A stretch of 64,000 nucleotides of DNA from Bolinopsis microptera. Lineage: Eukaryota; Ctenophora; Tentaculata; Lobata; Bolinopsidae. Positions 1 through 64,000 of the stretch are shown one piece after another. How positions within the stretch are numbered: position 1 is the stretch's first letter; each line of letters begins with the position of its first letter. The notes under the pieces were generated by a model. It saw only the letters and a list, made by a program, of their open reading frames with translations. It did no database searches and was not told the DNA's origin. The position numbers were made by a program, and so were the translations under genes. The stretch lies in NCBI RefSeq assembly GCF_026151205.1, contig NC_087074.1, forward strand, positions 6,200,001-6,264,000. Direction: 5' to 3'.

Positions 1-241
1 GTTAGAAACAGATTTAAAAGTGCGTTAAAAAAATTCGTACGTAAAGTGTGTTCGGTTTTAAAAGTGTGTTTAGTGCGCACGAACCAACTGTGAGTTTCAC
101 AAATATATATCAGGCAGAACCCCTCTTAGATGTGCCACGTATGAAATCATAGGTTTTTGAAGTGCAAATGGAAAGGGATTGTATGCTTTTATTGTATTTA
201 TATTCACGATTTGTATTTTTGTTATATCAAAAGAAGGCTGA
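1..241. other. Flanking sequence with no gene seen
   Basis: AT-rich sequence outside the foldback element. It ends in GGCTGA at 236-241, which is repeated at 6714-6719 and is read as the left target-site duplication. No exon or RNA gene is visible. Confidence 0.5.
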
Positions 242-880
242 AGTAGAAGGGAATGTATGAAGGCCAGCCATCAAGTAGCCCCCAGCCACTCACAGCACGC
301 CCTCAGGTCACGTGACAGCACGTCACGTGACAGATCACATGTCATGTAACCACGTGACAAGCTCGTCAATCAAATGTCAAGGTCACGTGACAAGATAATT
401 GACCAATGAGGAGCCAGAACTTCATGATGAATCAATCAATAATCCCGACTAAAGAATCTAAAGTCTGATTAAACGGTTGCCAAGCAGATTCCTGTTATTT
501 GATCACTGGTTACGTGTTCAACTTTAGCATCACTTGACATGAATGTTATTTGAACCTCGAGATCACGTGACAAGAGTCACTTGATTACCCGTCAGAACGT
601 CATGATGAATAAATCAATAATCCTGTCTAAAGGATCTAAAGTCTGATTAAACGGCTACCAAGCAGGCTCCTGTTACTTGATTACTGGTCAAATGATTCTT
701 TACGATTTACCCCGGTCCAGTCACCACTCCAAATAAGCAGAGGGTGACATAACGAAATGTGGTGTAGGGTTACCATCACTCGACCTCCTGGAAATTACAA
801 GTCTTATCATCAATTTTCTGACATTTAAGCAATAGCTACAGTATCTGAACCACATTTTCACCCTTTAAGATATAACAACT

Positions 881-955
881 GTTAGGTAGCCTAGTGGTTA
901 GAACATCCGTCTTCTGCACAAAAGGTTCAGGGTTCAAAGTCGAGTCTAGGGAGTA
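881..955 (+). other. tRNA-derived (SINE-like) pol III promoter segment, left arm
   Basis: TAGCCTAGTGG matches the tRNA A-box consensus. About 40 bp downstream, GGTTCAAAGTC is close to a B box. The segment does not fold as a full tRNA with a paired acceptor stem, so it is read as a SINE head or tRNA pseudogene inside the arm. The mirror copy lies in the right arm. Confidence 0.5.
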
Positions 956-1176
956 GCTAAGGCTCCATACCATTCACTATTATTAACTATTAAATTTTCT
1001 TGTTATAAATTTGATAAATTTCGAGAGACAAATAAAACTACCGTTTAATTGATAATTTGTTGTTGTCAACATTATAATCATAAATTGAAATCATCAAGAG
1101 TAAGATTGGGTACATAAATCATTGTATAACAGTTGCACGTAAATGGGGTTCTAGTACTGGTAGTTAGTTCCACCAA

Positions 1177-1866
1177 CTATTTATTCAGATAAAGTTTGAG
1201 AATCTTATCGACAATATTTGTGTTTTCGTTCATTAGTTTGTTTACATCAGATAGACTTGTAGTGGTGATAACTGCATCCAATAGAGATCGTTCTTCCAAG
1301 CTTAAAATATCTGTTAGGTCTTTTCCGCTGTCAATTAAACGCTGCTTCAAGACAACAAACAATTCGGTTTTCATCATGTATGAGAATAAAATGTCAAAAC
1401 ATTTATTTTGCTCTTTACACAATTTACTTTGTAACAGGACGTCTAGAGATTTAAGTAAACTCGATATCTTTTTACTGTTTGGTTGTTTGATTGGTACTCC
1501 TTTCCGCTTGCCTACGTGTTGCCAGTCAGTATCAGATTCTAACTCTTTAGCACTATATTCTTTGTTGGACTCATCATCGCTACTTGTTACACCACTAAAT
1601 TCATCATCACCACTACCTGGTACATCAGAGTTAGAACCACCTTGCTGAGATTCTTCAGAAACTATTGTATCAGCATCTGAATATACAGAATCCGGACCCT
1701 CCATTTTGACATCAGTCACATCTGAGTTAGCTTTTGACAGCGGCTGTAGAATTGCAGAACTTTCATCTGACTCTCGGTTCTCTCGATGATACCTACTAAT
1801 GTGTGAGGACAGACTATATTTATTGGCAAAAGACTTGTCACAGAATGAGCAGGTTACAGAATTCAT
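1177..1866 (-). CDS. C2H2 zinc-finger protein of the foldback element, left copy
   Basis: An intact 229-codon ORF. A single C2H2 finger lies near the N terminus: C6-x2-C9-x12-H22-x4-H27, with F13 and L19 in the usual hydrophobic positions. Residues ~33-110 are acidic and serine-rich (low complexity, probably disordered). A basic KRKG stretch near 119-122 could be a nuclear localisation signal. The C-terminal ~90 residues look helical and leucine-rich. I do not recognise the full-length family. The role is probably DNA binding, perhaps of the element's own ends (inference). It reads outward from the spacer. The second copy sits in the other arm, and both copies being open over 229 codons suggests either recent duplication or selection. 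No splice sites are needed. Confidence 0.6.
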   Translation of the reverse strand: MNSVTCSFCDKSFANKYSLSSHISRYHRENRESDESSAILQPLSKANSDVTDVKMEGPDSVYSDADTIVSEESQQGGSNSDVPGSGDDEFSGVTSSDDESNKEYSAKELESDTDWQHVGKRKGVPIKQPNSKKISSLLKSLDVLLQSKLCKEQNKCFDILFSYMMKTELFVVLKQRLIDSGKDLTDILSLEERSLLDAVITTTSLSDVNKLMNENTNIVDKILKLYLNK

Positions 1867-1914
1867 AACTGCAGTACAAACGTTTTATAATGCTATGCAA
1901 CAACCATTATATAG

Positions 1915-2215
1915 CAATAATCGCATAAAATCGCAAATAATCGCAAAATAATCGCATATAATCGCATATATTAGCATGTAATTGCAAATAATAGCATAAA
2001 ATTGCAAATAATCGCATATAATTGCAAAATAATTGCATAAAATAGCATATAATAGCATATAATCGCATATAATCGCATATAATAGCATATAATAATAGCA
2101 TATAATCGCATCTAATCATATATAATCACGTATATTATCTCTTAAAATCACATTTTATTATTTATACTCGCAAATAATTGCATATAATTGCAAATAATCG
2201 CATATAGTAGCAGGG
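1915..2215. repeat. TATATGCG/TATATGCT short degenerate repeats, left arm
   Basis: Irregular repeats of about 8-11 bp with the core ATAATMGCATAT. The mirrored block is at ~4740-5045. These produce spurious tyrosine/cysteine/isoleucine-rich ORFs and are not coding. Confidence 0.7.
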
Positions 2216-2767
2216 AGAATATAATCCAACTTATACATTCAACATATTAAAGATCTTTTCAAAGATTTATTTTCATGCTGATTGCCAAGCATCATCCTGG
2301 AGATGAAACTGTAACTCTTGAGTCTACCAAAGACTGCACCCAACATGTAGGAATACTTCCTAGTGGGGACATTAAAGAACCACACCAGACAGGACAAGGA
2401 GATCATGGTGAATTCTACGTCAACTAGCCAGACGGAGATCATCTTCGAGATCTATCACTTTCTGGATTATCATTCATAACCAGTAGTCAGCGCACCATTG
2501 ATTTCTGCTTTCAAATGATAACTGCTAATACTCTTGTCGATTTTAATGCACAGAAACCAGCATTTGACCGGGACCGGGACCGGGAATAGCTCAAAATTGT
2601 CAATCCCGGTACCGGGATTCCCAGTACCGGGAATCCCGGTCGATTACTGGTGCATGCAACTGGCCAGGTTTAGGTATCAGGTGATTTTTCCTGCAATTTG
2701 GTAGTTGTGAAACATCACCTTGGATTTCTGTTGTCACAAAACGTACCTTTTTAGACCTTTTCTCAAA

Positions 2768-3440
2768 GCATATAATAGCATATAATAGCATATAATAGCA
2801 TATAATAGCATATAATAGCATATAATAGCATATAATAGCATATAATAGCATATAATAGCATATAATAGCATATAATCGCATATAATCGCATGTAATATCA
2901 TTCAATAATAGCATATAATATCATATAATATCATATAATACTAAATGAATACTGAATGGATACTGAATGAATACTGAATGAATACTGAATGAATACTGAA
3001 TGAATACTGAATGAATACTGAATGAATACTGAATGAATACTGAATGAATACTGAATGAATACTGAAAATAATCGCAAATAATAGCATATAATATCATATA
3101 ATATCATATAATAGCATATAATAGCATATAATAGCATATAATAGCATATAATTGCATATAAGGGATATAATAGCATATAATAATAACATACAATCGCATT
3201 CGGTAGACTCAAGATTCAAGAATTACAGTTCAATCGCCAGCATATAATTGCATATAATAGCATATAATATCATATAATCGCATATAATAGCATTATATAA
3301 TATCATATAATCGCATATGATAGCTTATAATAGCATATAATAGCATATATAATCGCATTCGGTAGACTCAAGAGTTATAGTTCCATCTCCAACATATATT
3401 CATATAATCGCATATAATAGCATATAATATTTTATAATCG
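2768..3440. repeat. 10-bp and 11-bp microsatellites around the spacer edge
   Basis: An exact 10-bp repeat TATAATAGCA runs from ~2770. An 11-bp repeat of type AATGAATACTG occupies ~2945-3065, followed by more TATAATAGCA-type units to ~3430. Two fragments containing CGGTAGACTCAAGA (~3197 and ~3359) match a piece of the arms (~4627), so the spacer contains shuffled arm segments. Confidence 0.7.
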
Positions 3441-3500
3441 CATTTAAATGAATACCAATGGTCGTTACGTTTAAATAGATAAAATTAAATGTTTTAAAAG

Positions 3501-3604
3501 AGCGATCCATCTGGAGAAGTAGGCTAGGCGGGATTTGAACCCGCATTGTCCTGCATAGGAAAGTTGCCGTTAACTCACTAACCTGAGGCTCCAGATGGAC
3601 CGCT
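3501..3604 (-). ncRNA. tRNA-like sequence with a long closing stem
   Basis: On the minus strand GGTTCAAATCC is a perfect B box within a CGGG/CCCG T-arm. An A-box-like stretch lies 5' of it. The ends AGCGATCCATCTGGAG and its near-perfect complement (1 mismatch in 16) close the unit, longer than a 7-bp acceptor stem. The anticodon arm is not canonical, so I read it as a tRNA-derived hairpin or pseudogene rather than a working tRNA. Confidence 0.45.
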
Positions 3605-3766
3605 GTTAAAATAAAAATATGAACATGTTTAACAAGATCGTTACGAATATCACGTGACGGATGCTATTATAACGTACTTGCTTCTTATTGGTCAATTAAC
3701 TTGTCACGTAACCTTGACATTTCATTTACGAGCTTGTCAGTTTAAAATAATACATTATAGTTATAA

Positions 3767-3861
3767 ATGGCTATGTGGCACAGTTCGTTAGTCTGCCTGC
3801 TTGTGAAATGTCTCGCATTCACAGGGTCCCGGGTTCGATTCCCGTCTGTGCCACTAGCTAT
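3767..3861 (+). ncRNA. Second tRNA-like sequence in the foldback spacer
   Basis: It contains an A box close to consensus (TGGCACAGTTCG), a D-arm GGCA/TGCC, a perfect T-arm CGGG-TTCGATT-CCCG, and GGCACAG paired with CTGTGCC. The pairing extends outward to ~16 bp, as in the sequence at 3501-3604. The anticodon region forms a bulged stem with no 7-nt loop, so no isotype is assigned. Likely a tRNA-derived SINE head or pseudogene. Confidence 0.45.
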
Positions 3862-5088
3862 GGGGAGAGCATCTGAATTTTCCAAGAATCTATTCATGTG
3901 GAGTGTGGCACACCACAACAAAGGTGCATTCTTCCTAGATCAAGAGAACCGTGAGGAGTATGATATGAGGTGATGTTGTATTGAGTTACATTGTCGGGGG
4001 GTCAATTATCGGGGGGTCAATTGTCGGGGGGGGGACAATTTTCACCTACCCAATGGATTATATATGTGATCGAATGATATTACATGCGATTATATGCGAT
4101 TATATGCTATTATATGCTATTATATGCTATAATATGCTATTATATGCTATTATATGCGATTATATGCTATTATATGCTATTATATGCTTTGAGAAAAGGT
4201 CTAAAAAGGTACGTTTTGTGACAACAGAAATCCAAGGTGATGTTTCACAACTACCAAATTGCAGGAAAAATCACCTGATACCTAAACCTGGCCAGTTGCA
4301 TGCACCAGTAATCGACCGGGATTCCCGGTACTGGGAATCCCGGTACCGGGATTGACAATTTTGAGCTATTCCCGGTCCCGGTCCCGGTCAAATGCTGGTT
4401 TCTGTGCATTAAAATCGACAAGAGTATTAGCAGTTATCATTTGAAAGCAGAAATCAATGGTGCGCTGACTACTGGTTATGAATGATAATCCAGAAAGTGA
4501 TAGATCTCGAAGATGATCTCCGTCTGGCTAGTTGACGTAGAATTCACCATGATCTCCTTGTCCTGTCTGGTGTGGTTCTTTAATGTCCCCACTAGGAAGT
4601 ATTCCTACATGTTGGGTGCAGTCTTTGGTAGACTCAAGAGTTACAGTTTCATCTCCAGGATGATGCTTGGCAATCAGCATGAAAATAAATCTTTGAAAAG
4701 ATCTTTAATATGTTGAATGTATAAGTTGGATTATATTCTCCCTGCTACTATATGCGATTATTTGCAATTATATGCAATTATTTGCGAGTATAAATAATAA
4801 AATGTGATTTTAAGAGATAATATACGTGATTATATATGATTAGATGCGATTATATGCTATTATTATATGCTATTATATGCGATTATATGCGATTATATGC
4901 TATTATATGCTATTTTATGCAATTATTTTGCAATTATATGCGATTATTTGCAATTTTATGCTATTATTTGCAATTACATGCTAATATATGCGATTATATG
5001 CGATTATTTTGCGATTATTTGCGATTTTATGCGATTATTGCTATATAATGGTTGTTGCATAGCATTATAAAACGTTTGTACTGCAGTT

Positions 5089-5778
5089 ATGAATTCTGTA
5101 ACCTGCTCATTCTGTGACAAGTCTTTTGCCAATAAATATAGTCTGTCCTCACACATTAGTAGGTATCATCGAGAGAACCGAGAGTCAGATGAAAGTTCTG
5201 CAATTCTACAGCCGCTGTCAAAAGCTAACTCAGATGTGACTGATGTCAAAATGGAGGGTCCGGATTCTGTATATTCAGATGCTGATACAATAGTTTCTGA
5301 AGAATCTCAGCAATGTGGTTCTAACTCTGATGTACCAGGTAGTGGTGATGATGAATTTAGTGGTGTAACAAGTAGCGATGATGAGTCCAACAAAGAATAT
5401 AGTGCTAAAGAGTTAGAATCTGATACTGACTGGCAACACGTAGGCAAGCGGAAAGGAGTACCAATCAAACAACCAAACAGTAAAAAGATATCGAGTTTAC
5501 TTAAATCTCTAGACGTCCTGTTACAAAGTAAATTGTGTAAAGAGCAAAATAAATGTTTTGACATTTTATTCTCATACATGATGAAAACCGAATTGTTTGT
5601 TGTCTTGAAGCAGCGTTTAATTGACAGCGGAAAAGACCTAACAGATATTTTAAGTTTGGAAGAACGATCTCTATTGGATGCAGTTATCACCACTACAAGT
5701 CTATCTGATGTAAACAAACTAATGAACGAAAACACAAATATTGTCGATAAGATTCTCAAACTTTATCTGAATAAATAG
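5089..5778 (+). CDS. C2H2 zinc-finger protein of the foldback element, right copy
   Basis: Same 229-codon ORF as the left-arm copy, in inverted orientation, also intact. The clear coding difference is within the acidic serine-rich region, where QQGGSN in the left copy is QQCGSN here. The finger residues (Cys6, Cys9, His22, His27) are unchanged. Start context: the ATG follows AT-rich short repeats of TATATGC type and a TTATAAAA stretch about 20 bp upstream, which could serve as a TATA-like promoter (inference). No polyadenylation signal was identified close behind the stop. Confidence 0.6.
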   Translation: MNSVTCSFCDKSFANKYSLSSHISRYHRENRESDESSAILQPLSKANSDVTDVKMEGPDSVYSDADTIVSEESQQCGSNSDVPGSGDDEFSGVTSSDDESNKEYSAKELESDTDWQHVGKRKGVPIKQPNSKKISSLLKSLDVLLQSKLCKEQNKCFDILFSYMMKTELFVVLKQRLIDSGKDLTDILSLEERSLLDAVITTTSLSDVNKLMNENTNIVDKILKLYLNK

Positions 5779-5999
5779 TTGGTGGAACTAACTACCAGTA
5801 CTAGAACCCCATTAACGTGCAACTGTTATACAATGATTTATGTACCCAATCTTACTCTTGATGATTTCAATTTATGATTATAATGTTGACAACAACAAAT
5901 TATCAATTAAACGGTAGTTTTATTTGTCTCTCGAAATTTATCAAATTTATAACAAGAAAATTTAATAGTTAATAATAGTGAATGGTATGGAGCCTTAGC

Positions 6000-6074
6000 T
6001 ACTCCCTAGACTCGACTTTGAACCCTGAACCTTTTGTGCAGAAGACGGATGTTCTAACCACTAGGCTACCTAAC
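6000..6074 (-). other. tRNA-derived (SINE-like) pol III promoter segment, right arm
   Basis: Reverse-complement copy of the A/B-box segment at 881-955, carried in the opposite arm. Confidence 0.5.
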
Positions 6075-6791
6075 AGTTGTTATATCTTAAAGGGTGAAAA
6101 TGTGGTTCAGATACTGTAGCTATTGCTTAAATGTCAGAAAATTGATGATAAGACTTGTAATTTCCAGGAGGTCGAGTGATGGTAACCCTACACCACATTT
6201 CGTTATGTCACCCTCTGCTTATTTGGAGTGGTGACTGGACCGGGGTAAATCGTAAAGAATCATTTGACCAGTAATCAAGTAACAGGAGCCTGCTTGGTAG
6301 CCGTTTAATCAGACTTTAGATCCTTTAGACAGGATTATTGATTTATTCATCATGACGTTCTGACGGGTAATCAAGTGACTCTTGTCACGTGATCTCGAGG
6401 TTCAAATAACATTCATGTCAAGTGATGCTAAAGTTGAACACGTAACCAGTGATCAAATAACAGGAATCTGCTTGGCAACCGTTTAATCAGACTTTAGATT
6501 CTTTAGTCGGGATTATTGATTGATTCATCATGAAGTTCTGGCTCCTCATTGGTCAATTATCTTGTCACGTGACCTTGACATTTGATTGACGAGCTTGTCA
6601 CGTGGTTACATGACATGTGATCTGTCACGTGACGTGCTGTCACGTGACCTGAGGGCGTGCTGTGAGTGGCTGGGGGCTACTTGATGGCTGGCCTTCATAC
6701 ATTCCCTTCTACTGGCTGATGACCAAATCAGGTAATTATCAAATTTACCTTCTTCTGTCAACTCATTTCACATTTTGGGGATGGGTGTGAG

Positions 6792-7631
6792 CAGTGGTCG
6801 ACCGGGGCCCCGGCCCCTGCCCCGGCCAAAATCACAACCACCGGACCTTCCCGGCCCCAGCCAAAATTTGGCAATTCGCCGGGGGTAAACCCCGGCCAAT
6901 AAATTTACCCCCGGCCCCGGCCAAAAACCATGCATTTACCGGGGGCACAGCCGGGGATTTCATGAATGGTAATTACGAGATTTCAAAGCTGAAACAACTT
7001 TGAAAAAAAAGTTACTACGGTTAGTAACATAAAAACCGTGGTTCTTCCTCAGTATCAGACTTTTCAATTATAATTTTTTGTATAATCGTCTCCGAGAAAT
7101 TTGCGATAAAACATACGTAGAAATTAAAAAGTGAAAATACTGCACTGCAGCTAAATTGTAAATGTTGCAGTGTGCAAACATGAAAGAAAGTCTTGAACTT
7201 TATGGTAAATTTTTGTGAATCGGGCCATATTTGGATGTGGGGATTACTTTTAAATCCCGAGGTCTAGATAAAGTATCAGCTGAGGGTTATCCTGAGGGTT
7301 ATCCTCAGTTCCGAGTTGAGGATTAGAAATTAAGTATGACCTGAGGATTATCCTGAGCTGGTACACAGCACGAAGTAACCGTTTAATCCTCAAGTCGGTT
7401 AGGATAAGCCGCTTCCGAGTTTAATCCTTCCCGATTGCATCACACCAGCCTAAATTATTATAAAATTCATGTTTCAATTTCTGACTACAGTTTGGTAAAC
7501 TACCCCTGGCCCCGGCCCCGGCAAAATGGAATATTTCCCGGCCCCGGCCACGGCCAATTCTCAGTGGCCAGCCCCCGGCTACATTGGGGCTCCCCGGCCC
7601 CGGTCAGAATCCTGCCCCCGGTCGACCACTG
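6792..7631. mobile_element. hAT-type non-autonomous element
   Basis: The termini are CAGTGGTCGACCGGGG at the left and CCCCGGTCGACCACTG at the right. They are flanked by an exact 8-bp duplication, GGTGTGAG (6784-6791 and 7632-7639). CAGTGG-type ends and an 8-bp duplication are characteristic of hAT transposons. The terminal ~150 bp on each side are rich in CCCCGGCC runs, unlike the AT-rich centre. No transposase is encoded; short ORFs crossing the GC-rich ends are not coding. Confidence 0.88.
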
Positions 7632-7639
7632 GGTGTGAG

Positions 7640-8513
7640 CTGATATATTGTCTAATATAACGTGTACGACGAACGTGTCTAATATAACGTGTACAACGTA
7701 CGTGTCTAATATAACGTGTATGTGTCATTGGTCTCATTGACCTACTTCATAGCTACGAAGGCGAGGCGGATCTAACTTTATACTGACTCCATTATTGTCT
7801 CTGTGAACAGACCGACAAACGGTATACTTGTTAAATAGGGCAACTATTTGATAACAAGAACGGCCTCACAAGTTAAAAATGAGGGACAATGATGGGCGAA
7901 TAACGAAGGGCCTGCATAATATTGTTACACAATGGAACAAACTAACAATGAGGAATGTCGGAATAAGCATCTTCGTCAAGACACCACTCCTGAAAATAGT
8001 TCCTTTAAATAAGAACAAAGTGTCACACCTCCATTGTTGTGTTTTTTGTAAAGATATCATTTGTAAAGACACATTGTTGAGACCCTTGTTATAAGTTTAA
8101 AGCTTGCCCCGAAGAGCCATATTCATTCTGTAGACATGGGTTTTATTGTACTTGGACTTCAGTTCCTTTGATGCAGTAAAATATCGGCTCCATCGCGCGG
8201 TGATAAGATTTTTTGGGTTCTGTTTAGGAGTTTACAACTTATATTACAACATCAATGTTTATCCTCAAGTTACCCTTTAGATTATCATAAATTCACATTT
8301 GAGATATTACCATCTTGTACTGTCACCAAACTACAGAATTCAACTCATTATCCAGCTAGCCACAATATTTTGAAAAGTCCGTCTTATCTCGGGATTTATT
8401 GGCCGGACGTAATTTTCAATTCCCCATTCCATATTTTTTTAAGTAATCCTTACCTCTAAATTCGTCATAGTCACGGATATTCGCGTTGGGAACCCCCTTA
8501 GTTAAGATTTAAG
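7640..8513. other. Intergenic region upstream of the DD3-3-like gene
   Basis: About 7655-7725 holds three copies of a ~31-bp repeat with the core TCTAATATAACGTGTA. The remainder has no coding exon that I can support. The DD3-3 promoter should lie here, but no clear TATA box or initiator stands out. Confidence 0.5.
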
Positions 8514-11500
8514 ATGCGGATATTTGTCGTGACAATAATTCTCGCGTTGAGTAGTCTCGTCGTTACTGATGTTTACATGCAGAACCCTCGAGGATCCAAT
8601 AACCGGTGAGTAACACTGTTTTACAGAAACATAGTATGTCTTTAATTCATAGTTTATAGTTAATAATAGTTAATTCTTTAATTCATCAGCATGTGTTATC
8701 CGCAACAGTTATCAGCCAGTGACACCACAAATAATCATTTGGCTGATGATACAAAGTATAGATATATATCCTCATTTAATGAACTTCTAAACTGAAGATA
8801 GTTTCACTTTTCCCGATGGAATATCATAATAGTATATCAAAATGGAAACTGCAGTGTCCTTAGACTTTTGTATCGTCTAGTTTTAAAATTTAAAAACATG
8901 TCCCCACCAGGTTGAACGAGAAGACATCAAACAGGGAGAATGCCAACAGGCTGTTCGACTCACAGAACAACAACAAGGGCGGTTACAACACTGGAGATAG
9001 ACTGGCCAGTAAGGCTGGAGATAATCCACAGAGGATTTATAACATGGTGAGTAAGCTAGACTACAGAGGATTTATAACACGGTGAGTAAGCTAGACTACA
9101 GAGGATTTATCACATGGTGAGTAAGCTAGACTACAGAGGATTTATAACATGGTGAGTAAGCTAGACTACAGAGGATTTATAACACGGTGAGTAAGCTAGA
9201 CTACAGAGGGTTTATCACATGGTGAGTAAGCTAGACTACAGAGGATTTATAACATGGTGAGTAAGCTAGACTACAGAGGATTTATAACATGGTGAGTAAG
9301 CTAGACTACAGAGGATTTATCACATGGTGAGTAAGCTAGACTACAGAGGATTTATCACATGGTGAGTAAGCTAGACTACAGAGGATTTATAACATGGTGA
9401 GTAAGCTAGACTACAGAGGATTTATAACATGGTGAGTAAGCTAGACTACAGAGGATTTATAACATGGTGAGTAAGCTAGACTACAGAGGATTTATCACAT
9501 GGTGAGTAAGCTAGACTACAGAGGATTTATCACATGGTGAGTAAGCTAGACTACAGAGGATTTATAACATGGTGAGTAAGCTAGACTACAGAGGATTTAT
9601 AACATGGTGAGTAAGCTAGACTACAGAGGATTTATAACATGGTGAGTAAGCTAGACTACAGAGGATTTATAACATGGTGAGTAAGCTAGACTACAGAGGA
9701 TTTATAACATGGTGAGTAAGCTAGACTACAGAGGATTTATAACATGGTGAGTAAGCTAGACTACAGAGGATTTATAACATGGTGAGTAAGCTAGACTACA
9801 GAGGATTTATAACATGGTGAGTAAGCTAGACTACAGAGGATTTATAACATGGTGAGTAAGCTAGACTACAGAGGATTTATAACATGGTGAGTAAGCTAGA
9901 CTACAGAGGATTTATAACATGGTGAGTAAGCTAGACTACAGAGGATTTATAACATGGTGAGTAAGCTAGACTACAGAGGATTTATAACATGGTGAGTAAG
10001 CTAGACTACAGAGGATTTATAACATGGTGAGTAAGCTAGACTACAGAGGATTTATAACATGGTGAGTAAGCTAGACTATAGAGGATTTATAACATGGTGA
10101 GTAAGCTAGACTTCAGAGGATTTATAACATGGTGAGTAAGCTAGACTACAGAGGATTTATAACACGGTGAGTAAGCTAGACTACAGAGGATTTATAACAT
10201 GGTGAGTAAGCTAGACTACAGAGGATTTATAACATGGTGAGTAAGCTAGACTATAGAGGATTTATAACATGGTGAGTAAGCTAGACTATAGAGGATTTAT
10301 AACACGGTGAGTAAGCTAGACTATAGAGGATTTATAACATGGTGAGTAAGCTAGACTACAGAGGATTTATAACATGGTGAGTAAGCTAGACTACAGAGGA
10401 TTTATAACACGGTGAGTAAGCTAGACTACAGAGGATTTATAACATGGTGAGTAAGCTAGACCATGGTGAGTTAAGCATTTCCTTTGGTCGGATTTATGGA
10501 AATATTTGAAAACTAAATGATATCCCGACCATTAGGCTGAGTCAACCAAGGAGATTTAAAATAGATGTGTAATACTCTAATAGTGTAGAGACGGAGTCAT
10601 TAGCTCACTTCCTTGACTGAGTTACACTTATATTTTAACCCCGTACTCTCTGCAATATGGTCATATATCTGCAATATCCCAGCAATACTGGTCATATATC
10701 ACAATATCCCAGCAATACTGGTCATATATCACAATATCCCAGCAATTATACTGGTCATATATCACAATATCCCAGAAATACTACGCAAGTGGACCCACCA
10801 CTAAGGAAGGTACCAAACTTATGGTAGAATGGACAAATCAGCATGGTTGTGGGGAGGACCACTCCAAAATGAACTGCAACGTTGTGATACAGTACATGTG
10901 CCAGAGTAATGGTACTGATGAAGATTACCCTGTTAGTAATGGTAGTGACGAGGAGAAAGTTATAAAACGTATTTTCTACCTGCGGGACGGAACCAGCACT
11001 GATACACAGGTTAGTCCAGTATTGACTATTAAAACCAGCACGATAACAGGACGGTAACAGGCCCATATTAGTCCTATTTTAAAACCAGCACGATAACAGG
11101 ACGGTAACAGGCCCATATTGGCCCTATTTTAAAACCAGCACGATAACAGGACGGTAACAGGCCCACATTGGTCCTATTTTAAAACCAGCACGATAACAGG
11201 ACGGCAACAGGCCCATATTGGTCCTATTTGCAACCTCGATCAGGATTACCCGGGATCGTATTTAGGTTGAGACAGGGTCCGTGATTATTGGAGGTTTGGT
11301 TCGTCTTCATACCAAAGGATTTCGACGTTGTTGGTATTACTCAGTTTTACTATTTCATAATATCAAAACCGCAGAAATTCGACGATCCAAGGAAGAAGGA
11401 GTCGGATGATAAATACGATGCCCGAATGTTGAAAAACTACGTAACAAATTCTGATAAGACAGACGGCCTACATGAAACAGTTTATTGGTACGACCAATGC

Positions 11501-14500
11501 AAATACAGAGAAGCTAACGGAGGTAGCTTTTACTTTCAGTTTAACAGTTTTAAGTTCTTAAGACCCCCTTCCGGACTCCGGCCCTCCCCCGCCCCCCTTT
11601 GGAGATTGTCACATTTCTGCTTTATTTTTGGAGTTCGTCACATTTCTGCTTTATTTTTGGAGTTCGTCATATTTCTGCTTTACTTTTGGAGATTGCTTCA
11701 TTGCTTTGACATTTTTGTTATCATGTAATATATAGAAAAGTACCTGAGGCATTGGTGAACATTTATTGTTCTACAGGGCTGTTCACAGCGGATCAGGATC
11801 TTGAAGATGACGATATAGGGTATGTAACCTCTACCAGAACAAGACAGAACAACGATGGGGACAGAAGTGGATACGAATGCCCCGAGGAGAGGGACTACTT
11901 CCCTTACTGGCAGCCTACACTGCAATCCGAGTTAGTTTCTAAGTTATCAGATTATTGGGTCCAATATACCACACATTGGTTGGTAAATTATATCAGCACC
12001 AAGGTCTTAAAAACAAGTATTGCAAAGATTTCGATATACTTGTTTTTCTATTCAGCTGAAACTATGCTTCTTATAAATTCACCTTACTAACCAAAATGCC
12101 AAATAAACTTCTTTTTGTTTTTCAGAAGATTAAATCGCTTCCAAACTACGCCGTGGATAGATCTTGCCTGGCTGGGAGACACTGAAAAGTGCGATTATAT
12201 CAAGAAAAACTCATTCAATCGTAACTCGAAATGGAGATGTGTATTCGGTGGCGCCGCCGCTCTCGAAAAGAGGAGAAGTCGCAGTCACAAGAAAAAGTCC
12301 AGTGACGACGATGACGAAGATGAAGTGAAAAGAAAGTATGGTAGACCTATCTCTGAGGAAAGCTGTACCGCCGAGGGAGGGAGTTGGGTTGAGTTCCTCT
12401 CTTATCTGGAGGTCCTGAAGGACGTAACGAGCGAGAGCGCTTGTGCAGCTGCCCGGAGTAAAGATAAGAGAAACCAGATCTCCTGGAGTAAACTCAGGGT
12501 GAGAATATTAAACATGTTCAATGAAGTGAGGAGGAGGGATCTGAACAAGAGACAAGTTCCTTTTACAAGTTCCTTTTACAAGTTCCTTTTACAAGTTCAC
12601 AGTAACAAAACCTAACCTTATTACCAGAGTGACGATGCAGCTGAGGTTTGTGTAGTCCAAGCTCCAGAAGTGATGTGTGGAGCCGCTCCCTGGAGTAGAG
12701 TCAACCATCTCGGTCAGCAGATAAGAGCACAATGCACATAGAACAAAATAAAAATAAATATTCTTCAGTACATGCTGACTACCTTTACCTAAGTGGAAAT
12801 ACTAACTCACTAACTGTAACTAATAACTGGATTATTGTACACCTGATAATTAGTAAGTTCTACGTTACTTACATAACATAATTCCAGGTAATGCTGGAGG
12901 TCCCGGTCCGTCACCCAACGCCTCCAGAGTTGAAGTGGATATGCCTCACTTCCCCAGTGGAGATGCTAAACGCTGTGTGCTGCGACTGCGCTACAACATT
13001 TCAACATCCGACTACGACGGTTGGAATACTGATGCCAGTTCCAACAATGATGAGTAAGTTTCACTCCAGAACATTCTTTCTTTACATCTTCCTTTTATCT
13101 TTAATCGTTTTAACCATGTATAGCTAGTCCACGCCCTAGATACATAACATGGAGGCTTTGTTCCACTTCTAAACACAAAGCTCTAGCCTCTAACAGTGAG
13201 AACTCCACAGTGATGTTATTGAGAACGACCCTGAGATAGATGTGTTGGGTAACGGCGAGGAGATGGAACTGGCACTGAACACAGCTCAAACTGGTCGTAC
13301 CTTCCAGGACAGATCACATGTTTTCGAGGTAAGTAGACAAGATTTCAACTCAGTGAAATACAATATGAAGAGCTAAGATCTATAAGATAACCATCTTGAC
13401 TCTGTACCACAATAATTCAACAGCTATACACACCTAGCTTTTCGCACGCACATGACATACACATTACGCAGGTGTTGCCGAGGATGGACTCGATGGATGG
13501 CAAGACCATTCACAACCTGAATGTGCGTGGTAAGCGGGGTAATATTGTACAAACGTTCCCGGCTACGGAATACGACTTTATACCAGACAGACTGGTCGTT
13601 AAAAAAGATACTGATTTGGTGCACGTGCAGTGGACAGGTTCAAACACCCATGACAACAACAATGATGGAGACGCAGGAGAAGGAAAAGATGGTAAGATTT
13701 TAATTGGTTGATGACGAATTGAATTCGAAATCGGCTTTCTTACAATGAAATTAATTATAGTTACAGTAACCGTTCCTCGATTTTCTGTAATTAATATACT
13801 GTGTAGAAAACCAATAACAAGGTACATATTTACAACAGGTACAGATCGCCACAACCTGTTGGAGATGACCTCTCTAGATGAAAGTTACCCTTTAAAGATC
13901 ACGGATGCGGACTTCTGGAGCGGTGTACAGTCCTTAACAGACACTGGGGCAACTGGCGAGGATATTGCTGTTGGACTTGCTACTTCTGGCTTCTACTGCG
14001 GTATGCTTGCAGTGCTAATGTCTGTTTGATTAATATAATGATAATTTAAAAACGTTTCTTTAAAGTTTATTTATAGGTGCTCTAAACAAACTATTTAACC
14101 AGCAAAAAGGGAGACAGACCAATGTCCTGCTTCATTGTCTTTGGCTAAGAAACGCAAACTAGATGACAAACTGGACAATGCACCAGCAAGCTACTTTGGT
14201 CACGTTCTCAAGTTTACAAAGGCTGACACCTTGTTCTATATGTGTTCCAGAAACAATAACTTCTCAAACAGGTTAGTTAGTTCTGAAGGTTTGGTTTAAG
14301 ATGTTAAGCAGCTGTTAAATTGCTGTGGATTCATTTTCGCCCTGAAATCATTAGAAAGGCGTTTCTAGACTCATTTAGCTAGTAGGTATACTATATTATA
14401 CCACTGTAGTTAGATACAAGATACAAGGGCAGGTAATTTCCAGTGAGCTTAACTAAAACAATTCCAGGTCACAGAAGGGAGCCCTTTGGGTTGAGGACTA

Positions 14501-14501
14501 A
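8514..14501 (+). CDS. DD3-3-like secreted protein, 13 exons
   Basis: Exons: 8514-8605, 8911-9046, 10776-11009, 11375-11522, 11777-11930, 12126-12498, 12628-12712, 12888-13053, 13211-13328, 13472-13691, 13839-14000, 14103-14271, 14468-14501. All introns are GT-AG and every phase agrees, giving 2,091 nt, 696 aa plus TAA. Residues 1-18 form a hydrophobic signal peptide, so the product is probably secreted. Landmarks of the Dictyostelium DD3-3 family, recalled from knowledge and not searched: [87 protein letters not shown]. The family's biochemical function is unknown to me. Exon 6 has an unusual lysine/serine and Asp/Glu insertion ([12 protein letters not shown]). For exon 12 the acceptor at 14102, not the AG at 14076, keeps the frame. 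Introns 2 and 3 contain splice-junction-derived repeats. Confidence 0.88.
9029..10462 (+). repeat. 35-bp minisatellite made of exon 2's end plus its splice donor
   Basis: The unit GAGGATTTATAACATG|GTGAGTAAG... is the last 16 nt of exon 2 plus the intron start. The first donor GT is at 9047 and the last at 10447, exactly 40 x 35 bp, so 41 donors stand in register with no indels. A degenerate extra copy follows at ~10465. Substitutions (AACATG/AACACG/CACATG, CTACA/CTATA/CTTCA) fall outside GTGAGTAAG, which looks invariant. Only use of the first donor keeps the DD3-3 frame, because 35 is not a multiple of 3 and the unit contains stops. Confidence 0.95.
10660..10775 (+). repeat. 30-bp repeat containing the exon 3 splice acceptor
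   Basis: About 3.7 copies of a unit containing CAATATCCCAG, each followed by an exon-3-like start (CAATACTGG against the true AAATACTACG). One copy has a 3-bp insertion. The last AG (10775) is the acceptor that fits the reading frame. The donor array of the same intron lies upstream. Confidence 0.85.
11024..11229 (+). repeat. 50-bp repeat derived from the exon 3 3' end
   Basis: Four copies of a 50-bp unit beginning AAAACCAGCACGATAACAGG. The start resembles exon 3's last bases (GGAACCAGCACTGATACACAG) and the intron's TTAGTCC also recurs in the unit. It lies just inside intron 3. The donor in use at 11010 is GTTAGT; copies of the unit have less exact GT sites. Confidence 0.7.
11601..11700. repeat. 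~31-bp tandem repeat in DD3-3 intron 4
   Basis: Three to four copies of a unit with the core CACATTTCTGCTTTATTTTT followed by GGAGTTCGT. Not splice-derived. Confidence 0.8.
12550..12600. repeat. 13-bp repeat in DD3-3 intron 6
   Basis: About four copies of ACAAGTTCCTTTT, immediately before exon 7's polypyrimidine region. Confidence 0.8.
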
Positions 14502-14791
14502 TGGATATAAGAACTTGAGGATCCACGACACACGTTCCACAAGTACAAAGTCAAAGATAGCTTACTCCTGAGCTTCATAGACATATATACATTACGGATG
14601 AAATATCGACCAAGAAATCGTATTTTAATGTGCACAACCTTATATGTTTCAGTTCAATGCATTATTTATTACATACAATTTATCTTTTTACATGATTTAC
14701 TCAATGTTTTGATTTAATGCATCACCAACCAAGAAAAGTGGGTAATCGAAAAATTAAGGATCACATCTGTTTACATATTATCATTGTTTAA
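14502..14791. other. Convergent 3' intergenic region
   Basis: AT-rich sequence between the stop codons of DD3-3 (+) and the unknown gene (-). No canonical AATAAA is obvious near either stop, and no exon was found. Confidence 0.5.
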
Positions 14792-17700
14792 TTAGAATAT
14801 AATCATAATATCTGATAATTTATCACTGGGTATCGCACCACAAGCTGCAGTCTTTATCTGTTTACATGCCTGATCATAACCTATATCTGCTCCAACATCA
14901 ATTCTGCAAGATTTAAAGTTCTATTTCATTGTAATTTTAAGAGTTTAGATACAGAAATTCGGAAAAGTACTGATGACCGTGTGAACGTTATTCAGGGCCA
15001 GCTGGTGGAAATAAAATATATTATTGTGGCTGCATACTTACTCAATACATGATTCATCATTCATCAGAGCAGATCTAACTTTTCCTAGACGTATCTTCAT
15101 TACTTGTGGAAGATCATAGAGAGCATAAGCTTGAGCTAGATTCATCCACACTGCAAAAACTTGACTCTTACCAATTTGGATAACCACTTTTGGGCTTATC
15201 TCGCCTAAAGAAAATAGTATGATAATTTGCTAAATAGAATAGAAAATCTGACCTTTTCAATCACTATCACTATTCCTTATGTAAATAAATCTTCGTCATC
15301 CATAAAACTGTTTTGCTTTCATAAAATTGTAATTTAAACTTACTATATAAATGCTTTTGACTACAATAACCAATCTCAAGAACTTGAGGGTGGAGAATAT
15401 TATTGGTTTTTCGAATGACATTTCCACTATAAGCAACAATGATGCTGTCACAAGTGATCTCTTCTGGTGTTTGAAAACCTATGGAAAAATAAAATGTGGA
15501 CAGTGTTATCCATAGCCATTGGTCATATTATGATAATGATGGAAGTGTGGTTACTAATTAGAATTATAATCACATACACAGCACTCTGTAGTTTGGTAAT
15601 CTCAAATCTGTCAATGCATGGTTAGGGCACAGTTGGGGTGGATTAAGAATTACTAAGAACTAACAGAAATGGTTGCACCGTGGCTTAAGTTACAGCTCAC
15701 TGGCAATGCAGTTAAACCTCTATATAATACCAGGCCAAAAAGTGCACACTGCTCAGTATAAAAACCAGTATTCAAACAAAATTTCTTACACAACACGAGC
15801 TAATTAGCTAAAAGTTTGAGAGGTCCAATATATCAACGTTCCCAGTATTTAACAGAAAGGCACGGATTCTACTGTACTTTGCAAGTGCCTTCATTCAGTT
15901 TCTTGTAAATTTGCAACTGTAGAAAATGAAAAACCAACCTGTGAATCCAATAAACCTTAGAATTCTACGCAGAGTTTGCACATCAGGTAATGCTTTTTTG
16001 CAATTGAGATACAAATAAACAATCTTCTGACAATCTCTGTCCTTGCAAACATCATATAAAACTCTTATCTCATATCCACACGAAACTGCTATATTGCCTG
16101 CACCTCTTGCATAAACTTGGATCAGTTTCAATGCGGAGATCTGACTTCTTACTGCATACCAGTCCTTGAATTTGACTTCATATGAAAACTTAGCTTTTTT
16201 AGAATTCATCTTAACCACCTCAATGACTGGAGGAAGGGTATGGCACATTGCAAGAATTTCAGGAAAAAGATCATCAGCATCATTCTCATATATCTGCAAT
16301 ATATTGATAAGATAAATTCAAAAGGTGTTTTACTCAAGCTTTTTAAGCTGATCTGAATATAGCACAGGCACCTGTAAAATGAAAACCTGAGACGATATTT
16401 TTAAATAGAGAGCAATAATAACATCTTATTAAGACCAATAATTAGTCTTTACCTTAATTATAACACATCCAAGATTTGACTTGAAGACAAGGTCTACAAG
16501 CTTTGCTTGGCATTTTATGTCTAAGCACTTCAACCGTACAAATTTGCATACTTTACTTTTCACAAAGTAGTTCCAAACCGTGCTTAATCCATCAAAGCAA
16601 GCATTTATGTGGACATCATTTGTAGGAAGGCCTGGAGTTCTGATATTGTAGACAATTCTCTGGTAAGGGATGGTTAAAACTTCCATAGGGTCTCTTATGA
16701 CTGAGGAAACTACATGTAAGTATAACTGTGATTGCTTTTAAAAGATGTAACATTTGTATGTTGGAAACCGACTACTTCAGAAAAAGATTGATTAGATGCT
16801 AAAAATAAATATCTAAGTGGCAACTAAATACTAGAGGGCATCCTGATTCCTGACATGACCAAGTGACTCAATTGAAAGTACCATTCAAAGTAAAACCACT
16901 GATGATTGCAATTATCATTTCCCCACTAGCCTTGTTCTGATCGAAAAATGATGGTATCTTCTTCACAGCCATTGGAACTCTCGTGATAACGAGCATGGTG
17001 AAAAGCTGACATTTCCTCCAAATCATGAACTAAATTCAAAACTTTGTCAATTGCAAAACAGTTGGTCAGAAAAAGTCTTGTGGTTTTCTGGATACCATTG
17101 TTGCTGTCTTTAACATTTACAATGCTGACTAAGTATATTATGATGTTTTATACCCAATATTGATTATGACCAATATCTATTAGCTAAAATAAATCTATTT
17201 TACATGTATAAAAAGATGGGTAGCAAAGCTTGATATAAAATGATGTACAGTATTATATGATATATAAAGTTCAATATGTTGACTTTTCACTCGAAATTAA
17301 GTCAATAAAAATGAAATTATGTTTTTTCAAAAGCTACACACTAGATGGATATTTTTTCTGTGTGAGAGAGACGACTTTATTTTCGCTTTGGATAGCTGAT
17401 CTCAGAGTAGAAAACTCTACAATTCCTCTAATGATGAAGTCAGATGGGTTGAAAAACCAAGAGTCCTGCACAGAAAATATGTAATGAAAACATTGATCAC
17501 TCATACAACCAAAATTGTTAATGTAAACTATTAATGTAAACTAAAGTCATACTTAACAACGCACACAAGGTTTTCATAAATAAACTTACAGAAGCCTTTT
17601 GAAATTTGTTGACATCAATAGGAAGAATAAACATATCTTTAGTCAAAATTTCCGGAAGCTTTTCATCAATCTCAAATGTCTTAATTTCCATTGGACATGC

Positions 17701-17884
17701 CTCTTTGATGAAAGCAATGGTCTGATTGCTTGACTTATTGCCAAACAACTCAATCTGAAAGCTTGGAGCTGCAACAGTAGAACATTGAATAAGGATGATA
17801 TTTATTAGTTTTTCCTCCAAGTAATAGCTTTTGATGAGTTTCCAATTACGGTCAATGTTCTTTTTGTGGCAGAGGACGGAAATT
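14792..17884 (-). CDS. Multi-exon gene of unknown function (5' end unresolved)
   Basis: Eight exons in minus-strand order: 17884-17590, 17465-17342, 17128-16931, 16700-16453, 16293-15939, 15478-15344, 15204-15042, 14903-14792 (TAA). Junction phases (0,1,1,0,1,1,2) agree throughout, which strongly supports a real gene of about 543 codons in this part. One intron (after 16931) would need a GC donor (AAG|GCTAGT); the others are GT-AG. The protein is a mix of beta-rich and helical segments with many cysteines and no recognised motif; landmarks are MEIKTFEIDE, RIVYNIRTPGLPTN, YARGAGNIAVSCGYE, and LQ-type helices near the C terminus. I do not recognise the family. It converges with DD3-3. The start codon and first exon(s) are not fixed; see the candidate exon at 18165-18308. 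Confidence 0.7.
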
Positions 17885-18164
17885 CTAAAGGTAAGGTAAA
17901 ACTGTATAGATTTCCATTCAGATAGTTCTGTTAACTGAAAATATTCCAGTTATACATGAGTCGTTATACATCCGCTTTTATTTGCTCTCGATAAAATTTA
18001 ATCCTGCTTACCAAAAGTGTCAACAGTGAATTTGAAGGATATAACTTTCAGTTGTATTGATCAATGACCAAGGCAGTTAATTCAAGTGCATGGAAGATCA
18101 TCTCGGCTGAATATCAACTTAAAATTCCGAAAATGATAAATTTTAGAGCTGCATACAATCTTAC

Positions 18165-18308
18165 CACAGAAAATTCATGAGATGAAGAGGGCTGTAAATC
18201 ATTCCGATTAAGAGCAAATAGTGGGCTACTCCAGATAATGGTGCACATGATTGTACTTGACAATTCCTTTGCTGAATTTTCACCCTCGTGGTTTATCAAC
18301 CTTCGCAT
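18165..18308 (-). CDS. Candidate upstream exon of the unknown minus-strand gene
   Basis: An open segment starting ATG CGA AGG and ending TCTGTG|GTAAGA, a good donor in phase 0. It encodes about 48 residues, including SSTIMCTIIWSSPLFALNRN. It is codon-like, but a linking exon to 17884 in matching phase was not found: a possible small exon ending GACACTTTTG|GTAAGC near 18009 does not give the right phase. It may belong to the same gene with an unseen exon, or be spurious. Confidence 0.35.
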
Positions 18309-19141
18309 AAATATATTTAGACAAACATCATGTTAATATTTGAGGTTTTAAGATATGAAATTATTTGAGTTAGAACCATATAACCTGGAATAAACTCAAA
18401 TAGAATTTTAATACTCTGATCTAACAACTTTTACATTTTAAGGTGAGCAATGGCTGTACACTGTATTATGTATGTTATGTCATGTGTTGTTATTTGACCT
18501 TGTCCCACGTCGTCATATTTGATTTTTGTTCAGAGCTATTTACCGCTAACAAATTTGACCTACATATATACATGTATACCACTGGGCTTCACCTAACCAT
18601 GTGCTTTCGTGCCACTGCGGGCGCGCTTGTTTGTAAGCGCAAGGGCTCTGTGATCTGGATAGAGCAATCACTAGGCGGCACTCAGCCTGTTAAATAATAT
18701 ATGCTGATGCCTATACCATTTCAAATTTTATTGACAAACAATTCAACTAACTTGGCATAAATAATTGACTTAAAATATTATCTAATATCTAATTGACGGG
18801 TGTTACTCGTCTAAATTTCTTCAAAGTAGCGTGCGCCGCTTTCTTCTCGAGGCAAGTGCTACGAAATGGCGCATGCCGCCGTGCCGGGCTAGTCCATGAA
18901 CAATGGAAAAAACCCGTTTAACCTTAAAATAGTGTCAAGACTCAAAAGGGCTTTTACTAATTCGCTCGCCCAAAAATTTTACGTGACTTTGGTTTTTATG
19001 GTTTTACAGCCGTACAAAACGGTTTTTATTTTATTTATATATTATTTATTTAAATAAACCCTAATCCCAACCCTAACCCTAACCATAACCCCGAAACTAT
19101 CCATAACCCTTACCACAACCCTAACCCTAAACTGAGCCCTA
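18309..19141. other. Intergenic region with a degenerate telomere-like block
   Basis: No exon was found. ~18811-18890 is one of three copies of a dispersed repeat beginning CTAAATTTCTTC. ~19060-19140 holds degenerate (CCCTAA)n, with variants such as CCATAACCC and CCCTTACCA. This is an old interstitial telomere-like tract, not a chromosome end, because unique and transposon sequence continues beyond it. Confidence 0.55.
18811..18890 (+). repeat. Dispersed repeat beginning CTAAATTTCTTC, copy 1
   Basis: Shares CTAAATTTCTTCAAAGTAGC, GTGCGCCGCTTTCTTCTCGA and GCAAGTGCTACGAA with copies at 25470-25535 and 55263-55350. It is not classed. Confidence 0.55.
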
Positions 19142-19515
19142 AACAATCGAATTTATGTTTTACTAGCCTGTCACGTGACAAAAACGGTTTTTTGCCCATA
19201 ACTCTCCAGGGAAGCATTTTTACCCTACGTCATGGGGGGTGATTCGGAATCAGCGTCCAAAATACACCGATTTAGATAAATTTCATACCCATAAAATTTG
19301 GGCGAGCGATTTAGTAGGAGCGACTCAAAAGACTCAAATAACTATTTAATTCGCGTTTTTTGACAGCACTTGGGGGTTCACTACTTGTCGACATGTCGAT
19401 GAGTCCAACTCGGAGCGCGTTTCGGTGCGTACTTATAAACCTAAAATTATTTTCCCGGAGAACTAAGACAATAGCGTTTTTGGTTTTTCAGCTTGTTATT
19501 CTTTTTCAAAAGTAT
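19142..19515 (+). repeat. 375-bp direct repeat, outer copy
   Basis: Nearly identical to 20752-21126, starting AAACAATCGAATTTATG and ending TTTTTCAAAAGTATC. This copy lies outside the MITE module that begins the inverted-repeat element. Confidence 0.9.
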
Positions 19516-19569
19516 CCCGAGTGATTTATATAAATGTATATATTGATTTTTAATATGTAATATATGACA

Positions 19570-20083
19570 ATTTTACCAAAACCCATAATCATGGGTAGAG
19601 TGGACCGCTGCCAGTGTCTCTCTTTCCCAACGAAAAGGAAGTGATATTAATTTGATTGACCGTTCTCAAATGCAAAATGATACCGAGAATGAAATCGGTC
19701 GCTCGCTTTTCCCATTCATTCACGGCTTACGAATTGTATAAATAAGTTTCGATTGATTACATCAATCAGATGCTGTAAAAATATCTTTGGATTGCGTTCG
19801 GGTAGATACCTAGTATTCGGGGTAAGGGACAAGGGTGGTAGTTATTACTTATTGAACAAGCTTAAGTTTATTGATTCTTCATTGCCGAGTACAGCTGCTT
19901 TGGGAAGTTCTTCTTAATATATTACAATTGTAAATGAATGGGAAAAGCGAGCGACCGATTTCATTCTCGGTATCATTTTGCATTTGAGAACGGTCAATCA
20001 AATTAATATCACTTCCTTTTCGTTGGGAAAGAGAGACACTGGCAGCGGTCCACTCTACCCATGATTATGGGTTTTGGTAAAAT
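19570..20083 (+). mobile_element. Terminal MITE module A
   Basis: Inverted ends of ~160 bp begin with ACCAAAACCCATAATCATGG and include GAGAATGAAATCGGTCGCTC. The first bases form a small hairpin, ACCCAT-AATC-ATGGGT. The ~190-bp middle is shared with modules B and E. Confidence 0.85.
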
Positions 20084-20751
20084 ATCATCTCTTTTTGATT
20101 ATAATGTCATGGTACTTTATAAAGTCGAAATATAAACTGATGTCTTCATTAATAAGGAGGAAGTTTCAACGATTTCGAAATTTTTCCTTTAAAAACATTT
20201 CCTTGTGTTTAGGGAAGCATATCGGTCGATCACTGACTGAATATGCCACTTAATACTCATTCAAGTTGGCATTAAATTCATATATAATGACATTAAACTG
20301 TCGTGGCAAAGCAGAATTTGTTGGAAATCACGAATGAGCAAAATTCTCACCTTTCGCACGTGCAAACTTTGAGCGGACGTTGCGTGCGCATCCAATATTG
20401 AATCGCCGTAAATTTTTGCATGTAATTGTTTTATATATAGTTTGATAAGCATGCAAAGTTTCAAAGTATTTCAAGAAGAACTGTAATCACAACGGCACTC
20501 TAAAGTTGACAGAAAATGACGAAAACAGCAATTTTCAGTGATTTTAGCAATTTTCTATCAATTTGGGCGTGTCCCCACGTGTGCAAATTTTCGATTTTCA
20601 ACTTTAAAACTAGCCTAATGCACAATTTATACCTATAGGAAGCAGAACTGAGCTCCACAACCCAAGGCATGGTCCAACACTAGAGAATACTAAATCGCAA
20701 AATTGACGTTTTTATAAAATAATTCTTCAAAAAAGCACAAACTTCAATGAA

Positions 20752-21126
20752 AACAATCGAATTTATGTTTTACTAGCCTGTCACGTGACCAAAACGGTTT
20801 TTTGCCCATAACTCTCCAGGGAAGCATTTTTACCCTACGTCATGGGGGGTGATTCGGAATCAGCGTCCAAAATACACCGATTTAGATAAATTTCATACCC
20901 ATAAAATTTGGGCGAGCGATTTAGTAGGAGCGACTCAAAAGACTCAAATAACTATTTAATTCGCGTTTTTTGACAGCACTTGGGGGTTCACTACTTGTCG
21001 ACATGTCGATGAGTCCAACTCGGAGCGCGTTTCGGTGCGTACTTATAAACCTAAAATTATTTTCCCGGAGAACTAAGACAATAGCGTTTTTGGTTTTTCA
21101 GCTTGTTATTCTTTTTCAAAAGTATC
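20752..21126 (+). repeat. 375-bp direct repeat, copy inserted in the arm
   Basis: Same sequence as 19142-19515, now inside the left arm of the 19570-25134 element. It is bracketed by two copies (~20565-20751 and ~21126-21320) of a ~190-bp arm segment containing TTTGGGCGTGTCCCCACGTG. The right arm has that segment once and lacks the insertion. Confidence 0.85.
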
Positions 21127-22272
21127 TATCAATTTGGGCGTGTCCCCACGTGTGCAACTTTTCGATTTTCAACTTTAAAACTAGCCTAATGCACAATTTA
21201 TACCTATAGGAAGCAGAACTGAGCTCCACAACCCAAGGCATGGTCCAACACCAGAGAATACTAAATCGCAAAATTGACGTTTTTATAAAATAATTCTTCA
21301 AAAAAGCACAAACTTCAATGACAAATATCTTTATGAAGGAGCAAGCTAGAAAAACTTTCCGGTAGATTTTCAGAATGCTTGAACAATTATCTAAGGTAAA
21401 AATTTCCTCAGATTTTGAATAAAATTACTCCTTAATGGTTTAAAATTAATTTTAAAAGTTATTACTTTGTCAAAAATCAAGTTTTAAAAACGGTCAACTT
21501 GATGACGTCATCAAGGGGTGTTTATGACGTCAAATAATTTTTTATACAATGTAAACTAAAGTGTAAACGATTATTTGCAAGACCTGTGGTCGGAAATGGC
21601 TGTATCTTTTATACTTTTGAATCTATGGACACTTAAATACAGGCTACAATTGACTGGCAAAGCGTCTATCCCTGAATATATATGTATGTATGTATATGTC
21701 CCGACAATCTGTCGTAAAACAGGGGTTCTAGAAAACCCATTTCCCGATGCTCCTGAAACCTGACATTTTTTTTGCAGTCGATTTGGTCAACGTCTAGACG
21801 CCCTGAAAAATTTCAGATCTCTAACTCAATTTTAACATGGTTTTTAAGGCACCTGAATATGGCGATTTTGGGTTTTTTACCGAATTTCGTATAACAGTGC
21901 TGGCGAGTATTTTATGCAAATTTCTTAAAAATCTCAACATAACTATTTTTTATTCCTGTCATCTTTGACATCAAATTAGAATGTTTTGAACTAAAAACAC
22001 TACCAAAGGGGGTATAATAGTAAAGGGGGTATAATAGTAAATGGGGAACATAGTATACCCACAATAAATGCAACGGTCGTGCTTGCCAGCACTGTGATAT
22101 TGCAAAAGATACTATTTCGATATTTATGACAAGCGTGCTAAATCACTTTACAGTCAATCTTCGAAATTGTTCTAAAAGGGGCCCTCGACAGTTGAATTTG
22201 AAACCAACTGCAATCGATGTATTTTCGGGCGCTGATTCCGAATCACCGGCCCCATGACATTTGTATCACATC

Positions 22273-22486
22273 CACAGGAGGACTATAGTGCAGTGAGCAG
22301 CAGTGAGCAGCAGTGAGCAGCAGTGAGCAGCAGTGAGCAGTAGTGAGCAGCAGTGAGCAGCAGTGAGCAGCAGTGAGCAGCACTAGCAGTGAGCAGCAGT
22401 GAGCAGCAGTGAGCAGCAGTGAGCAGCAGTGAGCAGCAGTGAGCAGCAGTGAGCAGCAGTTTCTTAGCACTATAGTCCTCCTGTGC
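22273..22486. repeat. 10-bp minisatellite enclosed by a 19-bp perfect inverted repeat
   Basis: CACAGGAGGACTATAGTGC at the left and its exact complement GCACTATAGTCCTCCTGTG at the right enclose ~17 copies of CAGTGAGCAG. The unit looks like a miniature element or cruciform carrying a minisatellite. Confidence 0.85.
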
Positions 22487-22487
22487 G

Positions 22488-22583
22488 TCGTGACCCCCAC
22501 GGTCGTTTCACTATGGTTCTTATCGTTTTTACGATACAGGGGGAGCCGCGCACTCGTGCGCGGCGGGTCATACAACGTATGAC
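22488..22583 (+). repeat. Three-hairpin repeat, copy 1
   Basis: Shared sequence GACCCCCACGGTCGTTTCAC is followed by three hairpins: TATCGT-TTTT-ACGATA, GCCGCGCAC-TC-GTGCGCGGC and GTCATAC-AAC-GTATGAC. The second copy is 270 bp downstream. Confidence 0.75.
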
Positions 22584-22756
22584 AACATGACATAGGGTTA
22601 AAATGCTCCCCTGACGAGATGTTGGCGAAAAACTGTCTTGATCACGTGATATAACCGTATAAGGCCGGCCATGAAGTTAGTCTAATTTCTCTTTATGGTT
22701 AGGGTTTCAGCATATGCATTTGTTAACCGGATTGGGTTAGGATTGCATCACGTTGC

Positions 22757-22850
22757 GACCCCCACGGTCGTTTCACTATGTCCCCCTTTATCGTTCTGAC
22801 GATACAGGGGGAGCCGCGCGTGCGCGGCGGGTCATACAACGTATGACAAG
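22757..22850 (+). repeat. Three-hairpin repeat, copy 2
   Basis: Same order as copy 1. The first loop changed from TTTT to TCTG while its stem is unchanged. The middle hairpin is shorter by two base pairs on each side but still perfectly paired (GCCGCGC/GCGCGGC). Confidence 0.75.
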
Positions 22851-23199
22851 GTTAGGATTAGTATAGGGTTGGGATCAGATTAAAGGGTTAGGGTTTTGAA
22901 TAGTTGTTCAGGACCAGCAAGAGAACGGGTTGATAAAGTCACGAGACAATCGAGTGTAGAGTGATTGATCATCATCCGATTCATGAAGTTTGAAAGAAGT
23001 TACTACAATGCGCGCAATTTGGGGAATGTTCTTGGTTTAGTTTTTAGTTCTTTCGCAAAAGATATAACTATAAGCTGCGTTTATCACAGTGCTGGCAAGC
23101 ACGACCGTTGCATTTATTGTGGGTATACTATGTACCCCCTTTACTATCATACCCCCTTTACTATTATACCCCCTTTGGTACACGTTACAGTTACACGCC

Positions 23200-23263
23200 T
23201 CTTTCGTGCACGCGAAGCGTGCACTCCGGCCGGAGGCGGCGGCCGAAGGCCGCCGCCTCCGGC
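23200..23263. repeat. Two GC-rich hairpins in the right arm only
   Basis: GTGCACGC-GAA-GCGTGCAC is followed by a perfect inverted repeat made of CCGGAGGCGGCGGCC and GGCCGCCGCCTCCGG around GAA. The left arm lacks this block, so it is an insertion or deletion difference between arms. Confidence 0.8.
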
Positions 23264-24653
23264 AGAAGTTTTTCAGGCATTAAGACTCATCGGAAGTCGT
23301 TCAGCAGATTTATTTTTAGTTGAAAACATTCTAATTTGATGTCAAAGATGACAGGAATAAAAAATAGTTATGTTGAGATTTTTAAGAAATTTGCATAAAA
23401 TACTCGCCAGCACTGTTATACGAAATTCGGTAAAAAACCCAAAATCGCCATATTCAGGTGCCTTAAAAACCATGTTAAAATTGAGTTAAAGATCTGAAAT
23501 TTTTCAGGGCGTCTAGACGTTGCCCAAATCGACTGCAAAAAAAGTTTAAGGTTTCAGGAGCATCGGGAAATGGGTTTTCTAGAACCCCTGTTTTACGACA
23601 GATTGTCGTGATATATACATATTCAGGGATAGACGCTTTGACAGTCAAATGTAGTCAATTGTATCCTAAATTTAAGTGTCCATAGATTCAAAAGTATAAA
23701 AGATACAGCCATTTCCGACCACAGATCTTGAAAATAATTGTTTACACTTTAGTTTATATTGTATACAAAAATTATTTGACGTCATAAACACCCCTTGATG
23801 ACGTCATCAAGTTAACCGTTTTTAAAACTTGATTTTCGACAAAGTAATAACTTTTAAAATTGATTTTACACCATTTAAAAGTAATTTTTTTCAACATCTG
23901 AGGAAATTTTTACCTTAGATAATTGTATAGGCATTCTGAAAATCTACCGGAAAGTTTTCTTATCTTACTCCTTCATAAAGATATTTGCCTTTGAAGTTAG
24001 TGCTTTTTTGAAAAATTATTTTATAAAAACGTCAATTTTGCGATTTAGTATTCTCTAGTGTTGGGCTATCCCTTGGGTTGTGGAGCTCAGTTATGCTTTC
24101 TATAGGTATAAATTGTGCATTAGGCTAGTTTTAAAGTTGAAAATCGAAAAGTTGCACACGTGGGGACACGCCCAAATTGATTAAAAATTGCTAAAATCAC
24201 TGAAAATTGGTGTTTTCACGATTTTTATCAACTTTGGAGTCCCGCTGTGATCCAAGTTCTATTTGAAATCTTTTGAAACTTTGCACTCTTATCAAACTAT
24301 ATATAAAATACCGCTATGCAAAAATTTACGGCGATTCAGTATTGGATGCGCACGCAACAACCGCTCAAAGTTTGCACGTGCGAACGGTGAGAATTTTGCT
24401 CATTCGTGATTTCGAACAAATTCTGCTTTACCACGACAGTTCAATGTCATTATATATGAATTTAATGGCAACTTGAATGATTATAATGTTTTATGTTCAG
24501 TCAGTGATAGACCGATATGCTTACCTAAACACAAGGAAATGTTTTTAAAGGAAAAATTTCGAAATCGTTGAAACTTCCTCCTTATTAATGAAGACATCAG
24601 TTTATATTTCGACTTTATAAAATACCCTGACATTATAATCAAAAAGAGATGAT

Positions 24654-25134
24654 ATTTGACCAAAACCCATAATCATGGGTAGAGTGGACCGCTGCCAGTG
24701 TCTCTCTTTCCCAAACAAAAGGAAATGATATTAATTTGATTGACCGTTCTCAAATGCAAAATGATACCGAGAATGAAATCGGTCGCTCGCTTTTCCCATT
24801 AATTTACAATTGTAATAGATTAAGAAGAACTACCCGAAGGCAGCTGTACTCAGCAATAAAGAATCAATAAACTTCAGCTAATTCACTAACTACCAGTACC
24901 ACCCTTATCCCGAAATACTAGGTATATCGACCCGAACGCAACCCAAAGGAATTTTTACAACATGTGATTGATTGTAAGCCGTGAATGAATGGGAAAAGCG
25001 AGCGACCGATTTCATTCTCGGTATCATTTTGCATTTGAGAACGGTCAATCAAATTAATATCATTTCCTTTTGTTTGGGAAAGAGAGACACTGGCAGCGGT
25101 CCACTCTACCCATGATTATGGGTTTTGGTCAAAT
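24654..25134 (-). mobile_element. Terminal MITE module B
   Basis: Same family as module A in opposite orientation, full length with both inverted ends and the same middle. Confidence 0.85.
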
Positions 25135-25718
25135 ATCATATATCGATTCAGCTCAGCTCAGCAAACGATTAAATGATTTTGGACATGGAAAATGATCACG
25201 CTTGTTTTAGTCGATCTATAAGACATTCTGATTTAATTTTAATTTTGAAAAACACGGATTAATTATCATTATGTTAATGGCTCGGCAAGTTGGCATTATT
25301 TATTTGTAGATTTATAACCCACCATGCCAAAACGTGCAGTGCGACGAGTTGGACTCGCCGACGATCTTGGAACAAATATTTTACAAATATCTATATCATT
25401 ATCAGGCTGCAGTTAATTATTCACCAGGGGACCAAAGCTTTGTTTTCATCGGTAATATATGATATTCCTCTAAATTTCTTCAAAATATTCTGGCCTTGCG
25501 CCGCTTTCTTTTCGAAATGCTGCGACGCGATGTACTGTGCGTCACGTCAGTCCATTATATTTATAATTATAACATGAATGGACAAAATGTGTATTATAAT
25601 ACTATACTATTAAATTACTAATGAAGCTGCAAAAGATATGGTGCCGGTGAAATCTCAGGCTGAGCACGTCCCAGTAATTGGTACTAAACATTATGTTTAT
25701 ATCAGTTTTTTTAAAAAC
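25135..25718. other. Intergenic region with no gene seen
   Basis: AT-rich sequence with one degenerate dispersed repeat (25470-25535). No exon supported. Confidence 0.45.
25470..25535 (+). repeat. Dispersed repeat beginning CTAAATTTCTTC, copy 2
   Basis: Degenerate copy sharing CTAAATTTCTTC, GCGCCGCTTTCTTTTCGA and downstream words. Confidence 0.45.
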
Positions 25719-26273
25719 CTACATTGGCTGCTTTGATGAGTTGAGTTGACCAATAGGAGAAGAAAATCTTTGGAATCCCACTACAGGACACACACATGAA
25801 AAACAGCTACCAACTCGTTTCAGAAGCGTCTTTCCAATGTCAATGACAATCTTTTGTTTCTGTGGACGGACATTGACACTTTTACTTCGCCAGTCCGTAG
25901 AATCAGATCCTTTATTTTCAGAACCTTCTAGTTGGTCCATCGTAATGTACTGTTTGATTGATACAGATGGTACATCACGTAGAACTATTCCCTTATGTGT
26001 GACTATTGGGTATTTGTGTGTGGATGTGGTGTTACTTATCTCAAGGCCGGACTCTTTGAAAGTACCATGGCTACCGCGGTGCCGTTTCAGTTCTTCAGAG
26101 CTGACAAATAGTTGCCAGTATCCGATAAAATCCTCCTTTTTTTGGAGAGGTTTCCTTTCGGTGTGTTTCATCCCGACATTTGATCTACAAGGGGCATGTA
26201 ACATTATTGTGTCTAAAAACCATTTTTTTGCAAATACAACGAGTGCTAAATAAAGCCGATTACTTCTTTGCAA
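25719..26273 (-). CDS. Hypothetical ORF of 184 codons
   Basis: An uninterrupted frame just outside the piggyBac-type element. It has mixed composition with a KRHRGSH word that could be the decayed second half of a C2H2 finger (the cysteine pair is missing), and a cysteine cluster CFSCVC near the C terminus. No splice context or known family was identified. It could be a remnant exon or chance. Confidence 0.25.
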   Translation of the reverse strand: MQRSNRLYLALVVFAKKWFLDTIMLHAPCRSNVGMKHTERKPLQKKEDFIGYWQLFVSSEELKRHRGSHGTFKESGLEISNTTSTHKYPIVTHKGIVLRDVPSVSIKQYITMDQLEGSENKGSDSTDWRSKSVNVRPQKQKIVIDIGKTLLKRVGSCFSCVCPVVGFQRFSSPIGQLNSSKQPM

Positions 26274-26309
26274 ATTATGCTACAGATGTTTACAACCGTA
26301 CCAATGTAT

Positions 26310-29025
26310 TTAACCCATTAGGGACGACGAGTTTTAAAGTTTGCCGATTTTGATGCCGTTTAACACACTAGGTCACTTTACAGCAAAAATGAGATATCCA
26401 AAAAAGCTAATCTGTATCTCGTTTACTTTAAAAGATACAGCTATGGTCGCATACGACCCACTCGTCCGGGTCGCAAACGACCCATCACGGTTTTTCGGCT
26501 TTAACTTCTGAAACAAAGACGTTAGGATAAAATAAAATAAAAAGCATAAGTTAAAAACATATGGTCAATACTGTGTGACTCTAACTTTTTTTAAATAAAG
26601 AATTTGGGTCATTAACGACCCACTCGGCTCACTTGCTTATTACTACATATGTCCATGTAACTTCTTGAATTCAGCCTAAAGCATGACATCATAAGTTCAA
26701 AATCGCCTCTCAGCAAGTGATAATCATCATAAACTGCGAAAAATCGGTTAAATGGGTCATTAGCGACCCACTAAGACCACAAAATTGATTAATTAAATAT
26801 AATGTAGTCAAAATTTTACAAATATTAGTATAAAAACATGTTATATCTTGGTCATTACTCCTGTACGTTGATTTAAATTTAAAAATCGATCAACTGGGTC
26901 AATAACGACCCACTCGGAAGTTGAACCACGACATCAATTATCAGTATCATGTTGTTCTACCATCAAGAAAGACACTCGTAGGTCTTAATTCCATGCAAAC
27001 CACGGGTGGCTGACTACTAGCCCTTCTGAGATCTGGAGTCTCACTGTAATCTGCAGATCACGTCACCCAATGACTGACGAATAATGGGCAGAATTGGATT
27101 GATAGGTAGGTGAGTTTATCACCTGTTAGTACACGACCGTAATGTCGTGAGACAGCAAACAACATGCCTATCTTTTCCCGATTCCTAGAACGTCCAAGAA
27201 GAACTATACAACTGCTGGATTCAGATTTCAGATGGCTGCATCTACTCTCATCGCAGCTCCCTTTCTTTACTTCTTAGGGGCCGTTCATATATTACGTAAT
27301 CACTTATTGGACAATTTTTACGCTCCCCCCCCCCCCCCCCCCCCCACCACATAGCTATTATGTCAAAATTACACAAGCTTAATCATTTGGAAACTCCCCT
27401 CCCTCTCGGCCGATTACGTAATACTTGTTTTCGTTTTGAAAGCTGCCTCGTTGTTGCGGGGTTTGTTACCCAAAACGAGGTAGTTGTCTGAGAGATTGCA
27501 GGTTGCAGCACCGCCAGCCAAATGGGGGGGGGGGGGGGGGGGGGGGGGGAGGGGGGGGGGCTTTTTCCTTGTCCTTCTTCACAGAGCTGTAGATGTAGCC
27601 ATCTGAATGCAGCAGTTGTTTAGTTATTCTCGTACTTTCTAGGAATGAAAAAAACATATTGGCATGTTGGATTAGAATATGCAATTTGACCACTCGTCTT
27701 TTAGTATTTACCCAAGGTTACATGATATCTCGTATACTTCGTTCCGGGGATTTTTCTTGAGTGACATGATCTGATCACCGTGGGACCCTGGGTCTCAAGC
27801 GGTGGGTTGTAGCAGGTCGTTTACCAAGATTCGAAATTGACGAAAAAGGTAACAGAATCTAATAAGCAACAACAACAGCATGGCTATTACCTAGCAAGTT
27901 AGGAACGAGGGCCGATTCCTTTTCTTTTGCGGCACGGCCACGGTCCTTTCGGTACAGATTTCCACGCACCATAGTATTATAGTCAGGACGCAACTCCAGG
28001 CATATGCAGTAGTGTTATTCTCGCAGCTCTTTGATGAGTGATGACGGCCCTTCAGTTGGCCCTGGATCTCAGAAGGGCTAGTACTCTAGTAGTCAGCCAC
28101 CCGTGGTTTGCGTGGAATTAAAACCTACGAGTGTCTTTCTTGATGGTGGAACAGCATGATACTGATAATAATTGATGAGGTGGTTCAACTTCCGAGTGGG
28201 TCGTTATTGACCCAGTTGATCGATTTTAAAAGTTAAATCAACGTACAGGAGTAATGACCAAGATATAACATGTTTTTATACTAATATTTGTAAAAGTTTG
28301 ACAACATTACATTTAATTAATCAATTTTGTGGTCCTAGTGGATCGCTAATGACCCATTTAACCGATTTTTCGCAGTTTATGATGATTATCACTTGCTGAG
28401 AGGCGATTTTAAACTTATGATGTCATGCTTTAGGCTGAATTCAAGAAGTTACATGGACATATGTAGTAATAAGCAAGTGAGCCGAGTGGGTCGTTAATGA
28501 CCCAAATTCTTTATTTTTAAAAAGTTAGAGTTACACAGTATTGACCATATGTTTTTAACTTATGCTACAGTTTTTATTTTATCATAACGTCTTTGTTTCA
28601 GAAGTTAAAGCCGAAAAACCGTGATGGGTCGTTTGCGACCCGGACGAGTGGGTCGTATGCGACCGCAGTTAGTAAACAGCGTCTAGCTCTGTTTGTGAAC
28701 ATCTGATTATCACGGGCTTTTCATATGTCTCAAGGAAATCGTTGCCCGCAACTATTTTGTCCTCAACAAAATAAGCCTACATAAAGTTTTAATGTCCCAA
28801 TCAAGGCAAGAAGTAAAGTGAAATATTTTCCAATTATGACGACTAATTAGCCTAATTATTTAGTTGTTAGTAATTAATTGGGTCTCGACTGGAAAGTCAA
28901 TAATGTAGCCCAATAAATGTTGAGCATATGTGCGAAAGATTCGTTGCGTTTAGTCTTATGGTTTGTCCTCTATAGCCTCTAGAAAAGGTGGGTCGTAAAC
29001 GACCCTATCGTCCCTAATGGGTTAA
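26310..29025. mobile_element. piggyBac-type non-autonomous element with long inverted arms
   Basis: Ends are TTAACCCATTAGGGACGA at the left and TCGTCCCTAATGGGTTAA at the right. TTAA at both ends is the signature piggyBac target. Arms of ~0.8-1 kb (26310-~27130 and ~28020-29025) are inverted copies carrying palindromic GGGTC-n-CGACCC motifs at matching intervals. The ~0.9-kb centre contains a C run (~27328-27345) and G runs (~27524-27560), and no transposase. It is presumably mobilised in trans by a piggyBac transposase (inference). Confidence 0.88.
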
Positions 29026-29519
29026 TCGTGAACACCCTGTATTTAATTTTATGATAAAGTAAATGTTGAACCTCCCTAGCCTTATCATTTCATCAAGTGT
29101 CTCACTGTACAAAATCTTGAATCTGTATTTTAAAGATTTTGATGAAGATTGAATAACGCCAAGATAACATAATTATTAAAATATTACAAACGGCACGAAA
29201 AATTCACATGGCACAGCTGCAAACGAAAGAATAAACCGAATTCACTGTTAATAATTTGACTGGCTATATGCACACGTGTCGATGACATGACACTGACAGT
29301 CAAAATGTTCTATGGATTTGGTTGCAATTACAACTACTGCTGCACTTGGCAGGCGTGACAATCACGGTAGTTGAGATGATAAATATAATTATAATGAAAT
29401 GTGAAATGTGTTAGAAATGATAAAGAGCGAAACAATCACCACTGACCCACTGAGCCAAGGTCTGAGTACAAAGTCAATTTACGGATGATACTTTTACCAA
29501 AAACTGCAAATAATCACCA
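29026..29519. other. Spacer between the piggyBac-type element and the minisatellite
   Basis: AT-rich sequence; I see no gene, RNA or repeat in it. Confidence 0.45.
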
Positions 29520-32500
29520 CACACCAGTTTCCGTCCTCCTAAAGCTAAGTGCATCACCAGTTCCCGTCCTCCTGAAGCTAAGTACGTCACCAGTTCCCGT
29601 CCTCCTGAAGCTAAGTACGTCACTAGTTCCCGTCCTCCTGAAGCTATAAAGTACGTCACCAGTTTCCGTCCTCCTGAAGCTAAGTACGTCACTAGTTCCC
29701 GTCCTCCTGAAGCTAAGTACGTCACTAGTTCCCGTCCTCCTGGAGCTAAGTACGTCACTAGTTCCCGTCCTCCTGAAGCTAAGTACGTCACCAGTTCCCG
29801 TCCTCCTGAAGCTAAGTACGTCACTAGTTCCCGTCCTCCTGGAGCTAAGTACGTCACTAGTTCCCGTCCTCCTGAAGCTAAGTACGTCACCAGTTCCCGT
29901 CCTCCTGAAGCTAAGTACGTCACTAGTTCCCGTCCTCCTGAAGCTAAGTACGTCACTAGTTCCCGTCCTCCTGGAGCTAAGTACGTCACTAGTTCCCGTC
30001 CTCCTAAAGCTAAGTACGTCACTAGTTCCCGTCCTCCTGGAGCTAAGTACGTCACTAGTTCCCGTCCTCCTGGAGCTAAGTACGTCACTAGTTCCCGTCC
30101 TCCTGAAGCTAAGTACGTCACCAGTTCCCGTCCTCCTGAAGCTAAGTACGTCACTAGTTCCCGTCCTCCTAAAGCTAAGTACGTCACTAGTTCCCGTCCT
30201 CCTGGAGCTAAGTACGTCACTAGTTCCCGTCCTCCTGGAGCTAAGTACGTCACCAGTTCCCGTCCTCCTGAAGCTAAGGACGTCACTAGTTCCCGTCCTC
30301 CTGAAGCTAAGTACGTCACCAGTTTCCGTCCTCCTGAAGCTAAGTACTTCACTAGTTCCCGTCCTCCTGGAGCTAAGTACGTCACTAGTTCCCGTCCTCC
30401 TGGAGCTAAGTACGTCACTAGTTCCCGTCCTCCTGAAGCTAAGTACGTCACCAGTTCCCGTCCTCCTGGAGCTAAGTACGTCACCAGTTCCCGTCCTCCT
30501 AAAGCTAAGTGCGTCACCAGTTCCCGTCCTCCTGAAGCTAAGGACGTCACTAGTTCCCGTCCTCCTGAAGCTAAGTACGTCACTAGTTCCCGTCCTCCTG
30601 AAGCTAAGTACGTCACCAGTTCCCGTCCTCCTGAAGCTAAGTACGTCACTAGTTCCCGTCCTCCTGAAGCTATAAAGTACGTCACCAGTTTCCGTCCTCC
30701 TGAAGCTAAGTACGTCACCAGTTTCCGTCCTCCTGAAGCTAAGTACGTCGCTAGTTCCCGTCCTCCTGGAGCTAAGTACGTCACTAGTTCCCGTCCTCCT
30801 AAAGCTAAGTGCGTCACTAGTTCCCGTCCTCCTGAGGCTACAAAGTACGTCACCAGTTCCCGTCCTCCTGGAGCTAAGTACGTCACTAGTTCCCGTCCTC
30901 CTGGAGCTAAGTACGTCACTAGTTCCCGTCCTCCTGAAGCTAAGTACGTCACTAGTTCCCGTCCTCCTGGAGCTAAGTACGTCACTAGTTCCCGTCCTCC
31001 TGAAGCTAAGTACGTCACCAGTTCCCCTCCTCCTGAAGCTAAGTACGTCACCAGTTTCCGTCCTCCTGAAGCTAAGTACGTCACTAGTTCCCGTCCTCCT
31101 GGAGCTAAGTACGTCACTAGTTCCCGTCCTCCTGGAGCTAAGTACGTCTCTAGTTCCCGTCCTCCTGGAGCTAAGTACGTCACCAGTTCCCGTCCTCCTA
31201 AAGCTAAGTACGTCTCTAGTTCCCGTCCTCCTGGAGCTAAGTACGTCTCTAGTTCCCGTCCTCCTGGAGCTAAGTACGTCACTAGTTCCCGTCCTCCTGG
31301 AGCTAAGTACGTCACTAGTTCCCGTCCTCCTGGAGCTAAGTACGTCTCTAGTTCCCGTCCTCCTGAAGCTAAGTACGTCACTAGTTCCCGTCCTCCTGGA
31401 GCTAAGTACGTCACTAGTTCCCGTCCTCCTGGAGCTAAGTACGTCTCTAGTTCCCGTCCTCCTGGAGCTAAGTACGTCACTAGTTCCCGTCCTCCTGAAG
31501 CTAAGTACGTCTCTAGTTCCCGTCCTCCTGGAGCTAAGTACGTCACTAGTTCCCGTCCTCCTGAAGCTAAGTACGTCACCAGTTCCCCTCCTCCTGAAGC
31601 TAAGTACGTCACCAGTTTCCGTCCTCCTGAAGCTAAGTACGTCACTAGTTCCCGTCCTCCTGGAGCTAAGTACGTCACTAGTTCCCGTCCTCCTGAAGCT
31701 AAGTACGTCACCAGTTCCCGTCCTCCTGGAGCTAAGTACGTCACTAGTTCCCGTCCTCCTGAAGCTAAGTACGTCACTAGTTCCCGTCCTCCTGGAGCTA
31801 AGTACGTCACCAGTTCCCGTCCTCCTGGAGCTAAGTACGTCACTAGTTCCCGTCCTCCTGGAGCTAAGTACGTCACTAGTTCCCGTCCTCCTGAAGCTAT
31901 AAAGTACGTCACCAGTTTCCGTCCTCCTGAAGCTAAGTACGTCACTAGTTCCCGTCCTCCTGGAGCTAAGTACGTCTCTAGTTCCCGTCCTCCTGGAGCT
32001 AAGTACGTCACTAGTTCCCGTCCTCCTGAAGCTATAAAGTACGTCACCAGTTTCCGTCCTCCTGAAGCTAAGTACGTCACCAGTTTCCGTCCTCCTGAAG
32101 CTAAGTACGTCACTAGTTCCCGTCCTCCTGGAGCTAAGTACGTCACTAGTTCCCGTCCTCCTGGAGCTAAGTACGTCACTAGTTCCCGTCCTCCTGGAGC
32201 TAAGTACGTCACTAGTTCCCGTCCTCCTAAAGCTAAGTACGTCACTAGTTCCCGTCCTCCTGGAGCTAAGTACGTCACCAGTTTCCGTCCTCCTGAAGCT
32301 AAGTACGTCACTAGTTCCCGTCCTCCTGGAGCTAAGTACGTCACCAGTTCCCGTCCTCCTGGAGCTAAGTACGTCACCAGTTCCCGTCCTCCTAAAGCTA
32401 AGTGCGTCACCAGTTCCCGTCCTCCTGAAGCTAAGTACGTCACTAGTTTCCGTCCTCCTGAAGCTAAGTACGTCACTAGTTCCCGTCCTCCTGGAGCTAA

Positions 32501-34690
32501 GTACGTCACTAGTTCCCGTCCTCCTGGAGCTAAGTACGTCACTAGTTCCCGTCCTCCTGGAGCTAAGTACGTCACTAGTTCCCGTCCTCCTGAAGCTAAG
32601 TACGTCACTAGTTCCCGTCCTCCTGGAGCTAAGTACGTCACTAGTTTCCGTCCTCCTGAAGCTAAGTACGTCACTAGTTCCCGTCCTCCTGGAGCTAAGT
32701 ACGTCACTAGTTCCCGTCCTCCTGGAGCTAAGTACGTCACTAGTTCCCGTCCTCCTGGAGCTAAGTACGTCACTAGTTCCCGTCCTCCTGGAGCTAAGTA
32801 CGTCACCAGTTCCCGTCCTCCTGGAGCTAAGTACGTCACCAGTTCCCGTCCTCCTAAAGCTAAGTGCGTCACCAGTTCCCGTCCTCCTGAAGCTAAGGAC
32901 GTCACTAGTTCCCGTCCTCCTGAAGCTAAGTACGTCACTAGTTCCCGTCCTCCTGAAGCTAAGTACGTCACCAGTTCCCGTCCTCCTGGAGCTAAGTACG
33001 TCACCAGTTCCCGTCCTCCTAAAGCTAAGTACGTCACCAGTTCCCGTCCTCCTGGAGCTAAGTGCGTCACCAGTTCCCCTCCTCCTGAAGCTAAGTACGT
33101 CACCAGTTCCCGTCCTCCTGGAGCTAAGTACGTCACCAGTTCCCGTCCTCCTAAAGCTAAGTGCGTCACCAGTTCCCGTCCTCCTGAAGCTAAGGACGTC
33201 ACTAGTTCCCGTCCTCCTGAAGCTAAGTACGTCACTAGTTCCCGTCCTCCTGAAGCTAAGTACGTCACCAGTTCCCGTCCTCCTGAAGCTAAGTACGTCA
33301 CTAGTTCCCGTCCTCCTGAAGCTATAAAGTACGTCACCAGTTTCCGTCCTCCTGAAGCTAAGTACGTCACCAGTTTCCGTCCTCCTGAAGCTAAGTACGT
33401 CACTAGTTCCCGTCCTCCTGGAGCTAAGTACGTCACTAGTTCCCGTCCTCCTAAAGCTAAGTGCGTCACTAGTTCCCGTCCTCCTGAGGCTACAAAGTAC
33501 GTCACCAGTTCCCGTCCTCCTGGAGCTAAGTACGTCACTAGTTCCCGTCCTCCTGGAGCTAAGTACGTCACTAGTTCCCGTCCTCCTGAAGCTAAGTACG
33601 TCACTAGTTCCCCTCCTCCTGAAGCTAAGTACGTCACTAGTTCCCCTCCTCCTGAAGCTAAGTACGTCACTAGTTCCCCTCCTCCTGAAGCTAAGTACGT
33701 CACTAGTTTCCGTCCTCCTGAAGCTAAGTACGTCACCAGTTTCCGTCCTCCTGAAGCTAAGTACGTCACTAGTTCCCGTCCTCCTGGAGCTAAGTACGTC
33801 ACTAGTTCCCGTCCTCCTAAAGCTAAGTGCGTCACTAGTTCCCGTCCTCCTGAGGCTACAAAGTACGTCACCAGTTCCCGTCCTCCTGGAGCTAAGTACG
33901 TCACTAGTTCCCGTCCTCCTGGAGCTAAGTACGTCACTAGTTCCCGTCCTCCTGGAGCTAAGTACGTCACTAGTTCCCGTCCTCCTGAAGCTAAGTACGT
34001 CACTAGTTCCCCTCCTCCTGAAGCTAAGTACGTCACTAGTTCCCGTCCTCCTGAAGCTAAGTACGTCACTAGTTCCCGTCCTCCTGAAGCTAAGTACGTC
34101 ACTAGTTCCCCTCCTCCTGAAGCTAAGTACGTCACTAGTTCCCGTCCTCCTGAAGCTAAGTACGTCACTAGTTCCCGTCCTCCTGAAGCTAAGTACGTCA
34201 CTAGTTCCCCTCCTCCTGAAGCTAAGTACGTCACTAGTTCCCGTCCTCCTGAAGCTAAGTACGTCACTAGTTCCCGTCCTCCTGAAGCTAAGTACGTCAC
34301 TAGTTCCCCTCCTCCTGAAGCTAAGTACGTCACTAGTTCCCCTCCTCCTGAAGCTAAGTACGTCACTAGTTCCCGTCCTCCTGAAGCTAAGTACGTCACT
34401 AGTTCCCCTCCTCCTGAAGCTAAGTACGTCACTAGTTCCCGTCCTCCTGAAGCTAAGTACGTCACTAGTTCCCGTCCTCCTGAAGCTAAGTACGTCACTA
34501 GTTCCCGTCCTCCTGGAGCTAAGTACGTCACTAGTTCCCGTCCTCCTGAGGCTAAGTACGTCACCAGTTCCCGTCCTCCTGAGGCTAAGTACGTCACCAG
34601 TTCCCCTCCTCCTGAAGCTATAAAGTACGTCACCAGTTCCCGTCCTCCTGAAGCTATAAATCACGTCACCAGTTCCCCTCCTCCTCAACT
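29520..34690. repeat. 33-bp minisatellite array of ~5.2 kb (~156 copies)
   Basis: The unit is CGTCCTCCTGAAGCTAAGTA followed by CGTCACTAGTTCC. Variants are GAAGC/GGAGC/AAAGC, CACTAG/CACCAG/TCTCTAG and CGTCC/CCTCC. A 3-bp-longer form (GCTATAAAGTAC or GCTACAAAGTAC) recurs. Ordered variant blocks are repeated (~30660-30845, ~33310-33490, ~33715-33855), showing higher-order amplification. Because 33 and the indels are multiples of 3, two minus-strand frames stay open for over 1,700 codons. Variation is not synonymous-biased and there is no gene context, so this is not called coding. Almost every unit contains TACGTCA or GACGTCA. Confidence 0.9.
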
Positions 34691-35389
34691 AATGACTCCG
34701 ACTCTTTCCGCTCCATCAACTGTAACATTGACGTCACTATCATAAATGTCACTATGATTAACGTACGTCTAGCAACAGCTTCACGCTAACGACCTACACT
34801 ATGACGTCATCTTGCAAATAACCACAAGGCTCTTTTATAAGAAATGTGTCGTGGAAAGATGATAGTGATGGAATTAACTTTGATTGAGCGGCTGGATGGT
34901 TGATTTGTTACAATTCCAGATCATTAGTATTCTCATATAGTTCCACGTGTCACGTGGTCAACTTTGTAACACGTGGTTCCCGACTCCCACGTGTTTTTCA
35001 CGAGCTAACTACGTCCAAGCCTCGTATTATCATATTATATTATTCGAATTCTTATTCACAACGCATACCAAATCGGACGATTTAAGACTGTCCGATCGTT
35101 TCAGAGGCTGTAGTTTCATAGCAGTATCGGTTCTCTCAGATTATGAATATAAAGGTACAAAACCGCACATTCATCTGAAAAACGAGGAATTTGGTAGGGG
35201 TCCTGTTAGGTAGGGCGGCCATCTGCTGCCCCACTGGCCACCGGTCAGGTGACCACGTGGGGAGCACGGGACGGACACGTGCGTAACACGTGGTCAGTGC
35301 AATGTTACGAGCCGAGAACAGCAAACAAGAAGAGATGTACCTGGGACCCCTCATTCCCGGCTGTGTGTAGTACTGCATGTGTTCGCGAG
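34691..35389. promoter_or_regulatory. CACGTG/TGACGTCA-rich candidate regulatory region
   Basis: Seven CACGTG E-boxes are at 34944, 34951, 34970, 34988, 35254, 35276 and 35287. TTGACGTCAC (~34728) and ATGACGTCAT (~34801) are CRE-type sites. CACGTG is the bHLH/Myc-USF core and TGACGTCA the CREB/ATF core (known). The density suggests a promoter or enhancer of a gene starting to the right, perhaps Pax, but this is inference. Confidence 0.4.
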
Positions 35390-35510
35390 ATGTTAACCAC
35401 CAAGTCTGAGGTTCTCGCCCCCGAGAACTTTGCGGAGGATTGGAGTTGTAAAACAGAGTTGCTCACTGAGTTGGAACAGAACGAGACGACGGGGTCCGCC
35501 GCAGAGAAAG
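35390..35510 (+). CDS. Candidate first coding exon (40 codons)
   Basis: The open segment from ATG at 35390 to a donor AAAG|GTACGA encodes an acidic 40-residue segment including ENFAEDWSCKTELLTELEQ. It sits just downstream of the E-box cluster and upstream of Pax on the same strand. Its end phase (1) does not directly match the first Pax paired-domain exon (phase 2 needed), so an intermediate exon would be required. It could be another gene's exon or chance. Confidence 0.3.
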
Positions 35511-35957
35511 GTACGAGATGCTCGGTAGAATCTGTTTGTAGCCCGCAAATTTCACGCTGTGCACGGTTCACCACACTCTGGTGTGTATTCTGACAACGTG
35601 TTATTGTCCTGCATCTGGTCACGGATTTATTAGGTTCTCAATAAAACTAATAATATTCCGGACGTTCCTGTCTTTTCAATCGTACTCGTAGATTTCTGAT
35701 TTCGTTTCTTCTATTTTTTTCAAAAATTTATTTTCCTTACACCGATTCGGTATTCTGATTTTGAACTTTTTAAAGCTTTGATGAGTTTGCTATTAGCATA
35801 CATTGGTCGCTAGCGTATAATACATTTGAGCGTTTGTTAGACTTCCCTCGAATAAAGAACCAGCTGTTTACCGCTGTGAGGTCTTTTCTATAATTTTTAT
35901 TTTTCAATCTTAATATAATACATGTCGTCGTTGTCTTTCGCTTGAGTAGCATTTGTA
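35511..35957. other. No gene seen
   Basis: AT-rich sequence; no exon or RNA gene supported. Confidence 0.4.
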
Positions 35958-36383
35958 CAGCCACAGCCGCAACCACAGCCGCAACCGCAACCGCAGCCAC
36001 AGCCACAGCCACAGCCACAGCCACAGCCACAGCCACAGCCACAGCCACAGCCACAGCCACAGCCACAGCCACAGCCACAGCCACAGCCACAGCCACAGCC
36101 ACAGCCACAGCCACAGCCACAGCCACAGCCACAGCCACAGCCACAGCCACAGCCACAGCCACAGCCACAGCCACAGCCACAGCCACAGCCACAGCCACAG
36201 CCACAGCCACAGCCACAGCCACAGCCACAGCCACAGCCACAGCCACAGCCACAGCCACAGCCACAGCCACAGCCACAGCCACAGCCACAGCCACAGCCAC
36301 AGCCACAGCCACAGCCACAGCCACAGCCACAGCCACAGCCACAGCCACAGCCACAGCCACAGCCACAGCCACAGCCACAGCCA
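35958..36383. repeat. (CCACAG)n hexanucleotide array
   Basis: About 65 uninterrupted copies of CCACAG from ~36000 to 36382, preceded by impure CCGCAA/CCGCAG units. All six frames are open over it, so the alanine-threonine, histidine-serine, leucine-tryptophan and alanine-valine repeats predicted from it are artefacts. Confidence 0.9.
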
Positions 36384-37539
36384 AAATACCAACAATTGAT
36401 TTGACAATTCGGGTTATTAGAATCAATTTTGGTTTGGAATTTTGTGGGGGTTTATACCTAATAGTCCCGAACCCATAAATTATGGGCCATAACACAGACC
36501 AAAATCGTGGAACGCTTAACCAGAACTCTCAGAGCCATGGATTACAGGTTTTTCGTAAACGACCCTTCCTCATAGAAGAAGTCACACTTCACAGGAGGCT
36601 CTTCCAGCAGGATTAGTGTCCGTTGATTGCCACTGAATCACCGAATGACTTTTTTCCAAGGACCGCAATCGAATGCGGAAATAAATGGCTGGCCTGAAGT
36701 GAGCCTTATTCGTTACCTGGGGACCTCAGGCTATTATGTTCATAATAGAGATTAGGCGGAATAGAGATTAGGCGGAATGACAGGCTGAGCGCGGCCCAGT
36801 AACTTATTCGTAGCGGTAATTATGAATGAGGAAACTGATAAGCTGCCTGTCACTGTATGCTCAATTACTGAATAAGATGACAGTGCAAACTACAATCAAT
36901 AGCAAGGCAGGTAACTAGGAAGCACAAGGGGTTCAGGTTGAGTGGAACGCGCAAGAATGTGCTGTTTACTTTACCAGGGACCGTGGTCAGAGATCATGCA
37001 GCAGTCGTATTGTTTACGGGATTTCTTGGCATAGTCACACTCCTCTTCAGGTCTACTGGCAGGAATGTAAAGTTAGAAACTGATACGCTACTTACACCAG
37101 CTCCTCACTGGCTCTCCTAGTCACGTGAGAGCTCCCTGATTGGCGGAGGCGCCCACGTGCACAGTCCCACCGACTTATCAGCATCATGCACCCCCGACAC
37201 CAAGTAACGTGACCTTAGTTTTAGAGCAATATTCTTATATCGCAAACCGAGTTATTGCTAAATTCATTTTTATTTTGCTTCGCCCCCTAACTAATGTCAG
37301 GTAAATAGATTACATAAAGTTGGCGTTTTCATTACTCAGTATTTTAAAGTAGCTACCACTCTCGTTTTACGCGATCCAGCGCTAACTGTAGTTCGTTACC
37401 GTTCCTTTTTTAAAACTTGACAACGGCTCTTTTTAGATATTACCCTTCAGGCTTACTTTGCATAGTTCTGTCTTGACTTTCGGGAGTGGTCATACTCACA
37501 AAAGTGTACGTTTTGGTAACGCTCAATCCGTATCCTTGG
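36384..37539. other. No gene seen
   Basis: Mixed sequence with a short direct repeat at ~36750 (AATAGAGATTAGGCGG twice) and CACGTG-type sites at ~37121 and ~37154. No exon supported. Confidence 0.4.
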
Positions 37540-37792
37540 TGACGCAAATAAAGTCACCTTGGTGATTTGTGCATTAAGTAATCTTGGTGATTTGAATTAA
37601 GTGATCTTGGTGGCGTGTATTGAGTTACCTTGGTGACGTACATTGAGTTGCCTTGGTGACGTACATTGAGTTGCCTTGGTGAAGTACATTGAGTTACCTC
37701 GGTGACGTACATTGAGTTACCTTGGTGACGTACATTGAGTTACCTCGGTGACGTATATTGAGTTACCTTGGTGACGTGATTGAGTTACCTAG
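37540..37792. repeat. 23-bp minisatellite containing GTGACGTAC
   Basis: About ten copies of a unit GTGACGTACATTGAGTTACC plus TTG, less regular at the left end. The 9-mer GTGACGTAC also occurs in reverse complement in nearly every unit of the unrelated 33-bp array. Confidence 0.85.
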
Positions 37793-38460
37793 ATTAAGTA
37801 AACAAAATTATACTTTGGTTTAACAGATAGTTCGTAAAGTACACTCAGTAATCTTGGACGCAAACTCCCGAGCCAGAAGGACGATATCAGAGATGTAATT
37901 TTGATTATTGCCGAAGAACCGTACGGAAGGATTCTGTCCGAAGGCACGCCATTCTTTATAACTCTAATTTTTACACACCATTTCAATTCCCTCTAATTTC
38001 TCGACTTTCTTCAGCCTGCAACTATTCAACTGTCCTCAATGATGTTTCAGTTTTCTGAATGTTAAGCTTTTTCTGGGTCTTCTGTTTTCTGGATCTGCAT
38101 CTGTAGCACCATTAAAAGTTTGAAAAACATTCCATATCGGCTATAATAATTGTAGTGACTGATTTTTAAGCTTCCCTCCCGTCCACCACTGACATAAAGT
38201 TTACTAATGAAGGGTGAACTCTGTGTTCTGTAAAACTGTTCATTATGTATCACACTACTGCACAGCCAGCATGATTTTGTCAGAGATTAATTCTTAAATT
38301 GATGACTCATTCAGCTCGATCTTATGAAGTTATGAGTGGTTAATACTTATTATCCACTTTTGTTGGTGATGAACCTCCAACCTGCACCGCTAGCTGGTGT
38401 TTTCAACACTGACACCAGGAACCTGTTCACGAGAGGACTATGAGCTGGTTTTGTTAAAGA
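37793..38460. other. No supported gene
   Basis: Short minus-strand open stretches are present (~37789-37986, ~38062-38253), but none has a convincing pair of splice sites. Confidence 0.35.
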
Positions 38461-38758
38461 TTATTTGCACACTGCATGTCCAGTGTTTGGATACACAGCA
38501 TCACTTGTTGGAGACAGAGGAAAAAGACAGCAGTTTACTACGTGGCCTGACATGAGTGTGGCATAAGTGTCAGGTTGAGGCAGGTAATCTGAGAGCAGCC
38601 TACAAAAGCACTCATCGACTCCGAGGGATTTCAGAGGAACTGTTTGCAGTCGCATGGTCTCCTGATCGGGCTGGTAAACTTTAAACCCCAATACAACCTG
38701 TCCACTCGTATCATCACTAGTCACCTGAATCTGGACTGAAGCTTCTGCCCCCGTGCAT
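38461..38758 (-). CDS. Candidate terminal exon of an unknown minus-strand gene
   Basis: An open frame of about 99 codons follows an acceptor AATCTAG| (plus 38759-38765) and ends at TAA (38461-38463). Composition is protein-like (EASVQIQVTSDDTSGQVVLG, DECFCRLLSDYLPQPD). No upstream exon was joined. I do not recognise the family; it may be a true 3' exon or a fortuitous ORF in the Pax upstream region. Confidence 0.35.
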
Positions 38759-38765
38759 CTAGATT

Positions 38766-40346
38766 AGGAAGAAAGTGTAACATTATCTGGTTTAATCGCT
38801 CACTATCAGGCAGCTGATTAGTGGACCATGCCCTTGTTGAGATTATTAATTGTAAGTATTTAGCAGCTTACCAGTACAATATATCTATCAGAGGCCTTGG
38901 AGAGCTATGAGCCCTGAACCAGGCCGATAAGTGTGGTGTGTAGCGAGTTAGGAAACTTATCACGTGACATGTTATAAACCAATCAGAGCGAGGAAATAGA
39001 GCACGTGGTCGGTAGTGAAGGGAAGGTGTCTGCCCCTAACCACTGAGTCTAGATCGCAGACCCAGACTCCCCCAAGTATGGGCTGGTTCCATACCTTCCC
39101 TCATACTGTCGGTATATCGCTTACTTCTTGGCGAACACTTTCCTTACCCCTTCTCCGGTCCCTCTCCCCTTCACTTGTCGTCCTTGTGTCTTGTCTGCTG
39201 TTTCTGTGCCGTATATCCCTGACGTTGACAGTGTCATATCTTCACTAACTGAGCCCGCCCACAGGGGATTGCCGAGCGTCTAGGAATCACAACGACCACG
39301 CCAAAGGTAATTTAATTTCATTAATACAGTAATAGAGCCCTCTAACTCAATTAATCCTAAATTTCGAATAACAGGGGCACGAGCGTCCCGGAGTAGCGAT
39401 GCTCCTTCATAAAACAATACAATGTAATGTCCGGTCTGAGGAGCAGAGGTAAAATCCTTTACCAAAGCGATTGAGACAGAGTAACAATGCTGAGAGTTTT
39501 GTTTCGGTGTATTTAGAATCACGTTTTAAGGTAGACCCGGGGCCTGGAAGCTACCGGAAAGTTGGTTAATCCTGCTCGATGTCGGCAAGAATCAAACGAA
39601 ACAGTTCGGCATGTTTCTATTAGCACATTAGCGACTGGGGCTAGGAACAATGGTCGCTCTGCTAAGGACCGCCTATTGAGTGATAAGTATCACCGACAAT
39701 ACCAGTAACCCTAGCCTCCCAAGCCCTCCGAGATAAGACACCGTGAAACTGTTGCCCTAGCTCAATCGCTCAATCACGTGATATCGCCGAACTCTCCTAT
39801 TTGCTGATTACCGGCACGTGACGTCAACACCGCGTGCCGATTGGCTGATTAGAGCAGGCAATGCTGACTCTTAGTCACGGTCCATTGAACGGCACCAGCC
39901 AATATTATGTGTCATTTGAGATTGTAAATGTCTTACACGTTCGAAATTGAGTATAATTATTATTATGTTCCATCTGCGGTGTAGCGAAATGTTCGACTCC
40001 CCTCGCTAATTTGGATGCTGGGTAGGGTTTGATTAGAAAATTCTATTTGTACGTGCAAAATTTTAAACTTAAGATTTTTGCTGCTTAAACTTTCTCCCGA
40101 TATTAAGCTAAATTCTAGCTATGTTCTCCGGTTTATTTTGTTTTTACTTGACGTAGCCTTATCTTACCTGCGGCTGTAGGAACCGACAAGATATCGGGTG
40201 ACGACCAATTTTGTCCTTGTCGGGCCCGGAAATGTTTTTGGTTAGGTTATTTCCGGGGGAAGTAAGCATGAACCTGCCACACAGTTTCCAAACCGCCATT
40301 GAAGTTGGCTCTTATAGTTCTCTTTTCAAAATCTTGCTGTTTCTAG
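38766..40346. other. Region upstream of the Pax paired-domain exons
   Basis: Contains CACGTG sites (~38957, 39001, 39775, 39815) and one possible small plus-strand exon (39265-39306, ag|GGGATTGCC...CCAAAG|GTAATT, encoding IAERLGITTTTPK) that I could not connect in phase. The Pax start codon may lie here or farther upstream. Confidence 0.3.
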
Positions 40347-43300
40347 TCATGATCAATTCGCAGATAATAGACGTATTGGAGTGAATCAACTAGGAGGTTC
40401 TTTTAAAAACGGACGACCCTTGCCGGAGGACATCAGAAAGAGAATCGTCGATCTGGCTCACTTCGGAGTTAGACCTTGTGATATCAGGTCAGTCTCCATA
40501 GTTAACAAGGTTACCATAGGTTACAAACCATAGAACCTTGTGATATCAGGTGACAGGTCAGTCTCCAAGATTACAAACCATAGAACCTTGTGATATCAGG
40601 TCAGTCTCCAAGGTTACAAACCATAGAACCTTGTGATATCAGGTGACAGGTCAGTCTCCAAGTTTACAAACCATAGAACCTTGTGATATCAGGTCAGTCT
40701 TCAAGTTTACAAACCATAGAACCTTGTGATATCAGGTCAGTCTCCAAGGTTACAAACCATAGAACCTTGTGATATCAGGTCAGTCTCCAAGGTTACAAAC
40801 CATAGAACCTTGTGATATCAGGTCAGTGTCCAAGGTTACAAACCATAGAACTTTGTGATATCAGGTCAGTCTCCAAGGTTACAAACCATAGAACCTTGTG
40901 ATATCAGGTCAGTCTCCAAGGTTACAAACCATAGAACCTTGTGATATCAGGTCAGTCTCCAAGGTTACAAACCATAGAACCTTGTGATATCAGGATTCAG
41001 GTCAGTCTCCAAGGTTACAAACCATAGAACCTTGTGATATCAGGTCAGTCTCCAAGGTTACAAACCATAGAACCTTGTGATATCAGGTCAGTCTCCAAAG
41101 TTACAAACCATAGAACCTTGTGATATCAGGTTAGTGTCCAAGGTTACAAACTATAGAACCTTGTGATATCAGGTCAGTCTCCAAGGTTACAAACCATAGA
41201 ACTTTGTGATATCATGTCAGTGTCCAAGATTAAAAACCATAGAACCTTGTGATATCAGGTCAGTCTCCAAGGTTACAAACCATAGAACCTTGTGATATCA
41301 GGTCAGTCTCCAAGGTTACAAACCATACAACTTTTCATTAAGTAAACCTTACCCCCCAAACATCAGGTTAAATCGTGCACCCTATATAATAAGTGATATT
41401 TTCGAACCATGTGCATTTATGATTCTCTTTCATCACCCTTCCACGGCTGCCAAGCACGGTTTTGCGGAGTTTGACTTTAACTGAAAGATTGTGTTATAAC
41501 GTCATAAAATTCTGCGAGACTTTCACAATGCACCAAACGTTAACAACGGTTCACTCGCGCGCGAGGTGCAACCAAATTCACTTGTCACTATCTTTCTTAT
41601 CTTTTTTCTTCGCTTCTTCTTAGTTCTTTCACCTTGACTCTAATCTCAAAATTAACAGTACTGTGCTTAAATTGTATCATGTCAAACTGTTATTGTGATG
41701 ACTTGTTCTCGTGGTAACTTATTATCGTGGTAACTTGTTGCCGTGGTAACTTGTTGTCGTGGTAACTTATTATTGTGGTAACTTGTTATCGTGGTAACTT
41801 GTTATTGTGGTATCTTGTTGTCGTGATAACTTGTTGTCGTGATAACTTGCTGTCATGGTAACTTTTTGTTATTGAAACTTGTCGTTATAGTAATTTATTC
41901 TCGTGGTAATTTGATATTATAGCTTTTTAGTAACTACTTATATCCCACAGTCGACAGTTAAGAGTGAGTCACGGTTGTGTTAGCAAGATTCTCGGCCGGT
42001 ACTCAGACACAGGTAAAACTTTAAGAATAACTATTCCGTGACACAGAAACGTTTTTCCAATTATTCACTGCAGTAAAAATTAATATATAAGTTGAGAACA
42101 GTGACGCTCTCCGCTCTGGATGTATCTATCCTTATTGTCCAACATTGAATCATTTCGCCCGAACCTCAAACAATTCACCATTTTACTCTTGAATTGAATG
42201 AAATTCAAATTAAGTGAGTTACAGAGCCTGATGTTCCCAACTTCGCCACTGAGAAGCGCCCTACATTTTACCTCTTTATTGGATTTTAATCAAGAAAACC
42301 TGATTTTGATCCCCTCTAATCGAATAATGTTACTTGGCGCACAGAGATTGCCGAGTTGTAATTGAGAGAGTGCAGACCACTGCTCCACTACTTTGAAAAT
42401 CAACAGTGGAATAAACCCTCAGTAATTGAGTTTAGACTTAATAGGATGGCCGAAATCACGTCCGCTCAAGTATTGAATTATCCGAGCAGAACCAAACAAT
42501 ATTTAATCGTATCCCAACATAAAAAGTTTAATGATGAAAAACAGGTTTTGGAGGCAGTCATGAGTTAATTTTGGGGGATGGGATATAACCTGATTAGATG
42601 TGGCCGAAAATGTCGTTAAAATAATCTTCACTTCAGGGTCCATACTCCCAGGGAACATTGGAGGGAGCAAACCCAAAGTGGCAACTCCAGAAGTAGTGGC
42701 CATTATCAGGTGACATTTAGTTGTCATGGCGACTAATTACTAATTAGTTGTCATGTTGACTGACTAGTTGTCATGTTGACTAATTAGCTGTCATGGTGAC
42801 TAAGTACTGGTTATTTGTATGTTAATTATTTGTCATGGTATAAGTAATTGTCATTGTAATATTTTTATTCATAAAATTATTGGAAAATAGATCTTGAAAA
42901 CTCTTCTGAATGTAATAATTTCCAACATTACTAAGTAATTAGTCATTATAGTAACCCCTAGTAACCATAGTAACCCCCTCAGTGAGTACAAGAGAAGGAA
43001 CCCGAGTATGTTTGCTTGGGAGATAAGGGACCGATTGCTTATGGACGGTATGCCAGCCAACAAGGTGAGATAGTGTTTTTCGAGAGTGCACCGAATATGG
43101 TACACTAGGATGGTACACTATCTGAACCGGTACTTGATTATTCAACTATAGCCTGGATTATTGTCTAGCAGTTATAATATATTATGATAAAACTTTGTGA
43201 ACTTACTGAAATACTAAAAGACAAAGGTAAAGCAATGAGAAGTAAGTGCTAAATAGATTGTCACTTATTTGAGTGGGGAGGCGGTATCTTGGATTGTGAA

Positions 43301-46300
43301 ACCGGTTTGCGTGGTTCATGAGTCTTTGAGAACACCATATTTTAGAGCATTATTGGGTTTCAGCCCTTTGTTAACATCAACCAGATGTTAGTTATCATTC
43401 TAAAGAGGCCTGATTTAGTTAGCACAGGACCGGCATATTAGCAGACTATTTCCCCCGGCACGAGTATAGAGGGGATCGTTACGATTCTATTAAAACATGT
43501 CTTCGTGATACGACTGTAACACAAGGTATCTAGATACGCCCCTACAATCTACATGCTATAGAATTGGTAGTTTTTTAGAAATTGCCAGTCAGCCAATCAA
43601 AATACACAAAAAAATCAATCCTATCATTACCGGACCATTTTAATTGATTCTACACGGCCACAAATACGTTAAGTAAAGTAAGAGTTCCTAGCCTTTCGAG
43701 TAGAAATACCGCTAGATCTTCTGTTATTATTATCAGATATCTCAACCACCAATTCTGTATCGTTGTACTGTAGAATATAGACACTTCCCAATTTAACTTA
43801 GATTTCAGCGTATTTTCAGACCTATACCAGATTACATTATACTTTAGAGTATTAAAATATAGAGAGTATCTTACGACCAAGATACGACTTCAACATAGAT
43901 AGGACTGATCCTAGATACACCAACATTTGCAGATATGAATAATATTATTAATTTCTGCCTAGTGCGGCACAGGTATCCAATAGAGCAATAGTTCGATCTT
44001 ATCATGTTACAATTTACTATATTGATAATCGCAACATCTCGCCTCCCCAGAGCCCTATTAAATGGACACGTGAGAGGTGGTGATGTGGGGACCAGTGACT
44101 GAACCTGGCTCTGTCACGTGACATACCCTCCACCTATCACTCAGCTACCCTGGCCAAGGAATCACATGGAAAATTAGCAGCAAAAAGTGGGGGGCCACCT
44201 GGTCCAGGGGGGCTGGTGGGGAGGGAGGTTTCGGTCTGTTGGTGCACATCATCAGTATAAGAGAGGGGGACAAGAGGGGGATAAGAGAAGAGGGGGACAT
44301 TAACAGCTGCACTAACGACAACTCACTTCACCTGTCATGGGAACATATTATTATAATGTGTGCAGACAGAGTGAGGAACACGGCTACTAAACACATTGTC
44401 CACCAAGTAGAGCAAGTACCTAGTGACCATGTTCTGTAAACTGCTTTCAGTTCAATAGTGGCACCTGTCTGGACCTCTACAAATCGAGCACATTAACTTA
44501 ATAGTCGCCCCACCTGCACCCTACTCTATTGTTCACATTTCGGAGGAGGAGGAGTCCATTAAATATCATTTAAATTCGGTATACCTTATTGGAAGGGCAG
44601 TCCTTGAATTGGTCTTGACATTTGACAATGTACCGGTATTATAGACTTAGACATGTTGTTAAGGTGACTGGCCGGTTCGACGATAATATTTCTCTAAGAC
44701 GAGTAACAAGTCCCCAAAGATGTGTCTCTAGAATTTAACAATGTTTAAAGTTAGCCTGTCTACGAGAATCTTACAGAATCTTCTCAATCGGAGCTCAGGG
44801 CATTTCTAATTGCGAAGCTGGATTAGAGCTGCTACATCACCTAAGTTTTCCAACCAGTTTCTCCTAAAAGGGGTACAAATAATGTCCCACATTCCCGGCA
44901 GAAGGGTGAGAGATCGAATTCCCTGTAGATTAACAAGCCACTTGTATGTGGGGGAAGGAGCGCGATGTGGCAGGGCTATTCTACCTGATTAGATCAGTAT
45001 TACACCCGGTGAGGAGGGAGTGAGCCAGGTTCCCCTGCTCAGATGCCAGTACTACACGGACAGGGTCCTTATAACGCTTACTTCACTCTCAACCGCATAC
45101 CTCGCAATCAAACACAGCTTCTCAGTGCTGCACTTAGCACACAAAATTACAAAATTACTGTCGATTTTAAGTCATCCTAATTTGATTACAAGAATTGCCA
45201 TAATAATAGGCTAGGTATTGATTTTGTGTGTGAGTGAGTGGTGCAGGGCAACTCACGATAACAATGGATAGGGCCCCACAGATCAGCCCTGAGACTCCCA
45301 ACCAATTTACACCTAGTTTCACTTCAAGAAGTGGTCAGGGTATCACGTTTACCTGCCTCTTTAGTCTAGTCCCCGCATCATGCTTAGACCCGCCAATCGT
45401 TCATATCAATTTACACGGTTCTTCTGACAGGAAAACCCAGGGTTAAACAATACCTCCCTTCGTAAGTTGAGGACTTACAATCCGTCCTAATTTTAGATAT
45501 GATCTCGGAGCTCACAATTATAACTTCTCTTATGTGTTACATTTACTGGGAACGTGTCTACCGCAATAGAATTAGGAATGTCGAGCTAAAACAATTACGA
45601 TGAATTGCAAAGAAAAGTTTCATTTTCTTCTTCTACAAAATAAAAGATCACTAAAAGTAGTCGATACAACCATTTGAATCGAAGGGAGAAAATAGATAAG
45701 ACTATTGAGGGGAGGAAGTAGAGGCAAAGAATGTGGGGAGAAAGAGTTAAGGGGCGAGATAATGCTGAGCCAGCAAAAATATAGGACAAAGTAAACTTAG
45801 AAAACGAAAAATAACGTTCACCAAAATGACTTGTTGTGGAAAAAAAGGGAAAAAAAAGGCAAATTACAAATAAAAGAGAGAGGACTAGAGAAAGTGTACC
45901 GATGAGACGAAGAAGAGAACTAGAAGAAAGGAAAGTGAGGGTTGAGTAGGAGGTGTGAAGAGTTACTCCAATTTACTGGTGGTTTGGTTTTGTCAGTAAC
46001 AGGGCCCCTAAGTAGCTAGATACCCTCCCAGAATTACAATCACACTCGCCTCCCTCCCTAACAGGGCTTAGTGTCATTGATACGTCGTGTAGCTGACAAG
46101 TCTTCTCAATTAGCGTGGTTACCGACTAGTACCCTCCTTAGTTACCTCGCTCTCTCCTCCTCTCACCTTAACTCACCTCAATAACTATCCGCTGTATTGT
46201 TAAATTACTGTCTTTATTGTCCTACTAACTTTTAGAAAACTGCATTAAACAGCTTTATGAAAGACGTTAATCGGATGACAATTTACCGCTTAACTTTAAG

Positions 46301-49300
46301 ATAATTGCAATTGTTGGATCAGTGTGTGATCCGGGTGTTCATCATAAGTAGAATATATTTATTTTCGTTTATTAACTTTTATAGATTAGTTTAATTCCGA
46401 TAGTCAAAGAATTATTCTTTGACTGCTAAATTAGGGGAAGAATTATTGCAATTAAAAACTCCTTTGATCGAATTTGATTACTAGACACGAGGCCGTTACG
46501 GAACCAACATGTCACCATACCTTTCACTACTGAGATATTAACATTTGTTTCCTGATACAGGTGCCAAGTGCTAGTACGATCAACCGAATCCTACGGAACA
46601 AAGTAACGGAAACTGTCCGACCTAAAACTGAAACACCTGATCTCAAGCTTAAAGCTGAGCCGGAGGTGAGATTGTTTACGGAGGTCCGACCTCTGGGCCA
46701 TTTTCATTAATAATCCTAAGCATAACCTGAACTTACCAGGAATTGTATGGTCCGGGAATTAAGGGAGTTTCATGAATACAATTCTAAATTGGGGCTGTGT
46801 GAGTTAACTATGTATTATGTAGGAATAGAACGTTAATTCTTTGTTATCGACAAACAATTACCCTACAAATTTTATATTCTTATTTAGCTGAATATAAACC
46901 TAACGGTTGGAACCCTCAGGAGTGTCCACAACAGTCCTTCACGATACCCCCAAACATAATGGGACAGGTTCCTACTAACTTCAACAGAGCCACTGATTTC
47001 AACCCTTTCTTAGCAACAGGTAAACATCACCAACCCTTTCTTAGCAACAGGTAAACATCACCAAACCCTAAAGTATGGGGCGTGTTTTTACAGTTCGGAA
47101 ACATTACAACACAAATTTAAACCAAGATAATCTTACATATCCGGGTGGCTTAATCTCTACTTTGATAACGGGGTCTAACCTTTCAAAAGTATTTTATTAA
47201 ATCCTGTTTCCCGGTACGCTAGCGTACCGACTACCGAGCGTACCCACTTTTGAGTGGTATAAGGACGGGGTTCTTATCTCTACCATGATAACGTATACTT
47301 TCTCACTAACACTTTAGTGATGAGTGAGTATTAGTTATGAGGTAACTCCCAACCCACCGCTTCGGCGGGTAGTTGATACACCTTTCACAAGCAAGAGCCA
47401 CTTTGGTCTACTTGCTGTGATGTGTCTCAGCAACATGGGTTGGGGGTCCCCCCTTTAAAAAATATTAGTTATGAGGTTATAAAGCAGTACCATTACAGAA
47501 GTGAGGAAGCGACCACGCAGACACAGGAGTGTCGGGGGCTGTGTTTACTCTTACAACAGATCAGAGTCAGATCCTTACAACCGTGTAAAGGTAAGTTATA
47601 ATACTACTACTACTACTACTACTATGTCGGAACTAAGTCCGATCTACGCCAGATAACCCCCTCCATGTATCCCTGTCCCGCATCAGGGTTCGCAGTTCCT
47701 CTTTAGATTTTGTCCCAACTTCCTTCAGTATTCAGTAACATAGACAAGTAGCTTTGTCTTGGTCGGCCTTGCTGTGCTCTACCGTGCGTAGGTTCCCATA
47801 AGACTAAATCACTGGCAAGTAGCTCAGGATGTCGGATGCAGTGTAATAATACTTATAAGCTTATAGTGGCAGCCTGGCAGATATAGCTGTCTTGCAGCCT
47901 GACGTTGATATAGCTGCCTGGCAGTCTAGGACTGATATAGCTGTTTTACATCCTTACCGATATAGCTGCCCGACCAGAAATCTTAGCATACATAGATTTA
48001 AAACCGTTTTGATGTTCGCTACCTTGGTGGTTTCAGCGTAAATAATATCGGTAATATAGGCATGGTATTGGGAATATATTTATGTAGCTCTAGATAGTGA
48101 GATGAGTTTTGGCCGGGCCCAGAATGGAGCCAGCGTGACGTCACGAGTCACGTTCCGGGTCACGTGGCCTTTAAGTAGCGGCTCTAAGGAACAGATAAGG
48201 TTTCAGGATCGGGACTTTGCTCGCTGATAATTGCCAGACATATGCACTTAACTAGAAGTCAATGCTGCCCCGTGATGTAAAGATATGTAAAGGGTAGGTT
48301 ACATACCAGAGGATAAGCCAGCTATATAAGTGGCTATATCAGCTACTAGTTGTATCTAGCTACTTGCTACATTTCACTTGGTTACTTAACTGCAGCTACC
48401 TGGGTAACTAATTACTGACAACGTTGCTCTGTTCTAATGTTCGGCTGCTGATTGGTGTTTATGAAGTATAATCAGTGCTAACATCAGCTGATTGGTGTTT
48501 ATGAAGTATAATGAGTGCTAACATCAGCTGGAAGTAACAGGCTTCACGGATATAACACAGTAACTATCTCTAGGTCAAATGAAGCGGAAGTTATCTTGAG
48601 CGTTTTGTCAAAACTGATTTATAAAGCAGTTTATATAAATATAAACTAAAATAAATAGAAATTCTAACATATAAGGAATTACTTTGAGAATGTTGAAGCA
48701 TGAAATTAGATATCTACACTTACACAAATCAATAAATCACTCGATCAAACTTACAAAAAAGTTGGAAACTTAGTGACAAATTGAAACTGGTAAATTTGGC
48801 AATGCTCTTGAAGAAAAAAGTTTGAAGCAACAAAACACTGTAAGGGAAGCTGAGAAGTATTAGACCAATAAAGATGAACGTCACGTAACGAGTTGGTAGA
48901 GCAACCTGTCAATCAAATTGACATTAAGAAAACCGAGGGTAACCCCTTCCCGTGAGTTTATGACTAACTGCTCGAATCAAAGATAATACCCGCCATGATT
49001 TGTTCACTAAAAAGATGAGAAAGAAAAGTTACTGTCGGTGGCAATGCTCAGCCCAAAGGATGCAATCACTGGAAGTAACATTTAGTCAGCGCAGTCAAGC
49101 AGAAAGGTAAAGTTCACTGATCCATTTCCAGGACTTTAGGCGGTGGACTCACAAGAAACCGCCTACTCGCCAGAGACAAATCGCCCGATATGAGAGGTAT
49201 CGGTGCGGTTTGGAGAAGCTACACAACGGAAGAGGGAGAGTGAGCTAGGAAGTGAGGAGGAGGAGAGCTGACCCTGTTTCCATCAGACCGTGTCACGGCC

Positions 49301-51452
49301 CCAGATCCCCCTGCAGGCTGCTCAAGCGTATCACAGAATACACATGACCTGCAGTGCCTACCCAACCGTACCAAATACTTTATTAGGCGGCTCAGCGACC
49401 GTAACTGGGCCAATGACCACCACCTCCTCCTCCTCCGCTGGTCGGAGCATGCACCGAGACAGCAGGCTGCAGATCAGTGCCTCTAATTGACGAATGATGG
49501 GGTGTCACTAGATAGCGTTACTCCGCTGGCAATGACCTGGGGTACTGGACCATGTATCTGTTGAGGACGAGAAGAGCTCAATGACCTAGACCAGTGGACC
49601 ATGCCTCATGAGGGGTTGATGACTCAAGTGAGGCGTGAAACAACGCTGGGGGTTGGTGTCTCGAGCTATTCTTAGAGGTCTGAGTGTGATTAGTTACTGC
49701 GCACTCAGCAATGGATCAAACGAATTGTTGGATATTCTTGGATATTGCCCAGAAACTTTCAGTTATCTGTTCGTGTTTGTTTACATATTCAATTTCAAGA
49801 ACAAGTTAAAATTTACAGTTCTTCTGAAGTTAGACTACTCGATTAATTAATGAATTACACATAAATAATTTAAATTTTTCAGATGGATAGTAGTCCAACG
49901 GGATCATCATTTGGAAAGAGTAAGTGCCCATATTTTGCTAAGATTTTCTATTATCTTATAATTATATTAGTATCATATTTTGTTGTTGACATTTTCTCTA
50001 CTGTTCACATCTTCAAACATGGGGGTCAACAATTGAGCTGAAAAATCTTGAAAATGCAATCTTTTTCGCGTCTTTTCGGGAGATTAAAGCATAATACTAC
50101 AAAAATAATGTGATAAATTGACTTCTTTCAGTGCACTCGCCGAGTTCAAGCTTGTCACCAGATCAGCTTCACCCTTCCTCCATATCTCCACAAAGCACGG
50201 CACCCACCTCTCCTCTTCTCCCCAACCTTATGACGTCACCTAACTCGATGATGACGTCACCAGCCTCAATGATGACGTCACCAGCCTCGATGATGACGTC
50301 ACCAGCCTCGATGATGACGTCACCGGTGCCACATGTAACGTCACCTCAGTCCCTAATGACTTCAAGCAGCTCTCACGTGACCCCTGAAGCGCAGATGGTG
50401 TCCTCAGCTCACGTTATGAATCACTCCAGTCCAGCATTGAACCTAACATCTCCAGGAATAGAGCTCAACCCGATCAGCTGCTCCTTCCCTACCAGTGAAA
50501 CTCCTGACTCTCTCCTCACTGGTAATGTGCCGCTTTTAACGTGCTTTTAAGAATGTGTTCTGATTTTTCTGTGAAACCTTGATAAATACAATTTAGAGTT
50601 ACAAACCTATCTTGTAAAACTCTAGTTGGTATTTTCCCTACAGTGCTGACAAATAGTGGAAGACAACACCCTCACCTGAGTTCTATCCTGGGACAAAGCC
50701 CTTCCTCAATCCCTGCCACCTCTCAAAAGTTAGTTCACGCATAGCTTATAATTAGGGTCCGAATGAGTGTTTGTTACAGTCAGATCTCTTTTTAAAACTG
50801 CGTTTGAGCTTTATGAAAAAGCTCGAAACGCTGTTTTATCTTGACTTGATATTTGCCTCCTGTAAAAAATACAGATTCCCTAAATAATTTTTTTTCAGTG
50901 CGTCGTGTTGCTATGGTAACGCAGGTGTAACGGGATCAGGTGGGAGGAACATTCATTACAACGCAAGAGAACAGTGCTCCTCCTACTTCTACAACACCCA
51001 CTCTGGGTCGTCCTCCATCCCATCTCACCCTAGTAACTCCCTCCCTCCTCCTTCACCCTCTCTCCCTCCTCCCGCCCCTCCCCCCAACCAACCTACCCCT
51101 CACTCAAGAGGTTTGTTTGAATTGTTATCGTCTGAATCATCTGCCATTTTCTTGGCTAAAAGGATAATTGAGTCCACTAGATAAACAGTTAATGTAACAT
51201 GGTGTTTTTCCAGGAAGCAGCTCGTGGCTGGAGGACAAGTGGGCCTCCTCCAACCCTCCAGTAGTAGGATGGACCCCGACCACCCCCATCTGGGGCAACT
51301 CGCACCTCACTCCCGTGCCCCAAACTTACCAGCCCGCCTACTCGGGGGTTCCGCCCCCCTTTCAGCACGGCATCCAGCCCCTTATCTCCTCGCACAGACA
51401 ATCTCAGAACCTCTCAAGCGATATCATCGACAATTCGAGAGTCGCGTTCTGA
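40347..51452 (+). CDS. Pax transcription factor, paired domain only (Pax1/9-like)
   Basis: Paired-domain exons: 40347-40487, 41951-42012, 42637-42709, 42983-43064, 46561-46665. Phases agree, and landmarks include [66 protein letters not shown] and [18 protein letters not shown] and [10 protein letters not shown] are recalled as Pax1/9-type, whereas KVATPEVV and YKR resemble Pax4/6, so the class is tentative. Downstream exons: 46888-47019, 47499-47590, 49287-~49401 or 49490, 49883-49919, 50132-50521, 50644-50728, 50899-51110, 51214-51452 (TGA). These encode a Ser/Pro/Thr-rich tail with no homeodomain or octapeptide seen. The junction between 46665 (phase 0) and 46888 (phase 1) does not fit; a small missed exon is possible. 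The start codon is not identified. Expected role: nuclear DNA-binding developmental regulator. Confidence 0.85.
40471..41335 (+). repeat. 43-bp minisatellite made of a Pax exon end plus its splice donor
   Basis: The unit includes ACCTTGTGATATCAG|GTCAGTCTCC, i.e. the 3' end of the first paired-domain exon and the intron start, plus GTTACAAACCATAGA. About 18 copies follow the true junction at 40487/40488. Variants include AGGTGACAGGTCAG, AGGTTAGTG and ATGTCAGTG. The copies are less uniform than in the DD3-3 array, with several indels. Only the first donor preserves the paired domain. Confidence 0.93.
41695..41912. repeat. 16-bp repeat before Pax paired-domain exon 2
   Basis: About a dozen copies of a unit like CGTGGTAACTTGTTGT, ending ~40 bp before the acceptor at 41950. 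Confidence 0.8.
42715..42850. repeat. TAGTTGTCATGTTGACT-type repeat after a Pax donor
   Basis: Irregular ~20-bp units starting about 8 bp inside the intron that follows exon 42637-42709. Confidence 0.65.
43065..46560. other. Large Pax intron with no other gene seen
   Basis: 3.5-kb intron between [10 protein letters not shown]...ANK and [11 protein letters not shown]. No exon, RNA or clear transposon was recognised. CACGTG sites occur at ~44069 and ~44114. Confidence 0.5.
46999..47062 (+). repeat. 31-bp duplication of a Pax exon end and donor
   Basis: CCCTTTCTTAGCAACAG|GTAAACATCACC is present twice, with donors at 47020 and 47051. The first copy is the end of exon 46888-47019. Confidence 0.9.
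47328..47478. mobile_element. Small inserted element flanked by a direct repeat
   Basis: ATTAGTTATGAGGT occurs at both edges. Between them the ends CTCCCAACCCA and TGGGTTGGGGG are near-inverted repeats, with internal hairpins (for example CCGCTTCGGCGG). It lies in a Pax intron and its type is not assigned. Just upstream, CGGTACGCTAGCGTACCG (~47213-47230) is a perfect palindrome. Confidence 0.45.
47600..47625. repeat. (ACT)n microsatellite
   Basis: Eight copies of ACT starting ~12 bp inside a Pax intron. Confidence 0.85.
47850..48535. repeat. Short intronic tandem repeats in Pax
   Basis: Three to four degenerate units with the core GATATAGCTGCCTGGCAG are at ~47878-47970. At ~48448-48530, two copies of a ~42-bp unit contain GCTGATTGGTGTTTATGAAG. 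Confidence 0.7.
50228..50335 (+). repeat. 21-bp coding repeat in Pax with CRE palindromes
   Basis: The exon at 50132-50521 has tandem units ATGATGACGTCACCAGCCTCG that encode MMTSPAS. Each unit holds TGACGTCA, the full CREB/ATF palindrome; there are five such palindromes in ~100 bp. The period is a multiple of 3, so the frame is kept. Confidence 0.85.
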
Positions 51453-51674
51453 GGACCTTCCTCCAAACGAGAGTGCTGGACTGCAGGTCATACGTTTTAA
51501 TTTATTTTTGAAAAGCAACAATTTGAGTGGGAATCAGCTCGAAATTTGTTGTTTCCTAAAAATGAAAGAGGATGATCGTCAAACATTTATCCGATACCAT
51601 TTACTCATACTGATACAATGTGAGAGAAATGTTCAGTTCTTTTATCTGGAGTATTTTCATTTTCTGTAAATAAG

Positions 51675-52003
51675 ATTTGACCAAAACCCATAATCATGGG
51701 TAGAGTGTACCGCTGCCAGTGTCTCTCTTTTCCAAACAAAAGGAAATGATATTAATTCGAGGAACAGTCCGCTAATGCAAATTGATACCGAGAATGAAAT
51801 CGGTCGCTCGCTTTTTCAAATCAATAAGCTTTATTACAATTCGTGAGCCGTGATCGAATTGAAAAAGCGAGCGACCGATTTCATTCTCGGTATCAATTTG
51901 CATTAGCGGACTGTTCCTCGAATTAATATCATTTCCTTTTGTTTGGAAAAGAGAGACACTGGCAGCGGTACACTCTACCCATGATTATGGGTTTTGGTCA
52001 AAT
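51675..52003 (+). mobile_element. Terminal MITE module C (short form)
   Basis: The same ~160-bp inverted ends as modules A and B meet almost directly around a short TTATTACAATTCG-type loop. The ~190-bp middle of A and B is missing. Confidence 0.85.
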
Positions 52004-53630
52004 ATCATCTCTTTTTGATTATAATGTCAGGATAATTTACACAGCTAGTCGAAACTTCATTAACAAGGAGGTAATTTCGACGATTTCGAAATTCTGCCTT
52101 TGAAAACGTTTCCTTGTGTTTAGTTAGGTATATCTGTCGATAACCGACTGAATATGGCACTTTTTACTCATTCAAGTTGGCATTAAATTCATATATAATG
52201 CCATTTAAATATCGTGGAAAGCAGAATATATTCGAAATCACGAATGAGCAAAATTCTCACCTTTCGCACGTGCAAACTTTGAGCGGACGTTGCGTGCGCA
52301 TACAATATTGAATCACCGTAAATTTTTGCATAGTGGTATTTAATATATAGTTTGATAAGCATGCAAAGTTTCAGAAGATTTCAAAAAGAACTTGGATCAC
52401 AACGGGACTCCAAAGTTGATAAAAATCATGAAAATCAAAATTTTTAGTGATTTTAGCTATTTTAAATCAATTTGGGCGTGTCCCCACGTGTGCAACTTTT
52501 CGATTTTTAACTTTAAAACTAGCCTATAACACAATTTACACCTTTAAGAAGCAAAATTGAGCTCCACAACCCAAGGGATAGCCCAACACCAGAGAATACT
52601 AATTCACAACTTTTGTGTTTTTATAAAATTATTCTTCAAAAAAGCACTAACTTCAATAGCAAATATCTTTATGAAGGAGTAAGGTAGGAAACTTTTCCGG
52701 TAGATTTTTAGAATGCTTGAACAATTATCTAAGATGAAAATGTCCTCAGATTTTGAATAAAATTACTCTTTAATGGTGTAAAATCGATTTGAAAAGTTGT
52801 TGTTTTGTCAAAAATCAAGTTTTAAAAACACTTAAATTGATGACGTCATCAAGTGATGATGATGATGATAAATTATTTTTCAATATAAAGTAAACTGAGG
52901 TATAAACGATTATCTTTAAAACCTGTGGTTCAAAATGACTGTATCTTTTATTCTTTTGAATCTACGGACACTTAAATGTAGGCTACAATTGACTGCAAAA
53001 AGCGTCTATATATATATCTATCATATATATATATCTTCACGACAATCTGTTGTAAAACAGGGGTTCCAGAAAACCCACTTCCCGATACTCCTGAAACATG
53101 AAATTTTTTTACTGTCGACTTGGACAAGGTCTAGACGCCCTGCAAAGTTTCAGATCTCTAACTCAATTTTAACATGGTTTTTAAGGCACCTGAATATGGC
53201 GATTTTGGGTTTTTTACCTAATTTCGTATAACATGCTGGCGCGTATTTTGCGCAAATTTCTTAAAAACCTCCATATAACTATTTCTTATTCCTGTCATCT
53301 TTAACATTGAATTAGAATGTTTTGAACTTAAATGTACCTGCTGAACTACTTTCGAAAAAGTCTTAATGCCTGGAAAACAATAAAGGGGATATAATAGTAT
53401 AGGGGGTAAATAGTATTGTGAATATAAGGGCGACGGTAATGCTTGCCAGCATTGTGATTAGGGAGATCAAATAATGTTTAACAATTGATCATAGAACATT
53501 TGAATTCAACTTAAATTTTAAGTGATGAAATTAGCGCCAGATCTTATTTTAAATCTGATATGTGTGCCTTAATTTATAATAAAACACTCATTGATACATT
53601 GATAAATCAGGATGATGCATGTTATCAATA

Positions 53631-54496
53631 TAGTAGAGGCTTTTACGGGCATTGTCTGCTCGATACGCTAGGGACCCCGCCCCAGACACACCTTACTAGA
53701 CGTATTTTTGACCGTAGAATCGATTAAAAGTGGTTTTAAGATGATTGGACTGACTTTTTGGGGGTAGAATCGCAAAAAACCAATTTTTGGGCAAAAAATA
53801 GGCCAAAAAACCATGTTTTTTGATATTTTGAACAAGTTAATTTTGTTGGCATGTCAGCAAAACTTGCATGGAGATAGCTAAAACACAGCCGCACAAGATG
53901 GTTTAAAAATTTGAAAAATCCCTCTATTTTTTTGGGGGTAAAAATCCAAAAAAGTAGTAAAAATTTTGACTTTTTTGCTTGAAGTTTGAATAATTTTTTG
54001 CAGTTGTATTAAATCAACCCAAAAATAGTCACATCGTGTTTGCCTAAATTTTTCCTTTCCGAGAAGTACCCACTTCATATACTTTATCGAAGTTTGAATA
54101 TTGTCACTCCGCAAGCGTTTTTGCCAAATTTTCGACGCGCACTACGCGCAAAAGCATTTAGTTGTTATCAACTGGCATCCGCGCGTTCATCATAAATTTT
54201 AAACAGCTATAACTCAGCGAGATTATGTCCGTTGTAGCTCATATTTTCACACCAAATAGAAAACAATGTAATCTTATTGCTGACAAAATATGAATATAAT
54301 TACTGTATTTGCCTTAGAGTAATAGACTGTCAAAGTTTAAAACGCGCATTGGTATAGCACGTGACTAATAAGGCCAAATTTATACTTCTTAACATATTAT
54401 CGATTCTTAGACATCATACTATTGTGTCCAATTAGCGGTTAGGTCTCTAAACTCGTAGCAGAAAACACGTCTTTTTGCCCGTAAGAGCCTCTACTA
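53631..54496. mobile_element. MITE-like element, 866 bp
   Basis: The 21-bp ends TAGTAGAGGCTTTTACGGGC(A) and their complement differ at one base. ATA follows or precedes both ends, a possible 3-bp duplication. There is no ORF of note; the inside is AT-rich with TTTTTTGGG words. Superfamily not assigned. Confidence 0.75.
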
Positions 54497-55174
54497 ATAA
54501 GTCCGGTAACCGAGTTAAATTCTTATTTTACTGCTTCATCGACCAATTAAGTAAAATAACCTGCGAATATTATTATTAGCACGTCGCACGAGTCTAAATT
54601 TCGCCGCGGTTACACCATGCACGTCGCACGATCAATTTCCCTACAGCTACAATGTAGTTGCACCGCACCAGGAATACCATAAAATCATACCATACTCCAA
54701 CTTCCACTCCAACAGGTAGATCCACCTAAAACAGTGGGCTTCCTCCCAATTTTCCCTCGCCAGCTTCTTCAGCTCCCTTCCTCTAAAATCTTAAATCAAC
54801 CTCTTATATAGTATTAGTAGCACACTCAAAACTTTCAGTAATAATCTTTTTTACTCCAACAGTAACAGCAAAACTGAAGTAGCTCCTTTTGTTTGAATCT
54901 TCGCCTGAAGACTCTTTTTGCGGTTTAGTTTGTACTCATGAGATTATGCGATCCGTTTTTTAGAGGGTACTTTTAAGGGGATTTCACCCTGATTTGCTTT
55001 GGGGTGCTTAACGTGTACAGTGTAGCTACTAATATCCTGAGCACAAATATAAAGCTTTAAGTTTATCAAAATTGGATAAACTTGGGTCTTCCGTCCTAGC
55101 GACCTCCGTCCTCGCGACTTCCGCCCTCGTGACCGATTCCCCATAAATTTGTCAATTATTAAAATGTTTGGATA
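54497..55174. other. No gene seen
   Basis: Central region of the large inverted-repeat element; no exon or repeat recognised. Confidence 0.4.
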
Positions 55175-55425
55175 AGGCAATGAGAATATTCAGAAGGCGG
55201 AGAAACTTATTTGTTATTTGGGAATCTTTGGAATCCTCTTGACGGATGTTCAATGTTACTGGTCTAAATTTCTTCGAAGTAGCGTGCGCTGCTTTTTTCT
55301 CAAAATATTATGGCGCCCGAAGCAAGTGCTACGAAGAAGCCCGCGCCGACCTATATAAAAATCCTCCTGAATCCTGACATGATGATTTTGGGTTTTTACA
55401 AAACAACGGTTAGTGCTTTACTGTT
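55175..55425 (+). pseudogene. Broken copy of the membrane-protein first exon
   Basis: 55175-55240 matches 62613-62690 (AGATTATTCAGAAGGCGGAG against AGAATATTCAGAAGGCGGAG). The original start ATG is changed to AAG, and a 1-bp loss shifts the frame before the membrane segment. 55385-55425 resembles the end of that exon and its donor (TTTTTACAAAACAACGGTTAGTG). Between them lies a dispersed repeat (55263-55350). The copy cannot encode the protein. Confidence 0.7.
55263..55350 (+). repeat. Dispersed repeat beginning CTAAATTTCTTC, copy 3
   Basis: Shares CTAAATTTCTTCGAAGTAGC, GTGCGCTGCTTT and GCAAGTGCTACGAAG with copy 1. It splits the broken exon-1-like copy described at 55175-55425. Confidence 0.5.
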
Positions 55426-56569
55426 GAGTTTTGTTTCCAAATCTGGCATTCCTTATAATTCTTTAATCTTTATTCAATTCCTTACGGTTTTACAGAACAT
55501 GCCTAGACAGAATGTTACTTGACCGAACATTGCGTCAACGGACATAATTTTTAAAACCATTCAAAATCCGAAATTGTTTCATCTTTTTTGGCGTTTTTCC
55601 GTCATTTTAATGCTTTAGCAAATAATTCTTCTATCAATTTCTAATACAGCAAAAAAACGATCGTTTAAACGATCGTTAAGCAATAACAATTTTGGAATAT
55701 GTGGTATGCGTAAAATAATAAAATGATTTACAATTCACAATTCAGTTCAAGTAGACAAATAATATTAAGTTCACCCAAGAAAAACAATTAGTAATAAAAC
55801 TCGACAGGTTAGATTCGAGTATCTCTCATGTTTAGCAGTAAAAATCTCTTTTCACCTGGTACACAGGTACGAGCTAGTTGTACAACTATGAAATTGACCA
55901 AAATTAAAATTCTTTTGGGAAAAATTGTTGACTTGGACAGACTTTATTTAAAATGAAAGCTAGAACCTTCACTTCCAGCGTCCGGTCCAATTAATGTCTG
56001 TTCAAATATAATTATAAAGTCCGGTAAGGTAGAAATCTTTTAGTGTGCACAGCTTTTTACGAATATTTTCGTATAATTTGCATTTCCCATATATGATACA
56101 TGATATAGCTTCGTATTTTCATCACTTTTTAACAATCTCATATCCTTTTTCCAAAATTTTCATCTCATATTAAGGAAGTTGGGATTTGTGTGATATTGAC
56201 CATGATATGTTGACATGCCAGTCGGTTGTGATAAAACCATTTTGGTACGTTTCTAATTCCTACTTTTTATTTCAAATTCTATTTTTAAATATACGTGATC
56301 AAATATAAAGTCACATGCTTTTAAAATTCGGTTCACATAACTTAAAATTGTAAAATCATGTATCGTCGTGGTTTTTTTAAAAAGGCGAATGTTAAAAAGT
56401 TTTCGAGATAATGACCCCTTAACGTTAACATTGGCCCTTTTGTGTAACCAATTTTCTGGAATGTTTTAGGGCGAATGTGTGACATTGTCTGTATAACATC
56501 ACAGTGCTGGCAATCACGACCATGGCTCTTATACATTCTATACTATAAAAATATACTCACGAATTGTAA
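55426..56569. other. No gene; one 22-bp palindrome
   Basis: AACGATCGTTTAAACGATCGTT (~55657-55678) is a perfect palindrome. ~56490-56525 resembles the inner arm end of the large elements (ATCACAGTGCTGGCAA). No exon seen. Confidence 0.5.
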
Positions 56570-56985
56570 TAAGTTTCGATTAATTACATCAATCACATGC
56601 TGTAAAAATCTCTTTGGGTTGCTTTCGGGTCGATACCTAGTATTTTGGGATAAGGACGGTATAGTTAGTGTCCAATTACAAATTAGCTTATGTTTATTGA
56701 ATCGTTCTTGCCGAGTACAGCTGCTTTCGGATAGTTCTTCTTAATCTTATTCTTAATCTATTACGATTGTAAATGAATGGGAAAGCGAGCGACCAATTTC
56801 ATTCTCAGAATCGTTTCTTAGTTGACTGTCCGTAAATGTAAAATGCCAAACGATAATCGTTTGTCATTTTACATTTACGGACGGTTATTCAAATTAATGT
56901 TATTTATACTTTTGTTTGGGAAAGAGAGACACTGGCAGCAGTCCTCTCTTATCTACCCAATTCTGGGTTTTGGTCAAATATTGTA
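56570..56985 (-). mobile_element. Partial MITE module E
   Basis: Carries the middle and one inverted end of the A/B module family, ending GGGTTTTGGTCAAAT. It contains an altered hairpin (AAATGTAAAATG...CATTTTACATTT). The other end is missing. Confidence 0.7.
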
Positions 56986-57108
56986 TAACATTCGGCTTTT
57001 TTGAAATGTCGAAAATAACATTCGCCCTTCGTGCTTTGAAAGTTTGAAAATCTATACTAAGCACGATTGGTGTAGTTTTGTAATCCTCATTGTAGGATTT
57101 TTTATGCA

Positions 57109-57830
57109 AGTATGCGGCTCAGGCTGGCCTCAGAATCAATGCGAAGAAAACAGAGGTTATGGCCATCGGATACATCGAATACATCACAGAGGCCGTATAC
57201 TGAAGCATCAACGGTGGACATTACAGTAGGAGACACGGCTATCCAGCAAGTCAGCAACTTCACTTATACCTTGGGTCGATTATATCAAGTGATGGGACTA
57301 TTGACCGGGACTTGTCTGCACGGATCCAGAAAGCCTCAGGAGCATTCAATCAGCTCGGTAATATTTGGAAGAATCGCAATATCCAAACTAACACCAAAAT
57401 ACGGATATATGTTGCAGCGGTTCTAACAATATTACTTTATGGAAGCGAAGTCTGGAACACTACTTCGAAGCAACTACATCGCTTCGAAGTTTTCCATCAA
57501 AACTGTTTGAGGAGAATCCTTCGAATTAAGTGGTTCCACCGACCACCGCAGACGAGCAATGTTCAAGTGTTGGAGCGGGCAAGAATAAACCCGGTTATAA
57601 CCTACATCAGTGCCAACCGTCTTCGCTGGTTTGGACATATTTCTAGAATGCCGGACACCAGGCTACCAAAGTATCTACTTGACTGGATACCTGCTCACGG
57701 CCGAAGATCACGTGGGCGGCCAAGAAAGAATTGGCGAACCTGTGTCCTGGAAGACGCAGTAACATTTACAGGAGATCCAGACATTGATGCAGGCCATTCG
57801 AATGATTGAGGAGACCTTATCAAGTTTAGG
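57109..57830 (+). pseudogene. Non-LTR retrotransposon reverse-transcriptase C-terminal fragment
   Basis: Frames spanning this region spell the end of an RT region: GLRINAKKTEVMAI, TVGDTAIQQVSNFTY, SARIQKASGAFNQLGNIW, LLYGSEVWN, FHQNCLRRILRIKW and RLRWFGHISRMPD, then a basic RSRGRPRKNW tail. These are typical of arthropod/invertebrate LINE polyproteins (known family pattern). The catalytic YADD part is absent, and at least two frame changes are needed to join the pieces, so it is a dead 5'-truncated copy. It lies in the centre of the large inverted-repeat element between MITE pieces E and F. Confidence 0.88.
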
Positions 57831-58069
57831 TAAGTAAGTGTAGGATTTATTTCACATTTTAATATTTTAATTCACCGTTTTTTTTGCCACGTCTTTATTT
57901 TAATTTTATCTTGTTTCTATTTCATATTCGTACATTTACCTTCTTATCTATAGTTCTTCCGGCCTTTTGTTTATTTATCAAATTTTTAAGTGCCCTTTTG
58001 TTAAGAGATAAGGGTTTTGGGAGAGAAGGCACTTCTGTAAATGTAACCGAGTATTCGTCGGGGATTGGG

Positions 58070-58471
58070 CGACATCTGTCCGACAGCGACATCTGTCCGA
58101 CTCAGAAAATAGGTTATTTGGACAATAGTTTATGTCGGATCCTACCCTACGATTTTCTTAAAACTGTCCACAAAGTATGCTGGTTATAGGACGAATAATC
58201 TGTGTAAGTTTGAGCGAGTTTCTATGTGCCAAGTTTAAGATATTACCTTAAACACAAAAAATATATCCAATTCGGTTGTTTCAGTGGTTCCATAGCATAT
58301 ATCTGGAAATCCAACGATACGATTTTCTTGAAACTTTCTAGATAGTAAGATAGCTTTAAGACAAATAACTTGTGCAAGTTTGGATAAATTTCTATGTGCC
58401 AAATTTGAGATATCACTTCAAATACACAAAAATAGTGCTGTCGGACAGATGTCGCTGTCGGACAGATGTCG
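58070..58471. mobile_element. MITE-like element with duplicated end motif
   Basis: Each end carries CGACATCTGTCCGA twice, in inverted orientation between ends (58070-58103 and 58440-58471). The interior has two copies of a sequence with the core CTATGTGCCAA around 58225 and 58395. No ORF. Confidence 0.7.
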
Positions 58472-58689
58472 TGTTACCTTCGTCAGGTTTTGAATTATAA
58501 GTTTTCGACCGTTGCGAGAGCGTTTTATTTGGTACAATACACTAAATGTCTAAATCTTAGTCTTGTTTAATATACAGACCCCGTCAGCCTTCCACCTTTC
58601 TTGTTTTTAAAGAGACTGAGTCATCACATCGGGAATCGCAGTTCACTGTCAGAGCTACGTGCAGCCACTACCGCGAGTTGCTGAATTCT

Positions 58690-58935
58690 CATCTCCTCGT
58701 TTACCGGGAGTTTAAATATTAAGATTGTATCTTGTTTTAGACAGGTGCACCCGTAACTCGTTTTATACAGTTACGTTTATTTATTAACTCCTCGTTCATC
58801 GGGAGCAGTCCATTTTAGCTTTTAGTGTTAATTCCTCGTTCATCGGGAGTGGTCACTAATTTACCAGTACATATCTCGTTTAAAAAGTTAAAACCTAAAT
58901 ATATCGTTCCTTACTCCTCGTTTATCGGGAGCAGT
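58690..58935. repeat. Dispersed CTCCTCGTTYATCGGGAG repeats
   Basis: Four copies (~58696, 58786, 58832, 58915) at irregular 45-90-bp spacing, followed mostly by CAGTCCATT. Confidence 0.75.
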
Positions 58936-59094
58936 CCATTAAGTTTTAGACCTGGTTTAATACAGGTTCATTTAGCTCTAGTCGCCCTATCCGTTGACCA
59001 GGGAGCGCCCCGTAAAGGCCAGTCAAGCCGGTTGCCGTGTAATAGCCGTTTTGTTTTTACACCACGATAGAGCTTCAAACTTTTCGGGATGTTA

Positions 59095-59245
59095 TTTGAC
59101 CGAAACCCATAATCATGGGTAGAGTGAACCGCTGCCAGTGTCTCTCTTTCCCAAACAAAAGTAGATGATATTAATTTGAATGACCGTCTGCAAATGCAAA
59201 ATGATACCGAGAATGAAATCGGTCGCTCGTTTTTCCCATTCATTC
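59095..59245 (+). mobile_element. Partial MITE module F
   Basis: One inverted end of the same family, from ATTTGACCGAAACCC to GGTCGCTCGTTTTTCCC, truncated at the other side. With module E it brackets 56986-59094. Confidence 0.7.
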
Positions 59246-59519
59246 ACTGCTTTTAATTTCATTTTAAGTCTGTTTTTTTCTTCTCTTCCATTGTTATTGT
59301 TAATAACAAAAAAATATAAGGCCTAAAAGTAAATAGATAAAATTCTAATAATATCATCCTTTGCATGGCAGAACCTTTTTCTATAAGTATAATACAACCC
59401 CTTGAGTCCGTCGACTACAATGATAATGTCTTTCGTCAGTCCTCGTTATCAAGTACTCATTTATATGGCCAACTTCCATATGTTCGGTACGTACAACCAA
59501 CGTAAGGATATCAGTCTTT

Positions 59520-59580
59520 TAGGACCGCTGCTAGCAGTCCTATTAGCATCCAGCAACGGACTACTAGCAGCGGTCCTAAG
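59520..59580. repeat. Hairpin GGACCGCTGCTAGCAGT/CTAGCAGCGGTCCT
   Basis: Inverted repeat of ~24 bp with mismatches around a short loop. Could be a small cruciform or a MITE remnant. Confidence 0.65.
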
Positions 59581-59640
59581 AGACGAATCGGCATTTATGG
59601 TCCTGTTCACGAATTTTGGTCGAGCTGGTACTATAATACT

Positions 59641-59736
59641 ATAATACCTTCGCTACTGAGTGCTGAGCGCGATAATTCCCGACGCGACAGCTCTTGCTGG
59701 AGGGAACGCGCGGGCACGAAACAGCGAAGGTATTAT
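59641..59736. mobile_element. 96-bp MITE-like element
   Basis: ATAATACCTTCGCT at the left and the exact complement AGCGAAGGTATTAT at the right; the inside is GC-rich. Confidence 0.7.
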
Positions 59737-60432
59737 ATTAGGCATTGGAATCACTATGAAATGGTTTTGATCGACCCATACTATCCCTGCAAGTAAGCGA
59801 TATGGTAAATGGTTGAAGGTTTCCACTTAGAAATATAATTTAAAAGCAAAGTAAACAAGCCTAAGCCAACAACAAATCACTATTGAGATCACTTGACCCA
59901 TGGCATGAGCCAATCTACCTACATAACTTGGCTCTAAGTCTATATCTCTATCTCATCTTAAGCTCATAAAACAGGATTATACGCAATTGTCGCGTTATCT
60001 GATCAAGCAGTTGCTCAATTGATTCCGATTCGTCATCTTCCCATGGTTGATGGTATAGGTAGCTTGATCTATATTGGACGCAACTAGGTCCAGCAGCGCA
60101 TCTCGGATAAATGGATCACATAATCATTAGTGATGCTCCTGTTTCTCATTATAGGATGTTGATATGAAGATATGACAAGATAGAATTGCAAATTAGTTGT
60201 TATGTTACACTGAGAAAGCTTATGACGTGTACAAAGGTATTTTACTTCTCAGAGACGTGGTTCCCCTCCTTAAACTCATTTACTTTGTTCGGGATTCGTT
60301 TTGTGTTACAGAGGAATTTATTTTCTCCCTTTTGAATCAATTAAGCTAGATGACCTTTGTTATAAGGTTATAGATTTGACAATCGAGTCCACTTATTAAG
60401 TAATTTGTTGGAAATATGTATCAGGGTATATG
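59737..60432. other. No gene seen
   Basis: AT-rich sequence between the small MITE and the right arm. Confidence 0.45.
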
Positions 60433-61874
60433 ATCACAATGCTGGCAAGCATTACCGTCGCCCTTATATTCACAATACTATTTACCCCCTATACTATTAT
60501 ATCCCCTTTATTGATTTCCAGGCATTAAGACTCATCGAAAGTAGATCAGCAGGTACATTTAAGTTCAAAACATTCTAATTCAATGTTAAAGATGACAGGA
60601 ATAAGAAATAGTTATATGGAGGTTTTTAAGAAATTTGCGCAAAATACGCGCCAGCATGTTATACGAAATTAGGTAAAAAACCCAAAATCGCCATATTCAG
60701 GTGCCTTAAAAACCATGTTAAAATTGAGTTAGAGATCTGAAACTTTGCAGGGCGTCTAGACCTTGTCCAAATCGACTGTAAAAAAAATTTCATGTTTCAG
60801 GAGTATCGTGAAGTGGGTTTTCTGGAACCCCTGTTTTACAACAGATTGTCGTGAAGATATATAATATATAATATAGACGCTTTTTGCAGTCAATTGTAGC
60901 CTACATTTAAGTGTCCGTAGATTCGAAAGTATAAACGATACAGTCATCTCGAACCACAGGTTTTAAAGATAATTGTTTAAGCTTTAGTTTACATTGTATT
61001 GAAAAATAATTTAACGTCATCATCATCACTTGATGACGTCATCAAATTAAGTGTTTTAAAAACTTGATTTTTGACAAAGTAACAACTTTTCAAATCGATT
61101 TTACGCTATTAAGGAGTAATTTTATTCAAAATCTGAGGACATTTTCACCTTAGATAATTGTTCAAGAATTCCGAAAATCTACCGGAATAGTTTCCTACCT
61201 TGCTCCTTCATAAAGATATTTGCTATTGAAGTTAGTGCTTTTTTGAAGAATAATTTTATAAAAACACAAAAGTTGTGAATTAGTATTCTCTGGTGTTGGG
61301 TCATCCCTTGGAGTGTGGAGCTCAATTTTGCTTCTTAAAGGTGTAAATTGTGTTATAGGCTAGTTTTAAAGTTAAAAATCGAAAAGTTGCACACGTGGGG
61401 ACACGCCCAAATTTATTTAAAATAGCTAAAATCACTAAAAATTTTGATTTTCACGATTTTTATCAACTTTGGAGTCCCGTTGTGATCCAAGTTCTTTTTG
61501 AAATCTTCTGAAACTTTGCATGCTTATCAAACCATATATTAAATACCACTATGCAAAAATTTACGGTGATTCAATATTGTATGCGCACGCAACGTCCGCT
61601 CAAAGTTTGCACGTGCGAAAGGTGAGAATTTTGCTCATTCGTGATTTCGAATATATTCTGCTTTCCACGATATTTAAATGGCATTATATATGAATTTAAT
61701 GCCAACTTGAATGAGTAAAAAGTGCCATATTCAGTCGGTTATCGACAGATATACCTAATTAAACACAAGGAAACGTTTTCAAAGGCAGAATTTCGAAATC
61801 GTCGGAATTACCTCCTTGTTAACGAAGTTTCGATTGTGTAAATTATCCTGACATTATAATCAAAAAGAGATGAT

Positions 61875-62203
61875 ATTTGACCAAAACCCATAATCATGGG
61901 TAGAGTGTACCGCTGCCAGTGTCTCTCTTTTCCAAACAAAAGGAAATGATATTAATTTGAGGAACCGTCCGCTAATGCAAATTGATACCGAGAATGAAAT
62001 CGGTCGCTCGCTTTTCCCATTTAATAAGCTTTATTACAATTCGTAAGCCGTGAATGAATGGGAAAAGCGAGCGACCGATTTCATTCTCGGTATCAATTTG
62101 CATTAGCGGACGGTTCCTCAAATTAATATCATTTCCTTTTGTTTGGAAAAGAGAGACACTGGCAGCGGTACACTCTACCCATGATTATGGGTTTTGGTCA
62201 AAT
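61875..62203 (-). mobile_element. Terminal MITE module D (short form)
   Basis: Inverted counterpart of module C with the same missing middle. Confidence 0.85.
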
Positions 62204-62207
62204 TAAG

Positions 62208-62612
62208 CTATACATAATGAGATCTGTTATGATACGTAATTTCAGTAGAAGTAGGAAGACAAATTATAAAAAGGTATACGGTGGCTACGACCCGCCATCG
62301 TTTTCTATTTTAATATTGAATTGGAATTTCATAGCTCAAATTGCCAGCTCACTTTCTTTTTCCTATTTTGTTTGATTTGCTACGCATTTGTTACGTTCTG
62401 ATAGCGGGGGTTTTGCCTTACAATGCAGTATCTTATCAATTAAAACGAATGATGTCTCTATGTTAGTGACATTTTCGCATACATTTGATTGCAAGATTTG
62501 ATTTAAGTTGTGTTTCGAGTGTCAGGATTTCTATTAAACTATAAATCAATTATTTTACTGATAAAAATAACTATTCTCATAAATAGACACATTAGAGATA
62601 ATAGTAGATATT
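62208..62612. other. Short upstream region of the membrane-protein gene
   Basis: 405 bp between the transposon end and the start codon. No TATA box or E-box cluster is evident. If the promoter is here, the element insertion is immediately next to it. Confidence 0.4.
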
Positions 62613-63702
62613 ATGGCAATAAGATTATTCAGAAGGCGGAGAAGATTACTTAAAAATTTGGGAATCTTTGGAATTATTTTAGTGATCGTAGCTGTTTACA
62701 AAACAACAGTAAGTGTTCTGCAGTAATCTCTACAGTCTCCGAAACTTTTCCTTATTCCTTATTCCTTATTCCTTATTCCTTATTCCTTATTCCTTATTCC
62801 TTATTCCTTATTCCTTATTCCTTATTCCTTATTCCTTATTCCTTATTCCTTATTCCTTATTCCTTATTCCTTATTCCTTATTCCTTATTCCTTATTCCTT
62901 ATTCCTTATTCCTTATTCCTTATTCCTTATTCCTTATTCCTTATTCCTTATTCCTTATTCCTTATTCCTTATTCCTTATTCCTTATTCCTCATTCCTTAT
63001 TCCTTATTCCTTATTCCTTATTTCTTATTCCTTATTCCTTATTCCTTATTCCTTACTCTCATCTTTAAAGAATTATTTGTTAATTCTGCTTATTAATATT
63101 GTGAATTAGTTATAAAAAGAAGCATGACTAAACAAGTACTTTGACAATTTGACATTTCATAAGTGAACTAAAGATAGCGATTGTGTTTTTTAGTGCAATT
63201 ATTGGCTGTAATTCGGGATAAAATAACTAGTGAGTAGTGACCGGCTATGATATAAATCTGCAGCATAATATTGATTACCATTCAATCTAATTTCAGAAGG
63301 ATAAGTCGTTAATTCAGAAAAGGAACACACTAAATCATAATCAAGATGCCAACTTATCTGAAGAAGTAATTAAGAGAAGAGTAGAGAGCGTTAAAAGAAG
63401 ATGTTCCCCTAGCAAGGATATACATCATAATGGTGCAGATTTGCAGGTTAATTAAAAGTCATTATAAATAATATTATTCAAGTTATAAAACCTGATCCGC
63501 CCTTCATCTATTCATTTAACATGTCAATAATGATATGCAGTTGTTGGGGCATATACTCTAGATGAGATGTAAATAAACTTTATTTTTATACAATAAGTCG
63601 ATAAAAAGTGTTGCCAAGAAATAGATGTGGACTGATCTTCTCCTTCCACATTTCAGGTTTCAGATTTAGTTGAAAGCCTGGAATTCAAGCTTGAGGAAAA
63701 TG
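62613..63702 (+). CDS. 5' exons of a type II membrane protein gene
   Basis: Exons 62613-62708 (32 codons, phase 0), 63297-63446 (50 codons, phase 0) and 63657-63702 (ends phase 1, AATG|GTTTGT). The gene continues beyond the window. The N terminus MAIRLFRRRRRLLKNLGIFG is followed by a hydrophobic stretch (IILVIVAVY), i.e. a short basic cytosolic tail and signal anchor. The next ~60 residues are hydrophilic, Lys/Arg/Glu-rich and stem-like. This layout is typical of Golgi glycosyltransferases, for example polypeptide GalNAc-transferases (known architecture), but no catalytic domain is in view, so the class is inference. A broken copy of exon 1 lies 7.4 kb upstream. Confidence 0.65.
62745..63056. 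repeat. (TTATTCC)n heptanucleotide array in intron 1
   Basis: About 43 copies of TTATTCC starting ~40 bp after the exon 1 donor, with rare changes (CTCATTCC, TTTCTT). An open frame across it is an artefact. Confidence 0.92.
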
Positions 63703-63778
63703 GTTTGTATATTGATTTCGTTACTAGTCTGTAAAGAGCTGCTGTGTTGTAGGGCATGGTCTTTAATTAATTAATACA

Positions 63779-64000
63779 GGGTGGGCCAAAAGTCAGTGTG
63801 CAAACGTTGGCCTTAATAGCTCAGTCACTGAGTGCCCAATTGAAATACTTCCTTCTGGTATGACTTAGTACCACCACTGGTTCGAGGAATTTGTCAACTC
63901 GAAAAATATTCGCGTTCATTTTTTTCAAATGGAGGTTCATTTTCACATTTATTTGATAGTTTGGATAGTCGGATCAAGCTAAATGTTATTGAATTGTGTT
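63779..64000 (+). mobile_element. Possible 5' end of a DNA transposon
   Basis: CAGGGTGGGCCAAAAGTCAG resembles the starts of several DNA-transposon termini. Its other end would lie outside the window, so this is tentative. Confidence 0.25.

Follow-up and report, generated by a model that had tools for sequence, protein, structure and literature searches.

The putative DD3-3 gene of the ctenophore Bolinopsis microptera lies in a window of 64,000 nucleotides (contig NC_087074.1, positions 6,200,001 to 6,264,000, forward strand), to which the positions below refer, and its first three exons are separated by introns that carry tandem arrays (Table 1; a slash marks a splice boundary throughout). 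A Pfam search with the exon 1-3 protein gave no match. The exon boundaries were set by paralogues, found on searching the genome (264.65 Mb, 232 contigs) with the joined exon 2/3 protein. The copy on C5 reads straight through the exon 2/3 junction with no intron, and the copy C9a is interrupted by that intron at the homologous codon (...RRQYSM/QYYASG...); exon 2 (136 nt) is therefore taken to end at 9046, as an earlier note on this DNA had placed it, and exon 3 to start at 10776.

Table 1. Features of the putative DD3-3 locus (window positions) and arrays beside exons elsewhere in the genome
Feature	Position	Strand	Structure or setting	Basis
Exon 1	8514..8605	+	donor CCG/GTGAGTAAC	open frame, junctions; putative start codon and signal-peptide-like leader
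Exon 2	8911..9046	+	ends ...RIYNM/, phase 0	paralogues L002 (C5), L004 (C9a)
Donor array	9028..10461	+	41 x 35 bp, unit ACAGAGGATTTATAACATG/GTGAGTAAGCTAGACT	TRF, unit table
First donor GTGAGTAAG	9047..9055	+	sole frame-keeping donor	frame test
Degenerate extra copy	10462..10476	+	CATG/GTGAGTTAAGC; 42nd donor at 10466, just 3' of array
Acceptor array	10652..10782	+	4.3 x 30 bp, CCCAG acceptors; covers first 7 nt of exon 3	TRF
Exon 3	10776..11009	+	donor CAG/GTTAGTCC	paralogues L002, L004
Intron 3 array	11029..11229	+	4 x 50 bp; starts 19 nt inside intron, junction not crossed	TRF
L008, 35 x 34 bp			donor side, sushi-like exon	Pfam E 0.022, under cut-off
L051			donor side, sushi-like exon	Pfam E 0.0025, under cut-off
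L053			donor side, dynein heavy chain exon	PDB E 1.3e-6
L071			donor side, MCC/PCC-beta exon	PDB E 3.9e-23
L015			donor side, exon without database match
L050, 37 x 32 bp			donor side, exon without match in Pfam or PDB
L010			acceptor side, copine exon	E 2.8e-4, under cut-off
L062			acceptor side (doubtful), dynein exon	PDB E 6.4e-14
L055, 15 x 65 bp			donor of LMF1 exon; beside one of the 28 arrays, not counted	Pfam E 6.5e-28

Intron 2 is arrayed at both ends, the 3' array being absent from the earlier note. The 5' (donor) array occupies 82% of the intron, and TRF reports it at period 35 with 41.0 copies, 98% match, 0% indel and a score of 2749; its copy number is as assembled, and an origin by chance is out of the question. 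Unit-by-unit alignment finds GTGAGTAAG intact in 41/41 copies at 9047 + 35k (k = 0..40), the last at 10447, and the degenerate 42nd donor reads GTGAGTTAAG. TRF and the unit table thus agree with the claim of the earlier note that 41 copies follow one another in phase without an indel. Its description of the unit as exon end, donor and intron bases also holds, except that the exon part is not 16 nt: the 35 bp consist of up to 19 exon-derived nt (ACAGAGGATTTATAACATG) followed by 16 intron-derived nt (GTGAGTAAGCTAGACT), and the first copy contains the last 19 nt of exon 2.

Among full copies of the unit, five of the 35 columns vary (4, 10, 14, 32 and 33), and columns 31 and 34 are changed as well at the broken-off end of copy 41, making seven. 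That GTGAGTAAG is the same in all copies was correctly noted earlier, but as a sign of constraint it fails: the nine donor columns would be spared by chance with p = 0.20 given five variable columns and 0.10 given seven, so that an invariant donor between variable flanks is no evidence of selection. A weak constraint on the donor motif, which does not change although exon-derived and spacer bases do, would still be compatible with p = 0.20. Copies 16-29 are 14 identical units in a row, which indicates recent expansion or homogenization. Seven distinct unit types occur in the first 40 copies; the variants are clustered, copies 4-6 nearly repeat copies 1-3, and their succession departs only marginally from randomness (p about 0.04 at lags 5 and 6, of seven lags tried).

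A search of the genome with 9012-9101 (exon end plus two units), in which only the best candidates were scored and very common words were passed over, listed 18 matches, all of them inside the donor array itself; a mobile element is therefore not suggested among these best candidates, and the same sequence at many loci, as a transposon-borne intron (introner) would show, is not found among the matches listed. Nor do the matches listed, from one assembly, include a second near-identical copy of the DD3-3 locus. Other repeats of the window are of different kinds. An inverted repeat at 1800-5155 has 1,100-nt arms (1800-2899 and 4056-5155) with 99% complementarity and 10-bp repeats within them, resembling a foldback or transposon-like element whose arms may extend past the stretch searched; nested inverted repeats at 21910-23400 (22001-22099/23082-23180, 97%; 21910-21997/23313-23400, 99%) have GGGGGTATAATAGT-like ends, and similar words at 53384 and 60475 point to a possible small DNA transposon family; and a 33-bp minisatellite of about 156 copies covers 5.2 kb at 29522-34692.

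The unit of the acceptor array consists of CCCAG and a sequence resembling the first 7 nt of exon 3. Its CCCAG/ acceptors give four possible exon starts, 10683, 10713, 10743 and 10776, all in frame, the upstream three adding 31, 21 or 11 in-frame residues. No insert of this kind is present in the genomic coding sequence of the three paralogues compared, and for this reason 10776 is favoured as the start of exon 3. The first donor gives an open frame with all four candidate acceptors, and the 41 donors other than the first, combined with the same four acceptors, lead to a stop within exons 1-3 in 164/164 combinations, which bears out the earlier statement that any donor but the first would break the frame. 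Judged from frame and paralogues, the donor in use is most likely the first. When identical donors are duplicated the intron-proximal one is often preferred in classic work, and as all 41 donors are equal in nine bases aberrant transcripts may be common.

Identities among the DD3-3 copies are 70% for C3-C9a, 69% for C9a-C9b and 64% for C3-C9b. Intron 2 of DD3-3 is not absent from relatives, as a gained intron would be, and because it is common to the C9a paralogue it is not new. C9a carries its own duplication of the donor of intron 2, with 2.1 copies of 45 bp at 100% match that start in the exon at GACAG. In C9b (L079/L005) an exon is split after DSQ by 1,790 bp, at a place where ...RLFDSQNNN(K/R)GGYN... 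is continuous in C3, C5 and C9a. TRF finds bases 1-1758 of the insert to be 109.4 copies of a 16-bp unit, GTACTGTGTCTCTCAG, with 93% match; the unit starts with GT and ends with CTCTCAG, giving the pattern CAG/GTACTG...CTCTCAG. The last bases of the exon upstream are GACTCTCAG, and a portion of this exon is found once more within the array. The insert is absent from relatives and built of a duplicated segment, as expected of intron gain, and thus seems to be a candidate newborn intron, its splicing being predicted. One gain in C9b would be simpler than losses in the other three copies; the tree of the copies is not settled. Two further features of C9b may be recorded: its intron 2 appears to lie 4 nt upstream of the C9a position, possibly by intron sliding (L079, G000:C9:16440600-16444200, and L005), and its exon 3 is followed (L005; L080, G000:C9:16436200-16438924) by at least 2.7 kb of 53-bp units, CTAACACCCGCAG/AAYGACGTAGC..., which repeat a branch-point-like CTAAC together with an acceptor.

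Arrays at splice junctions occur elsewhere in the genome. The sample comprised 28 of the 34 distinct arrays among the matches listed, which come from the early part of the genome, almost wholly contig C1; the six left out are two TGAGTGG places and four GGTAAGT places near C1:2.2 Mb that have the appearance of a single coding repeat. By our own reading, 7 of the 28 arrays span a splice junction and an eighth is doubtful. This count is neither complete nor blind, since the 19 ORFs beside arrays that were used in database searches were picked by codon score, and 11/28 arrays were little or not tested (among them L009, L018, L049, L054, L060, L061, L064 and others without a promising ORF); one array edge was not reached for L018/L058 and L072. 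The exon adjacent to L015, which we take to encode a ubiquitin protease, gave no Pfam match. With CTAG/GTTG as acceptor, the doubtful array, L062, extends 4 nt into the exon; with GGCAG/GAGAC it ends just before the exon is reached. When the query was made two codons longer, the best PDB match scored 55.8 bits, little above the 54.2 bits of the shorter query. Two duplications of other types were seen: a 171-bp (57-codon) tandem duplication of 1.9 copies in the dynein heavy chain exon adjoining the donor-side array (L053:860-1186), and a 56-bp unit of 1.9 copies, TCTGTAG/GGTACAACTTAGCTCTGAG/GTAAG, which resembles a duplicated micro-exon with both splice sites (L045:3068-3176).

The junction arrays are not shown to be tied to donor words: arrays found with donor words lie on junctions in 6/16 cases versus 1 or 2/12 for control words (Fisher p = 0.18 or 0.40). 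In 54 arrays with units of 15-120 bp, from the window and 30 kinase loci, the latter serving only as a genome sample (in most of the kinase matches a single open frame holds the entire domain), donor motifs show no resolvable enrichment: GGTRAGT is found in 1/54 (0.35 expected from shuffles), GTRAGT in 3/54 (1.47 expected) and AGGTRAG in 1/54 (0.30 expected). Genome-wide counts of three spaced copies, 3,412 for GGTGAGT versus 1,303 for the reversed word and 6,114 for GGTAAGT versus 66, had seemed to suggest enrichment of donor words in arrays, but same-composition controls of GGTAAGT gave 1,478 (AGTGATG) and 4,030 (GTAGTGA), and such counts were dropped as evidence because single long arrays dominate them. 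At six chaperonin-family loci none of the introns, of which there are at least 23 if each gap between exon matches is counted as one, has an array across a junction (95% upper bound 12% of introns); one of these introns has a 61 x 30 bp array that ends before its acceptor, and another a 2.5 x 20 bp repeat that ends just before its CAG. This result speaks against junction arrays being universal, as do the lack of a significant difference between donor and control words and of resolvable donor-motif enrichment.

Minisatellite-like duplications of exon/intron boundaries have been described in amphioxus under the name of mirages (PMC3087553, PMC3902484). At DD3-3 intron 2 the repeat spans a true exon/intron boundary and its units carry the splice signal, and the donor array is quite probably a neutral minisatellite of this amphioxus type, one that began with a single duplication of the junction and is spliced out through the outermost sites. 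A tandem duplication that took in the final ~19 nt of exon 2 and the first ~16 nt of intron 2 would have copied the donor, its breakpoints perhaps being set by short homology between CCA-CAG of the exon and the intron end GACCATGG. Unequal exchange or slippage may then have expanded and homogenized the array to 41 copies, as the run of identical units would suggest. Recognition of exon 2, which is short, would lead splicing to join the first donor to the last acceptor of the acceptor array; removed together with the intron, the donor array would be close to neutral. The proposed rule is that the outermost site of a mirage works and that the inner copies are silent. Such arrays could accumulate at junctions because a 35-bp duplication within an exon breaks the gene, while one that crosses the donor does no harm as long as the first donor is the one used. 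The same architecture at sushi-like, dynein, LMF1 and MCC/PCC-beta donors and at the copine acceptor supports the mirage reading; in the MCC/PCC-beta array GTAAGT is kept by the outermost donor alone, the two inner copies having GTTTGT and GTTAGT.

An array with a function is improbable by comparison with such a neutral mirage. Tens of strong U1 sites might act on splicing or 3'-end choice, with copy number tuning the output, either by competition that lowers productive splicing or by U1 protection of a long intron. The intact state of all 41 donors and the large share of intron 2 given over to the array would suit this reading, as would the stop reached from any inner donor, by which inner-donor use would down-regulate the gene. 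Against it, the invariance of the donor is not significant (p = 0.20), recent homogenization, seen in the 14 identical units, suffices to explain intact donors, and arrays without donor motifs abound in the genome. The effect on U1 binding or isoform output that had been proposed in the earlier note is likewise unsupported, the amphioxus mirages being reported as leaving splicing undisturbed (PMC3087553, PMC3902484).

There is also a slim chance that the array is an assembly artefact and that the true locus has few copies, as the Bolinopsis microptera assembly was built from PacBio CLR reads with gap closing (PMC10232365) and assemblies of this kind err at arrays. However, the distinct unit types and clustered variants of the first 40 copies are not copies of one unit, similar arrays occur elsewhere in the assembly, and neither the short acceptor array nor the C9a donor duplication would be affected. 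Very unlikely is a reservoir of micro-exons, in which units read as ACAG/AGGATTTATAACATG/GTGAGT or a variant would each add RIYNM-like residues in frame: 40/40 units after the first would yield a 15-nt exon that is in frame, free of stops and flanked by AG and GT, but the pyrimidine tract is weak, the 20-nt gap between units is too short for an ordinary intron, and no such insert is found in the genomic coding sequence of the three paralogues compared, which is silent on rare isoforms. Recruitment of mirage units as exons has been proposed by the authors of the amphioxus globin study (PMC3087553).

The origin and growth of introns is an old open question for which, to our knowledge, clean intermediates are rare. 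It is possible, though we regard it as somewhat doubtful, that junction-seeded minisatellites are a recurrent route of intron growth and birth in the ctenophore genome, with DD3-3 intron 2 as an extreme stage. If so, outermost sites stay in use while inner copies form the body of the intron, and introns of the C9b type (109 16-bp GT...AG units) arise by expansion of a coding AG/GT segment. The C3, C5, C9a and C9b copies would then form a graded series running from no intron through a 2x donor and a 41x array to a candidate newborn intron. The 41 donors identical in GTGAGTAAG, together with four acceptors, form a natural experiment on the choice that the spliceosome makes between equal sites, and should arrays of this kind prove common beyond amphioxus, mirages would be no mere lancelet oddity.

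Duplication across a splice boundary is, as the earlier note had it, a known route to new splice sites (PMC3087553, PMC3443670). Human segmental duplications contain tandem repeats at exon-intron boundaries, through which introns can grow or arise; their units of about 30 bp are like those of DD3-3, and they differ in having about 4 copies on average and in belonging to young duplicates (PMC2812944). Intron gain by tandem genomic duplication, the Rogers model, is reviewed in PMC3443670. As in that model, a duplicated segment with an AG/GT-like boundary gives new splice sites, and the C9b candidate intron fits it; unlike it, DD3-3 intron 2 is an existing intron enlarged and not one newly made, and the model as reviewed takes an exonic segment into two copies, whereas 41 or 109 are found here.

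The closest likeness is to the amphioxus mirages, which are described from Adh3, globins and TnC and, in imperfect form, from PGBD5, and whose authors report or infer undisturbed splicing, by RT-PCR for the globins; both length and somatic instability are reported for the Adh3 mirage (PMC3087553, PMC3902484). No title on ctenophore arrays of this kind was found in the open-access literature searched. The DD3-3 arrays share with the amphioxus mirages tandem units over a real boundary, a splice signal inside the unit, occurrence at donor and acceptor, and an intact outermost site. They differ in their ctenophore host, in the arraying of both ends of one intron, and in having 41 copies at 98% identity versus the 3 and 6 units of the two BflGb6 haplotypes. 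The word "unusual" used earlier for the array is thus only partly right, since its kind is known from amphioxus and other arrays here (L050, L008) are of similar length: the DD3-3 donor array is of a kind already known in amphioxus, and that kind recurs in other genes of this genome.
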